This document shows, piece by piece, positions 1-43,307 of a stretch of DNA of 43,307 nucleotides (positions within the stretch are counted from its first letter, which is position 1; every line of letters starts with the position of its first letter). The stretch covers positions 1-43,307 of the forward strand of contig CAMJPM010000016.1 in the NCBI GenBank assembly GCA_946407725.1, given 5' to 3'. The position numbers and the translations under genes are program-made. The stretch is from an uncultured Lachnospiraceae bacterium. GTDB taxonomy: Bacteria; Bacillota; Clostridia; Lachnospirales; Lachnospiraceae. The notes under the pieces were generated by a model. It ran no database searches. It was not told where the DNA came from and saw nothing but the letters and a program-made list of their open reading frames with translations.

Positions 1-1787
1 CCCTGGCGGGGCAGCTTTACAGCGAGATGAAGGAGTTCTTCCCTGAGAATGCGGTGGAGTATTTCGTGTCCTACTACGATTACTACCAGCCTGAAGCCTA
101 TGTCCCTTCTACAGACACCTATATTGAGAAGGATTCTTCAATCAATGATGAGATAGATAAGCTCCGGCTGGCGGCTACTGCGGCCCTCTCTGAAAGAAGG
201 GACGTGGTGGTGGTGGCCTCGGTTTCCTGTATTTACGGCCTTGGTTCCCCGGATGACTATCTCGCCATGATCATTTCCCTGCGGCCCGGACAGGAAAAGG
301 ACAGGGATGACGTGATACACGAATTGGTGAATATCCAGTATACGAGAAATGACGCGGATTTCCACAGAGGGACTTTCAGGGTAAGGGGAGATGTGCTGGA
401 GATATTCCCGGCAGAAGAGGACGAGACTGCGGTAAGGGTTGAGTTCTTCGGGGATGAGATAGAGAGGATAGTGACCATAGATGTGCTGACCGGGGAAGCA
501 AAGGAAGAGCTCCGGCAGATATCCATATTCCCGGCATCCCACTATGTGATGCCCAGGGAAAAGATGGAGGCAGGAATAAAGAGGATAGAAACAGAGCTTG
601 ATGAACAGGTAAAGTATTTCAAGAGCCATGATAAGCTGGTCGAAGCCCAGAGGATAGCGGAGAGAACTAATTTCGACATGGAGATGCTCCGGGAAACCGG
701 CTTTTGCAGCGGGATAGAGAATTACACGGGACCGCTTTCCGGAAATCCCTATGGTACGCCTCCCACCACGCTCATAGATTTCTTTCCCGAAGACTTTTTG
801 ATAATAGTGGACGAATCCCATATGTCCATACCACAGATCGGGGGAATGTATAACGGAAACCGTTCCAGAAAGAATACACTTATTGATTACGGGTTCCGCC
901 TGCCCTCCGCCATGGATAACAGGCCCCTGTCCTTTGATGAATTTGAGGGGCATATTAATCAGATGCTTTTTGTATCTGCTACCCCTGCGGATTACGAGGA
1001 AGAGCACGAGCTTCTGCGGGCAGAGCAGATAATAAGGCCCACGGGGCTTACGGATCCGGAGATCATCGTAAAGCCCACCAAGGGGCAGATAGATGATCTT
1101 GTGGGAGAGATAAATAAGACTGTTGAGGCAAAGAACAAGGTACTGATAACAACACTTACAAAGAAGATGGCAGAGGATCTGACTGACTATCTGAGAGATG
1201 CCGGTATCAGGGTGAGATATCTCCATTCCGATATAGATACTCTGGAGAGGATAGAGATAATAAGGGATATGCGTCTCGATGTATTTGACGTGCTGGTGGG
1301 GATAAACCTCTTAAGAGAAGGACTGGATATTCCTGAGATTGCGCTGGTGGCGGTGCTTGACGCAGATAAGGAAGGCTTCCTGCGTTCGGAAACGTCACTT
1401 ATCCAGACTGTGGGAAGGGCCGCCAGAAACTCTGAAGGCAGGGTCATCATGTATGCCGATATGATGACGGATTCCATGAAAAAGTGCATAGATGAGACAA
1501 ACAGAAGACGGGAGATCCAAAAAAAATATAATGAAGAAAACGGGATCACGCCCCAGACCATAAAGAAGGCTGTCCGGGATATCATTTCTCTTTCAAAATC
1601 CGTTGCAAAGAGCGAACAGGAGTTTAAGAAGGATCCGGAATCCATGGATAAAAAAGAACTGGAGAAGCTAATTAAGCAGGTGGAGAAAAAGATGCGGCAG
1701 GCTGCTGCCGAGCTGGACTTTGAGACTGCCGCCGTTTTACGTGACAATATGCTTGAACTGAGGAAAAATCTTAATAGTTTTACATAA
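1..1787 (+). CDS. uvrB: Excinuclease ABC subunit B (5' end cut by the window)
   Basis: UvrB is the damage-verifying helicase-like subunit of nucleotide excision repair; it is loaded by UvrA and then recruits UvrC. The reading frame is open from base 3, and the first visible residues ([20 protein letters not shown]) belong to the conserved N-terminal helicase region, so roughly 85-90 residues including Walker A lie outside the window. Visible hallmarks are the [20 protein letters not shown] beta-hairpin region, the DESH helicase box ([13 protein letters not shown]), the motif V/VI region ([11 protein letters not shown] and QTVGRAARN) and a C-terminal UVR domain ([12 protein letters not shown]) that contacts UvrC. 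It ends at TAA 1785-1787. A family member is certain; only the start is missing. uvrA follows one gene downstream on the same strand. Confidence 0.98.
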
Positions 1788-1864
1788 GCCATGCAGGTTT
1801 ACTAAACAGCTTTCAGGCGGGTGGCTGCGGGAAATAACCGGAGCTATCCACGCGGGAAAACAGA

Positions 1865-1893
1865 TTTACATTATGTAATAAAAACCTTATAAT
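1865..1893 (+). promoter_or_regulatory. Sigma-A-type promoter for the GT2-uvrA unit, with an overlapping dyad
   Basis: TTTACA at 1865-1870 is followed after exactly 17 bp by TATAAT at 1888-1893, a near-consensus vegetative promoter about 70 bp before the downstream TTG start. A 13-bp dyad (TTACATTATGTAA, 1866-1878) overlaps the -35 box and could be an operator. uvrA therefore need not depend on readthrough from uvrB. Confidence 0.6.
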
Positions 1894-1964
1894 TAAAGTG
1901 ATATGCGAAAATAAGAAGCATAGCGCATTATGAAAACATCCTTAACCGGAGGAGGAAATACTAA

Positions 1965-2729
1965 TTGGGAAAATTATCAGTGGTGGTTCCCACATTTAAT
2001 GAAAAAGGAAATGTTGAAAATCTGGTGCAGCAGATCGGCGATGCCCTTACAGGTATAGATTACGAGATAGTGTTTGTGGATGACAGCACTGACGAAACGC
2101 CGGAGATACTGGAAAAGCTGTCAAAGGAAAATCCCAGGGTATCCTATGAGCACAGGGTTAATGAGACAGGTCTTGCAACGGCGGTCATAAGGGGATTCCG
2201 CATCGCAAACGGGGATATACTGGCATGTATGGATGCGGACCTGCAGCATCCGCCACAGATACTGCGTCCAATGTACGCGGCCATAATGAGCGGAGCGGAT
2301 TTCTGTATTCCCTCAAGGCTCATTCCCGGGGGAGATGACGGAGGCTTAAATCTGTACAGGAAATTTGTGTCCGGAACCGCAAGATGGATGGGAAAGATAC
2401 TGCTGCCCTGTTTAAGGAAGATCAGCGATCCCACCAGCGGGCTTTTCATGTTCAGGAAGGAATGCATAAAGAATGCGGACCTGAAGCCTGTGGGCTGGAA
2501 GATAATGGTGGAGGTGCTGGCCATGAGCGAGTACAGCACCGTTATAGAGATACCCTATGGGTTCCAGAACAGGGAAAGCGGGGAATCCAAGCTCAGCGGA
2601 AAAGTCACCATGCAATATATACAGCAGCTTTTAGGACTGATGAGGCGCGCCACCAAGAGAAAGGGAATCACCGTAATAAGGTGGAGCAGTAATTACACGG
2701 ATAATATGGTGAAAAAATACATCGGATGA
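1965..2729 (+). CDS. Family 2 glycosyltransferase, dolichol-phosphate-mannose-synthase-like
   Basis: 254 residues with a GT-A fold of the DPM1/polyprenol-phosphate glycosyltransferase type. It shows the N-terminal VVVPTFNEKGN strand, VFVDDSTD, and a metal-binding DAD (MDADLQHPP) typical of polyprenyl-phosphate mannosyl/glucosyl transferases. These use a nucleotide sugar to glycosylate a lipid-phosphate carrier at the inner face of the membrane. No C-terminal membrane segments are present, as in the short soluble DPM1-type enzymes. The start is TTG at 1965, chosen because GGAGGA lies at about 1950-1955 and the protein begins cleanly with MGKLSVVVPTFNE. It lies between uvrB and uvrA, with only 48 bp before uvrA, so it is probably cotranscribed with uvrA. 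Donor and acceptor cannot be told from sequence. Confidence 0.88.
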   Translation: MGKLSVVVPTFNEKGNVENLVQQIGDALTGIDYEIVFVDDSTDETPEILEKLSKENPRVSYEHRVNETGLATAVIRGFRIANGDILACMDADLQHPPQILRPMYAAIMSGADFCIPSRLIPGGDDGGLNLYRKFVSGTARWMGKILLPCLRKISDPTSGLFMFRKECIKNADLKPVGWKIMVEVLAMSEYSTVIEIPYGFQNRESGESKLSGKVTMQYIQQLLGLMRRATKRKGITVIRWSSNYTDNMVKKYIG

Positions 2730-2777
2730 GCGCATGGGTAGCAGACCGCTTACCCGGCAGTAAAGGTTTACATAATA

Positions 2778-5681
2778 ATGAAAAAAACGTTCAGTGAATA
2801 TATAAAGATCAGGGGTGCAAGGGCACATAACCTGAAGAGCATCAATGTAGACATCCCGAGAAATGAGATGGTAGTGTTAACAGGACTTTCCGGTTCAGGA
2901 AAGTCCTCACTTGCCTTTGACACTATTTATGCTGAGGGACAGAGACGGTATATGGAATCCCTGTCCTCCTATTCCAGACAGTTCCTGGGACAGATGGAAA
3001 AGCCGGAGGTGGATTCCATTGAAGGGCTTCCCCCGGCAATATCCATAGATCAGAAGTCCACCAACCGAAATCCCAGATCCACTGTGGGAACGGTGACGGA
3101 GATCTACGATTATTTCAGGCTCCTCTATGCACGGGTAGGTACACCCCACTGTCCGAAATGCGGCAGGGTTATAGAGAAGCAGACCGTAGATCAGATGTCA
3201 GACAAGATAATGTCCCTCCCTGAGAAAACAAAGATTCAGTTATTGTCGCCGGTGGTCCGGGGAAGAAAGGGCCGACACGAAAAGGTCTTTGAGCGGGCTA
3301 AGAAAAGCGGCTATGTGCGGGTCATGGTTGACGGCAATATGTACGAGCTGTCAGAGGAGATAAAGCTCGATAAAAACATTAAACACGATATAGAAATAGT
3401 GGTAGACCGGCTGGTGATAAAAGACGGGATACAGCGGAGGTTAACGGATTCCATCGAAAATGTCCTGTCCCTTTCGGGAGGCCTTCTCATTGTGGATATT
3501 CCCGGAGAAAAACAGATGAATTTCTCGGAAAGCTTCTCCTGCCCGGACTGCGGCATAAGTATAGAAGAGATAGAGCCCAGAAGCTTTTCCTTCAACAATC
3601 CCTTCGGAGCATGCCCGGAATGTCTGGGTCTTGGCTATCATATGGAATTCGATGAGGATCTTATGATACCTGATAAAAGGCTTTCCTTTAATGAGGGATG
3701 CGTACAGGCCATGGGCTGGGTTTCCAGCAAGGATGATGGCAGTTTTTCGCATGCTCTGCTCACTGCCATGGGGGAGAGATACGGGTTTTCCCTTGATACT
3801 CCCTATGAGAAGCTCTCGGAGGAGGCGCGGCATGCCTTTATTTACGGTACCGGCGGCGAGGTATTAAAGGTCAGCTATCAGGGTCAGAGATCAAACGGGG
3901 TTTATGATGTGCCCTTTGAGGGGCTGATAAAGAATATGGAGCAGCGCTACCGTGAGACAGGATCGGACTATACCAAGGCGGAATACGAAAAGTATATGAG
4001 GGTAAGTCCCTGTGAGGCATGCGGAGGGCGGAGACTGAAGACCTCTTCCCTGGCCGTGACGGTGGGAGACCGCAATATATTTGAGCTTACAAGCCTTGCC
4101 ATAAAGGAGCTTCTGGACTTTATGGATAATTTAAAGCTCTCCGAACAAAAGGAGCTTATAGGAAAAAGGATAGTAAAGGAAATAAGATCCAGAGTACAGT
4201 TTCTGAAGGATGTGGGGCTTGAATATCTCACACTTTCCAGGGCCACCTCCACCCTTTCCGGAGGGGAAGCCCAGAGGATCAGGCTTGCAACCCAGATAGG
4301 CTCCGGGCTTGTGGGTGTGGCCTATATCCTGGATGAACCCAGCATCGGACTGCACCAGAGGGATAACGGGAAGCTGATAGCCTCCTTAAAAAAGCTCAGG
4401 GATCTGGGAAATACCCTGATCGTGGTTGAGCATGATGAAGAGACAATGAGGGAAGCGGACCGGGTTATAGATATAGGCCCGGGAGCCGGTATCCACGGGG
4501 GAGAAGTGGTTGCTGAGGGCACGGCTGAAGAAATTGAGAAGATCCCGGGATCCGTTACCGGGAAATATCTGTCCGGCGAGCTTGAGATACCCATGCCGTC
4601 CAAAAGGAAAAAGCCCTCCGGCTATATAAAGATAGTGGGGGCAAGGGAGAATAACTTAAAGAATGTTACGGTGGATATACCTCTTGGAGTAATGACCGTG
4701 GTTACGGGGGTATCCGGCTCCGGAAAGTCATCCCTTATCAATGAGGTACTGAATAAAAGCCTTTCCAAAAAGCTTAACCGGGCTTTCACCATTCCCGGAA
4801 AGCATGACAGGATCGAAGGCACGGAGCAGCTGGACAAGGTGATAAACATAGACCAGTCCCCCATCGGCCGTACTCCAAGAAGCAATCCTGCCACCTATAC
4901 AGGTGTCTTTGATATAATCAGGGATCTTTTTGCGGCAACAGTGGATGCGAAAGAAAGGGGCTACAGCAAGGGACGGTTTTCCTTTAATGTTAAGGGAGGC
5001 CGCTGTGAAGCCTGCAGCGGAGACGGAATTGTTAAAATAGAGATGCACTTCCTTCCGGATGTATATGTGCCCTGTGAAGTATGCCATGGCATGAGATATA
5101 ACAGGGAAACACTGGATGTCAGGTATAAGGGTAAGAATATTTATGAGGTCCTGGACATGAACGTGGAAGAGGCCCTGAAGTTCTTTGAGAACGTGGAATC
5201 CGTCAGAAGAAAGATACAGACCCTCTATGACGTGGGACTTGGATACATAAAGTTGGGCCAGCCGAGCACACAGCTGTCCGGAGGCGAGGCCCAGAGGGTA
5301 AAACTGGCATCGGAGCTGAGCCGCAGGGGAACGGGAAAGACCATATATATCCTTGACGAACCCACTACAGGACTGCATTTTGAAGATGTGAGGAAGCTTA
5401 CGGAAATACTCCGCAGGCTGTCGGATAACGGGAATACGGTTGTGGTGATAGAGCACAATCTGGATGTGATCAAATGTGCGGATCATATAATAGATATGGG
5501 ACCTGAAGGCGGTGATGGAGGCGGAGAGGTCATTGCCTGCGGAACGCCTGAAAAGGTGGCTTCTGTGAAAAGCTCTTTTACGGGACAGTATATAAAAGAG
5601 ATTCTGAAAAGAAAAAAGGAAAAAAATAAAAAAGGGTTAAGTATTACCGAAAAGGATCCGATATACAATCAAAGGAATTGA
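2778..5681 (+). CDS. uvrA: Excinuclease ABC subunit A
   Basis: UvrA is the damage-sensing ATPase dimer of nucleotide excision repair and loads UvrB on DNA. The 967 residues carry two ABC ATPase modules. Walker [10 protein letters not shown] is at residues 36-44 and a second GVSGSGKSS lies near residue 640; two LSGGEAQR signatures are each followed by an ILDEP Walker B. Zinc-binding cysteine pairs are visible (CPKCG, CPDCG with CPECLG, CEACGG, and CEAC with CEVC in the C-terminal half). Length is close to the family norm of about 940, with an extra lysine-rich C-terminal tail of some 25 residues. The ATG start has only a weak Shine-Dalgarno site. It is followed by a 167-bp gap with a fresh promoter for mbl. 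Confidence 0.98.
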
Positions 5682-5699
5682 CTGGTGTACGGACACTAG

Positions 5700-5756
5700 A
5701 CACGCATGGATGCAAAACCGGAACAGAACGGGAATGTGTTTTTGCGTGTTTTAATT
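5700..5756 (+). terminator. Possible terminator after uvrA
   Basis: ACACGCA (5700-5706) can pair with TGCGTGT (5743-5749), which is followed at once by a T-rich run (TTTTAATTATTT). The loop is long (about 36 nt, with some AAAA/TTTT pairing inside), so this is a weak call. Confidence 0.3.
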
Positions 5757-5765
5757 ATTTCTTTA

Positions 5766-5793
5766 TTGTCAAGACGACGTTTTCGGGTATAAT
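5766..5793 (+). promoter_or_regulatory. Sigma-A-type promoter for mbl and the flagellar genes
   Basis: TTGTCA (5766-5771), a 16-bp spacer and a consensus TATAAT (5788-5793) lie 55 bp before the mbl ATG. It is the only strong promoter-like match in the uvrA-mbl gap. Confidence 0.6.
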
Positions 5794-5848
5794 ATGGTAG
5801 CGAATAAAAGAGTGATTTATAAGCGGAATTATTGAAAGGGGAACGAAA

Positions 5849-6844
5849 ATGGTCGCAACTGACATAGGAATAGATCTCGGGACAGCAAGCATACTGGTGT
5901 ATATCAGAGGAAAAGGAGTGGTATTAAAAGAGCCCTCCGTGGTAGCTTTTGACCGGGATACAAACAAGATCAAGGCAATAGGTGAAGACGCCAGGCTGAT
6001 GCTGGGTCGTACACCGGGAAACATAGTAGCTGTAAGACCCCTGAGGCAGGGAGTTATTTCCGATTATACCGTGACGGAGAAGATGCTGAAATATTTTATC
6101 CAGAAGGCAGTCGGAAAGAAGACCTTAAGAAAGCCCAGAATAAGCGTATGCGTACCCAGCGGCGTTACGGAAGTGGAACAGAAGGCTGTTGAAGATGCGG
6201 CATATCAGGCCGGCGCAAGGGAAGTATCCATTATTGAAGAGCCCATTGCCGCAGCAATAGGGGCCGGAATAGATATCTCAAAGCCCTGTGGAAACATGAT
6301 AGTGGACATAGGGGGCGGTACGACGGATATAGCTGTTATTTCACTGGGAGGCACGGTGGTATCCACCTCCATAAAGATTGCCGGAGATGATTTTGACGAA
6401 GCCATCGTCCGCTACATGAGAAAGAAGCACAAGCTCCTCATTGGTGAAAGAACCGCCGAGGATATGAAGATAAAAATCGGAACCGCATTTAAGTCATCAG
6501 ATGAAGAGACCATGAATGTAAGGGGCCGTGACCTGGTAACGGGTCTTCCCAAGACCGTGGAGGTTTCCAGCGAGGAAACGGAGGAGGCTCTGAAGGAGAC
6601 CACCTCCCAGATAGTGGAAGCTATCCACAGCGTACTGGAAAAGACACCTCCGGAGCTGGCAGCGGATATTGCCGACAGAGGAATAGTGCTTACCGGTGGA
6701 GGCAGCCTCTTAAACGGATTGGAGGAGCTCATTGCCGACAGGACTGGTATCACCACCATGACAGCTGAGGATCCCATGACAGCCGTAGCAGTAGGCACAG
6801 GCAGATATGTGGAATTCCTGGCGGGAGACCGGAACGAGCTCTGA
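5849..6844 (+). CDS. mbl: MreB/Mbl-type rod-shape-determining actin homologue
   Basis: 331 residues of the MreB family: bacterial actin that forms membrane-associated filaments and guides lateral wall synthesis by the elongasome. It shows the phosphate-1 loop IGIDLGTASILVY, the SGVTEVEQKAVEDAA and IIEEPIAAAIGAGID segments, the second phosphate loop DIGGGTTDIAV and the late GGGSLLNGLEELI adenosine motif. An AAAGGGG-type ribosome site precedes ATG 5849. Mbl is preferred over MreB because the next genes are flgF/flgG-type, matching the Bacillus order mbl-flhO-flhP, and because no mreC/mreD follows. Assignment among MreB, Mbl and MreBH from sequence alone is less sure than the family. Confidence 0.92.
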   Translation: MVATDIGIDLGTASILVYIRGKGVVLKEPSVVAFDRDTNKIKAIGEDARLMLGRTPGNIVAVRPLRQGVISDYTVTEKMLKYFIQKAVGKKTLRKPRISVCVPSGVTEVEQKAVEDAAYQAGAREVSIIEEPIAAAIGAGIDISKPCGNMIVDIGGGTTDIAVISLGGTVVSTSIKIAGDDFDEAIVRYMRKKHKLLIGERTAEDMKIKIGTAFKSSDEETMNVRGRDLVTGLPKTVEVSSEETEEALKETTSQIVEAIHSVLEKTPPELAADIADRGIVLTGGGSLLNGLEELIADRTGITTMTAEDPMTAVAVGTGRYVEFLAGDRNEL

Positions 6845-6879
6845 TAGATACGAATGCCAAAATGCCAAGGCTTTCATTG

Positions 6880-6975
6880 GGCTGCTGATGCGCTCAGCGC
6901 ATCAAAGCGCAGCCGAAAGATGTCCACCGGACATCTTTCCACTTGCGGTGAACGCAAGTGACTGTTCTGAACAGT
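6880..6975. repeat. Chain of four adjacent perfect palindromes (intergenic repeat element)
   Basis: The gap between mbl and the first flagellar gene is almost wholly made of hairpins. A: GATGCGC/GCGCATC (6887-6903), extended by GGCTGC/GCAGCC (6880-6914). B: 11-bp arms GAAAGATGTCC/GGACATCTTTC (6915-6939). C: CACTTGCG/CGCAAGTG (6940-6960). D: ACTGTTC/GAACAGT (6961-6975). B, C and D abut without a spare base. D carries the same ACTGTTC motif as other gaps in this window. This pattern suggests a REP/MITE-like genomic repeat placed in the leader of the flagellar genes (inference). Confidence 0.75.
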
Positions 6976-6995
6976 TACTGAAAAGGACTTTAAAC

Positions 6996-7769
6996 ATGAT
7001 CAAAGGCTTATACACAGCATATACGGGAATGATAAATGAGCAGAACCGAATGGATACTCTGGCCAATAATCTGGCTAATGTCGATACCACCGGTTTTAAA
7101 AAGGAAGGAGCCACCAGCCAGGCTTTCGGAGACATCCTGAAGTATGAGATCAAGGATAAGTCCGAGTACTATCTGACCAAGAGGATGGGTGCAACCAATC
7201 CCGGCGTGAGGATCGGTGAGAATTATACAAACTGGGATGAGGGCTCCTACCACGAGACAAAGAATACCTTTGATGTGGCATTGTCAGGAAGCGGGTTCTT
7301 TCCGATAGAGTTTACGAATAAGGCAGGCGAGACTGCTGTTAAATATACGAGAGACGGTTCCTTTACCCTGAATACCAAGGGTGAGCTGGTGACCAAAGAT
7401 GGGGATTTTGTTCTTGATGAGGATGGGCACCACATAGTGATGGATCCCAATGCATCAGCATCCATAAACATAATGGGTGAGATATATCAGAATGATGTTT
7501 ATGTGGCAAATCTCGGAGCCGTGGATTTTGAAGATTACAATTATCTGGAGCATTACGGGGAAAATCTCTGGCAGCCGGTGGCAGGCGCAGCGCCTGTACC
7601 TGCGGATGTCAGGTTTTATTCAGGATACCTGGAACAGTCCAATGTAAATACTGTTGAGGAAATGGTCAACATGATAGCCATTCAGAGACAGTATGAATCA
7701 AATCAGAAGGTTATTACCACATTGGACCGTACCTTACAGATAGCAGCAAATGATCTCGGAAAACTGTAA
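6996..7769 (+). CDS. flgF: Flagellar rod/hook basal-body protein, FlgF/FlhO-type
   Basis: 257 residues of the flagellar axial FlgE/F/G family, which forms the rod and hook outside the membrane and is exported by the flagellar type III apparatus. The N-terminal motif GLYTAYTGMINEQNRMDTLANNLANVDTTGFKK and the C-terminal pair EQSNVNTVEEMVNMIA and IQRQYESNQKVI are the two ends that pack as a coiled coil in axial proteins. The frame is open further upstream through the palindrome element, but the start is ATG 6996: AAAAGGA precedes it at about 6981-6987 and the family motif begins there. It is followed by a paralogue, as flhO is by flhP in Bacillus. Confidence 0.9.
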   Translation: MIKGLYTAYTGMINEQNRMDTLANNLANVDTTGFKKEGATSQAFGDILKYEIKDKSEYYLTKRMGATNPGVRIGENYTNWDEGSYHETKNTFDVALSGSGFFPIEFTNKAGETAVKYTRDGSFTLNTKGELVTKDGDFVLDEDGHHIVMDPNASASINIMGEIYQNDVYVANLGAVDFEDYNYLEHYGENLWQPVAGAAPVPADVRFYSGYLEQSNVNTVEEMVNMIAIQRQYESNQKVITTLDRTLQIAANDLGKL

Positions 7770-7799
7770 TATGGCACAGAGTAAAGGAGGATTGATAAT

Positions 7800-8627
7800 A
7801 TGGTACGTTCTCTCTGGTCCGCAGCCACAGGTATGATGGCACAGCAGAATAATGTAGACACTATAGCGAATAACCTGGCTAACGTTAATACCACAGGATA
7901 CAAAATGGAGGTAAATGAGTTCAAATCCCTCCTGTACCAGACAATACAGACCAGGACCACCACCGCAAACGGCGTGAATAAGCCCATAGGTGCACAGGTT
8001 GGTCTGGGTGTAAGGAATGCTTCCATCACCTCTGAATTCAGCCAGGGCTCCCTTTTGGAATCCGAAAATCCCACAGCAGTGGCTTTGAGCAACACCCAGG
8101 GAACCGGATTTTTCGGGATACAGGGAGAAGACGGAAACACCTATTATACGAGAAACGGTGATTTTGTATTCGCGCTCAATACAAATAACAGCCTTTCCCT
8201 TACCACTACCAGCGGTCTCAGGGTTCTCAATGAAAACGGGGCTCCCATCACCATTACCGGAGACCATATAGCTGACAAGATCAGGATCGACACCGACGGA
8301 ACCCTTTTGTATCCAGATGATGACGGAAATCTGGAGTCCCTTGATATTACAATAGGCGTCTGGCAGTTCCAGAACCCCAAGGGACTTGAAAAGATCGGTG
8401 ACAGCCTTTATTCCGTAACGGCTGCATCGGGAAATGCCCTGAATGAGGCTACAAACGACAATGTTACCAAGTCGAATATTGTGCAAGGCTATCTGGAGGG
8501 CTCAAATGTCCAGATCGCGGAAGAAATGGTAAATCTGATCATTGCCCAGAGAGCATATGAATCGAATTCCAAGGTAATAACTACCACGGATGATATGATG
8601 CAGCTTGCGAATCAGCTTAAGAGCTGA
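7800..8627 (+). CDS. flgG: Flagellar basal-body rod protein, FlgG/FlhP-type
   Basis: 275 residues, a paralogue of the preceding gene. It begins MVRSLWSAATGMMAQQNNVD and continues ANNLANVNTTGYK, the classic FlgG signature, and ends with YLEGSNVQIAEEMVNLI and AQRAYESNSKVI. FlgG forms the distal rod on which the hook is built. The SD is AAAGGAGG at 7783-7790, nine bases before ATG 7800. The 30-bp gap to the upstream gene and 47-bp gap to the next fit one flagellar transcript. Confidence 0.93.
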   Translation: MVRSLWSAATGMMAQQNNVDTIANNLANVNTTGYKMEVNEFKSLLYQTIQTRTTTANGVNKPIGAQVGLGVRNASITSEFSQGSLLESENPTAVALSNTQGTGFFGIQGEDGNTYYTRNGDFVFALNTNNSLSLTTTSGLRVLNENGAPITITGDHIADKIRIDTDGTLLYPDDDGNLESLDITIGVWQFQNPKGLEKIGDSLYSVTAASGNALNEATNDNVTKSNIVQGYLEGSNVQIAEEMVNLIIAQRAYESNSKVITTTDDMMQLANQLKS

Positions 8628-8674
8628 TGATTGCGATTGATCACAGGAGCAGACATACCGGAGGTTGACATAAT

Positions 8675-9148
8675 ATGGATTTTTCATCATTTGGCACGGA
8701 TTATGCCAGCGAACTGGCATCAAATGCCCTTACAAATGCAAGGAATTCTTCCCTGACAAACAAGGATCTTAAAAATGCTGATGACGAAGAACTCTATGAT
8801 GCCTGTAAACAGTTCGAAGAGTACTTTGTAGAACAGATTTTTAAGCAGGCCCTGAAAAATACCACATCTCTTTCCGGAGAGAATGACGGTCCCGTGTACC
8901 TGAATACCATGAAGGATTATTTTCAGGATCAGTATTCAAAGGAGATCGCCACTTCCGCTTCGGAAACCGGTCAGATCGGATTTGCGAAACAGCTCTATGA
9001 GCAGATGAAACGTTCCCAGGGCGTCACCGCCGAGGAAGCCCTTCAGAAAAAGATGGCGGAAGAAGCCGGCGAGGGAGCTGCGAAAGCACCTGACGGTGAG
9101 GTTCAGGCGATCCTTAATACAGAGGCGGTTAAGGAAGCAGGCGAATAA
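8675..9148 (+). CDS. flgJ: FlgJ-type rod-binding protein
   Basis: 157 residues matching the N-terminal rod-binding domain of FlgJ: the core DACKQFEEYFVEQIFKQALK is followed by a YLNTMKDYFQDQYSKEIA segment that is typical of rod-binding (rod-cap) proteins. The C-terminal muramidase domain of proteobacterial FlgJ is absent, as is usual in Firmicutes. The last 45 residues are an Ala/Glu-rich tail. Start ATG 8675 has GGAGG at about 8660-8664. Its place just after flgG supports a role as chaperone or cap during rod assembly. Confidence 0.85.
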   Translation: MDFSSFGTDYASELASNALTNARNSSLTNKDLKNADDEELYDACKQFEEYFVEQIFKQALKNTTSLSGENDGPVYLNTMKDYFQDQYSKEIATSASETGQIGFAKQLYEQMKRSQGVTAEEALQKKMAEEAGEGAAKAPDGEVQAILNTEAVKEAGE

Positions 9149-9151
9149 ATC

Positions 9152-11377
9152 TTGATATCTGTAAAAGGCATCATAGATCATATCATTTTCAGAAACCCGG
9201 ATAATGGATATACAGTATTAAAACTCATAACCGATGAGGGAAATATAACCCTCACCGGTCTTTTGAGTTATGTTTCGGAAGGAGATACCATAACCGCACA
9301 GGGGGATTTTACCTTTCATAAGGGATACGGGGAGCAGTTCTCCGTGTCAGGGTTTACGGTGGAGGAACCGGATAGTAAGGATCAGATCCTTAAATACCTG
9401 TCATCAGGTGCGGTAAAGGGCATCGGACCGACACTGGCACTTCGTATCGTTGAAAAATTCGGTGATAAAACCTTTGAGATCATGGGCAGGGAGCCTGAGC
9501 GGCTGTCTGAGGTAAAGGGCATTTCATTAAACAAGGCCATGGATATCTCCGCAAGCTTTGAGGAAAAAGCCGGTATAAGAAAGGCCATGATCTACCTGCA
9601 GCAGCAGGGTATCGGAAACAATCTTGCCCTGAAGATATATGAGAAATACGGGGAAGGTGTATATAATGTCATTTCTGAAAATCCCTACAGGCTTATCGAG
9701 GATATTCAGGGTGTGGGTTTTAAAACCGCGGATGAGATAGCCTTAAGATCCGGGGTGGGAAGACATTCCCGGGACAGGATAGATGCGGGGATTATTCACA
9801 GTCTGTTTCTCTCCATGGGAGAGGGGCATACCTGTCTTCCCGAAAATGTCCTCATCAGAGGTGCTGCAGAGCTTCTGGAATTAAAGGAGGATGAGGTAAG
9901 GGAAAGCATAACTCCCCTTGTCATGGATCGAAAGATAGTGATAAAGCCCTTTGGAAATGAGAGATTTGTGTATTTGAGACATCTGTATCTCATGGAGGAG
10001 GAGAGTGCTTTCCTCTTAAAAGGGTTGAATATAAGCTATGGAACTGACAGCAAAGAGCTGGAAAGGGACATCAGGGAGCTGGAAGAGACAGAGAATATGG
10101 AACTGGATCCCGTTCAGAGGGAAGCTGTCATATCCGCTGCGGAAAACGGGGTCTTTATCATGACCGGCGGACCCGGGACCGGAAAGACCACCACTATACG
10201 TATATTGCTAAAGTATTTTCTCTCAAAGGCCATGGACGTAAGCCTTGCAGCCCCCACGGGAAGGGCCGCAAAAAGGCTCTCAGAAGCCGCAATGATGGAA
10301 GCGAAGACCATTCACAGGCTGCTGGAGGTTTCCGGCACCCCGGGAGATCTGCCTTCCGGTCTGGAAGTAAGGGGTTTTGGAAGAAATAAAGAAAACCCTC
10401 TGGAAACTGATGTAGTGATAGTAGATGAAATGTCTATGGTTGACATAATTCTATTCAACTCCCTTCTTAGAGCCGTTCCGGCAGGCACCAGGCTTATTAT
10501 GGTGGGTGACGAGCACCAGCTCCCCTCGGTGGGACCGGGAAGCGTGCTAAAAGATCTGCTTTTGTCGGAAAGATTTAAGAGCCTGTCCCTTAATAAAATA
10601 TTCCGGCAGGCAGAGGAAAGTGACATAGTCATGAATGCCCATGCCCTGCTGAACAACAGGGAAATGAAGCTTAATAACAAGAGCAGTGATTTCTTTTTCT
10701 TAAACAGGAATGATCCGGGGGAGATTACCCAGGGGATAGTATATCTTGTCCGGGAAAAGCTGCCTCCCTATGTGGGGGTGACAAGCGATGAGATCCAGGT
10801 GCTCACTCCCATGAGAAAGGGAGTACTGGGAGTGGAAAGCCTGAACCGCGTTCTGCAGGAAGCCCTTAATCCTCCATCTGTCCATAAAAAAGAGCTGAAC
10901 CGGGGTGACCATGTGATCCGCGCCGGCGACAGGGTTATGCAGAACAGGAATAATTATCAGATGGAATGGGATATGACTATTCCGGGAGAGGTATTAAGGG
11001 TAAGCGGCAGAGGTGTGTTTAACGGAGATATGGGGACGGTGGAAGGTATAGATACAGAGAACAGATCCCTTTTCGTTGTGTTCGAGGACGGCAGAAAGGC
11101 ACGCTATGAGGCAAAGGATCTTGCGGATCTGGAGCTTGCATATGCCATAACCATCCATAAATCCCAGGGAAGTGAGTATCCTGCAGTGATAATGCCCCTC
11201 CTTTCCGGGCCGGATAAGCTTATGAACAGCAATCTACTATATACCGGTATCACAAGGGCAAAAAAATGTGTTGTCATTATCGGCAGCGGGAATACCGTAA
11301 AGAGGATGGAAGAAAACAAACATGAACAGGAGAGATACACAGGTTTTATCAGGGAAATACAAAAGTACGTTATTTAA
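9152..11377 (+). CDS. recD2: RecD2-family ATP-dependent DNA helicase
   Basis: 741 residues of the RecD2 (RecD-like without RecBC) superfamily 1B 5'-3' helicases, which act in DNA repair and fork maintenance. The N-terminal OB-like segment (GIIDHIIFRNPDNGYTVLKL) and helix-hairpin-helix stretches (VKGIGPTLALRIVEKFG; IQGVGFKTADEIA) come first. Then come Walker A MTGGPGTGKTTT (near residues 337-348), DEMSMVD Walker B, GDEHQLPSVGPG motif III and the C-terminal UvrD-like AYAITIHKSQGSEYPAVI and LLYTGITRAKK motifs. The start is TTG 9152, just three bases after the flgJ stop, with a distant AAGGAAG. Length is near that of Bacillus YrrC. Confidence 0.95.
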   Translation: MISVKGIIDHIIFRNPDNGYTVLKLITDEGNITLTGLLSYVSEGDTITAQGDFTFHKGYGEQFSVSGFTVEEPDSKDQILKYLSSGAVKGIGPTLALRIVEKFGDKTFEIMGREPERLSEVKGISLNKAMDISASFEEKAGIRKAMIYLQQQGIGNNLALKIYEKYGEGVYNVISENPYRLIEDIQGVGFKTADEIALRSGVGRHSRDRIDAGIIHSLFLSMGEGHTCLPENVLIRGAAELLELKEDEVRESITPLVMDRKIVIKPFGNERFVYLRHLYLMEEESAFLLKGLNISYGTDSKELERDIRELEETENMELDPVQREAVISAAENGVFIMTGGPGTGKTTTIRILLKYFLSKAMDVSLAAPTGRAAKRLSEAAMMEAKTIHRLLEVSGTPGDLPSGLEVRGFGRNKENPLETDVVIVDEMSMVDIILFNSLLRAVPAGTRLIMVGDEHQLPSVGPGSVLKDLLLSERFKSLSLNKIFRQAEESDIVMNAHALLNNREMKLNNKSSDFFFLNRNDPGEITQGIVYLVREKLPPYVGVTSDEIQVLTPMRKGVLGVESLNRVLQEALNPPSVHKKELNRGDHVIRAGDRVMQNRNNYQMEWDMTIPGEVLRVSGRGVFNGDMGTVEGIDTENRSLFVVFEDGRKARYEAKDLADLELAYAITIHKSQGSEYPAVIMPLLSGPDKLMNSNLLYTGITRAKKCVVIIGSGNTVKRMEENKHEQERYTGFIREIQKYVI

Positions 11378-12074
11378 CATTTTTCTGGATGCGATTTATC
11401 CCAGACGCTGTGCGGTCTGTGATGAGATAATTCCCTTCGGCGGAGCACTTATCTGCTCCGGATGTGAGAAAAAACCTGTTTTTGTCAGGGAACCCAGGTG
11501 CAGAAAATGCGGCAGGATGCTATACAGCAGGGAAGAATACTGTACCGACTGCAAAGAGGTAAAGCATGCTTTTGACAGGGCGTTTTCGGTCTTTATCTAC
11601 AACGACGTTATGCAGCAGTCGGTTTTCCGCTTTAAATACCAGGGGAGACAGGAATATGCGGACTTTTATGCCGAATGTATATACAGATATCTGGGAGAGG
11701 AATTAAAGAGCCTGAATGCTGAAGCTCTTATTCCAGTGCCCCTCCATAAGGAAAGATATAAAATGAGAGGCTTTAATCAGGCGGAGCTTATTGCGGAAAG
11801 GCTGGGAAAGATCCTGGGGATAAAAGTGGAAAAGGATCTTGTAAGGAGAGTAAGCGCCACACTGCCCCAGAAAAATCTTAACCGTGAAGAAAGACGGAAA
11901 AATTTGAAAAGGGCTTTTACATTATCCCGAAATATAGTAAAATTGACGAGAGTGATCATAGTAGATGATATATATACAACCGGGATCACGGCGGATGAAA
12001 TGGCGGAGATCTTGAGATCCGCTGGGGTCCGGGAGATATATGTTGTCACGCTGTGTTCCGGTTCTCCCGTATAA
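11322..12074 (+). CDS. comFC: ComF-family phosphoribosyltransferase-like protein (ComFC)
   Basis: 250 residues. The N-terminal part is a zinc-binding region (RRCAVCDE, ICSGCEKK, RKCGR, YCTDCKEV) and the C-terminal part a type I phosphoribosyltransferase fold with the PRPP loop VIIVDDIYTTGIT. The conserved ComF block LIPVPLHKERYKMRGFNQAELIAERL is clear. ComFC is needed for transformation in Bacillus, though its homologues are widespread in non-competent bacteria. ATG 11322 overlaps the recD2 end by 56 bp; a GAGGATGGAAG purine run precedes it. No later ATG fits before the zinc finger, so this start is accepted with some doubt. comFC followed by a YvyF-type gene matches the Bacillus comF-yvyF order. 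Confidence 0.9.
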   Translation: MNRRDTQVLSGKYKSTLFNIFLDAIYPRRCAVCDEIIPFGGALICSGCEKKPVFVREPRCRKCGRMLYSREEYCTDCKEVKHAFDRAFSVFIYNDVMQQSVFRFKYQGRQEYADFYAECIYRYLGEELKSLNAEALIPVPLHKERYKMRGFNQAELIAERLGKILGIKVEKDLVRRVSATLPQKNLNREERRKNLKRAFTLSRNIVKLTRVIIVDDIYTTGITADEMAEILRSAGVREIYVVTLCSGSPV

Positions 12075-12090
12075 CAGGGGTGAAAAATAG

Positions 12091-12120
12091 TAACTGTTCA
12101 GAATCTGAAGGGGTCTGAAT
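12091..12120. repeat. Copy of the recurrent TAACTGTTC intergenic motif
   Basis: TAACTGTTCAGAA begins here, and TTCAGA/TCTGAA (12097-12109) forms a palindrome. The same TAACTGTTC word occurs at about 14149, and GAATAGTTACTG at 16747; related ACTGTTC arms lie at 6961. It sits between comFC and the YvyF-like gene. Confidence 0.5.
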
Positions 12121-12159
12121 AGGGGCGAAAAATAACGAAAGGAGCGATATCGACAGGAT

Positions 12160-12570
12160 ATGGATGTAAGGAATTGTAAAAAATGCGGAAGGATTTTTAA
12201 TTATGTTTCGGGTCTCCCGATCTGCCCGCAGTGTCAGGAAAAGATTGAAGAGGATTTTCAGAAGGTAAAGGAATATATAGCAAGCACTCCGGGAGCTACG
12301 GTTGCGTCAACCGCTGAAGCCTGTGAGGTGGAGGTTGGACAGATCCGTCAGTGGCTCAGGGAAGAAAGACTCACTTTTACTTCAGCGGATGGATCGGATC
12401 TTACCTGTGAAAAGTGCGGCAAACCCATTATCTCCGGAAAATACTGTGATACCTGCAGGGCTGAGGTTTCAAAGGGACTAAGCGATGCCATCAGAAAGCC
12501 TGAAGCTCCAAAGCCTGAGAAAAAGCCAGAGTCCGGAGGAAATAAGATGAGGTTCTTAGGGAACAGGTAA
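12160..12570 (+). CDS. yvyF: YvyF/TIGR03826-like flagellar operon protein, zinc-ribbon
   Basis: 136 residues. It shows two CxxC pairs at the N terminus (NCKKCGRIF and PICPQCQEK), a central segment that reads like a small helix-turn-helix (STAEACEVEVGQIRQWLREERL), and a second zinc-ribbon pair (LTCEKCGKPI and YCDTC). The C-terminal tail is proline/lysine rich. The layout matches the flagellar operon protein family typified by Bacillus YvyF, which lies between comFC and flgM. Here the following genes are not flgM/flgN/flgK. ATG 12160 has AAAGGAG 15 bases upstream, rather far, with a closer GACAGG. Molecular role is poorly defined; a regulatory or chaperone job in flagellar synthesis is inferred. 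Confidence 0.8.
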   Translation: MDVRNCKKCGRIFNYVSGLPICPQCQEKIEEDFQKVKEYIASTPGATVASTAEACEVEVGQIRQWLREERLTFTSADGSDLTCEKCGKPIISGKYCDTCRAEVSKGLSDAIRKPEAPKPEKKPESGGNKMRFLGNR

Positions 12571-12580
12571 GGTTACTCTT

Positions 12581-12976
12581 ATGGTTGATGAAGAACGTCT
12601 TTTCCTCATGACGCGTATGGCTTCATTTGAGGAAAATGAAGGAAAGAAAGCAATACCGGTATGCGAGTTTTTCAGAAGTGATTATGTGGGACTGCATATG
12701 CTGCTTTCGGCTGTTTTTATTACTGTTGCATATGCCATGGTGACTGCGGTATATATTTTCTGCGGTATGGAATCATTTCTTTCCGATTTTTACAAGACGG
12801 ATTTTGTATCATATGGAAAGGAGCTGCTGCAAAAGTACGTCATAGTGCTGGGAATCTATCTGGTGATCTCTTTTCTGGTGTATTCCTACAGGTATACAAA
12901 GGCAAAGAAAAGCACCAGGGTCTATCAGAAAGCGCTGAAGCGCCTCAGCATTATGTATGATAAAAAATCAAAATGA
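12581..12976 (+). CDS. Small two-TM membrane protein, unknown function
   Basis: 131 residues, not recognised. A soluble N terminus of about 38 residues is followed by two strongly hydrophobic segments (roughly residues 39-62 and 86-106), then a basic, lysine-rich C terminus likely to be cytoplasmic. It lies 10 bp after the YvyF-like gene and overlaps the next gene by 4 bp (ATGA), so the two are probably translated together. The pair directly precedes cdaA-cdaR, which suggests a link to envelope homeostasis, but no domain supports a specific function. Confidence 0.7.
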   Translation: MVDEERLFLMTRMASFEENEGKKAIPVCEFFRSDYVGLHMLLSAVFITVAYAMVTAVYIFCGMESFLSDFYKTDFVSYGKELLQKYVIVLGIYLVISFLVYSYRYTKAKKSTRVYQKALKRLSIMYDKKSK

Positions 12977-14151
12977 CGGAATTGCTTTTATTCAGGGAAC
13001 GTCTTAAGGAGCTGTACGGCAGGTTTGATCTGTTTATTATACCGGTCTTAAGATTTTTTCTGGCATTAATTACATATACGGTAATAAATCGTAACATAGG
13101 ATACATGGAGAGACTGGACAGCCCGACTATTGTGCTTGCAGTCTCTCTTGTGAACGCATTTCTGCCGGTGAATGCCATTGTTTTGTTTTCCGGCATATTT
13201 ATAGTTATCCATCTGTACAGACTGTCGCTGATATGTGCCGGTGTTATTCTGGTACTGTTTACACTGCTCTTTCTCCTGTACTTCCATTTTGCGCCCAGGG
13301 ACGGAATAGCAGTACTTATCACACCGGTACTCTGTACCCTTGGTTTTCCCTACGCGATACCCTTATGCTTCGGACTGATCGGAACCGTTTTTTCCGCTAT
13401 TCCCATAGCCTGCGGAGTTATAGTCTATTATGCCATAACTTATATCAAGGGAAACAATAATATGCTGCAGGATACGGATATAGAGGCGCTTTCCAGGGAG
13501 CTGAAGACAGTTATTGACGGTATAGCCGGAAACAGGAATATGCGTGTGATGATAGTAGCCCTTGGGCTGTCATGCCTGATAGTCTATCTGGTGCATAAGC
13601 TGCCTGTGAAATACAGCTGGACCATCGCATGCTGTGCCGGAGCGGTCACGGAACTCACAGTGATGTTATGGGGCGTGCTCCACTATGATCTGGAGGTTTC
13701 AGTAACGGGATTGTTCCTTGGCTGTATTCTTGCCCTGATACTCGCTCTCCTGATGCAGTTTTTCATTCTGTCGGTGGATTACACCAGGACGGAGTATCTT
13801 CAGTTCCAGGATGATGAGTATTATTACTATGTAAAAGCTGTACCGAAGATGTCTATTTCCATTCCGGAGAAGAGGGTCAAGAAGATCTCCGGTGCAGATG
13901 ATGACGAAGAAAGGGAACCGGCAAGGAAAACACAGACATCTGCAGCCCTCAGGGAAGAGAGAGAAACGATGAGGAAAACACCCTCGGCCTTAAGGGAAGA
14001 GAGAGATTTGGCGAGACGGGCGCCTTCAGCTGTGAGAGAGGAAAGAGAACCGGCGAGAAAGGTGCCGCAGCGGGTTGTAAAGAAGACACCGGGAACATCA
14101 AGACCCGTTTCCGCGGCACAAAGAGCCATAAAAGAAAAAGAGAATAGGTAA
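12973..14151 (+). CDS. Polytopic membrane protein with a repetitive charged C-terminal tail
   Basis: 392 residues, function unknown. The first ~290 residues hold about eight hydrophobic segments, with a cytoplasmic-looking loop near residues 160-190. The last ~100 residues are highly charged and low in complexity, with four imperfect copies of a 14-17-residue unit built on REERE-x-ARK followed by Pro-Ser-Ala-Leu. The start ATG overlaps the stop of the preceding small membrane gene. A 49-bp gap containing a TAACTGTTC motif separates it from cdaA. The tail resembles flexible cytoplasmic docking segments rather than a folded domain (inference). Confidence 0.72.
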   Translation: MTELLLFRERLKELYGRFDLFIIPVLRFFLALITYTVINRNIGYMERLDSPTIVLAVSLVNAFLPVNAIVLFSGIFIVIHLYRLSLICAGVILVLFTLLFLLYFHFAPRDGIAVLITPVLCTLGFPYAIPLCFGLIGTVFSAIPIACGVIVYYAITYIKGNNNMLQDTDIEALSRELKTVIDGIAGNRNMRVMIVALGLSCLIVYLVHKLPVKYSWTIACCAGAVTELTVMLWGVLHYDLEVSVTGLFLGCILALILALLMQFFILSVDYTRTEYLQFQDDEYYYYVKAVPKMSISIPEKRVKKISGADDDEEREPARKTQTSAALREERETMRKTPSALREERDLARRAPSAVREEREPARKVPQRVVKKTPGTSRPVSAAQRAIKEKENR

Positions 14152-14168
14152 CTGTTCTGAATAGATAC
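14148..14168. repeat. Copy of the recurrent GTAACTGTTC intergenic motif
   Basis: GTAACTGTTCTGAATAGATAC is an imperfect dyad; its ATAGATACGA end also occurs at 6844-6853 after mbl. It overlaps the stop codon of the preceding membrane protein gene and lies 33 bp before cdaA. Confidence 0.45.
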
Positions 14169-14200
14169 GAGGAAAAATAGTATACAGGGAAAACTGAGTG

Positions 14201-15091
14201 ATGTCGGGCGTTTCATCCATTCTTGATTTCATTCAAAAGTACATATCTTTTGACTCTATCCCCATGATGGTGGGCACAGACTTTATAGAAATCCTTATCA
14301 TTACGTTTCTAATATATGAGCTGATGGTATGGGTAAAAAACACCAAAGCCTGGTCACTCCTCAGGGGAATAGTCATTATTGCCGTCTTTATTATCCTGGC
14401 ATACATTTTCCAGATGAATACCATTATCTGGATAGTCCGTAATGCGCTGAATGTGGCGATAATGGCTCTTGTGGTGATCTTCCAGCCCGAGCTCAGGAAA
14501 GCGCTGGATGTACTTGGCAGAAAGAACATTCTTACGGATTTTGTGTCCTTTAATATGTCCCAGGGCTTTGATGAGCGTTTTTCCGACAGAACTGTAAATG
14601 AGATCATAAAAGCCTGCTATGAGATGGGCAAGGTACGTACCGGAGCCCTTATCGTCATGGAACAGCAGGATTCCCTTACCGAATATGAGCGCACGGGAAT
14701 AGAACTGGATTCCCTTCTTTCCAGCCAGCTGCTCATCAATATCTTTGAACATAATACGCCGCTTCACGACGGCGCTGTCATTGTACGCGGCAACCGGGTC
14801 ACATCTGCCACCTGCTATCTCCCGTTATCTGACAATATGGAGCTTTCAAAGGAATTGGGAACAAGGCACAGAGCGGGTGTGGGCATTTCAGAAGCCACGG
14901 ATTCACTAACTATAATCGTATCTGAAGAAAGCGGCAGGGTTTCAGTGGCATACGAAGGAATGCTGTACAGAAATCTGGAACCTCAGGAGCTTAGAGCCCA
15001 TCTTGTAAAGCTGCAGAACAAGACGAAAAAAACCAGTGATGAAAAGTACGGTCTTTTCTTCTGGAAGGGAAAAGGCGGTGATGCATTATGA
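14201..15091 (+). CDS. cdaA: Diadenylate cyclase CdaA (membrane-bound DAC domain)
   Basis: CdaA makes the essential second messenger c-di-AMP from two ATP and so tunes potassium and osmolyte uptake and wall homeostasis. The 296 residues begin with three hydrophobic segments, then a coiled stretch, then the DisA_N/DAC catalytic domain. The DGA motif (LHDGAVIV, D190-A192) and RHR motif (TRHRAG, R222-R224) that bind ATP and metal are intact. The start ATG 14201 is preceded by a GTG three bases earlier that an AGGGA site could also serve. The gene overlaps the cdaR start (ATGA at 15088), the standard cdaA-cdaR coupling. Confidence 0.96.
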   Translation: MSGVSSILDFIQKYISFDSIPMMVGTDFIEILIITFLIYELMVWVKNTKAWSLLRGIVIIAVFIILAYIFQMNTIIWIVRNALNVAIMALVVIFQPELRKALDVLGRKNILTDFVSFNMSQGFDERFSDRTVNEIIKACYEMGKVRTGALIVMEQQDSLTEYERTGIELDSLLSSQLLINIFEHNTPLHDGAVIVRGNRVTSATCYLPLSDNMELSKELGTRHRAGVGISEATDSLTIIVSEESGRVSVAYEGMLYRNLEPQELRAHLVKLQNKTKKTSDEKYGLFFWKGKGGDAL

Positions 15092-16476
15092 TGGACGCCA
15101 TTTTCACATTCCTTAAAAAGCTTACGGGAAATCTGGGATTGAAGATCATATCATTGGGACTGGCCTTTTTGTTGTGGCTCTTTGTTGTGAGTATCGAAAA
15201 TCCTGTTATGACTCTGTCGTTTACATCGATCCCCATCACCATCGAAAATGCGGATGTAATGGAAACCCAGGGGAAGGCTTTTGAACTGGCGGATTCCAGC
15301 AGGACAGTGACGGTCACCGTAAAAGCGGAAAGATCTGTATTGTCAGAACTATCCAGGGATAATATAAGAGCCTCCATAGACATGACTGAGCTGGAGGGAA
15401 CCCGGGTACCAATTGTGGTGAAGTCAACCAGATATTCGGACAGGATACAGGGCATAAATCCGGCCAAGGAATATGCGAATGTCCTTATTGAGGATCTGGC
15501 GAATGCCCAGTTCAGGATCACGGTGGAAACAGTAGGAAATGTTCCGGAGGGGTATGCCGTAGGCAGCACCTCCGTACAGAATAATGTGGTCAGGGTCTCC
15601 GGTCCGGAAACCATAGTAAATTCCATCTCGTCGGTAGTGGTAAGGATAAATGTATCCGGGATGACCAGCGAGATACATACAGTAGTGCCTCTGCAGTTCC
15701 TGGATGAGGAGGGAAGACAAGTTGATACCACTTTGCTTGAGAAATCCATGGAACAGGTATCCGCTTCTGCCGAAATATGGAAGGTTATGGAGATCCCTGT
15801 GCATGCTTCCTACAGCGGAACTCCCGCAGCCGGATATCTGGCCACCGGAAGCGTGACCTTAGAGCCCTCTTCGGTCTATGTAACGGGAGACAGCAAGGCT
15901 TTGGGAGAAATCTCTTCGATAACAATTCCCTCCACGGAGCTTGATATCAGCGGAGCGGTTGGAAATGTGGAAAAAGAAGTGAATATAAGCTCGCTTCTGC
16001 CCTCCGGAGTATACCTGGACAGCTCCCAAAGCGATGGTATCATCACCGTAACTGCGGAGGTTGTAGAGGCTTCCGCCACAGTAGTACAGATACCGTACGC
16101 AAATCTCACGCCCATAGGGCTGCCTGAGGGCATGGTGATAGGTAATGATATGACTACAAGTATGGTTGCCGTGACAGTCCGGGGACTTAAGTCGGATCTT
16201 GGTCTGCTAAACGGGGCAAATATTCTTGGAACTCTTGATCTCAGCGGTATTGCTCTGAATGAAAACGGGACGGTAACACCGGGGTCCTATGCCGGACAGG
16301 TTGTTCTTGCCCTGCCACAGGGCCTTACCCAGGATACTGCCGTTGCCCATGTGCTGCTGCAGATAAGCGGTGATAGTGCAGAAATCCATGAAGAGGGCGA
16401 AGTGGAAGCAAACCCCGCAGAAGTCGAAACCGCAGGTGAAGAGGGCGGAAACGTGGAAAACGAAGAAAACGAATAG
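15088..16476 (+). CDS. cdaR: CdaR/YbbR-domain regulator of CdaA
   Basis: 462 residues. An N-terminal membrane anchor (LGLKIISLGLAFLLWLFVVSIENP), the usual YbbR opening with LWLFV, is followed by extracellular YbbR repeats; at least four units are readable, each with a [VI]xGP or similar turn (VSGPETIV, VTGDSKAL, VRGLKSDL). The C terminus is an acidic tail. CdaR binds CdaA and modulates c-di-AMP synthesis in Listeria and Bacillus. The usual third member, glmM, is not next: a 323-bp gap and ptsH follow, so the operon is probably cdaAR only. Confidence 0.93.
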   Translation: MMDAIFTFLKKLTGNLGLKIISLGLAFLLWLFVVSIENPVMTLSFTSIPITIENADVMETQGKAFELADSSRTVTVTVKAERSVLSELSRDNIRASIDMTELEGTRVPIVVKSTRYSDRIQGINPAKEYANVLIEDLANAQFRITVETVGNVPEGYAVGSTSVQNNVVRVSGPETIVNSISSVVVRINVSGMTSEIHTVVPLQFLDEEGRQVDTTLLEKSMEQVSASAEIWKVMEIPVHASYSGTPAAGYLATGSVTLEPSSVYVTGDSKALGEISSITIPSTELDISGAVGNVEKEVNISSLLPSGVYLDSSQSDGIITVTAEVVEASATVVQIPYANLTPIGLPEGMVIGNDMTTSMVAVTVRGLKSDLGLLNGANILGTLDLSGIALNENGTVTPGSYAGQVVLALPQGLTQDTAVAHVLLQISGDSAEIHEEGEVEANPAEVETAGEEGGNVENEENE

Positions 16477-16571
16477 CCAAAATGCCTTGGTTATTTCCCG
16501 TAGCCAGGCAGCGGAGTGCGGGGCCCGGGATTGAATGATAACAACAGCTATTTATAATTGTATACAAAATC

Positions 16572-16600
16572 TTGTGTTTGCCGATGGTTTATGGTATAAT
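16572..16600 (+). promoter_or_regulatory. Promoter for ptsH and probably the polysaccharide cluster
   Basis: TTGTGT (16572-16577), a 17-bp spacer and TATAAT (16595-16600), with an extended -10 TGG immediately upstream. It lies in the 323-bp gap after cdaR. The transcript would pass through the palindrome at 16652-16758 before reaching ptsH, leaving a leader of nearly 200 nt. Between 16477 and 16571 only a GCCAAAATGCC motif, also found after mbl at 6856, is notable. Confidence 0.6.
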
Positions 16601-16651
16601 TTGCTAGTGTACCGGCTTCTTAAGGGGAACGGTGCTTTGAAAAGCTGTGAG

Positions 16652-16758
16652 CAGTATAACTATTCGTTACCGCCCTGTGATATAGCCATTTTTTCAGTCG
16701 AAAACAAGTTTTCGCTGAAAAAATGGTTATATCACAGGGGGGTTCTGAATAGTTACTG
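16652..16758. repeat. MITE-like 107-bp palindrome in the ptsH leader
   Basis: The core 16673-16739 is one near-perfect hairpin: arms of 33 and 32 nt starting CCCTGTGATATAGCC and ending GGTTATATCACAGGG, differing by one transition (G/A) and one extra T, with a two-base AA loop. Outer ends CAGTATAACTATTC (16652) and GAATAGTTACTG (16747-16758) are also inverted. No T-run follows, so it is not a standard terminator. Terminal inverted repeats plus the shared TAACT[AG]TTC word point to a non-autonomous mobile repeat. Confidence 0.75.
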
Positions 16759-16799
16759 AGCAGTTCATATCATGAATAGTATTGGCTGGAGGAACTGAA

Positions 16800-17063
16800 A
16801 TGGTCAGTCAGAAAATCGTTATAAAAAACCCAACCGGACTTCATCTCCGTCCGGCAGGAATTCTGTGCAAGGAGGCCATGGAGTTTAAATCCCTCATAAC
16901 ATTCAGGTTCAGGGAGAACACAGCGAATGCAAAGAGCGTGCTCAGTGTTCTTGGAGCCTGTGTGAAAAGCGGGGATGAGATTGAGCTGATGTGCGAAGGC
17001 GAGGATGAAGAGGAGGCATTGAAAGCTCTCATCACCGCCATAGAAAACGGGCTGGGTGAATGA
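16800..17063 (+). CDS. ptsH: HPr-type phosphocarrier protein
   Basis: 87 residues, the exact size of HPr. The catalytic histidine is at residue 15 (TGLHLRPAG) and the regulatory serine at residue 46 (NAKSVLSVLG), the positions used by enzyme I and by HPr kinase in Firmicutes, so both PTS phosphotransfer and CcpA co-repressor signalling are possible. It ends GLGE like Bacillus HPr. An upstream TTG in frame (16782) exists, but GGAGG at 16787-16791 points to ATG 16800. The stop overlaps the next ATG by four bases (ATGA), coupling HPr to a polysaccharide-cluster membrane gene, an unusual partner. An HPr paralogue with a special role cannot be excluded. Confidence 0.9.
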   Translation: MVSQKIVIKNPTGLHLRPAGILCKEAMEFKSLITFRFRENTANAKSVLSVLGACVKSGDEIELMCEGEDEEEALKALITAIENGLGE

Positions 17064-18547
17064 AGTTAAAATCTTTCCTTCCGGCACTTCTCATATGGGG
17101 AATCACGTTTTTTACGGATCCCGGCTTTTTTGAATTTTCGCAGGAAAGCAGCCGGATGACTTACATCTGCTGCAGGGTTATTCTTCTTGTCCTGCTTTTT
17201 TTTCTCAACAGGGCTGTTCTGGAGAATACCGGAGATACATGTAAGATCCTTAAATATGCGGGGATTTATTTTATCCCCCTAATTTTTGTGCTTATTTTCA
17301 AACTGCCCCAGGGATTTTTATCAAACGACGAAAGGCTGATCTTTGAAGAAGCGGTAAAACTGTCTGAATATACCTGGTTTTCATATCTTACCACCTGGTA
17401 TTATATCATTTCCCTGATGCTGATCCCCGCGTGGGCAGGACCCATTGTCATAAAGGTCCTGATACAGCTGTTTGTCTGCGGTTATACGGTAAAACGCTCG
17501 GTTTCACATTTCGGACCGAAAACAGGGCTCATAGCCTATATACCATTTTTCTTCTTTCCGGTTCTGGCCTATACCACCTCCGCTCACAGGATCCCTGTGT
17601 ATTTCCTCTTATATGCGTTTATGTATGTAAAGCTCTTTTTTGATATGCTTGAACAGAAAGAGATAGCGATGCCGGCCGTTTTTTGGATGATGCTTCTTGC
17701 GGCACTTCTCACCCAGTGGAGGACTGAAGGTATATACCTCGCAGGGCTTTTTCCCATAGTGATGGCAGTTGTATATCCGCAGTTCAGGAATGTGCGAAGG
17801 GCCGGAGTATTGATCCTGTGTTTTTTCCTGCTGCAATATCTCATATCCATACCCCAGAACGGAGTGATACCCGGCAGAATGGGGGATAAGGCAAATAACA
17901 GGATGGCGCCTTTTTACGCCTATACCATCACAAATATGATGCGGAATGGCCTGGACAGACAGAAGAATGCGGAAGATCTTGAAAAGGTGGGAAGATATCT
18001 GGATCTTGATACAGTTGACAGGATAAATGAGGATCTTGGGAATATAAATTATGAGGATGTGCTGATTCTTTATTATCCGGGATACACCGGAGTAAAAGAG
18101 GATGTTACTCCTGAGGATTACAGTGCCTATACTTCAGGATGTATGAATATATTTAAGAATAACCCCGAGGTTTTCCTCCGTACCAGGATGGGAGCCTTTA
18201 ACTATGCGGCCCTTCCCTATAAGATCGGAACAGACGAAGGCGGTATAAAAGGCATTTTAAAACTGTTGTTCAGTGCATTAAAGGCAGGATTTTACAATCT
18301 CTACATTCCCTGTGTCCTTTTACTGGTGCTCATTTTGCTGTCGTTGATAAGGAAAAACGCCTTTTTCTTTTTCATGTCCGCCGGTCTCGTCTGCCACTAT
18401 GTCATAGTGTTTGTACTGGCTCCGGCCTCATATTTCAAGTATTATTTTCCAATATATTTTACGGTTTACCTGTTTGTTTTTCTTTTGGCAGCCAATAAAA
18501 TAAAAGGTGCTGAAACTAAGAAAATGTATGAAACAGCAACGGTTTGA
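17060..18547 (+). CDS. Polytopic membrane protein, possibly a GT-C-type glycosyltransferase
   Basis: 495 residues with some 11-12 hydrophobic segments. After the second or third helix comes an acidic loop (LSNDERLIFEEA) and later a LTQWRTEGIYLAGLF segment. These resemble the acidic first loop and the Arg-rich helix of lipid-linked-sugar glycosyltransferases (GT-C fold), but I cannot name the family. A roughly 120-residue soluble extracytoplasmic insertion (about residues 275-390) precedes the last helices, which also fits GT-C enzymes. It overlaps ptsH by 4 bp. Its place at the head of the polysaccharide cluster supports a role in glycan assembly. Alternative: a cluster-specific membrane protein of unknown activity. 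Confidence 0.6.
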   Translation: MKLKSFLPALLIWGITFFTDPGFFEFSQESSRMTYICCRVILLVLLFFLNRAVLENTGDTCKILKYAGIYFIPLIFVLIFKLPQGFLSNDERLIFEEAVKLSEYTWFSYLTTWYYIISLMLIPAWAGPIVIKVLIQLFVCGYTVKRSVSHFGPKTGLIAYIPFFFFPVLAYTTSAHRIPVYFLLYAFMYVKLFFDMLEQKEIAMPAVFWMMLLAALLTQWRTEGIYLAGLFPIVMAVVYPQFRNVRRAGVLILCFFLLQYLISIPQNGVIPGRMGDKANNRMAPFYAYTITNMMRNGLDRQKNAEDLEKVGRYLDLDTVDRINEDLGNINYEDVLILYYPGYTGVKEDVTPEDYSAYTSGCMNIFKNNPEVFLRTRMGAFNYAALPYKIGTDEGGIKGILKLLFSALKAGFYNLYIPCVLLLVLILLSLIRKNAFFFFMSAGLVCHYVIVFVLAPASYFKYYFPIYFTVYLFVFLLAANKIKGAETKKMYETATV

Positions 18548-18598
18548 AATAATACGGTTCAGGTGATAGAATTATTCAGTCAGGGAGGTGTTCTTAAG

Positions 18599-19474
18599 TT
18601 GAAGAAAATACTGCTTACGGGATCAAACGGACAGCTTGGGAGGGCAATGAATAAGGAGCTCTCCGGAACAGAATACGAGATCTATAATACGGACGTCTTT
18701 GAGGGTGAAGGTATCCATCCCCTGGATATCACGGATGTGGATAAGGTATTGGAGACCGCACGGGAGATAAAGCCCTGTGCCATCATAAACTGCGCAGCCT
18801 ATACTGCGGTGGATGCCCAGGAAAAGGATGTGGATATGTCCTATAAAATAAATGCCATAGGATCCAGGAATCTTGCCATAGCTTCAAGGGAGACAGGGGC
18901 AAAGCTTTTACATATATCCACTGACTATGTGTTCAGCGGAAACAGTGACAGACCCTATACCGAATTTGATAAAACCGGGCCGGTAAGTACCTACGGCAGG
19001 ACAAAGCTGCAGGGTGAAAAGTTTGTAAAGGCTTTTGCGAACCGGTATTTTATAGTTCGTACAGCATGGCTGTACGGGGACGGAAAGAACTTTGTCCGCA
19101 CCATGCTGAAGCTTTCCGAAAACCATGATGAGGTCAGCGTGGTATGCGACCAGGTAGGAAATCCCACCAGCACAAAGGAGCTTGCAAAGGCTCTGCACTA
19201 TCTCCTCCCCACTGAGAATTACGGGCTGTTCCACGGCACCTGTGAGGGAGACTGCAGCTGGGCGGATTTTGCGGAAAAGATATTTAAGTGCGCCGGAAAG
19301 GACACCAGGGTAAACCGTGTCACCACTGAAGAATACAAAAAAATGAATCCCTTAAGCACTGACAGACCGGCATATTCCATATTGGATAATTATATGTTCC
19401 GTCTTACGGGAGATTTCATGTTCGCCCATTGGGAGGACGCCATAGAGACATATTTAAAGGAAGAGGGGTATTAA
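18599..19474 (+). CDS. rfbD: dTDP-4-dehydrorhamnose reductase (RmlD)
   Basis: 291 residues of the short-chain dehydrogenase/reductase superfamily. RmlD catalyses the last step of dTDP-L-rhamnose synthesis, NAD(P)H reduction of dTDP-4-keto-L-rhamnose. It shows the nucleotide-binding GSNGQLGRAM near the N terminus, NCAAYTAVDAQEKD, HISTDYVFSG and the catalytic Y-x-x-x-K (TYGRTKLQGE), then RTAWLYG and CDQVGNPTST, all typical of RmlD. The start is TTG 18599, chosen because GGGAGG lies about ten bases before it; the frame is open upstream to 18563 without a ribosome site there. rfbA, rfbB and rfbC are not in this window. Confidence 0.93.
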   Translation: MKKILLTGSNGQLGRAMNKELSGTEYEIYNTDVFEGEGIHPLDITDVDKVLETAREIKPCAIINCAAYTAVDAQEKDVDMSYKINAIGSRNLAIASRETGAKLLHISTDYVFSGNSDRPYTEFDKTGPVSTYGRTKLQGEKFVKAFANRYFIVRTAWLYGDGKNFVRTMLKLSENHDEVSVVCDQVGNPTSTKELAKALHYLLPTENYGLFHGTCEGDCSWADFAEKIFKCAGKDTRVNRVTTEEYKKMNPLSTDRPAYSILDNYMFRLTGDFMFAHWEDAIETYLKEEGY

Positions 19475-19477
19475 GCC

Positions 19478-20425
19478 TTGATGGACAAAAACGCAAAGAT
19501 CTTTGTAGCAGGACACAGGGGGCTTGTGGGCTCCGCCATAGTAAGGAGCCTTAATTCCAAAGGCTATGAAAATATCATTGTAAGGACACACAGTGAGCTG
19601 GATCTCACGGAGCAGGCAGAGGTCAGGAGCTTTTTTGATGCGGAAAAACCGGAGTATGTGGTGCTGTCAGCGGCCCATGTGGGAGGTATCAATGCCAACC
19701 GCACCTATCCTGCGGATTTCATATATATCAATTCCATGATACAGTGCAATGTGATAAAGGCAGCCCATGATTACAAGGTAAAAAAGCTGTTATTCCTGGG
19801 CAGCACCTGTATTTATCCCAAAATGGCGCCTCAGCCCATTAAGGAGAGTGCGCTTCTCACGGGACCCCTGGAGGAGACCAATGAAGCCTATGCGGTGGCA
19901 AAGATATCAGGGATGGAGATGTGCAGGTTTTTCAAGAGGCAGTACGGAGATGATTTTATAAGCTGTATGCCTACAAATCTCTACGGACCAAATGACAATT
20001 TTGACCTGGAGAACAGCCATGTGCTTCCCGCCATCATAAGGAAATTCCATGATGCTAAGATGTCGGGAGCTGAATATGCGGAGCTCTGGGGAGACGGCTC
20101 CCCATTAAGGGAATTCCTCTATGTGGACGATATGGCGGATGCCTGTGTCTATCTCCTGGAAAACTACAGCGGTGAAGAGCATGTGAACATCGGCACCGGG
20201 AAAGAGATAACAATAAAGGCTTTAGCGGAGATGGTGAGGGAGATAGTCGGGTTTGAAGGCGGGATCAGGTGGAATACCGATATGCCAAACGGCACTCCCA
20301 GAAAGCTCTGTGATGTGTCAAAGCTCCATAGCATAGGCTGGAAGGAAAAGGTGGATCTCCGGGAGGGAATAAAGAGAGAATATGAATGGTTCCTTTCCCA
20401 GAATAAAGAGGACTTGAAACTGTGA
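19478..20425 (+). CDS. fcl: GDP-L-fucose synthase
   Basis: 315 residues, SDR superfamily. The enzyme epimerises and reduces GDP-4-keto-6-deoxy-D-mannose to GDP-L-fucose. Signatures are AGHRGLVGSAIVR (NADP binding), the serine-bearing LGSTCIYPKMAPQPIKE, the catalytic Y-x-x-x-K in NEAYAVAKISGMEMC, and PTNLYGPNDNFDLENSHVLPA, which read closely like Fcl/WcaG. Two starts compete: TTG 19478 and ATG 19481, with GAGGGG at 19463-19468; the TTG has the better spacing. Three bases separate it from rfbD. The GDP-mannose dehydratase (gmd) that makes its substrate is not in this window. Confidence 0.94.
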   Translation: MMDKNAKIFVAGHRGLVGSAIVRSLNSKGYENIIVRTHSELDLTEQAEVRSFFDAEKPEYVVLSAAHVGGINANRTYPADFIYINSMIQCNVIKAAHDYKVKKLLFLGSTCIYPKMAPQPIKESALLTGPLEETNEAYAVAKISGMEMCRFFKRQYGDDFISCMPTNLYGPNDNFDLENSHVLPAIIRKFHDAKMSGAEYAELWGDGSPLREFLYVDDMADACVYLLENYSGEEHVNIGTGKEITIKALAEMVREIVGFEGGIRWNTDMPNGTPRKLCDVSKLHSIGWKEKVDLREGIKREYEWFLSQNKEDLKL

Positions 20426-20808
20426 TCATAAGGATCTTATCTTTTGCGGCGGGAGCGGTGATGCTGTTAATGTCGGGAAGGATCGGCGACCTCTTAGACA
20501 GGGTGCTTCCGGCTTTTGACAGAGGAACCGGTGACGGGTACGGGAAAAAGACACAGATGACCAGCGGGACTGAAATACCGGACACGTCAAAGGAAACATC
20601 AGCAGAAATATCAGAAGAGGACGATATTTTGAATAATAAGAACAGGTGGAGGATCATAGTTGCAGGGTATATAGTTTTTATCCTTGTGACAGTGTTCCTC
20701 ATCATTTCAATGATTACCCTGAATAATAAGATAAATACCCTGTACAGGAGCGTACAGGACATGGAGTACAGGATCAACACCATGGAGCCTGTACCCGGGG
20801 ACGGCTGA
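20422..20808 (+). CDS. Small membrane protein, unknown
   Basis: 128 residues. A short hydrophobic N-terminal segment (IRILSFAAGAVMLLM) is followed by an acidic/Ser/Thr-rich cytoplasmic-looking stretch, then a strong transmembrane helix (about residues 75-100) and a short polar segment likely to be coiled (NNKINTLYRSVQDMEYRIN). The GTG start overlaps the fcl stop by four bases and the next gene starts one base after the stop, so it is within the cluster transcript. I do not recognise a family. A role as an accessory subunit for the following membrane protein is only a guess. Confidence 0.6.
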   Translation: MIIRILSFAAGAVMLLMSGRIGDLLDRVLPAFDRGTGDGYGKKTQMTSGTEIPDTSKETSAEISEEDDILNNKNRWRIIVAGYIVFILVTVFLIISMITLNNKINTLYRSVQDMEYRINTMEPVPGDG

Positions 20809-20809
20809 G

Positions 20810-21880
20810 ATGCTTACAAACCTGGAATGTATATTTGCGGTATTATTTAACATCATCACTTTTTTTGTATTCGGTTCCATGATAACGGGACGTTTTAAGG
20901 AACGCCGGTTTTCGGGAACCCTTTCTGTTATCACAGGTTTTTTTCTGTACTATATCCTGTTTGAGGCGGCATGTATCCCCATAATCCTGTTATACAGGCC
21001 GCTGCATGTGCTCTCCTTTATATGGGGCGGGATAATGGTGGCTGTGTTCATCATTTCCACGGTTATCAATCATAAAATATGGATGTCATTTTTCAGGGAA
21101 ACAGTGGATTTTCTCCGGAGGAACCCCGGGTTTGCCATTTTTTCAGCCCTGCTTATTGTAATTTCATCGGTTATTATCATAAACTGCTACCAGTTTACCC
21201 TTGATGCCGCCTATTATGTGGGGACGGCAAACACAACTTTGTTTACGGACAGTATAAATATCTACGATCCATATACCGGCATGTGGCAGGATCACTTTGA
21301 GATGCGGTATTTCTTTGCGAATTATGCGGTAAATGACGCGGTAATGTGTTATTTCACCGGATTCCATCCTCTTATCTGGACAAAAACAGTGATGGAAGCT
21401 GTCGTGATAGTTTTGAACGCAATGGTCATGTACAGACTGGGCAGGGCCTTATTTGGCGAAGATCTCACTAAGACAGGTATATTTATGTTCTTTGCCATGT
21501 TCATCTGCTTTTTTTACAGCACTATATACACCTATGCTGACTTTTTTGTTACAAGGACCTATGAAGGGAAGACCATCCTGGGTTCGGTGGTGCTGCCCCT
21601 GATCTTTCTGGTTTACATAAAACTCCTGAAAAATCATAAGGACATATTTTTATGGCTGCTGCTCTTACTCATGTCCATAGGCTCCATAGTACTGTCAAAC
21701 AGCTCCAGTATGCTGTTTCCGGCGGCTCTCCTTATTTTTGTACCGCCGCTCCTTATTATAAAAAAAGATATCCGGATAATATTTAAAAGCGCGGCAGTGG
21801 TTCTGCCATGCATACTTTCGGTCCTGATATACGTGCTTTACGTGAAAGGTTATTTTGTGCTTTACACCATGCCCCGGTAA
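20810..21880 (+). CDS. Polytopic membrane protein, N-terminal half of a probable split gene (DUF6077-like)
   Basis: 356 residues with about ten hydrophobic segments. A conserved-looking extracytoplasmic stretch (FTLDAAYYVGTANTTLFTDS, then DPYTGMW) follows the fourth helix, in a layout like large Firmicutes glycan-cluster membrane proteins (DUF6077 type, from memory and unverified). It stops abruptly at YTMPR in the middle of a helical region. 89 bp later a second frame continues with further helices and a soluble domain. Either this is one gene broken by a frameshift and stops, or two natural subunits. The 89-bp gap has in-frame TAA and TGA in the downstream gene's frame, favouring an old break or a true gene split. 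Confidence 0.6.
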   Translation: MLTNLECIFAVLFNIITFFVFGSMITGRFKERRFSGTLSVITGFFLYYILFEAACIPIILLYRPLHVLSFIWGGIMVAVFIISTVINHKIWMSFFRETVDFLRRNPGFAIFSALLIVISSVIIINCYQFTLDAAYYVGTANTTLFTDSINIYDPYTGMWQDHFEMRYFFANYAVNDAVMCYFTGFHPLIWTKTVMEAVVIVLNAMVMYRLGRALFGEDLTKTGIFMFFAMFICFFYSTIYTYADFFVTRTYEGKTILGSVVLPLIFLVYIKLLKNHKDIFLWLLLLLMSIGSIVLSNSSSMLFPAALLIFVPPLLIIKKDIRIIFKSAAVVLPCILSVLIYVLYVKGYFVLYTMPR

Positions 21881-21969
21881 AGAAAGGACTTTCAACAAGG
21901 GCAGGTGAGGATCTGATACTCTAAAAAACGGAAGATCGTGGATTGCTGAAAGGAGTTTATTGACAGGAA

Positions 21970-22851
21970 ATGCAGGATCTATCGGTAACGGGAGACGGCC
22001 TCCTGTATCTTTCTAAGTGCATAGGGCTGTATAACGGCAGTTCATTATTTATGCTGCTCTATCTTCTTGTGCTTATTTTTATTGTTGTAAAGGGAGGAGA
22101 TGAATGGAAGAGGATCTTTCTCTTTCCCTCCATAGTCCTTTTATTTACTGTCTATAATCCGGTTTTTCCCATATTCATAAACAGGATCTTTGATATAAAT
22201 AAGGAGTATTACAGATTTCTCTGGATAACTCCGGTATATGCCCTGCTTCCCGCAGCAGCGACGGTTTACATAACACGGGATGAAAAGAGCAGGGGCAGGA
22301 TGATAGTCTCCTTTGCGGGAGTATTGCTGATCCTTATGGGGCTTGGGAGCTTCACCTATGCAAAAGGATATATCCCAAAGCAGAATGTCTACAAGATCCC
22401 GGATGAGGTCATGTCGGTATCCAAGATGATCAGGAAGAATACGGATATGAAGTATCCCGTGGCCATTATGGACAGGGACATGCAGATGGAGATAAGGCAG
22501 TACGATGCTTCTATCCTTCTTGCCTGCAACAGGACACAGTATCTCGACTTCCTGGGAGATGCTTTTGAGGATGAGCTTACCGCTGAAAAGAACGAATACG
22601 TGAACAGGCTCTTATCTGTGGTGGCAAAACACGAGGAGATAGATAAGGACAGCTTCCGCGAGGCCTTGGATAAGACCAACACCCAGTTCGTGGTGGTGGA
22701 AAAGAACTCGCCCGTGATCAGATACCTGGTGGACACGGGCCTTGACTCAGTGGGCACCACCGGCGGAAGGATAATATTCAAATATGATCTTAAAGAACCT
22801 GTGTACCTTGATTTTGCAGACTACAGCGCTATATGGGAGGAACAGTTTTGA
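21970..22851 (+). CDS. Membrane protein with soluble C terminus, C-terminal half of the probable split gene
   Basis: 293 residues: about four hydrophobic segments in the first 125 residues, then a soluble domain of about 165 residues (starting near GYIPKQNVYKIPDEV) that is probably extracytoplasmic. The segment KEYYRFLWITPVYALLPAAA reads like a late helix of the same family as the upstream gene. AAAGGAG at 21949-21955 lies 14 bases before ATG 21970, so it can be translated on its own. The TGA just upstream in frame blocks an earlier start. Function unknown; context says glycan assembly. Confidence 0.6.
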   Translation: MQDLSVTGDGLLYLSKCIGLYNGSSLFMLLYLLVLIFIVVKGGDEWKRIFLFPSIVLLFTVYNPVFPIFINRIFDINKEYYRFLWITPVYALLPAAATVYITRDEKSRGRMIVSFAGVLLILMGLGSFTYAKGYIPKQNVYKIPDEVMSVSKMIRKNTDMKYPVAIMDRDMQMEIRQYDASILLACNRTQYLDFLGDAFEDELTAEKNEYVNRLLSVVAKHEEIDKDSFREALDKTNTQFVVVEKNSPVIRYLVDTGLDSVGTTGGRIIFKYDLKEPVYLDFADYSAIWEEQF

Positions 22852-23714
22852 GCAGTCTAACGGTATTCACTCCCGTATATAACAGGGAAGACATGCTGCC
22901 AAAGCTCTATCAGAGCCTTTTAGACCAGACTGATAAGGATTTTGAATGGCTTGCGGTGGATGACGGTTCCACGGATAACAGCTTTAATGTGCTTAAGGGC
23001 TTTGAGAGTGAAGGAAAGCTCAATATGAGGATAATCCGCCGGGAAAACGGCGGGAAGATGAGGGCTCATAATACCGGAGTCATGAATACAAATACCGGAC
23101 TTTTTGTATGTCTGGATTCCGATGACTGTTTTACAAAGGATGCTGTTTCTGATATATTGAAACGGTGGGATAAAGTATCCCGGGATGATAGAATAGCCGG
23201 AATTGTGGCGAACAAGGGCGAGAGTGAAGATAAACCCCTGTATGGTTGCAGCCTCCCGGAAACAGAGACGGATACCCTTTCCGGTCTCTACAGGAAAGGC
23301 TTTAAGGGGGAGACCACCCTTGTCTACAGGACTGAGGTGTTAAAGGAACATCTCTTTCCGGAGATTCCCGGAGAAAAATATGTTCCGGAAGATGTAGTTT
23401 ATGATGAGATAGACAGGGAGTATAAGCTCTCCGTCATGAATAAGGTACTGACAGTCTGTGTCCTGACAGAAAACGGGCTTACGGACAGGGCAGCGGAGCT
23501 CAGGGAAAAGAACCCCAACGGCTGGTATATCTATTATGTAAGCAAGGTGCGTCTCACCGGGTTTTCCCTGCTGAAGCTTAAATATTTAAGCCACTACCTG
23601 AGGTTTTATCCGGTGGCGTCACCGGAAATAAGGAAAAAGTATTCCATTCCGCTCTTTCTTTCCATTCCCGGCATACCGGGCGCAGTGCTGCTAACCCTTA
23701 TGGGCAAAAGGTAG
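22848..23714 (+). CDS. Family 2 glycosyltransferase
   Basis: 288 residues, GT-A fold. It shows SLTVFTPVYNREDMLPKLY at the N terminus, LAVDDGSTDNS, the RRENGGKMRAHNTGV nucleotide-contact region, and the metal-binding CLDSDD. Such enzymes add one sugar from a nucleotide donor to the lipid-linked repeat unit at the inner membrane face. The start is TTG 22848, with GGAGG at 22836-22840, overlapping the upstream stop (TTGA); the in-frame ATG at 22833 has no ribosome site. Sugar specificity cannot be told. Confidence 0.9.
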   Translation: MSSLTVFTPVYNREDMLPKLYQSLLDQTDKDFEWLAVDDGSTDNSFNVLKGFESEGKLNMRIIRRENGGKMRAHNTGVMNTNTGLFVCLDSDDCFTKDAVSDILKRWDKVSRDDRIAGIVANKGESEDKPLYGCSLPETETDTLSGLYRKGFKGETTLVYRTEVLKEHLFPEIPGEKYVPEDVVYDEIDREYKLSVMNKVLTVCVLTENGLTDRAAELREKNPNGWYIYYVSKVRLTGFSLLKLKYLSHYLRFYPVASPEIRKKYSIPLFLSIPGIPGAVLLTLMGKR

Positions 23715-23715
23715 A

Positions 23716-25140
23716 ATGAGGAATTTACGGTCATCGGACGCACTGAGGCGTCTGTACATGCTCTGCATATGTTCAGTCATGATCCTTTTTGATTCGGGGA
23801 TGATCCTTTATATTTTAAACAGGATCTATAACCTGGAATTCAGGACCCAGCTGTATCTCAGAGGGCATATCTTTGTAATGACCCTCTATATAGGTGTCTT
23901 TTTGTTCCTCGGACAGGTCTTCGGCGGGCTTCTGGTGGGGGTACGTAAAGTCGGGGAGGTTATGTTTTCCTTCCTCTTTACATGTATATTATCAGATGTT
24001 TTTTTCTATTTCATTGTAATGCTGCTGTCCTATAAATTTCCAAATGCGGTCCCGCTTATCATTGTCTTTGCAGTTCAGGTGTCGCTGTCCTTTATATGGA
24101 TATCGGTTTTCGGAAACCTGTACTCAAAGAAATTCAGACCCTATGACGTGCTTCTTGTTTACAGCGGCAGCTCCATAGAGGGCTTTAAGAAGAAGCTTGT
24201 GGAAAGAAAGGATCAGTTCAATGTGCTGGAAACCGTATGGGCTGATGTGGGGGAAGAAGAGCTGAAGACCGCCATAAACAGATATAATACGGTCATGCTC
24301 TGGGATATTCCTGCGAAACAGAGGAACAGGATATTTAAATACTGTTATGAGACCTCAAAGAGGATCTACGTGATGCCCAAGATCTCCGACATCATCTTAA
24401 ACGGCTCCTCTCCGGTACATTTCTTTGATACACCGCTTCTGTTGACAGAGGGAAATCCCCTGGAATATGAGGAGAGGATAATAAAAAGAACGGTCGACAT
24501 AATATTGTCGCTCCTGCTGATTATCCTGACCAGCCCCATTATGCTTATCACTGCCGTGATTATAAAGCTCTATGACAGAGGTCCGGTGTTTTATAAACAG
24601 ATACGGTGTACTAAAAATGCCAGGGAATTTAAGATCATAAAGTTCAGGAGCATGATAGTCAATGCTGAAAAGAAAGGCGTGGCTGTCCTTGCCACCGAAA
24701 ACGACCCCAGGATCACCCCCATAGGCCGTTTTATCAGGAAGTGCAGAATAGACGAGCTGCCCCAGCTCTTTAATGTACTCACGGGAGACATGTCCTTTGT
24801 GGGGCCGAGACCCGAAAGACCGGAGTTTATCGAAAAGTTTAAGAAGATCATGCCCGAGTTTTCATACCGTATGAAGGTCAGGGCCGGAATAACAGGCTAT
24901 GCCCAGCTTTATGGAAAGTATAATACCCTGCCCTATGACAAGCTGAAATTCGATCTATATTATATAGAGAAGTATTCCATCTGGCTTGATATAAAGCTCA
25001 TGCTGCTCACCCTGAAGATTCTGTTCATGAAGGAGAGTACGGAGGGGGCTGAAAGCCATATTACCGCCGGAGAAGCAGAAGGTGTTGAAGGTACGGTTCC
25101 TGGAAATGAGGATAAAGAAGAGGACGGAGAGGAGACGTAA
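23716..25140 (+). CDS. Polyprenyl-phosphate sugar-1-phosphate transferase (WbaP/WcaJ-type)
   Basis: 474 residues. The N-terminal half has four hydrophobic helices and a degenerate nucleotide-binding-like domain; the C-terminal ~200 residues are the bacterial sugar transferase domain (PF02397). Visible are RTVDIILSLLLIILTSP, GPVFYKQIR, FKIIKFRSM, the catalytic Asp-Glu pair in KCRIDELPQLFNVL, and MSFVGPRPERPEFI. It transfers a sugar-1-phosphate from UDP-sugar to undecaprenyl phosphate, the first membrane step of repeat-unit synthesis. An acidic, low-complexity tail of about 30 residues ends the protein. It starts one base after the preceding stop. The exact sugar (Glc, Gal or a GlcNAc derivative) is unknown. 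Confidence 0.94.
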   Translation: MRNLRSSDALRRLYMLCICSVMILFDSGMILYILNRIYNLEFRTQLYLRGHIFVMTLYIGVFLFLGQVFGGLLVGVRKVGEVMFSFLFTCILSDVFFYFIVMLLSYKFPNAVPLIIVFAVQVSLSFIWISVFGNLYSKKFRPYDVLLVYSGSSIEGFKKKLVERKDQFNVLETVWADVGEEELKTAINRYNTVMLWDIPAKQRNRIFKYCYETSKRIYVMPKISDIILNGSSPVHFFDTPLLLTEGNPLEYEERIIKRTVDIILSLLLIILTSPIMLITAVIIKLYDRGPVFYKQIRCTKNAREFKIIKFRSMIVNAEKKGVAVLATENDPRITPIGRFIRKCRIDELPQLFNVLTGDMSFVGPRPERPEFIEKFKKIMPEFSYRMKVRAGITGYAQLYGKYNTLPYDKLKFDLYYIEKYSIWLDIKLMLLTLKILFMKESTEGAESHITAGEAEGVEGTVPGNEDKEEDGEET

Positions 25141-25142
25141 AG

Positions 25143-25913
25143 TTGAAGACCGGGGTTTCAGTCATTATACCGGTGCATAATGCCGGAAAGTTCATATTCG
25201 ACACGATGATGTCCGTTGTCTCCCAGGAATACACCGACTGGGAAATGATCCTTGTGAATGACCATTCTGAAGACGACAGCGTGAATATAATCAGGGATTT
25301 TATTGACCAGAGGAAGGGAAAGAAGGGAACTCAGGAGATAAAGCTTCTTGACGCAGGCGAAAAGAGGGGTGCCGCCAATGCCAGAAATACAGGGATAGAT
25401 GCGGCGACACGGCGTTACATAGCGTTTCTTGACGCAGACGATATGTGGGAGCCGGAAAAGCTTAAGGAGCAGATTGTCTTTCAGGAAAAGATAGGCGCAG
25501 AGTTTACCTTTACAGGATATGAATTTGCCGATGACAACGGGGTTTCCATAGACAAGATAGTACAGGTGCCTTTCCACATGGAATACCGTTCTGCGCTGAA
25601 GAACACGACCATATTTACCAGCACTGTTATGTTTGACAGCGAAAAGCTGTCCCGGGATCTTATGTATATGCCGGATGTGCCGAGTGAGGATACTGCATGC
25701 TGGTGGAAGGTCATGAGGTCGGGGATACCCGCCTGGGGCTTAAACCGGCCGCTGACCCTGTACAGGAGGAGCGGCGGTACCCTTTCCTCCAATAAGATCA
25801 CAGCAATTAAAAGGATATGGAATCTCTACAGGAATGTGGAGCACCTAAGCCTCTTAAGGAGCGCCTGGTGCTTTATGTTCTACGCTTTCCATGCGGTAAT
25901 GAGGAGGATCTGA
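25143..25913 (+). CDS. Family 2 glycosyltransferase
   Basis: 256 residues, GT-A fold, closest in look to the TuaG/EpsE-like teichuronic or EPS transferases: VSVIIPVHNAGKFIFDTMMSV, SQEYTDWEMILVNDHSED, KRGAANARNTGID, and the metal-binding FLDADDMW. A later aspartate region is seen at PDVPSEDTACWWKVMRSG, and the final part RRSGGTLSSNK is characteristic of the subfamily. The TTG start at 25143 has AGGAG about ten bases before it. Its stop (TGA 25911-25913) overlaps the next ATG by one base. Donor sugar unknown. Confidence 0.9.
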   Translation: MKTGVSVIIPVHNAGKFIFDTMMSVVSQEYTDWEMILVNDHSEDDSVNIIRDFIDQRKGKKGTQEIKLLDAGEKRGAANARNTGIDAATRRYIAFLDADDMWEPEKLKEQIVFQEKIGAEFTFTGYEFADDNGVSIDKIVQVPFHMEYRSALKNTTIFTSTVMFDSEKLSRDLMYMPDVPSEDTACWWKVMRSGIPAWGLNRPLTLYRRSGGTLSSNKITAIKRIWNLYRNVEHLSLLRSAWCFMFYAFHAVMRRI

Positions 25914-27706
25914 TGGCTTCTGTGACTGTCCTTCTTTCCGCCATGGGTCTTGATGACGCAGCAATACTAAAGAAACTGAATATAACCGGTCCATCCATTG
26001 TGATCGACCAGTGTGACAGCGAGGGAAGAGAGTATTTGGGGAAAGAGGACTGTCTATTTATAAAGACAAGGGAAAGGGGACTGTCAAAAAGCCGGAACAT
26101 GGCAATAAGGGAGGCATATTCCCTCAATGCGAAGTATTGTATCTTCTGTGATAATGATATTCTTTACCGGGATGATTACGCAGAGATCATAGGAGATGCT
26201 TTTGACAGGGATCCGGAGGCGGATATCCTGGTATTTTTTATTGAGAGGCCGGAAAGAAGGGTGCCGGTATTTAAGAAGGAGCGCAGGCTTGACCTGGCTC
26301 ACTCCATGAAGATCTTTTCACCGGAGATCGCTTTCCGGCTGTCCTCCGTAAAAAAAGCCGCTCTTAAAATGGATGAGCTTTTCGGAGCCGGTGCAAAATA
26401 TAAAATGGGAGAGGAGAATATATTTCTCTTTGACGCAATAAAAAAGGGGCTTAAGGTTAAGTATATACCTGAAAAGATAGCCTCCACCATTGAAAATGAA
26501 TCCACATGGTTTACAGGTTATACAGAGGAGTTTTTTATTAACAGGGGGGCAGGCTATTACAGGATGTCACCCTTAATGTATCCGCTGCTCTGTCTGCAAT
26601 TTGCAGTGAGAAAGAGGGGCCTCTACAGGGAAACCACAGGCTTTATAAAAGCCCTTTCCGCCATGGCAGGGGGAAAGAGGGAATATCTCTCAGAAAAGAG
26701 GTATTTTCTGGTGGGAGACCATGTGAGCGGCACGGGTCCGGCCAACGCAACGGACGCCCTTCTCAGGGCCATGCCTTCAAATACACTGTATCAGAGGAGA
26801 AGGGGAAAGCTCCCCCGGGCTTTGGAAATAATACGAAAGATCAGATGCTCCGACGCGGTGGTCTTTTCCGGCCATTCAAGGCAGAACATTCTTGGAATGA
26901 AATATGCAGGGAAAACCGGAGTGCCTTCGGTTTACATAATGCATGGAGCGGTGGAGTATGAGAACAGGATAAATCTTGTTCCGGATGAGAGAATGGCTTC
27001 TGACGAAAGGCAGATGATGGAGCTTTCCGACAGGATCCTTGCTGTGTCAGAGGTTTTTGAGAAATGGCTCAAAGAAAACTATCCGATGTATGCCGGGAAG
27101 ATTGGCCATGTGACAAACGGTGTGGACTGGGGCGGATTTTCCGGATTTCATAAGACCGGTGTCCCGGGCAGCGGGCCGGAAGACCGGGGTTATAACATTT
27201 TATCTGTGGGAGGCGGCATGCCCCGGAAGAGGATAAACCGTATCTGTGAGGCGGTAAAGCTCTTACGGGAAAGGGAGGGGCTTGATATCATCCTCCATGT
27301 GGCCGGGGATAAGGGAGCCCACAGTGAGATCATAGATTCCTTTGATTTTGTCCGGGATCACGGTATATTAAAACCGGAGGATATGAAGGCACTGTACCGC
27401 AGTTCCCGCATTTTTATACAGAACAGTATTTTTGAGACCTTTGGCCTTGCTCCGGTGGAGGCACTTCTCTCAGGCTGTGATATAATAGTATCCCGTGAAT
27501 GTGGTGTGCTGGAGCTTTTTAAGGATACCGGGGACGGGGATGTCATCAACGATCCGGAAGATATTAAAGAGATAGCGCGGAAAATAAAGAGTTTACTTGA
27601 AAATGGAAATAATGACCGGCTGTTAAATTCCCTTGACAGGGAAAAAACAGGCTGGGAAAAGAGGGCTAAAGAGCTTTGCCGGATACTGGAAGAGCTGGAA
27701 AAATAA
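25913..27706 (+). CDS. Two-domain glycosyltransferase: GT2-like plus GT4
   Basis: 597 residues. The N-terminal domain (about 1-235) is GT-A/family 2-like, with TRERGLSKSRNMAIREA and a metal motif CDND at residues 79-82. The C-terminal domain (about 264-597) is GT-B/family 4, with the nucleotide-binding ILSVGGGMPRKRINR, DIILHVAGD and the E-x7-E motif in IFETFGLAPVEALLSG (Glu508 and Glu516). The start is ATG 25913 with GAGGAGG just before it; the longer in-frame extension overlapping the upstream gene is not used. Such a fusion could add two successive sugars to the repeat unit. The N-terminal domain lacks the usual PVYN opening and may be diverged. Spontaneous fusion by sequencing error is unlikely, as the linker is open and well formed. 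Confidence 0.85.
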   Translation: MASVTVLLSAMGLDDAAILKKLNITGPSIVIDQCDSEGREYLGKEDCLFIKTRERGLSKSRNMAIREAYSLNAKYCIFCDNDILYRDDYAEIIGDAFDRDPEADILVFFIERPERRVPVFKKERRLDLAHSMKIFSPEIAFRLSSVKKAALKMDELFGAGAKYKMGEENIFLFDAIKKGLKVKYIPEKIASTIENESTWFTGYTEEFFINRGAGYYRMSPLMYPLLCLQFAVRKRGLYRETTGFIKALSAMAGGKREYLSEKRYFLVGDHVSGTGPANATDALLRAMPSNTLYQRRRGKLPRALEIIRKIRCSDAVVFSGHSRQNILGMKYAGKTGVPSVYIMHGAVEYENRINLVPDERMASDERQMMELSDRILAVSEVFEKWLKENYPMYAGKIGHVTNGVDWGGFSGFHKTGVPGSGPEDRGYNILSVGGGMPRKRINRICEAVKLLREREGLDIILHVAGDKGAHSEIIDSFDFVRDHGILKPEDMKALYRSSRIFIQNSIFETFGLAPVEALLSGCDIIVSRECGVLELFKDTGDGDVINDPEDIKEIARKIKSLLENGNNDRLLNSLDREKTGWEKRAKELCRILEELEK

Positions 27707-28854
27707 AGAATATACTAAACTACACGGCGCTTATCGCCATGATGGTGTTTTATGCGGGAACCTGGACCTTTGCGTTTTTTTATCATGTTACGGAGATCTA
27801 CAATTCCCTTATTATTTTTGTCTGTCTTCTGCTTCTTTTTATCGCAAATATCGATATAAGGGAAAAGATAAGACAAAGGGATAAGATGCTGTTCCTCCTT
27901 GGGGGAACTCTTCTGATAGCAGTCATAAATCTTTTCATCATCGGCTCCCGCAAGGGATGTATCCTTATAATAGCGGATTTTCTCATGATCCTGTATCTTG
28001 CCCCGGAGATAAAGCTTAAGTCCGCTCAGAAAAGGATGCTGGAGGTCTTTTTCCTTGTCATGTTCATTTCATGGTTTTTATATGACAGGGCCTATTCCTA
28101 TAACGCCAATACAGGAGCCACGGTTACGGTCTTCACCTTCTTCGCGGCTTTTGTGCTGCTTCAGGAAATAGCGGCGAAAAAGGAGATTTACGGTTTCTTT
28201 CTGGTCATTTCCTTTGTAAGGGTGATAACCCTTGTTTTCTGGCATCTGGCCCGGGGCGCCTTTTTTGCCCTGGCGCTCTTTATCTTTTTTTACTATATTT
28301 TTCCCTCTTCCTGGTGGAAGAAAAAAAGGATCTATTACGCACTTATACTCTTTTCAACCATAGGCTCCCTGCTTTTTGTAGGCTCCTATGTGCTGCTTGG
28401 CTTAACCGGATATAATATGAAGCTGCCGTTTTTCTACAAGAACATCTTTTCCGGCAGGGAACAGATCTGGCTTGAGATATGGGATATATTGAGACACCAG
28501 ATATTTACCGGAATTGGCTCAGGCAGGAAATTAAAGTCATTTTTTGAGTATAATATCCATAATGCCATGTACGATATTCTGGCTGTCCACGGCCTCATTG
28601 TTTTCGCCGGGGCCGTCACACTGATCTGGAACACTCTGGCAAAGGCCGGAAACTGTATAGATGCAGGGAAAAACATAGCTGCCGGGAACAGAAAAAAGCT
28701 TTGCGCCATGTCGGCTCTGTTTGCAATATTTATCGAGTCTTTTATAGATATGGATCTCATGTGGGCTGACTATTCTCCTGTTTTACTGTTTCTTTTGCTC
28801 ACGATCTTTGATGATCCGGATACTGGCTCTCCCAAAAAAGCGCAAAGGGAATAA
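27676..28854 (+). CDS. Wzy/WaaL-type O-antigen ligase/polymerase family membrane protein
   Basis: 392 residues with some ten hydrophobic segments and one larger extracytoplasmic loop carrying the family block: SGREQIWLEIWDILR, FTGIGSG, and HNAMYDILAVHGLIVF. Members polymerise or ligate lipid-linked repeat units at the outer membrane face. The start is the least sure of the cluster: TTG 27676 overlaps the previous gene by 31 bp and gives a full first helix, whereas the first ATG would cut into it. A paralogue lies on the far side of the flippase gene. Polymerase versus ligase role cannot be decided here. Confidence 0.85.
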   Translation: MPDTGRAGKIKNILNYTALIAMMVFYAGTWTFAFFYHVTEIYNSLIIFVCLLLLFIANIDIREKIRQRDKMLFLLGGTLLIAVINLFIIGSRKGCILIIADFLMILYLAPEIKLKSAQKRMLEVFFLVMFISWFLYDRAYSYNANTGATVTVFTFFAAFVLLQEIAAKKEIYGFFLVISFVRVITLVFWHLARGAFFALALFIFFYYIFPSSWWKKKRIYYALILFSTIGSLLFVGSYVLLGLTGYNMKLPFFYKNIFSGREQIWLEIWDILRHQIFTGIGSGRKLKSFFEYNIHNAMYDILAVHGLIVFAGAVTLIWNTLAKAGNCIDAGKNIAAGNRKKLCAMSALFAIFIESFIDMDLMWADYSPVLLFLLLTIFDDPDTGSPKKAQRE

Positions 28855-28857
28855 AGC

Positions 28858-30324
28858 ATGAAAAAAACCGGAAAGACCGCTTACCTTTTTAAGAATATGG
28901 CGCTTTTTTCCATCAGCAGCTTTGTGTCAAAGCTGTTGGTTTTTTTGCTTGTCCCCTTTTATACATCAATACTTACGGAGAGTGAATACGGTGTCGCCGA
29001 TGTGATGCAGTCCTCACTGCTCCTTCTTGTTCCCTTTCTTTCCATGAATGCCGGGGAGGCGGCATTGAGATTTGGACTTGAACACACTGATGACAGAAAT
29101 GAGATACTCTGTCACGGCCTGAAAAAAGCGGCATTCTCCGTTATCCCGGTTACTGTCATCTCTTTTGTACTTTCCGCGCTGTATCCGGTACATATCAGGT
29201 TCTTTCTTTTATTCATTGTTTTGTATACCGCAGATGTGTTTTACGAATACATGCTCCTTTACTGCCAGGGAACCGAAGAGGTAAAGAAGATGATCTGCGG
29301 GAGCGTATCCTGCACTATGCTGGTCATTGCTTCAAATCTCATATTTCTTCTTGGTTTCAGAATGGGGATTTACGGCTATCTGTTTGCCCAGATCCTTGCT
29401 TTTTCAGGCTCGGCCCTTATCATGTTCCTGCTTATCGACGGGGTTCAAAGGATAAAAAACAGTGTACAGAATAAAAAGCTTGACCGGGAGATGGACAGAT
29501 ACGGCATCAGCCTTTTACTCTATTCCACAGCCAGCTGGATAAATAATGCCATCGACAGATATTTTATCCTTTTCATGCTGGGCAGCTTCCAGAACGGGCT
29601 GTACGGAGCTGCCTATAAGATACCGGCGATCCTGGCCACGGTACAGAGGATATTTGCCATGGCCTGGCAGATGTCAGCGGTCAAAGAATATAAAGGGGAT
29701 GACAGGGACGAATTCTTTTCCAGAATGTACAGGATCTACCAGGCGCTTCTCGTCACTATCTGTGCGGGAATAATACTGTTCCTTAAGGTGGGGGCGCGTC
29801 TTATGTTCCGTAAGGGCTTTTTTGAGGCCTGGGTGCTGGTGCCTCCCCTGCTGATCTCCGTGATCTTCGGTGCCCTGGAAGGGTTCTTAGGCTCCATTGC
29901 CCTGGCTTTCAAGGACGGCCGCAGCATGGGCATAGCAACCGGTGTGGGTGCAGTGTTCAATATTGTGTTAAACTATATCCTGATAGGGGAATTTGGATCC
30001 TTCGGGGCGGCCTGCGCCACCTTTGTATCTTATTTCATCATGTTTTTACTGGCGTTCATTTTCGTCCGCAGGCATGTGAAGCTGGAAGTGTACCTGTTGA
30101 GGGATCTGATAGCTTATACGCTTCTGGTATTCGAATCCCTTCTCATAATTTTCAATATGAAAAACTATTTTTTCTGGAACGCTGCTATCGTTGTGATACT
30201 TATTGCCATCTATTTCAGGGAGGTAAAGGAGATAGTTTCAGACGCCTTGAAAATGACTATTCTGAAAAGCCACAATGACAGTAAGCACGTGAAGCCGCAG
30301 CCGGGTGCAGATAATGAGAAATGA
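28858..30324 (+). CDS. Wzx-type polysaccharide flippase
   Basis: 488 residues, 12-14 hydrophobic segments, MOP superfamily (polysaccharide transport family). The N terminus, KTAYLFKNMALFSISSFVSKL followed by LLVPFYTSILTESEYG, is the family hallmark. It flips undecaprenyl-linked repeat units across the membrane for polymerisation. Start ATG 28858 has a close AAAGGGA-like site and lies three bases after the preceding stop. A basic C-terminal tail follows the last helix. It is set between two paralogous Wzy-like genes. Confidence 0.92.
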   Translation: MKKTGKTAYLFKNMALFSISSFVSKLLVFLLVPFYTSILTESEYGVADVMQSSLLLLVPFLSMNAGEAALRFGLEHTDDRNEILCHGLKKAAFSVIPVTVISFVLSALYPVHIRFFLLFIVLYTADVFYEYMLLYCQGTEEVKKMICGSVSCTMLVIASNLIFLLGFRMGIYGYLFAQILAFSGSALIMFLLIDGVQRIKNSVQNKKLDREMDRYGISLLLYSTASWINNAIDRYFILFMLGSFQNGLYGAAYKIPAILATVQRIFAMAWQMSAVKEYKGDDRDEFFSRMYRIYQALLVTICAGIILFLKVGARLMFRKGFFEAWVLVPPLLISVIFGALEGFLGSIALAFKDGRSMGIATGVGAVFNIVLNYILIGEFGSFGAACATFVSYFIMFLLAFIFVRRHVKLEVYLLRDLIAYTLLVFESLLIIFNMKNYFFWNAAIVVILIAIYFREVKEIVSDALKMTILKSHNDSKHVKPQPGADNEK

Positions 30325-31417
30325 AGAAATCAGCAAAACCGAATATATCCCGCTGATACTTTTTGTGTTTTTTATGGCGGAGTCCTTTATCGTCCGCAGG
30401 GTTTACGATATCATCTCACCCCTGGGGACACTTATCATGTTTGCCGGCCTGTCTTTGATCTTTATTTTCATGCTGAAAAATGACAGGGATAATATGCTGA
30501 AAAAGGATGCGGTAACAGCTGCAGGGCTTATTGCTCTTATCATTACGCCCTTAAATCTGTTCCTTATCCAATCCGGAAAGGGTGCAATGCTGACGGTATT
30601 TGACCTCGTTCTCATGATGGTCATTATAATACGGGGATTCAGAACAGGAGACCGGATAAAGAGGGCCATAGCCTTTTTTGGATCTGTGCTGATGCTCCTT
30701 TGGTATCCGGTGATACGCTGGGATTACGGCTTTAATATGGTCGGGCTGATGTTCATAATTTTGATGATCTTTGGCGAGATCCTGATGGAATATGTGAAAA
30801 ACGACCTCAGCATGGAGTATCTGAAATATGTACAGCCTCTGTTTTTTGTGACCTCCATACTCCTTGCAATATGTTACCAGGCCAGGTCCGCGGCCCTTTC
30901 CATGCTGGTCTTTGCTGCCGTTTACTGTCTCGTGCCTTTTATAATGAAAAGCAGGCCGAGGTACAATATATGCATTCTCTTCTTTACCGCGGGAAGCCTG
31001 ATCTTTACCTGGGCTTATTCCATGCTGGGAAAGACGGGATGGAACGGGAGGCTTCTCTATAAGGATCTGCTCTCAGGAAGAGAGCTTATCTGGGGAGAAT
31101 TATGGCAGCAGTTCTTTTCCCATCCCCTGACCGGCATCGGTTCCTCTTATGAGATGAAGAACTTTTTCATGTTTGAGGTACATAACGGGCTCTTTGACAT
31201 CCTTGTGGTTCACGGGATCATAGTATTTGCGGCAGTTTTCTTCCTCCTGATAAAGGGATTGTCCGGGCTGTTTTCCAGGGATCTTATATACTGTCCGGAT
31301 AAGAGGCTGTCCTTTGCGGGGCTCTGTACCCTGTTATTTGCTTCGTTTTTCGAGAATGGTTTTATTACCACTCCCTACAGCTGTGTTTTCTTTGTGCTGC
31401 TGCTGTTGTGTGCTTAG
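30314..31417 (+). CDS. Second Wzy/WaaL-type membrane protein, paralogue of the gene at 27676
   Basis: 367 residues with about ten hydrophobic segments. The extracytoplasmic block reads SGRELIWGELWQQFFSHPLTGIGSS and HNGLFDILVVHGIIVFAAV, in step with the same block of the gene at 27676. This shows a duplication or two members of one family in the same cluster. ATG 30314 is taken; a GTG at 30305 is also possible, and both overlap the flippase 3' end. One of the pair may polymerise the glycan and the other ligate it to a carrier or to the wall (inference). It is the last gene of the collinear polysaccharide run. Confidence 0.85.
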   Translation: MRNEEISKTEYIPLILFVFFMAESFIVRRVYDIISPLGTLIMFAGLSLIFIFMLKNDRDNMLKKDAVTAAGLIALIITPLNLFLIQSGKGAMLTVFDLVLMMVIIIRGFRTGDRIKRAIAFFGSVLMLLWYPVIRWDYGFNMVGLMFIILMIFGEILMEYVKNDLSMEYLKYVQPLFFVTSILLAICYQARSAALSMLVFAAVYCLVPFIMKSRPRYNICILFFTAGSLIFTWAYSMLGKTGWNGRLLYKDLLSGRELIWGELWQQFFSHPLTGIGSSYEMKNFFMFEVHNGLFDILVVHGIIVFAAVFFLLIKGLSGLFSRDLIYCPDKRLSFAGLCTLLFASFFENGFITTPYSCVFFVLLLLCA

Positions 31418-31483
31418 GACCTGTTGCAAGTAACAGTTCCTTAAATATTCGGGGCGTTGTTCTCCGAATGCGGGTTTTCTGTT

Positions 31484-32677
31484 ATGAAGAAATTTCTGGT
31501 ATTATCATTAGTCATATTGTTCATACTGTCAGCTGCCATGGTGGTAAAAAGCTTTAAGGCCATCACTGCTTCCGGGGGGCAGGGTGATGGGACCGTGTAT
31601 GATACCGGGACAGAGACTGAAAATGATTCTGCCGGTGATACCGCCCCGGGAGCTGCCGCTGTTTCGGGGACAGCCAACACCGGGGAGGCTGTCGCTGCTG
31701 AGGAGACTGCCCATACTGCGGAGACTGCTGCTGAAGGTAACGCTGCTTCCAGCCCGGCGGATAATAGCGCCGGTGCCGATCTGCAGATGGATAACGGGGA
31801 TGCCGCTCTGCCGGAGGATAGTGACGCTGTTGAAGAAGAGCTGAGAGAACCTCTTGAAAAGTACACTGATATTCTGAAGATCAACCCTTATGTGGCAGGA
31901 TGGCTGGAAATAGAGGGATCAAAGCTCAACGCTCCTGTGGTATATACTCCAAAAAGCCAGAACTATTTTATCCACCGGGGCCTTGACGGCAGTGATAATA
32001 ATGGCGGCACCCTCTTTATCGCGGTAATCTGGCGGGAGGGCTACAATAATACCCTGATCTACGGACATAACATGAAAGACGGAACCCTTTTCGGTTCACT
32101 TACAAAATATAAGGATAAGGCATACGGTGAGAGCCATAGCAGGATAAAATTCGACACCCTTTATGAGGAAAGGGAATATGAGCTTTTAGGTGCATTTTAT
32201 ACCAGCATAGAGGAGGAGGAGCTGGAGACCGACGAGGACAGGGCTTCACGGGACAGGGAAGTTGAAAAGGAGGCCATAGAAAAGATCGAGGAGGAGGCTA
32301 AAGAGGAGAAACCCGCCAAAGAAGGGGCCGAAGGGGAAGAGCCCTCAGAAGAGACCAGGCCTTCAGAAGAGACTAAACCGGAGGCGCCGCCCGTCCTTAC
32401 CCTGGCGGATATGCATTTAGATACGGATCTTGGAGATATAGATGTCTACAGGACAGAAAAAGACAGCGACATGCAAAACGGGAAATTCCGATATTATTAC
32501 TATACGGATCTCACCTATAAGGAAGACTACGACTATTTTATTGAAAACGTGAAAAATTCATTTCTCTATGATACAGGGGTGGATGCACAGTGGGGGGAAG
32601 AGCTCCTCACCCTTTCCACCTGCAGCTATCAGAAAAAAAACGGCCGCTTTATTGTCGTGGCAAAAAGGGTGAGGTAA
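31484..32677 (+). CDS. srtB: Class B sortase with long acidic insertion
   Basis: 397 residues. An N-terminal anchor (MKKFLVLSLVILFILSAAMVV) is followed by a roughly 90-residue Ala/Thr/Glu-rich linker, then a sortase B domain from about residue 130. Catalytic residues are His195 (LIYGHNMKDGTLFGSL), Cys380 (LTLSTCSYQ) and Arg388 (NGRFIVVAKR). Sortases cleave sorting signals and attach proteins covalently to peptidoglycan or pilin. Residues about 243-333 hold a Glu/Lys/Pro-rich insertion between the His and Cys halves that ordinary SrtB lacks. ATG 31484 is preferred because the membrane anchor starts there; TTG 31457 is in frame. No sorting-signal protein (LPxTG or NPxTN) was seen in the window, so the substrate lies elsewhere. 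Confidence 0.9.
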   Translation: MKKFLVLSLVILFILSAAMVVKSFKAITASGGQGDGTVYDTGTETENDSAGDTAPGAAAVSGTANTGEAVAAEETAHTAETAAEGNAASSPADNSAGADLQMDNGDAALPEDSDAVEEELREPLEKYTDILKINPYVAGWLEIEGSKLNAPVVYTPKSQNYFIHRGLDGSDNNGGTLFIAVIWREGYNNTLIYGHNMKDGTLFGSLTKYKDKAYGESHSRIKFDTLYEEREYELLGAFYTSIEEEELETDEDRASRDREVEKEAIEKIEEEAKEEKPAKEGAEGEEPSEETRPSEETKPEAPPVLTLADMHLDTDLGDIDVYRTEKDSDMQNGKFRYYYYTDLTYKEDYDYFIENVKNSFLYDTGVDAQWGEELLTLSTCSYQKKNGRFIVVAKRVR

Positions 32678-32723
32678 AAGGATTTCTTTAAGTACATGGC
32701 ATATCGGGTAAGATTGTGCTAAA

Positions 32724-32875
32724 ATGGAAAATGCGTCAGTTTTGAAAAAGGATGCGTTCAGCGGATGTAAGAATCTGAAAACTTCAATACGGATTCCATT
32801 GATGCAGAATCCGGTACCGTCACTATCAGCGGAAAGGGAAACTGCTCCGGAACAGTGGTACTGCCGCTGTCATAA
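32724..32875 (+). pseudogene. Probable remnant of a leucine-rich-repeat (BspA-like) protein gene
   Basis: The frame at 32724 reads KKDAFSGCKNLKT, the signature of BspA-like surface leucine-rich repeats (AFxGCxxLxxI). The +2 frame then reads NTDSIDAESGTVTISG and on to VVLPLS before TAA at 32873-32875, which looks like a genuine protein terminus. A frameshift near 32780 joins the two. Very short, so the call is tentative; chance similarity is possible. It sits after the sortase gene and before the bidirectional terminator. Confidence 0.35.
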
Positions 32876-32899
32876 GGAACGGTCAGATAATAATAAAGA

Positions 32900-32923
32900 G
32901 GAGAGGGTCTCATGACCCTCTCC
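32900..32923. terminator. Bidirectional terminator between convergent genes
   Basis: GGAGAGGGTC (32900-32909) pairs with GACCCTCTCC (32914-32923), a perfect 10-bp stem with a four-base loop. T-rich sequence (TTTTCTGAATTTCTTTTT) follows on the plus strand and TTTATTATTATC on the minus strand. It lies between the sortase/LRR remnant region and the minus-strand giant gene. Confidence 0.8.
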
Positions 32924-32963
32924 CAGTTTTCTGAATTTCTTTTTATAATTTCGTTTTCCGGCT

Positions 32964-35900
32964 TTATTCATCCACGTTGAAGATGTAGTAGAAGTCGTCG
33001 TTCTTGAAGTAGCCGTAGCCGATCTCGCCGTTATGGCGCTGTCTCATGGCTATGCTTCCCTCGTAGTTATTTACACCTGTTGCCACGATGAAGGGTTCGG
33101 ATTCAGCCATCTTCTGTTCGATCTGAATATCGGCTTTGCCGGGCTTCGGCGTGGCGCCCTCCTTGAGGATAACGGTCTTCAGCTTTTTCTCACTCTCAAT
33201 GGAAGGACTGGCACCGTCAACCCCTAGTCCGCCGAAGATAGTTGCATTCATAACGGGTTTTACATTCAGGGTCTGAACGCCCTTTTTCGCTTTGACCACA
33301 GGGTCAATAAAGGACAGAACAACATCATCATTGGCGCCATTCATTGTGGTCATTCTCTCAGCTCCGGGCCAGAGAACGGGATCGGGATCGTTTTCTTCCA
33401 CAATTCTGATATCAGTGTTCCGCTCCTCAAGGAAATTAATATAGATATTGAAGGAAGGGATAACATGCGCCGGTCCTCCTGCAGGTCCCGGGACAAAATA
33501 TTGATAGGTGCCGTCCTCTGCGGGCATTATGTGGATCCATTTCGTAGTTCTGACATTACTTCCGTCAAAACTGTAATATGTGAAATCTACGCTCTGGACT
33601 TCCTTTGTAAAATCTGTAGTCACAGCTACATCCACATCATCATAGTCAATATAGCCGTTAGCCAGGTCGTCATCAAAACCGGTGATATTGTCTCCTGCCT
33701 GCAGAACTCCGTCAAAGCGGGGATCATCCACGCCCTTTGCCCAGCTGGGAACGAGCTCGATATGTTCATAGTGCTCTATTGCGGTAATAACACCGTCACA
33801 GTTGGCATCGTCAGGTATAAGCACTCTGTATTCCTCGTTCTTCATTTCCTTTCCGTTTTTCACATACTTTGGAGGAACGACATTGCCTGTAGCAGGGTCA
33901 GTCCTGTCGTCCTTTGTGACGGTATAGGGGAATGTAACCGGATTACCGCCGTTAATGCCGGCTATGGCATTATTTGCGGCAGCCCATCCGTTAACATCAC
34001 CCTCGATCCACTTTGTAAGGTAATCGAGATTGGAGCCGTAGGTGGTTTTCAGGGCAGCATACTGTGCTTTGTAGGCTTCTCTTGCTTTCTTAAAGCCGTC
34101 CCTGGCTGCTTTCTTGAATTCCTCACTGTTTATGTAGTTCTCATAAACCTCTTTTTTGGAGAGATATTCCTGGACATTATCACTATATTTGCTGCCCCAT
34201 TCACTCTTTTTAGGTGCCGGCATGAACTTTGCAATGAGAAGCTTGAATACGTCGTTGTCCACAATAGGGAATTCCTGCACTGTAGAGTGGTAAGCACCAT
34301 AGCCGTAATTTCCGTTCCATTTTCCGTTGACAAGGGTATCCATATCCGTCACATAATCGGAGGCTATCTTCATTCTGCTGATCTCAAAATTGAAGGATGC
34401 GTCCTTCAGAGCCTTTTTAATCTCTTTAGCGTAAGGCTTCAGGGCGGGGTCTATCTTTTTGGCTTTAAGGATGAAGGTTGGGGTATTCTTCTTAATATAG
34501 GAGTTTTCTTCCTTTGTGAGCAGGGGAGCAGACGCCGGAGCCGCAAAAGCTACCCTTCCCATTACACCCTTCTCGCTGTTGCCTAAATCCTTGTTCTCCT
34601 CCGAAACTTTGTAATACTTACTGAAGAAAGCTCCAGCCATGGCAGGTGAAATTTTCCCTCCCACAGGCTTGTCAGTTTCTATGATCTCATAGGCCACAGG
34701 CCTCGGGAACGCGGCAGGCTGAAGGGGCTTTTGAACAGCCTGGAGGGCGGTATCTCCCTGATAGTCAAGATAGGTGTGGGGGACAGTGGCGTTAACATTG
34801 TCCTTTGCTTTGGCATCCAGATCCAGCTTGCCTAAAAGCCTTGCGGGCTGTCCCTCTGTCCAGCTCACAACTACAGCTTCCGCATCAATTATGTAACGGC
34901 TGGCTTTATCATTGTCGGCAAAGGGATGTCCGTAGTCCTTCTTTACAGGCTTCTTTCCGTTGATCCTGCGGGAATCATAGCCCACAACAGGTTCTGTTCC
35001 GTTATAATAGTTGTTTATGTTTTCAATGGCTGCGATTTCTTTTCCGTTGGCAGTGTAAGTGTATCTTTTTACCTTGTAATTTTCATCGGTTTCAGATCCC
35101 ATTAGCCTGTAGCGCACCAGTATATAGGTAATACCGGTATCCTCCGTGCCGTCGGGAAGCTTTTTAGGTTTTGCATTATTCATGCTTGCGGTATATGCCG
35201 CATAGACATACTGGCCCACGGAACCGTTATTTATACCGTAACCGTTTACATAGACATTCCAGTCATTTACATGCACGTTGGGAGGGCTTACTGTCCTCTT
35301 ATCGATAAGGTGGTCGGTTTCACTGAGGTCAAAATAATACTGGAACGGAGATGTGGCGACCAAAGTGCCGGGAACGGCGGGATTTCCGTTATGGTCAGTA
35401 AAATTCATTACAGGAGCAGCGCCGGCAGTATAGCCTGCTTTGTAATCCCTGGTGTTGAAATAAAGATCCTGGTTTACATCATCCAATTGGCCGTCTCCGT
35501 CACTGTCCACACGGGCAGGCCTGTCCTGAACTATGAACATCTGTGACTTATCCCAGTTAGCGGGATCGGTGGAAACCCTCCAGGCATCCATTTCAGCGGA
35601 TTTGTAATCATAAGCCTTATCCGCCGCATCGTCATATTTTGCATTGGAAAGCCCGGTTTCATAGCCGTCTTCGTAACCCTTTCTGTAGCCGGCACCGTAT
35701 TGCGTATTTTTATCCAGCACATTGTAGGCACTGTTGGGGTCATTTTTTTCTATTTCATAGAAACCGGCATAGAAATCATTGGAATACTGGTCGTGTTCAG
35801 CATCCCTTTTTCCGGATGCAAAACCTGTGGCATAGCCCGTATCATAGGTCTGGGTTGTGGAAGCGGCTTTATAACCCGCATCAAAACCCGCCTTATACTG

Positions 35901-37241
35901 GCTGATCTCTTCAGAGGTGTTATTCTGGTTTGTTACATAAGCATGATATCCGCTGGCATCCTCGTCGGTATCCCTTTTATTGTATAGGTTCTGATTGTTA
36001 TTTATGCCGTCTATCTGTCCTATGGCATATCCGGCAGCAAATCCCTGGTTAAATGCGGCTTTTCCGTCGGTAGTTTTAGCGTCTTCTGTTGCGAAGGAAT
36101 AGGAATCGTCATAGCCCTTCTGGTAATTTTCAAGATAGGTTTTTCCCACCGTTTCCCCTGCAATGGCTTTGGCGGCGTCTTTAGTATAATCACCTTTATC
36201 GTCAGTATACTGTTTATTATACTTTTTCCAGTGGGTACGGTAATCTATGCCTGCTGCCGCAGCTGCTGCGGCCTGCGGATCATTTGCCAGATAATCATCC
36301 AGCTTTGCTTTTGTATTTACCTTTGAGTCAGAGGGTTTGCAGAGACGTCCGTCAGTTCTGCCGTCAAACCTTCCGTCCTCATAGCCTTCGGTTTTAGCCT
36401 TTAATTTATATGCGTCCGTATATCCCTTTTTCCACTCTGTCAAATATGCCTCTTCGTAATTATTATAAGCGGCAGTTACAAATGTTACTTTGAAATCGTC
36501 GGATTTAAGGAATGCATCGTAATCGGTATAGATCTCTATATGGTTGGACAGCAGTCCCTGGCCCGGAAGGGTGCCGGCGATGGAATCATATCCCTCATTA
36601 TAGGCATTTTTGTACCGCTCGCTTTTTCCCACTGTTTCTCCGGATGTGAAGCCTGCCCTGTAATTATCCCTGTATTCATTGCCGTTGGCAGTACTATTCC
36701 AGATAGAGGTATCATCGGCTTTTTCATCTTTAACTGCGTCTTTGGATCCTGCGGCGGCAAGGGCATAACCCCGGTCAAAGCCTGCTTTCAGGGCAGTATA
36801 ATACTGTCCGTGGCCGTATCCAGCATAGCCGTCTTCGTATCCGGCTTTATAGGCCAGAGTGAAGTTCTGGGTGGTATCCTTGTAAGCATTGTGCTTATCT
36901 TTGTATTTTTCCTGGTTATTATTCGGCTTATCAGTTGCGGCATCCGTTGTTCCATCGACAAAGCCGGTATCATAGTCATCAGCCGTTGCTGCCGGAACCA
37001 GATTAACGATCCCGGGCTCATCTTCCCCGGATGTTTCCGCCTGTGTCTCCTCCGTGTCATTCGCAGATATTTCCGCCTGTGTCTCCTCCGTGTAATCCAG
37101 CACAGATATTTCCGCCCCGGTCTCTTCCACGGTATCCGCCGACAGCGATCCCGCCGGTTCTGCGAAAGCCGGGGCGTTCATGGTAAGAACCATGGCTCCC
37201 GACAGCAGCAGAGCCAAAAATCTGAATTTACGTTTCTTCAT
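32964..37241 (-). CDS. Giant secreted protein with G-Y-x-x-G-Y repeats and EF-hand-like loops
   Basis: 1425 residues, no family recognised. A signal peptide (KFRFLALLLSGAMVLTM with an AFA-E cleavage site near residue 28) is followed by Glu/Thr-rich repeats (EETQAEIS, about 38-75). Residues ~89-605 carry about fifteen patches with Gly/Tyr every four residues, such as AGYEDGYAG, RKGYEDGYETG, AGFDAGYKA and NQGFAAGYAIG. Three calcium-type loops are visible: D579-SDGDGQLDD, D1145-ANCDGVITAIE (a full EF-hand pattern) and a weaker D1191-DLANGYIDYDD; the last two lie 46 residues apart and recall dockerin-type pairs. The ~430 residues between have no recognisable motif. No LPxTG or membrane anchor ends the protein, so it is secreted or held non-covalently. 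GGAAGGAG precedes the ATG. It faces away from the 64-bp repeat array. Confidence 0.85.
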   Translation of the reverse strand: MKKRKFRFLALLLSGAMVLTMNAPAFAEPAGSLSADTVEETGAEISVLDYTEETQAEISANDTEETQAETSGEDEPGIVNLVPAATADDYDTGFVDGTTDAATDKPNNNQEKYKDKHNAYKDTTQNFTLAYKAGYEDGYAGYGHGQYYTALKAGFDRGYALAAAGSKDAVKDEKADDTSIWNSTANGNEYRDNYRAGFTSGETVGKSERYKNAYNEGYDSIAGTLPGQGLLSNHIEIYTDYDAFLKSDDFKVTFVTAAYNNYEEAYLTEWKKGYTDAYKLKAKTEGYEDGRFDGRTDGRLCKPSDSKVNTKAKLDDYLANDPQAAAAAAAGIDYRTHWKKYNKQYTDDKGDYTKDAAKAIAGETVGKTYLENYQKGYDDSYSFATEDAKTTDGKAAFNQGFAAGYAIGQIDGINNNQNLYNKRDTDEDASGYHAYVTNQNNTSEEISQYKAGFDAGYKAASTTQTYDTGYATGFASGKRDAEHDQYSNDFYAGFYEIEKNDPNSAYNVLDKNTQYGAGYRKGYEDGYETGLSNAKYDDAADKAYDYKSAEMDAWRVSTDPANWDKSQMFIVQDRPARVDSDGDGQLDDVNQDLYFNTRDYKAGYTAGAAPVMNFTDHNGNPAVPGTLVATSPFQYYFDLSETDHLIDKRTVSPPNVHVNDWNVYVNGYGINNGSVGQYVYAAYTASMNNAKPKKLPDGTEDTGITYILVRYRLMGSETDENYKVKRYTYTANGKEIAAIENINNYYNGTEPVVGYDSRRINGKKPVKKDYGHPFADNDKASRYIIDAEAVVVSWTEGQPARLLGKLDLDAKAKDNVNATVPHTYLDYQGDTALQAVQKPLQPAAFPRPVAYEIIETDKPVGGKISPAMAGAFFSKYYKVSEENKDLGNSEKGVMGRVAFAAPASAPLLTKEENSYIKKNTPTFILKAKKIDPALKPYAKEIKKALKDASFNFEISRMKIASDYVTDMDTLVNGKWNGNYGYGAYHSTVQEFPIVDNDVFKLLIAKFMPAPKKSEWGSKYSDNVQEYLSKKEVYENYINSEEFKKAARDGFKKAREAYKAQYAALKTTYGSNLDYLTKWIEGDVNGWAAANNAIAGINGGNPVTFPYTVTKDDRTDPATGNVVPPKYVKNGKEMKNEEYRVLIPDDANCDGVITAIEHYEHIELVPSWAKGVDDPRFDGVLQAGDNITGFDDDLANGYIDYDDVDVAVTTDFTKEVQSVDFTYYSFDGSNVRTTKWIHIMPAEDGTYQYFVPGPAGGPAHVIPSFNIYINFLEERNTDIRIVEENDPDPVLWPGAERMTTMNGANDDVVLSFIDPVVKAKKGVQTLNVKPVMNATIFGGLGVDGASPSIESEKKLKTVILKEGATPKPGKADIQIEQKMAESEPFIVATGVNNYEGSIAMRQRHNGEIGYGYFKNDDFYYIFNVDE

Positions 37242-37379
37242 TACTACACTTCTCCTTCCTGATTAAACAAATATCTCCCTTTAGGGTGAAATCCCTGTTC
37301 CCCGTAAAAATACAGCTGGGGTTATACACCCGCACATGATGATCCACAGGATATTGGATAAAAATGTGCCGTACCTGTC

Positions 37380-37388
37380 ATTATAACA
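37380..37388 (-). promoter_or_regulatory. Extended -10 promoter for the giant repeat-protein gene
   Basis: On the minus strand TGTTATAAT (37388 down to 37380) is an extended -10 element, with no good -35 at 17 bp. It implies a leader of about 130 nt before ATG 37241. The remaining bases 37242-37459 hold no gene I can support; the array follows. Confidence 0.45.
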
Positions 37389-37459
37389 GATTGAAAGGGA
37401 AAAAACACGCTTTGATGTTATGCTTTGACGAGGCGTCTGACGGTGTATTTTTATCTGCT

Positions 37460-37829
37460 ATTACTTGCCAAAATGGCAAATTCATAATGCAGGCAAGTAA
37501 TTTAGGGAAAGTACGGAGCAGAAATTACTTGTCAAAATGGCAAATAAATGATTTGGACAAGTAATTATGGGAAAGGATGGAGCAGAAATTACTTGCCAAA
37601 ATGGCAAATTCATGATGCAGGCAAGTAATTTAGGGAAAGTACGGAGCAGAAATTACTTGTCAAAATGGCAAATAAATGATTTGGACAAGTAATTATGGGA
37701 AAGGATGGAGCAGAAATTATATGTCAAAATGACAAATAAATGATTTGGACAAGTAATTATTGGGAAAGGATGGAGCAGAAATTACTTGTTAAAATGACAA
37801 ATTCATGGTTAGGGCAAGTAATTTAGGGA
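37460..37829. repeat. Tandem array of 64-bp dyad-bearing repeats (types A and B)
   Basis: Six units begin at 37460, 37524, 37588, 37652, 37716 and 37781 (units 1-4 are 64 bp, unit 5 is 65 bp, unit 6 is partial). Type A (units 1, 3) starts ATTACTTGCC and has GGCAAGTAAT; type B (units 2, 4) starts ATTACTTGTC and has GACAAGTAAT. Units 1+2 and 3+4 form a 128-bp repeat differing at one base; units 5 and 6 are diverged. Each unit can form a 10-bp stem around a 22-bp loop. It fills the 675-bp gap between the giant gene and ansA. It is not CRISPR, as there are no unique spacers. Confidence 0.9.
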
Positions 37830-37832
37830 ATG

Positions 37833-37861
37833 TATACATGAAAATGGATAAATGATACAAT
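37833..37861 (+). promoter_or_regulatory. Promoter for L-asparaginase
   Basis: TATACA (37833-37838), a 17-bp spacer and TACAAT (37856-37861), with an extended -10 TGA. It begins four bases after the last repeat unit, so the array lies just upstream of the -35 box. Confidence 0.45.
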
Positions 37862-37916
37862 GAGAACAAATAACTGTTTTGAAAACTTTTGATAATCTCT
37901 TGAAGGATAAAACCGC

Positions 37917-38903
37917 ATGCAGGAAGAAAAAATAAAACGCAGGGTAGTTATTATCGCTACGGGAGGCACCATTGCAGGAACAGGCAAGAAGGGAAAAGAA
38001 ACCGGATATACCTCAGGGACACTGGAGGTATCGGAGCTGATAGAAGAGGTGCCCGGGATAGAGGAGATCGCCGAAATCGAGACCATTCAGATCTGTAATG
38101 TGAACTCTGACGATATCACGTCGGAAATATGGATACAGCTTTCGGATACGATAAATGAAAGGGCTCAGGATGAGAATACGGCAGGGTTCGTCATAACCCA
38201 TGGAACAGATACCATGGAGGAAACCGCCTATTTCCTGAATATGACTGTCAAAACAGATAAACCGGTGGTGCTTACGGGTTCCATGCGGCCCTCCACCTCC
38301 ATTTCCGCTGACGGCCCCATGAACCTCTATCAGTCGGTATGCGTGGCGGCATCGGAGGACAGCAGGGGAAAGGGTGTTCTTGTGGTCTTCTCAAACCGGA
38401 TATTTTCTGCCCGCTCGGTAAAGAAGATGAGTACATATAATGTGATGGCCATCTCCGCGGGAGAAGCAGGATGCATCGGAGTAATCCGGGATGACGAAGC
38501 TGTTTTCCATGATGTTCCCACAAAGGCACATACAGTAAAGACAGAGTTCAGAATAAGAAAGGGTGATATTCTCCCAAAGGTCCAGATCCTTTATTTTGCA
38601 GTGGATTCGGACACCGGGATACTGAAATATGCGGCGGAGCATTTTGCCGGGCTTGTGATAGCAGGGGCGGGAGCCGGTGAATTCAGCCGGGACTATAAGG
38701 AAATAATCAGCTCCTTAAATGTCCCCGTAGTCATAAGCTCAAGAGTAAATGACGGAATAATCACACAGGACGCAGTGTTATGTGAAAACACTGTGGCGGC
38801 CAATGACCTGTCTCCCCAGAAGGCGGCCATCCTTCTCCGGCTGGCCATAAAAGACAATATCACCTCGGGGAAGGAGCTTATCAGGATATTCGGGAGCTAT
38901 TAG
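37917..38903 (+). CDS. ansA: L-asparaginase
   Basis: 328 residues of the bacterial type I/II asparaginase family, which hydrolyses L-asparagine to aspartate and ammonia. The nucleophile threonine lies in IATGGTIAGT (Thr18), a second active-site residue is the tyrosine in GYTSG (Tyr31), and the second catalytic triad motif is THGTDTMEET (Thr94-Asp98). NVNSDDIT carries the substrate-binding serine, and SARSVKK the lysine region. No signal peptide is present, so it is cytoplasmic. An AAGGA site lies about ten bases before ATG 37917. Its 3' end overlaps the convergent minus-strand gene by 23 bp. Confidence 0.94.
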   Translation: MQEEKIKRRVVIIATGGTIAGTGKKGKETGYTSGTLEVSELIEEVPGIEEIAEIETIQICNVNSDDITSEIWIQLSDTINERAQDENTAGFVITHGTDTMEETAYFLNMTVKTDKPVVLTGSMRPSTSISADGPMNLYQSVCVAASEDSRGKGVLVVFSNRIFSARSVKKMSTYNVMAISAGEAGCIGVIRDDEAVFHDVPTKAHTVKTEFRIRKGDILPKVQILYFAVDSDTGILKYAAEHFAGLVIAGAGAGEFSRDYKEIISSLNVPVVISSRVNDGIITQDAVLCENTVAANDLSPQKAAILLRLAIKDNITSGKELIRIFGSY

Positions 38904-39372
38904 AAAAGGATCCCTTTATGGCATACTGACGCATAGTCTGCTTTGCCTTCCGCATGGCATCCTTGATCTCGTCATCAGTCATGGTTTTCCCTGAAGAGAG
39001 CTCTTTCAGCAGCATATCCACCTGAAAGCGCATGGTAAGCAGGGAGTTTGCCATGTTTCTCATGATATCTAGGATGTTCTTATGGTTTTCCGTTATGAAA
39101 TCATTGAGATCATTTTCCGTGATACGGAGTGCCAGTATGTCGGAATAGGCCACAACCGTATAGATGGAAGGCTGCTTAAGCAGTATCCCGAATTCCCCGA
39201 AACAGGACTGATGGCCGATAATACCGATAAGGGTTTCAAGATTTGTACCATAACCCGTGTATATTTCAGCGTGGCCCTTTATTATCTTGTACATTTCCGC
39301 ATTGGTTTCCCCCTCACGGAGGATAATGCTGTCCTGGGGAAACTTAACCATTTTACCTGTTGTCATCTTCAA
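38881..39372 (-). CDS. Cyclic-nucleotide-binding-fold protein without DNA-binding domain
   Basis: 163 residues. Residues ~8-115 match the CRP-type beta-barrel (DSIILREGETNAEMYKIIKGHAEIY and the SCFGEFGILLKQPS cassette). The arginine that normally binds the cyclic phosphate, next to the GE motif, is absent, so classical cAMP binding is doubtful. No helix-turn-helix follows: the C terminus is helical and charged. The start is taken as TTG 39372, five bases after GGAG; ATG 39366 is the alternative. Its start overlaps the 3' end of the GGDEF gene, so the two are translationally coupled, suggesting a partner or sensor in the same pathway. Confidence 0.85.
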   Translation of the reverse strand: MKMTTGKMVKFPQDSIILREGETNAEMYKIIKGHAEIYTGYGTNLETLIGIIGHQSCFGEFGILLKQPSIYTVVAYSDILALRITENDLNDFITENHKNILDIMRNMANSLLTMRFQVDMLLKELSSGKTMTDDEIKDAMRKAKQTMRQYAIKGSFSNSSRIS

Positions 39373-41218
39373 GCGATCTCCGTCTGTGCTTTGCTCTTTT
39401 TTCCATGTACATTTTCTGATCTGCCAGCTCTATAAGTGCGCTTAAGGGCTTATCGTTATCCAAGGGTACCATGTTGTAACCGATGCTGGCATCGATCTTG
39501 TAGGGGCGGTCGCCGGAGGAATTAAGATCAGTCATTGCCTTTCGTATTCTTTCCACAAGATCAGCCACTTCTTTCTCGGAAAGACCTTTTCCGAACATAA
39601 CAAATTCATCGCCACCGTACCTCATAAGGAGATCTTCCTTTTCCCGGTTTTTCCGGAGGATATCCGCCATATCGCATATCATCCGGTCTCCTGATTCGTG
39701 TCCTAATGCATCGTTTACGATCTTCAGGCCGTCGAGATCCAGGAATATGAAGAACATGTCCTCATTATTCCGTCTGGCTTCCTCCAGGATCTTTTCGGAG
39801 AACTTGAAAAATCCGGCACGGTTATAAACATGGGTCATGGGGTCAAATACCCACATTTCATCAAGGGTCTTGATCATTTTCTGCATTTTCATGACATTGC
39901 TCACCTGTTCAAGGGCAGATGACAGGGACATCATGAGAACCCGGTAGTATTCAGAGAACAGGGGCATTGAAGAATTGCGTATGGATGTGAAGCCATAGAA
40001 ACGCTCCCTGTAGTGTAATGAATAAATGATGAAAAGATTGCCTCCTGATCTGTCGTCAAATTTCGGATGGCATTCCAGGATATTGGCGTTATTATCCACT
40101 ACAAATTCATCGTTATCGTAAACAAGCACGTGTGCCGAACTCCGGTATTTATCTTCATCATTTTCATTCTTGTCAAAAATAGCGAGGACAAAGGCATCCC
40201 CTCCCAGTTCAGGAATACAGGGCTTTACGGAGTTAATAATATCTTCCGCGGATCTGGCGTTTGTCAGACTGACTGTGAGATCGCTTATCATCTCAGCGTA
40301 CCGGGCTTCACGGAGTTTGTTGCGGGAATACTGGTTGACAACAATCCTGTGGTATACCGGACGGACAGCATCGCATCCGCAGGTTTCCGCATAGACCGGC
40401 TCTGAATCAATGACAGGACTGTTATCATATTCTTTTCCCTCTATGGCAAGAATGAGGTTTTTGTATGCCGTCTCCCCGAGCTTTTCTTCAAATCTGTTGA
40501 CAGAAGTGATCCGTGGATAGTGATTGGCGGCTTCGAATATATTGTCATATCCTGAAAGTATGGTATCCTCCGGAATCCTGATACCTCGGTCTGTAAGGGC
40601 ATAAAATGCTCCCAGCGCCATCTGGTCGTTGGCACATATATATGCATCAGCATCAAGAAGGCCTTCGCTTTCAAAATGCCTGACAGCCGCCCGCCCGCTT
40701 CTTGCGTAATAATCACCTGCGTAATAGCGCCGGGGGTCAAGATGGAGCCCTGCTCTTTCAAGCTCCTCTGTGAATACACGCTTCCGTGTCCGCGAATCCA
40801 CGGAATCCACCGGCCCGCCTATGAAATTCACGGCTTTTATTCCGTGCTTTTCTATAAGATGTCTCGACAGGGTACGCATGGCTCCCTCATTATCGCTGCT
40901 GACATAGATCATGCCGTCTACGGCAAAATCTATGGAAGCACAGGGCTTGTTAACGGTTCTGATCTTTTCAAAAACCACATTCCGGATCCTTTCGGAGTAA
41001 ATGCTTTCTGCATAGACTATGAATCCGTCATATATTGAAAAATCATCATAGAGCATGGAAGCTGCCACACCCTCATTATATTTTTCATCTGTGGAAAGAG
41101 TGAGCGCATATACTACGATATTATTGCCGTCAGCCTTTGCGGCATCGGCTATGCCGGTAAGGACCTTTCTCTGTGTATCGAGCTCCAGTTCCCCAATAAA
41201 GAAAGCTATATTGAGCAT
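39353..41218 (-). CDS. LacI-type sensor plus GGDEF diguanylate cyclase
   Basis: 621 residues. The first ~280 are a LacI/Peripla_BP_3-like ligand-binding domain without a helix-turn-helix (FIGELELDTQRKVLTGIADAA, SSDNEGAMRTLSRHLIEKHG, NDQMALGAFYALTDRGIRIPEDTILSGYDN). A middle segment (about 300-450) looks like a GAF-type regulatory region. The C-terminal GGDEF domain is canonical (FFIFLDLDGLKIVNDALGHESGD, YGGDEF at 535-539), so c-di-GMP synthesis is likely. The I-site arginine (RxxD before GGDEF) is replaced by Glu, so product inhibition is probably lost. No signal peptide or membrane segment, so it should sense a cytoplasmic ligand, probably a sugar. AGGAG precedes ATG 41218. Confidence 0.93.
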   Translation of the reverse strand: MLNIAFFIGELELDTQRKVLTGIADAAKADGNNIVVYALTLSTDEKYNEGVAASMLYDDFSIYDGFIVYAESIYSERIRNVVFEKIRTVNKPCASIDFAVDGMIYVSSDNEGAMRTLSRHLIEKHGIKAVNFIGGPVDSVDSRTRKRVFTEELERAGLHLDPRRYYAGDYYARSGRAAVRHFESEGLLDADAYICANDQMALGAFYALTDRGIRIPEDTILSGYDNIFEAANHYPRITSVNRFEEKLGETAYKNLILAIEGKEYDNSPVIDSEPVYAETCGCDAVRPVYHRIVVNQYSRNKLREARYAEMISDLTVSLTNARSAEDIINSVKPCIPELGGDAFVLAIFDKNENDEDKYRSSAHVLVYDNDEFVVDNNANILECHPKFDDRSGGNLFIIYSLHYRERFYGFTSIRNSSMPLFSEYYRVLMMSLSSALEQVSNVMKMQKMIKTLDEMWVFDPMTHVYNRAGFFKFSEKILEEARRNNEDMFFIFLDLDGLKIVNDALGHESGDRMICDMADILRKNREKEDLLMRYGGDEFVMFGKGLSEKEVADLVERIRKAMTDLNSSGDRPYKIDASIGYNMVPLDNDKPLSALIELADQKMYMEKRAKHRRRSLEDDNR

Positions 41219-41254
41219 ATCGTCTCCTGTCAGAAGTTGATTTGGATCTTAATT

Positions 41255-41263
41255 ATTATACCA
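41255..41263 (-). promoter_or_regulatory. Extended -10 promoter for the GGDEF-cNMP operon
   Basis: On the minus strand TGGTATAAT (41263 down to 41255), an extended -10, lies about 40 bp before the ATG. The -35 position reads TTATTT, a weak match at 17 bp. Confidence 0.5.
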
Positions 41264-41281
41264 CAGTTTTTTCTTAAAAAT

Positions 41282-41298
41282 AAGGGGTTAAACCCCTT
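41282..41298. promoter_or_regulatory. 17-bp palindrome between divergent promoters
   Basis: AAGGGGTT and AACCCCTT flank one A, a perfect dyad. It overlaps the minus-strand -35 region and lies just upstream of the plus-strand -35, a classic position for one operator controlling both divergent genes (inference). Confidence 0.5.
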
Positions 41299-41306
41299 TC
41301 AGAGTA

Positions 41307-41335
41307 TTCCAAGTATGCTGCAGGCATGGTAAAAT
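41307..41335 (+). promoter_or_regulatory. Promoter for the FIST histidine kinase gene
   Basis: TTCCAA (41307-41312), 17 bp, then TAAAAT (41330-41335) with extended TGG. It lies 83 bp before ATG 41419. Confidence 0.45.
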
Positions 41336-41418
41336 ATATAACAAAGCAATCTGCAGATTTGGCGGCAGACGGATGAAAGCATGAAAAACGGGAAAGGATC
41401 CCAAAGGCCTGGCGGACT

Positions 41419-43307
41419 ATGATACAGAAAAAATATCTATGCAAAGACCTTAACGAAGCAGAAAACGCAATACCGCAGATAAAAAGCGTTCTGAAGGAGA
41501 CAAAGCATAAAGCGGCGCTGCTCACCTTTTATGAGAGCGGTTTTGACAGCCGGCAGATGGAAGCTCTGATGGAGCAGATCAAAGACGGGGAGTTTCCTGG
41601 GCTCCAGATCGCGGGGATCTCCATTACCATTGTGGCGGAGCTTATGCCGGAGGGAACAGGGATACTTCTGAACCTGATCCTTACGGAAGATACGGATATA
41701 GAAGTGGTAACCCTTCCCTGCACTCCCGGGGAAGAGGACGGCGCGGCGGAAAAGCTGAATTCACGGCTTAGGGAACTAAAAAATGTGAAGGCCGTGGAGC
41801 TTTTCGGCAGCAATATGTCCCTCAATATAACCCGGTTTATGGAGAGATCCATGGAGGGCTTTGAAGAGGCGGTGCTTTTCGGAACCACCACAACCCGCGG
41901 CCTTTTTGTGGATTTTTCCGTGGAAGACAATGAGCAGGTTTTTGAGATCGAGGAGAAAGAGGGCACCTATGAAGGAAAGGAATTTATCTACGGGAGCAGT
42001 ACCCTGGGGGACGGATTTGTGGCGGTGCTCTTTGCCGGTGAAAAGCTTGACGTCCAGGCAAAATACGCTTTGGGCTGGAGTCCTATAGGACGGCGGTTTA
42101 CCACAGAGCTTGGGGAACATCCGTCAAAAGGGGAAACCGTGGTAAACAGGATAAATGATCTTCCGGCTGTGGATATCTACCGGGAGTACCTGGGGGTATA
42201 TCCGGATGCCTATCTGATCTCCAATATCTGTGAATTTCCTTTTATTGTGGAACGGGACGGAATTGATATCTGTCTTATACCAATAACCTGCGGTGAAGAG
42301 GGGGAACTGTTTTTCATGATGACAGTACATGAGGGAGAGCGCTTAAGGCTTTCCTTTGCATCCCATGACGAGGTGCTCCACGCCAGCCGTCATTCCCTGA
42401 AAAGCATGGAACTGTTCCAGCCGGAAGCGCTTTTTCTTACCCTATGCGGCAACAGGATCAATTTCTTAAAAGAGGATGCCCATCTGGAATGGGACGGCTT
42501 CAAAAAGTCGGTGGGAAAAAATCATGCGCTTATGCACGGCGCCTGTGAGCTCTATTATCATAATAAAAGAGGCGGTATTCTGAATTCCGCACATCTTGCC
42601 ATCGGATTAAAGGAGAAGGAAACATCCGGGGTGAACGCGGAATATGTCCATCCGGAGGTGGAGAGCTTAAGACACGGCCGGACCATGCCCCTTTCAGACA
42701 GAATGTCGGTCTTTTTAAGAAAGATCACCACAGAGCTTCGGGAAGCGGCAACTGAGGCCGTGGATGCAAATAATGCGAAATCAGCATTCCTTTCCCACAT
42801 GTCCCATGAGATCCGCACACCCATAAATGCCATCCTGGGCATGGATGAGATGATCTTAAGGGAGAGCAGCGAAGAAGAGATATTAGAATATGCGGAGGAT
42901 ATCCGTTCCGCAGGTAATAATCTCCTTGGAATAGTAAATGACGTGCTGGACTTTTCAAAGATCGAGGCCGGCAGAATGAGTATTATACCGGTGGAATACG
43001 AGATCGCTTCTATTCTGAATGATCTGTACAATGTGGTCTGGACGAGGGCTGAAAGCAAGGGACTGAAAGTAATTCTTGATATAGAGCCCACTGTTCCGTC
43101 ACTGCTCTTTGGAGATGAGACCAGGTTAAAACAGGTTATAACCAACCTCCTTACAAATGCGGTGAAATATACGGAAAAAGGAACTGTTACCCTGATCATA
43201 AAGAAGCTTGAGGACAGTGGGAACGACAGGGAGGCTCTCGCTCTTTCCTGTCCCGGAGACCAGAGACCGGAGAGCACGGTAAGGCTTTCGGTGTCGGTTA
43301 AGGATAC
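41419..43307 (+). CDS. FIST-domain sensor histidine kinase (3' end cut by the window)
   Basis: 629 residues are visible, open to the window end. The N-terminal ~370 residues match the FIST sensory domain (KHKAALLTFYESGFDSRQMEALMEQI, then LQIAGISITIVAEL) proposed to bind small ligands such as amino acids. Next comes a HisKA domain with the phospho-acceptor His463 in FLSHMSHEIRTPINAILGMDE, and a HATPase N-box (LKQVITNLLTNAVKYT). No transmembrane segment is seen, so it is a cytoplasmic sensor. A receiver domain may follow outside the window. ATG 41419 is the only start in the frame after the upstream TGA; its ribosome site is weak, and a 13-codon mini-ORF (41381-41422) ends on it. Confidence 0.9.
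   Translation, partial: MIQKKYLCKDLNEAENAIPQIKSVLKETKHKAALLTFYESGFDSRQMEALMEQIKDGEFPGLQIAGISITIVAELMPEGTGILLNLILTEDTDIEVVTLPCTPGEEDGAAEKLNSRLRELKNVKAVELFGSNMSLNITRFMERSMEGFEEAVLFGTTTTRGLFVDFSVEDNEQVFEIEEKEGTYEGKEFIYGSSTLGDGFVAVLFAGEKLDVQAKYALGWSPIGRRFTTELGEHPSKGETVVNRINDLPAVDIYREYLGVYPDAYLISNICEFPFIVERDGIDICLIPITCGEEGELFFMMTVHEGERLRLSFASHDEVLHASRHSLKSMELFQPEALFLTLCGNRINFLKEDAHLEWDGFKKSVGKNHALMHGACELYYHNKRGGILNSAHLAIGLKEKETSGVNAEYVHPEVESLRHGRTMPLSDRMSVFLRKITTELREAATEAVDANNAKSAFLSHMSHEIRTPINAILGMDEMILRESSEEEILEYAEDIRSAGNNLLGIVNDVLDFSKIEAGRMSIIPVEYEIASILNDLYNVVWTRAESKGLKVILDIEPTVPSLLFGDETRLKQVITNLLTNAVKYTEKGTVTLIIKKLEDSGNDREALALSCPGDQRPESTVRLSVSVKD

Follow-up and report, generated by a model that had tools for sequence, protein, structure and literature searches.

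The GX3 motif of paired helices is known from adaptors (Yae1-Lto1) and from export regulators such as FliH, which is a cytosolic protein. The repeats of FliH favor Tyr or Phe after Gly, which make up more than 45% of that position, and have Glu, Gln or Ala at about two thirds of their x3 positions (PMC2674601). Yae1 and Lto1 are cytosolic adaptors of eukaryotes (Fe-S), for which another study reports that the Lto1-Yae1 complex is weaker when glycines in the deca-GX3 motif of Lto1 are changed, and that Lto1 has a conserved Trp or Phe at its C-terminus (PMC4523923). Here we compare with these systems a protein of 1425 residues encoded by an uncultured Lachnospiraceae bacterium (contig CAMJPM010000016.1; the window is the whole stretch of DNA analyzed, 43,307 nucleotides). 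The GxxxG repeats of FliH rank as its closest known feature and the deca-GX3 motif of Yae1/Lto1 as the second, whereas membership of the protein in FliH, Yae1/Lto1 or dockerin families is not supported.

The protein resembles FliH and YscL (of flagellar and type III export) in its GxxxG runs with Tyr or Phe after Gly, found in 14 of the 20 GxxxG up to residue 605, but differs from them in x3, which is mostly Asp (7/20) rather than Glu, Gln or Ala. It also differs from FliH in having no FliH domain, in its apparent export, in its far greater length and in its many separate arrays; the NCBIfam row for FliH at residues 449-483 (E 1, 8.9 bits against a cut-off of 180) is very weak. With Yae1/Lto1 the protein shares a glycine at every fourth residue, as the first-pass annotation had pointed out; the likeness holds for the spacing of the motif and does not extend to family membership. 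The Yae1_N model (PF09811) appears for all three repeat regions scanned, at best with E 0.7 and 10.1 bits (cut-off 27.5), and gives no row for the full-length protein in Pfam up to E 10, while the best score among the family proteins scanned is that of a 542-aa paralog (E 4e-4, 20.4 bits). Moreover, the protein ends in NVDE, without the C-terminal Trp or Phe described for Lto1.

The 1425-residue reading frame proposed in the first-pass annotation is confirmed; it runs along the minus strand from 37241 to 32964, preceded by a putative ribosome-binding site and followed, directly past the stop, by a terminator-like stem of 11 pairs (table 1). The export-type N-terminus can be read from the sequence: the 19-mer Kyte-Doolittle maximum of 1.73 falls at the signal peptide, values after residue 30 reaching at most 0.92, and the peptide is probably of the Sec type, with predicted cleavage after AFA (AFA/E, 27/28). 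Signal peptides of this type (KKxLSLLLAAAMVFSMN) are a family feature, and the start of the gene is matched by subfamily profile A8 (E 7.8e-7). These data support export of the protein, as judged from its sequence. That no anchor motif ends it, as had been claimed, is borne out by the last 80 residues, which contain no hydrophobic stretch (maximum 0.30). A sortase-anchored surface protein was considered and rejected: a C-terminal sorting motif with membrane segment is absent, and a loose sorting-motif pattern matches only at residue 83. The earlier remark that the protein was of a type that could not be placed also stands, since searches of Pfam, NCBIfam, PHROGs and PDB sequences returned nothing significant; a PDB thymidylate kinase row (E 0.14) was taken as chance, as were Pfam rows such as DUF3970 and GAD-like, with E values of 0.029 at the lowest.

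Table 1. Positions in the window of the 1425-aa gene, its flanking signals and the parts of its product
Feature	Residues	Position	Strand	Sequence or remark	Basis
Whole gene, exported GX3/EF-hand family member	1425 aa	32964..37241	-		reading frame
RBS-like sequence		37251..37260	-	AGGAAGGAGA, 5' of ATG	by inspection
Signal peptide	1-27	37161..37241	-		hydropathy; cleavage by inspection
GX3 (G-[YF]-x-x-G) region	93-545	35607..36965	-	14 of 15 patches (15th at 603)	
Shared core, first part	546-1080	34002..35606	-	DPANW at 559; NINNYYNGTEPVVGYDSR; ALKDASFNFEISR	
DSDGDG string	from 579	35472..35507	-	not conserved	
EF-hand loop	1145-1156	33774..33809	-	DANCDGVITAIE; present in all 6 long and mid members	
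Degenerate second loop	1173-1184	33690..33725	-	DPRFDGVLQAGD; conserved among long and mid members	by inspection
Weak loop	1191-1202	33636..33671	-	not conserved as loop	
C-terminal unit	1367-1425	32967..33143	-	GVNNYEGSIAMRQR...GYGYFKNDDFYYIF; ending common to paralogs	
Terminator-like inverted repeat		32899..32924	both strands	between gene and converging sortase gene	

Judged by profile comparison, the protein is the largest member found of a multi-paralog exported family with a common core and a common C-terminal end, the latter lying at its very end. The source genome encodes at least six full-length members and one fragment; two of these paralogs, of 990 and 542 aa, also bear GX3 arrays. 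Homology of the cores across subfamilies is shown by alignment of their profiles, A3 with A8 at a probability of 96.9% (E 1.4e-10, 197 columns) and A8 with A9 at E 2.7e-16, to which the signal peptide contributes in part; between A3 and A9 only the last 60 columns align (E 2.3e-6, probability 89%). Members occur in at least 14 of the 48 genomes of the genus, a count that unites 10/48 from a separate search with nine genomes listed for profile A8 at 60% or more of the model (G000, G001, G003, G004, G021, G031, G032, G036 and G046). Matches to A8 in G001 and G004 include a second piece, and one of those in G004 contains a stop; in all, A8 matches at least 34/48 genus genomes, many of the matches spanning only the first ~50 positions (signal peptide) and being left out of the count. 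Among 397 sampled genomes of the taxonomic family, the core profile found matches in its own genus only. A contig search with profile A3 yielded two MAG contigs, with lengths and match places as in G010 and G014, while the same type of search with the 1425-aa sequence alone gave no match, and no relative was found among the phages, plasmids and viral contigs searched. An exported, paralog-rich family without annotation is outlined in gut Lachnospiraceae by its common core and ending.

In the long protein the GX3 array extends the core at its N-terminal side and directly follows on the signal peptide region. The first-pass annotation had counted about fifteen Gly/Tyr patches; there are exactly 15 G[YF]xxG at residues 93-603 and none in residues 611-1425, and shuffling residues 85-610 (2000 shuffles) produces 0.6 on average and 4 at most. 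The AlphaFold model of the repeat region is helical, with low confidence (mean pLDDT 44.4, three-row alignment), and 17 of 21 GxxxG lie wholly inside its helices, compared with 248 of 517 5-mers; the other model, likewise built on a three-row alignment, has a mean pLDDT of 31.1. In phylogenetic trees of the cores the GX3 label requires two state changes, both forced by well-supported branches, and none of 200 bootstrap trees (0%) needs just one, so the extension behaves as a separable part. These trees include 21 of the 31 collected sequences; left out were eight fragments, a C-terminal piece from G014 and one duplicate form of the short protein. Of the 21 sequences, G011_C30, G032_C16, G031_C11 and G000_C6 have no DPxxW match and were entered uncut with their signal peptide.

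We tentatively propose, as a plausible reading that falls short of probable, that the protein is an extracellular, Ca-stabilized member of a one-genus paralog family which associates through its GX3 helices into a multimer. It would lie outside the cell; the core (residues ~546-1080 with the last 59) would be the common part of the family, and the EF-hand segment is likely to bind Ca2+ and to stiffen the fold. The N-terminal extension may be a series of alpha-helices, in which the glycines at every fourth residue, with the following Tyr or Phe, would pack helix against helix, leading by self-association, or by pairing with the GX3 paralogs of 990 and 542 aa, to an extracellular multimer. The core itself might, at a guess, bind a surface or matrix. 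A bolder and rather improbable extension is that GX3 serves as a matching code, supported by Ca, and that the exported paralogs (1425, 990 and 542 aa) would use it to form mixed extracellular complexes. Conserved GX3 arrays do occur on exported proteins, and if they pair, they would represent a simple sequence-coded device for extracellular assembly; even without pairing, the family takes in at least six proteins of the source genome that our searches had left nameless.

The array could also be a convergent simple-sequence feature without specific role, the core doing the work. This is rather unlikely, although GX3 arrays are common: at E <=1 the Yae1_N model matches 43 of the 48 genomes of the genus as well as 8 of 14 controls, an unspecificity for which we rejected the model as diagnostic. 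It also matches other bacterial proteins, the two loci examined containing a protein with a GX3 tail, which we take to be nuclease-like, and a GX3-rich frame beside a similar protein. Moreover, most family members collected lack the array; the repeat profile matches only 3/48 genus genomes, implying that the family elsewhere does without it. Outside the genus the profile matched only G128 (E 4.7e-4), a presumably SpoIID-like protein that was dropped. The array of the 542-aa paralog, with runs of 6 and 5 glycines at every fourth residue, is missed by the repeat profile (12.0 bits), and phmmer with this array matched no long or mid member, both in a set of 44 sequences that includes a few non-members (neighboring or antisense frames passing a loose filter); it thus resembles the others in motif only, and a common module is not proven. 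Against a simple-sequence origin stands the finding that long and mid paralogs alike carry the array, which is seen in three paralog types in all, and that its conservation is position-specific. In the 44% identical ortholog of G010, 39 of 49 Gly/aromatic array positions are identical, as against 118 of the remaining 412, in a region only 34% identical overall (157/461), which confirms that the GX3-spaced repeat is kept in another genome; this comparison is uncorrected for glycine, which may be slow in general, other glycines being kept in 7/13 cases in the region and 34/66 in the core.

Somewhat less likely still is a binding surface or stalk, in which the spaced aromatics of the Gly-Tyr region would bind polysaccharide, possibly the exopolysaccharide made by the neighboring cluster. 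An aromatic at every fourth residue would suit this function, and next to the gene are a class B sortase-like gene and genes for polysaccharide formation (sugar transferase, glycosyltransferase and flippase). However, it converges on this cluster with the terminator-like site in between, its ortholog in G010 has other neighbors, and the array glycines are kept (26/32) as well as the aromatics (13/17), although a binding surface alone would have no need of the glycines; none of the adjoining genes indicates function.

The calcium-type loops are relevant to the Ca-stabilized multimer that we favor. The canonical EF-hand loop that had been noted at residues 1145-1156, in the segment between the core parts, is present and conserved in 6/6 long and mid members, the protein itself counted, and shuffling the mature protein 5000 times produces an equally strict loop in 48 cases (~1%). 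The weaker loop reported at 1191-1202 exists but is not conserved as a loop, the conserved second stretch being that at 1173-1184; similarly, the DxDGDG loop at 579 is present but absent from the G010 ortholog and the mid members, and DSDGDG-type strings arise in 179 of 5000 shuffles. The suggested paired loops of dockerin type did not hold up, given one canonical and one degenerate loop, 28 residues apart. A dockerin- or cellulosome-type component, to which these two stretches and the occurrence of relatives in goat reticulum and in the rumen of roe deer might point, is most improbable: up to E 10 the Pfam search gives no row for dockerin, cohesin or EF-hand, the second of the loops is degenerate and, unlike in dockerins, both loops are embedded between core parts instead of terminal.

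The C-terminal profile A7 gave weak matches in four genomes outside the genus (E 0.006-0.009), which score at most 8.4 bits with A3, A8 or A9 and were not counted. Three of them we take to resemble housekeeping proteins, namely an anti-sigma factor, a DHH phosphoesterase and a protein of the CoA-ligase type. Some bacterial surface proteins end in an Ig-type strand similar to G.GNYTGT, which the family ending G.NN.EG recalls; the fourth match, in G099 (E 0.008 over 34 positions, a likeness rather than an established homology), falls in a long protein that resembles surface proteins and reads GKNNFTGT at this site.

The 1425-residue exported protein belongs to a real and conserved family that carries no label, and its novelty lies in a known motif, GX3, placed in an unusual extension on a new family. 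Searches with the full protein against Pfam, NCBIfam, PHROGs and PDB sequences returned a best row of only E 0.094; profiles of its two halves against PDB gave no rows in one case and a single row (E 0.14) in the other, and the repeat regions alone reached at best E 0.029 in Pfam, under the cut-off wherever one was displayed. None of the titles listed in the literature on GX3/GxxxG repeats, on Yae1_N in bacteria or on Lachnospiraceae secreted proteins describes such a family. A single-sequence search matched 3 of 48 genomes of the genus, its own included, while the profile of the core shared by long (1425-residue type) and mid (990-residue type) members, A3, matched 10; adding the core-length rows of A8, the profile of the 542-residue group, which was searched within the genus, brought the count to at least 14. 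Of 397 genomes spanning 334 genera within the taxonomic family, two match A3, both belonging to the same genus; six match the C-terminal profile A7, two inside the genus and four outside it, the latter weakly (E 0.006-0.009). For the searches made (A3 and A7 across the 397 genomes, A8 within the genus), the family is confined to its own genus. Six full-length members (1425, 990, 483, 479, 542 and 464 residues) and one fragment are encoded in its own genome; those relatives that carry a name are MAGs of Lachnospiraceae, obtained from the reticulum of goat and the rumen of roe deer. With hhalign, the long/mid members align to the 542-residue group (E 1.4e-10), the latter to the short group (E 2.7e-16, the signal peptide contributing part), and long/mid to short through the last 60 columns only (E 2.3e-6). 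The model of the core has a mean pLDDT of 31.1.

The "about fifteen" Gly/Tyr patches of the first-pass annotation proved to be exactly 15 G[YF]xxG matches, spread over residues 93-603 with none beyond residue 611; 2000 shuffled sequences average 0.6 such matches and never exceed 4. Spacings between glycines peak at 4 (21), with a lesser peak at 8, and those between aromatic residues at 4, 8 and 12 (29, 17 and 14). Over residues 85-545, the glycines of GxxxG and the aromatics following them are identical to those of the G010 ortholog (44% identity) at 39 of 49 positions versus 118 of 412 for the remaining residues (Fisher p 6e-12, a value that includes any general slowness of glycine); glycines outside GxxxG are identical at 7 of 13. 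Selection therefore probably maintains the GX3 pattern. An AlphaFold model of residues 80-650 is poor (mean pLDDT 44.4, pTM 0.30) and mainly helical in the repeat region; in this low-confidence model 17 of 21 GxxxG lie wholly inside helices, versus 248 of 517 for all 5-mers.

Arrays, defined as at least five G[YFW]xxG within the N-terminal part, lie after the signal peptide and ahead of the core in long, mid and 542-residue (C68) members, the remaining members collected having at most four scattered matches. Aligned with four members of its own subfamily, C68 shows its array as an insertion, and on a tree of 21 sequences the array requires two changes, both forced by well-supported branches. 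The C68 array, with glycine runs of 6 and 5, scores 12.0 bits against the repeat profile A5 (best of 200 shuffles, 5.5); phmmer with this array did not match long or mid members, and its likeness to the other arrays is one of motif only. The array may have been shuffled or have arisen twice; its loss from the relatives is a possible alternative.

Of the earlier likeness to eukaryotic Yae1/Lto1, the GX3 spacing holds, but the Yae1_N model scores far under its cut-off. This model is unspecific as a diagnostic, given that it matches 43 of 48 genus genomes with E values of 1 or lower (exceeding the cut-off in 2 of 48) and 8 of 14 control genomes. Of two loci examined, one above cut-off (G021:C228) is a GX3-rich frame adjoining a nuclease-like frame, and the other, under it (G024), forms the tail of a nuclease-like protein; we take both nucleases to be of the Rpn type. 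The GxxxG repeats of FliH are closer to the present array than is the deca-GX3 of Yae1/Lto1: Tyr or Phe follows Gly in 14 of 20 GxxxG of the 1425-residue protein, and in FliH these two make up over 45% of that position (PMC2674601), although the x3 residue, mostly Asp here, differs. Together with the glycine changes of Lto1 that weaken its complex with Yae1 (PMC4523923), the aromatic preference of FliH suggests that the GX3 extension would serve in helix packing and association.

The EF-hand loop at residues 1145-1156 is canonical (DANCDGVITAIE). An equally strict loop occurs by chance in 48 of 5000 shuffles, and its weight derives mainly from its retention in all long and mid members collected (3/3 and 3/3), together with a degenerate loop-like stretch at 1173-1184. 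The other two named earlier (from residues 579 and 1191) lack conservation as loops. The dockerin or paired-EF idea is not supported, and a Pfam search up to E 10 lists no dockerin or EF-hand row. In genome G099, of another genus, a surface-like protein (locus L102) has GKNNFTGT within its weak A7 match; it is a possible bridge between the family ending and common surface-protein domains, so that the C-terminal unit may represent a remote form of an ending common among surface proteins. The other three of the four weak A7 matches outside the genus look like chance on inspection.

The gene looks like a single-gene unit, judging from the elements that flank it (RBS-like site, terminator-like repeat, divergent asparaginase gene and converging sortase-like gene).

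Features of the 1425-residue gene and its surroundings
Feature	Window position	Strand	Relation or content
1425-residue ORF	37241-32964	-	codes for 1425 residues
RBS-like AGGAAGGAGA			before the ATG
Terminator-like inverted repeat			immediately beyond the stop
Asparaginase gene			upstream, divergent
Class B sortase-like gene	31457-32677	+	downstream, converging
64-bp tandem unit	37460-37830		5.8 copies, between 1425-residue and asparaginase genes
LacI-type sugar-binding and GGDEF domains (Pfam)	39353-41218	-	one protein

The sortase-like gene reaches E 5.4e-32 with TIGR03064 of NCBIfam, yet only 111 bits against a cut-off of 153.75, and 40.3 bits with Pfam Sortase (cut-off 26.6); it is placed after polysaccharide genes and has a long acidic insert ahead of its C-terminal part. 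The tandem repeat has a 128-bp higher unit with 90% matches and includes an inverted repeat (ATTACTTGNC...GNCAAGTAAT type); elsewhere in the genome it has four weaker matches (72-77%), and an exact 20-base piece occurs in 2 of 139 loci, both being this same site.

Among the relatives, the gene divergent to the short member at L083, L084, L085 and L086 (G003, G037, G046 and G011) is presumably tyrosine-recombinase-like. Upstream of a short member in G000 lies a large protein (L008:143-3475), one stretch of which is papain-like (Peptidase_C1 at E 0.0014, 19.2 bits versus a cut-off of 20.7), and L091:8252-11668 of G032, in the same place, was likened to it by size and ending. In all three genomes found to have the mid paralog (L007:6352-9324, L020, L023), its signal peptide is followed by a long run rich in Asp. 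Many of the A8 matches listed in the 48 genomes span just the first ~50 positions, on open frames of up to 3078 residues, and a large share of the genus secretome seems to bear a very similar signal peptide.
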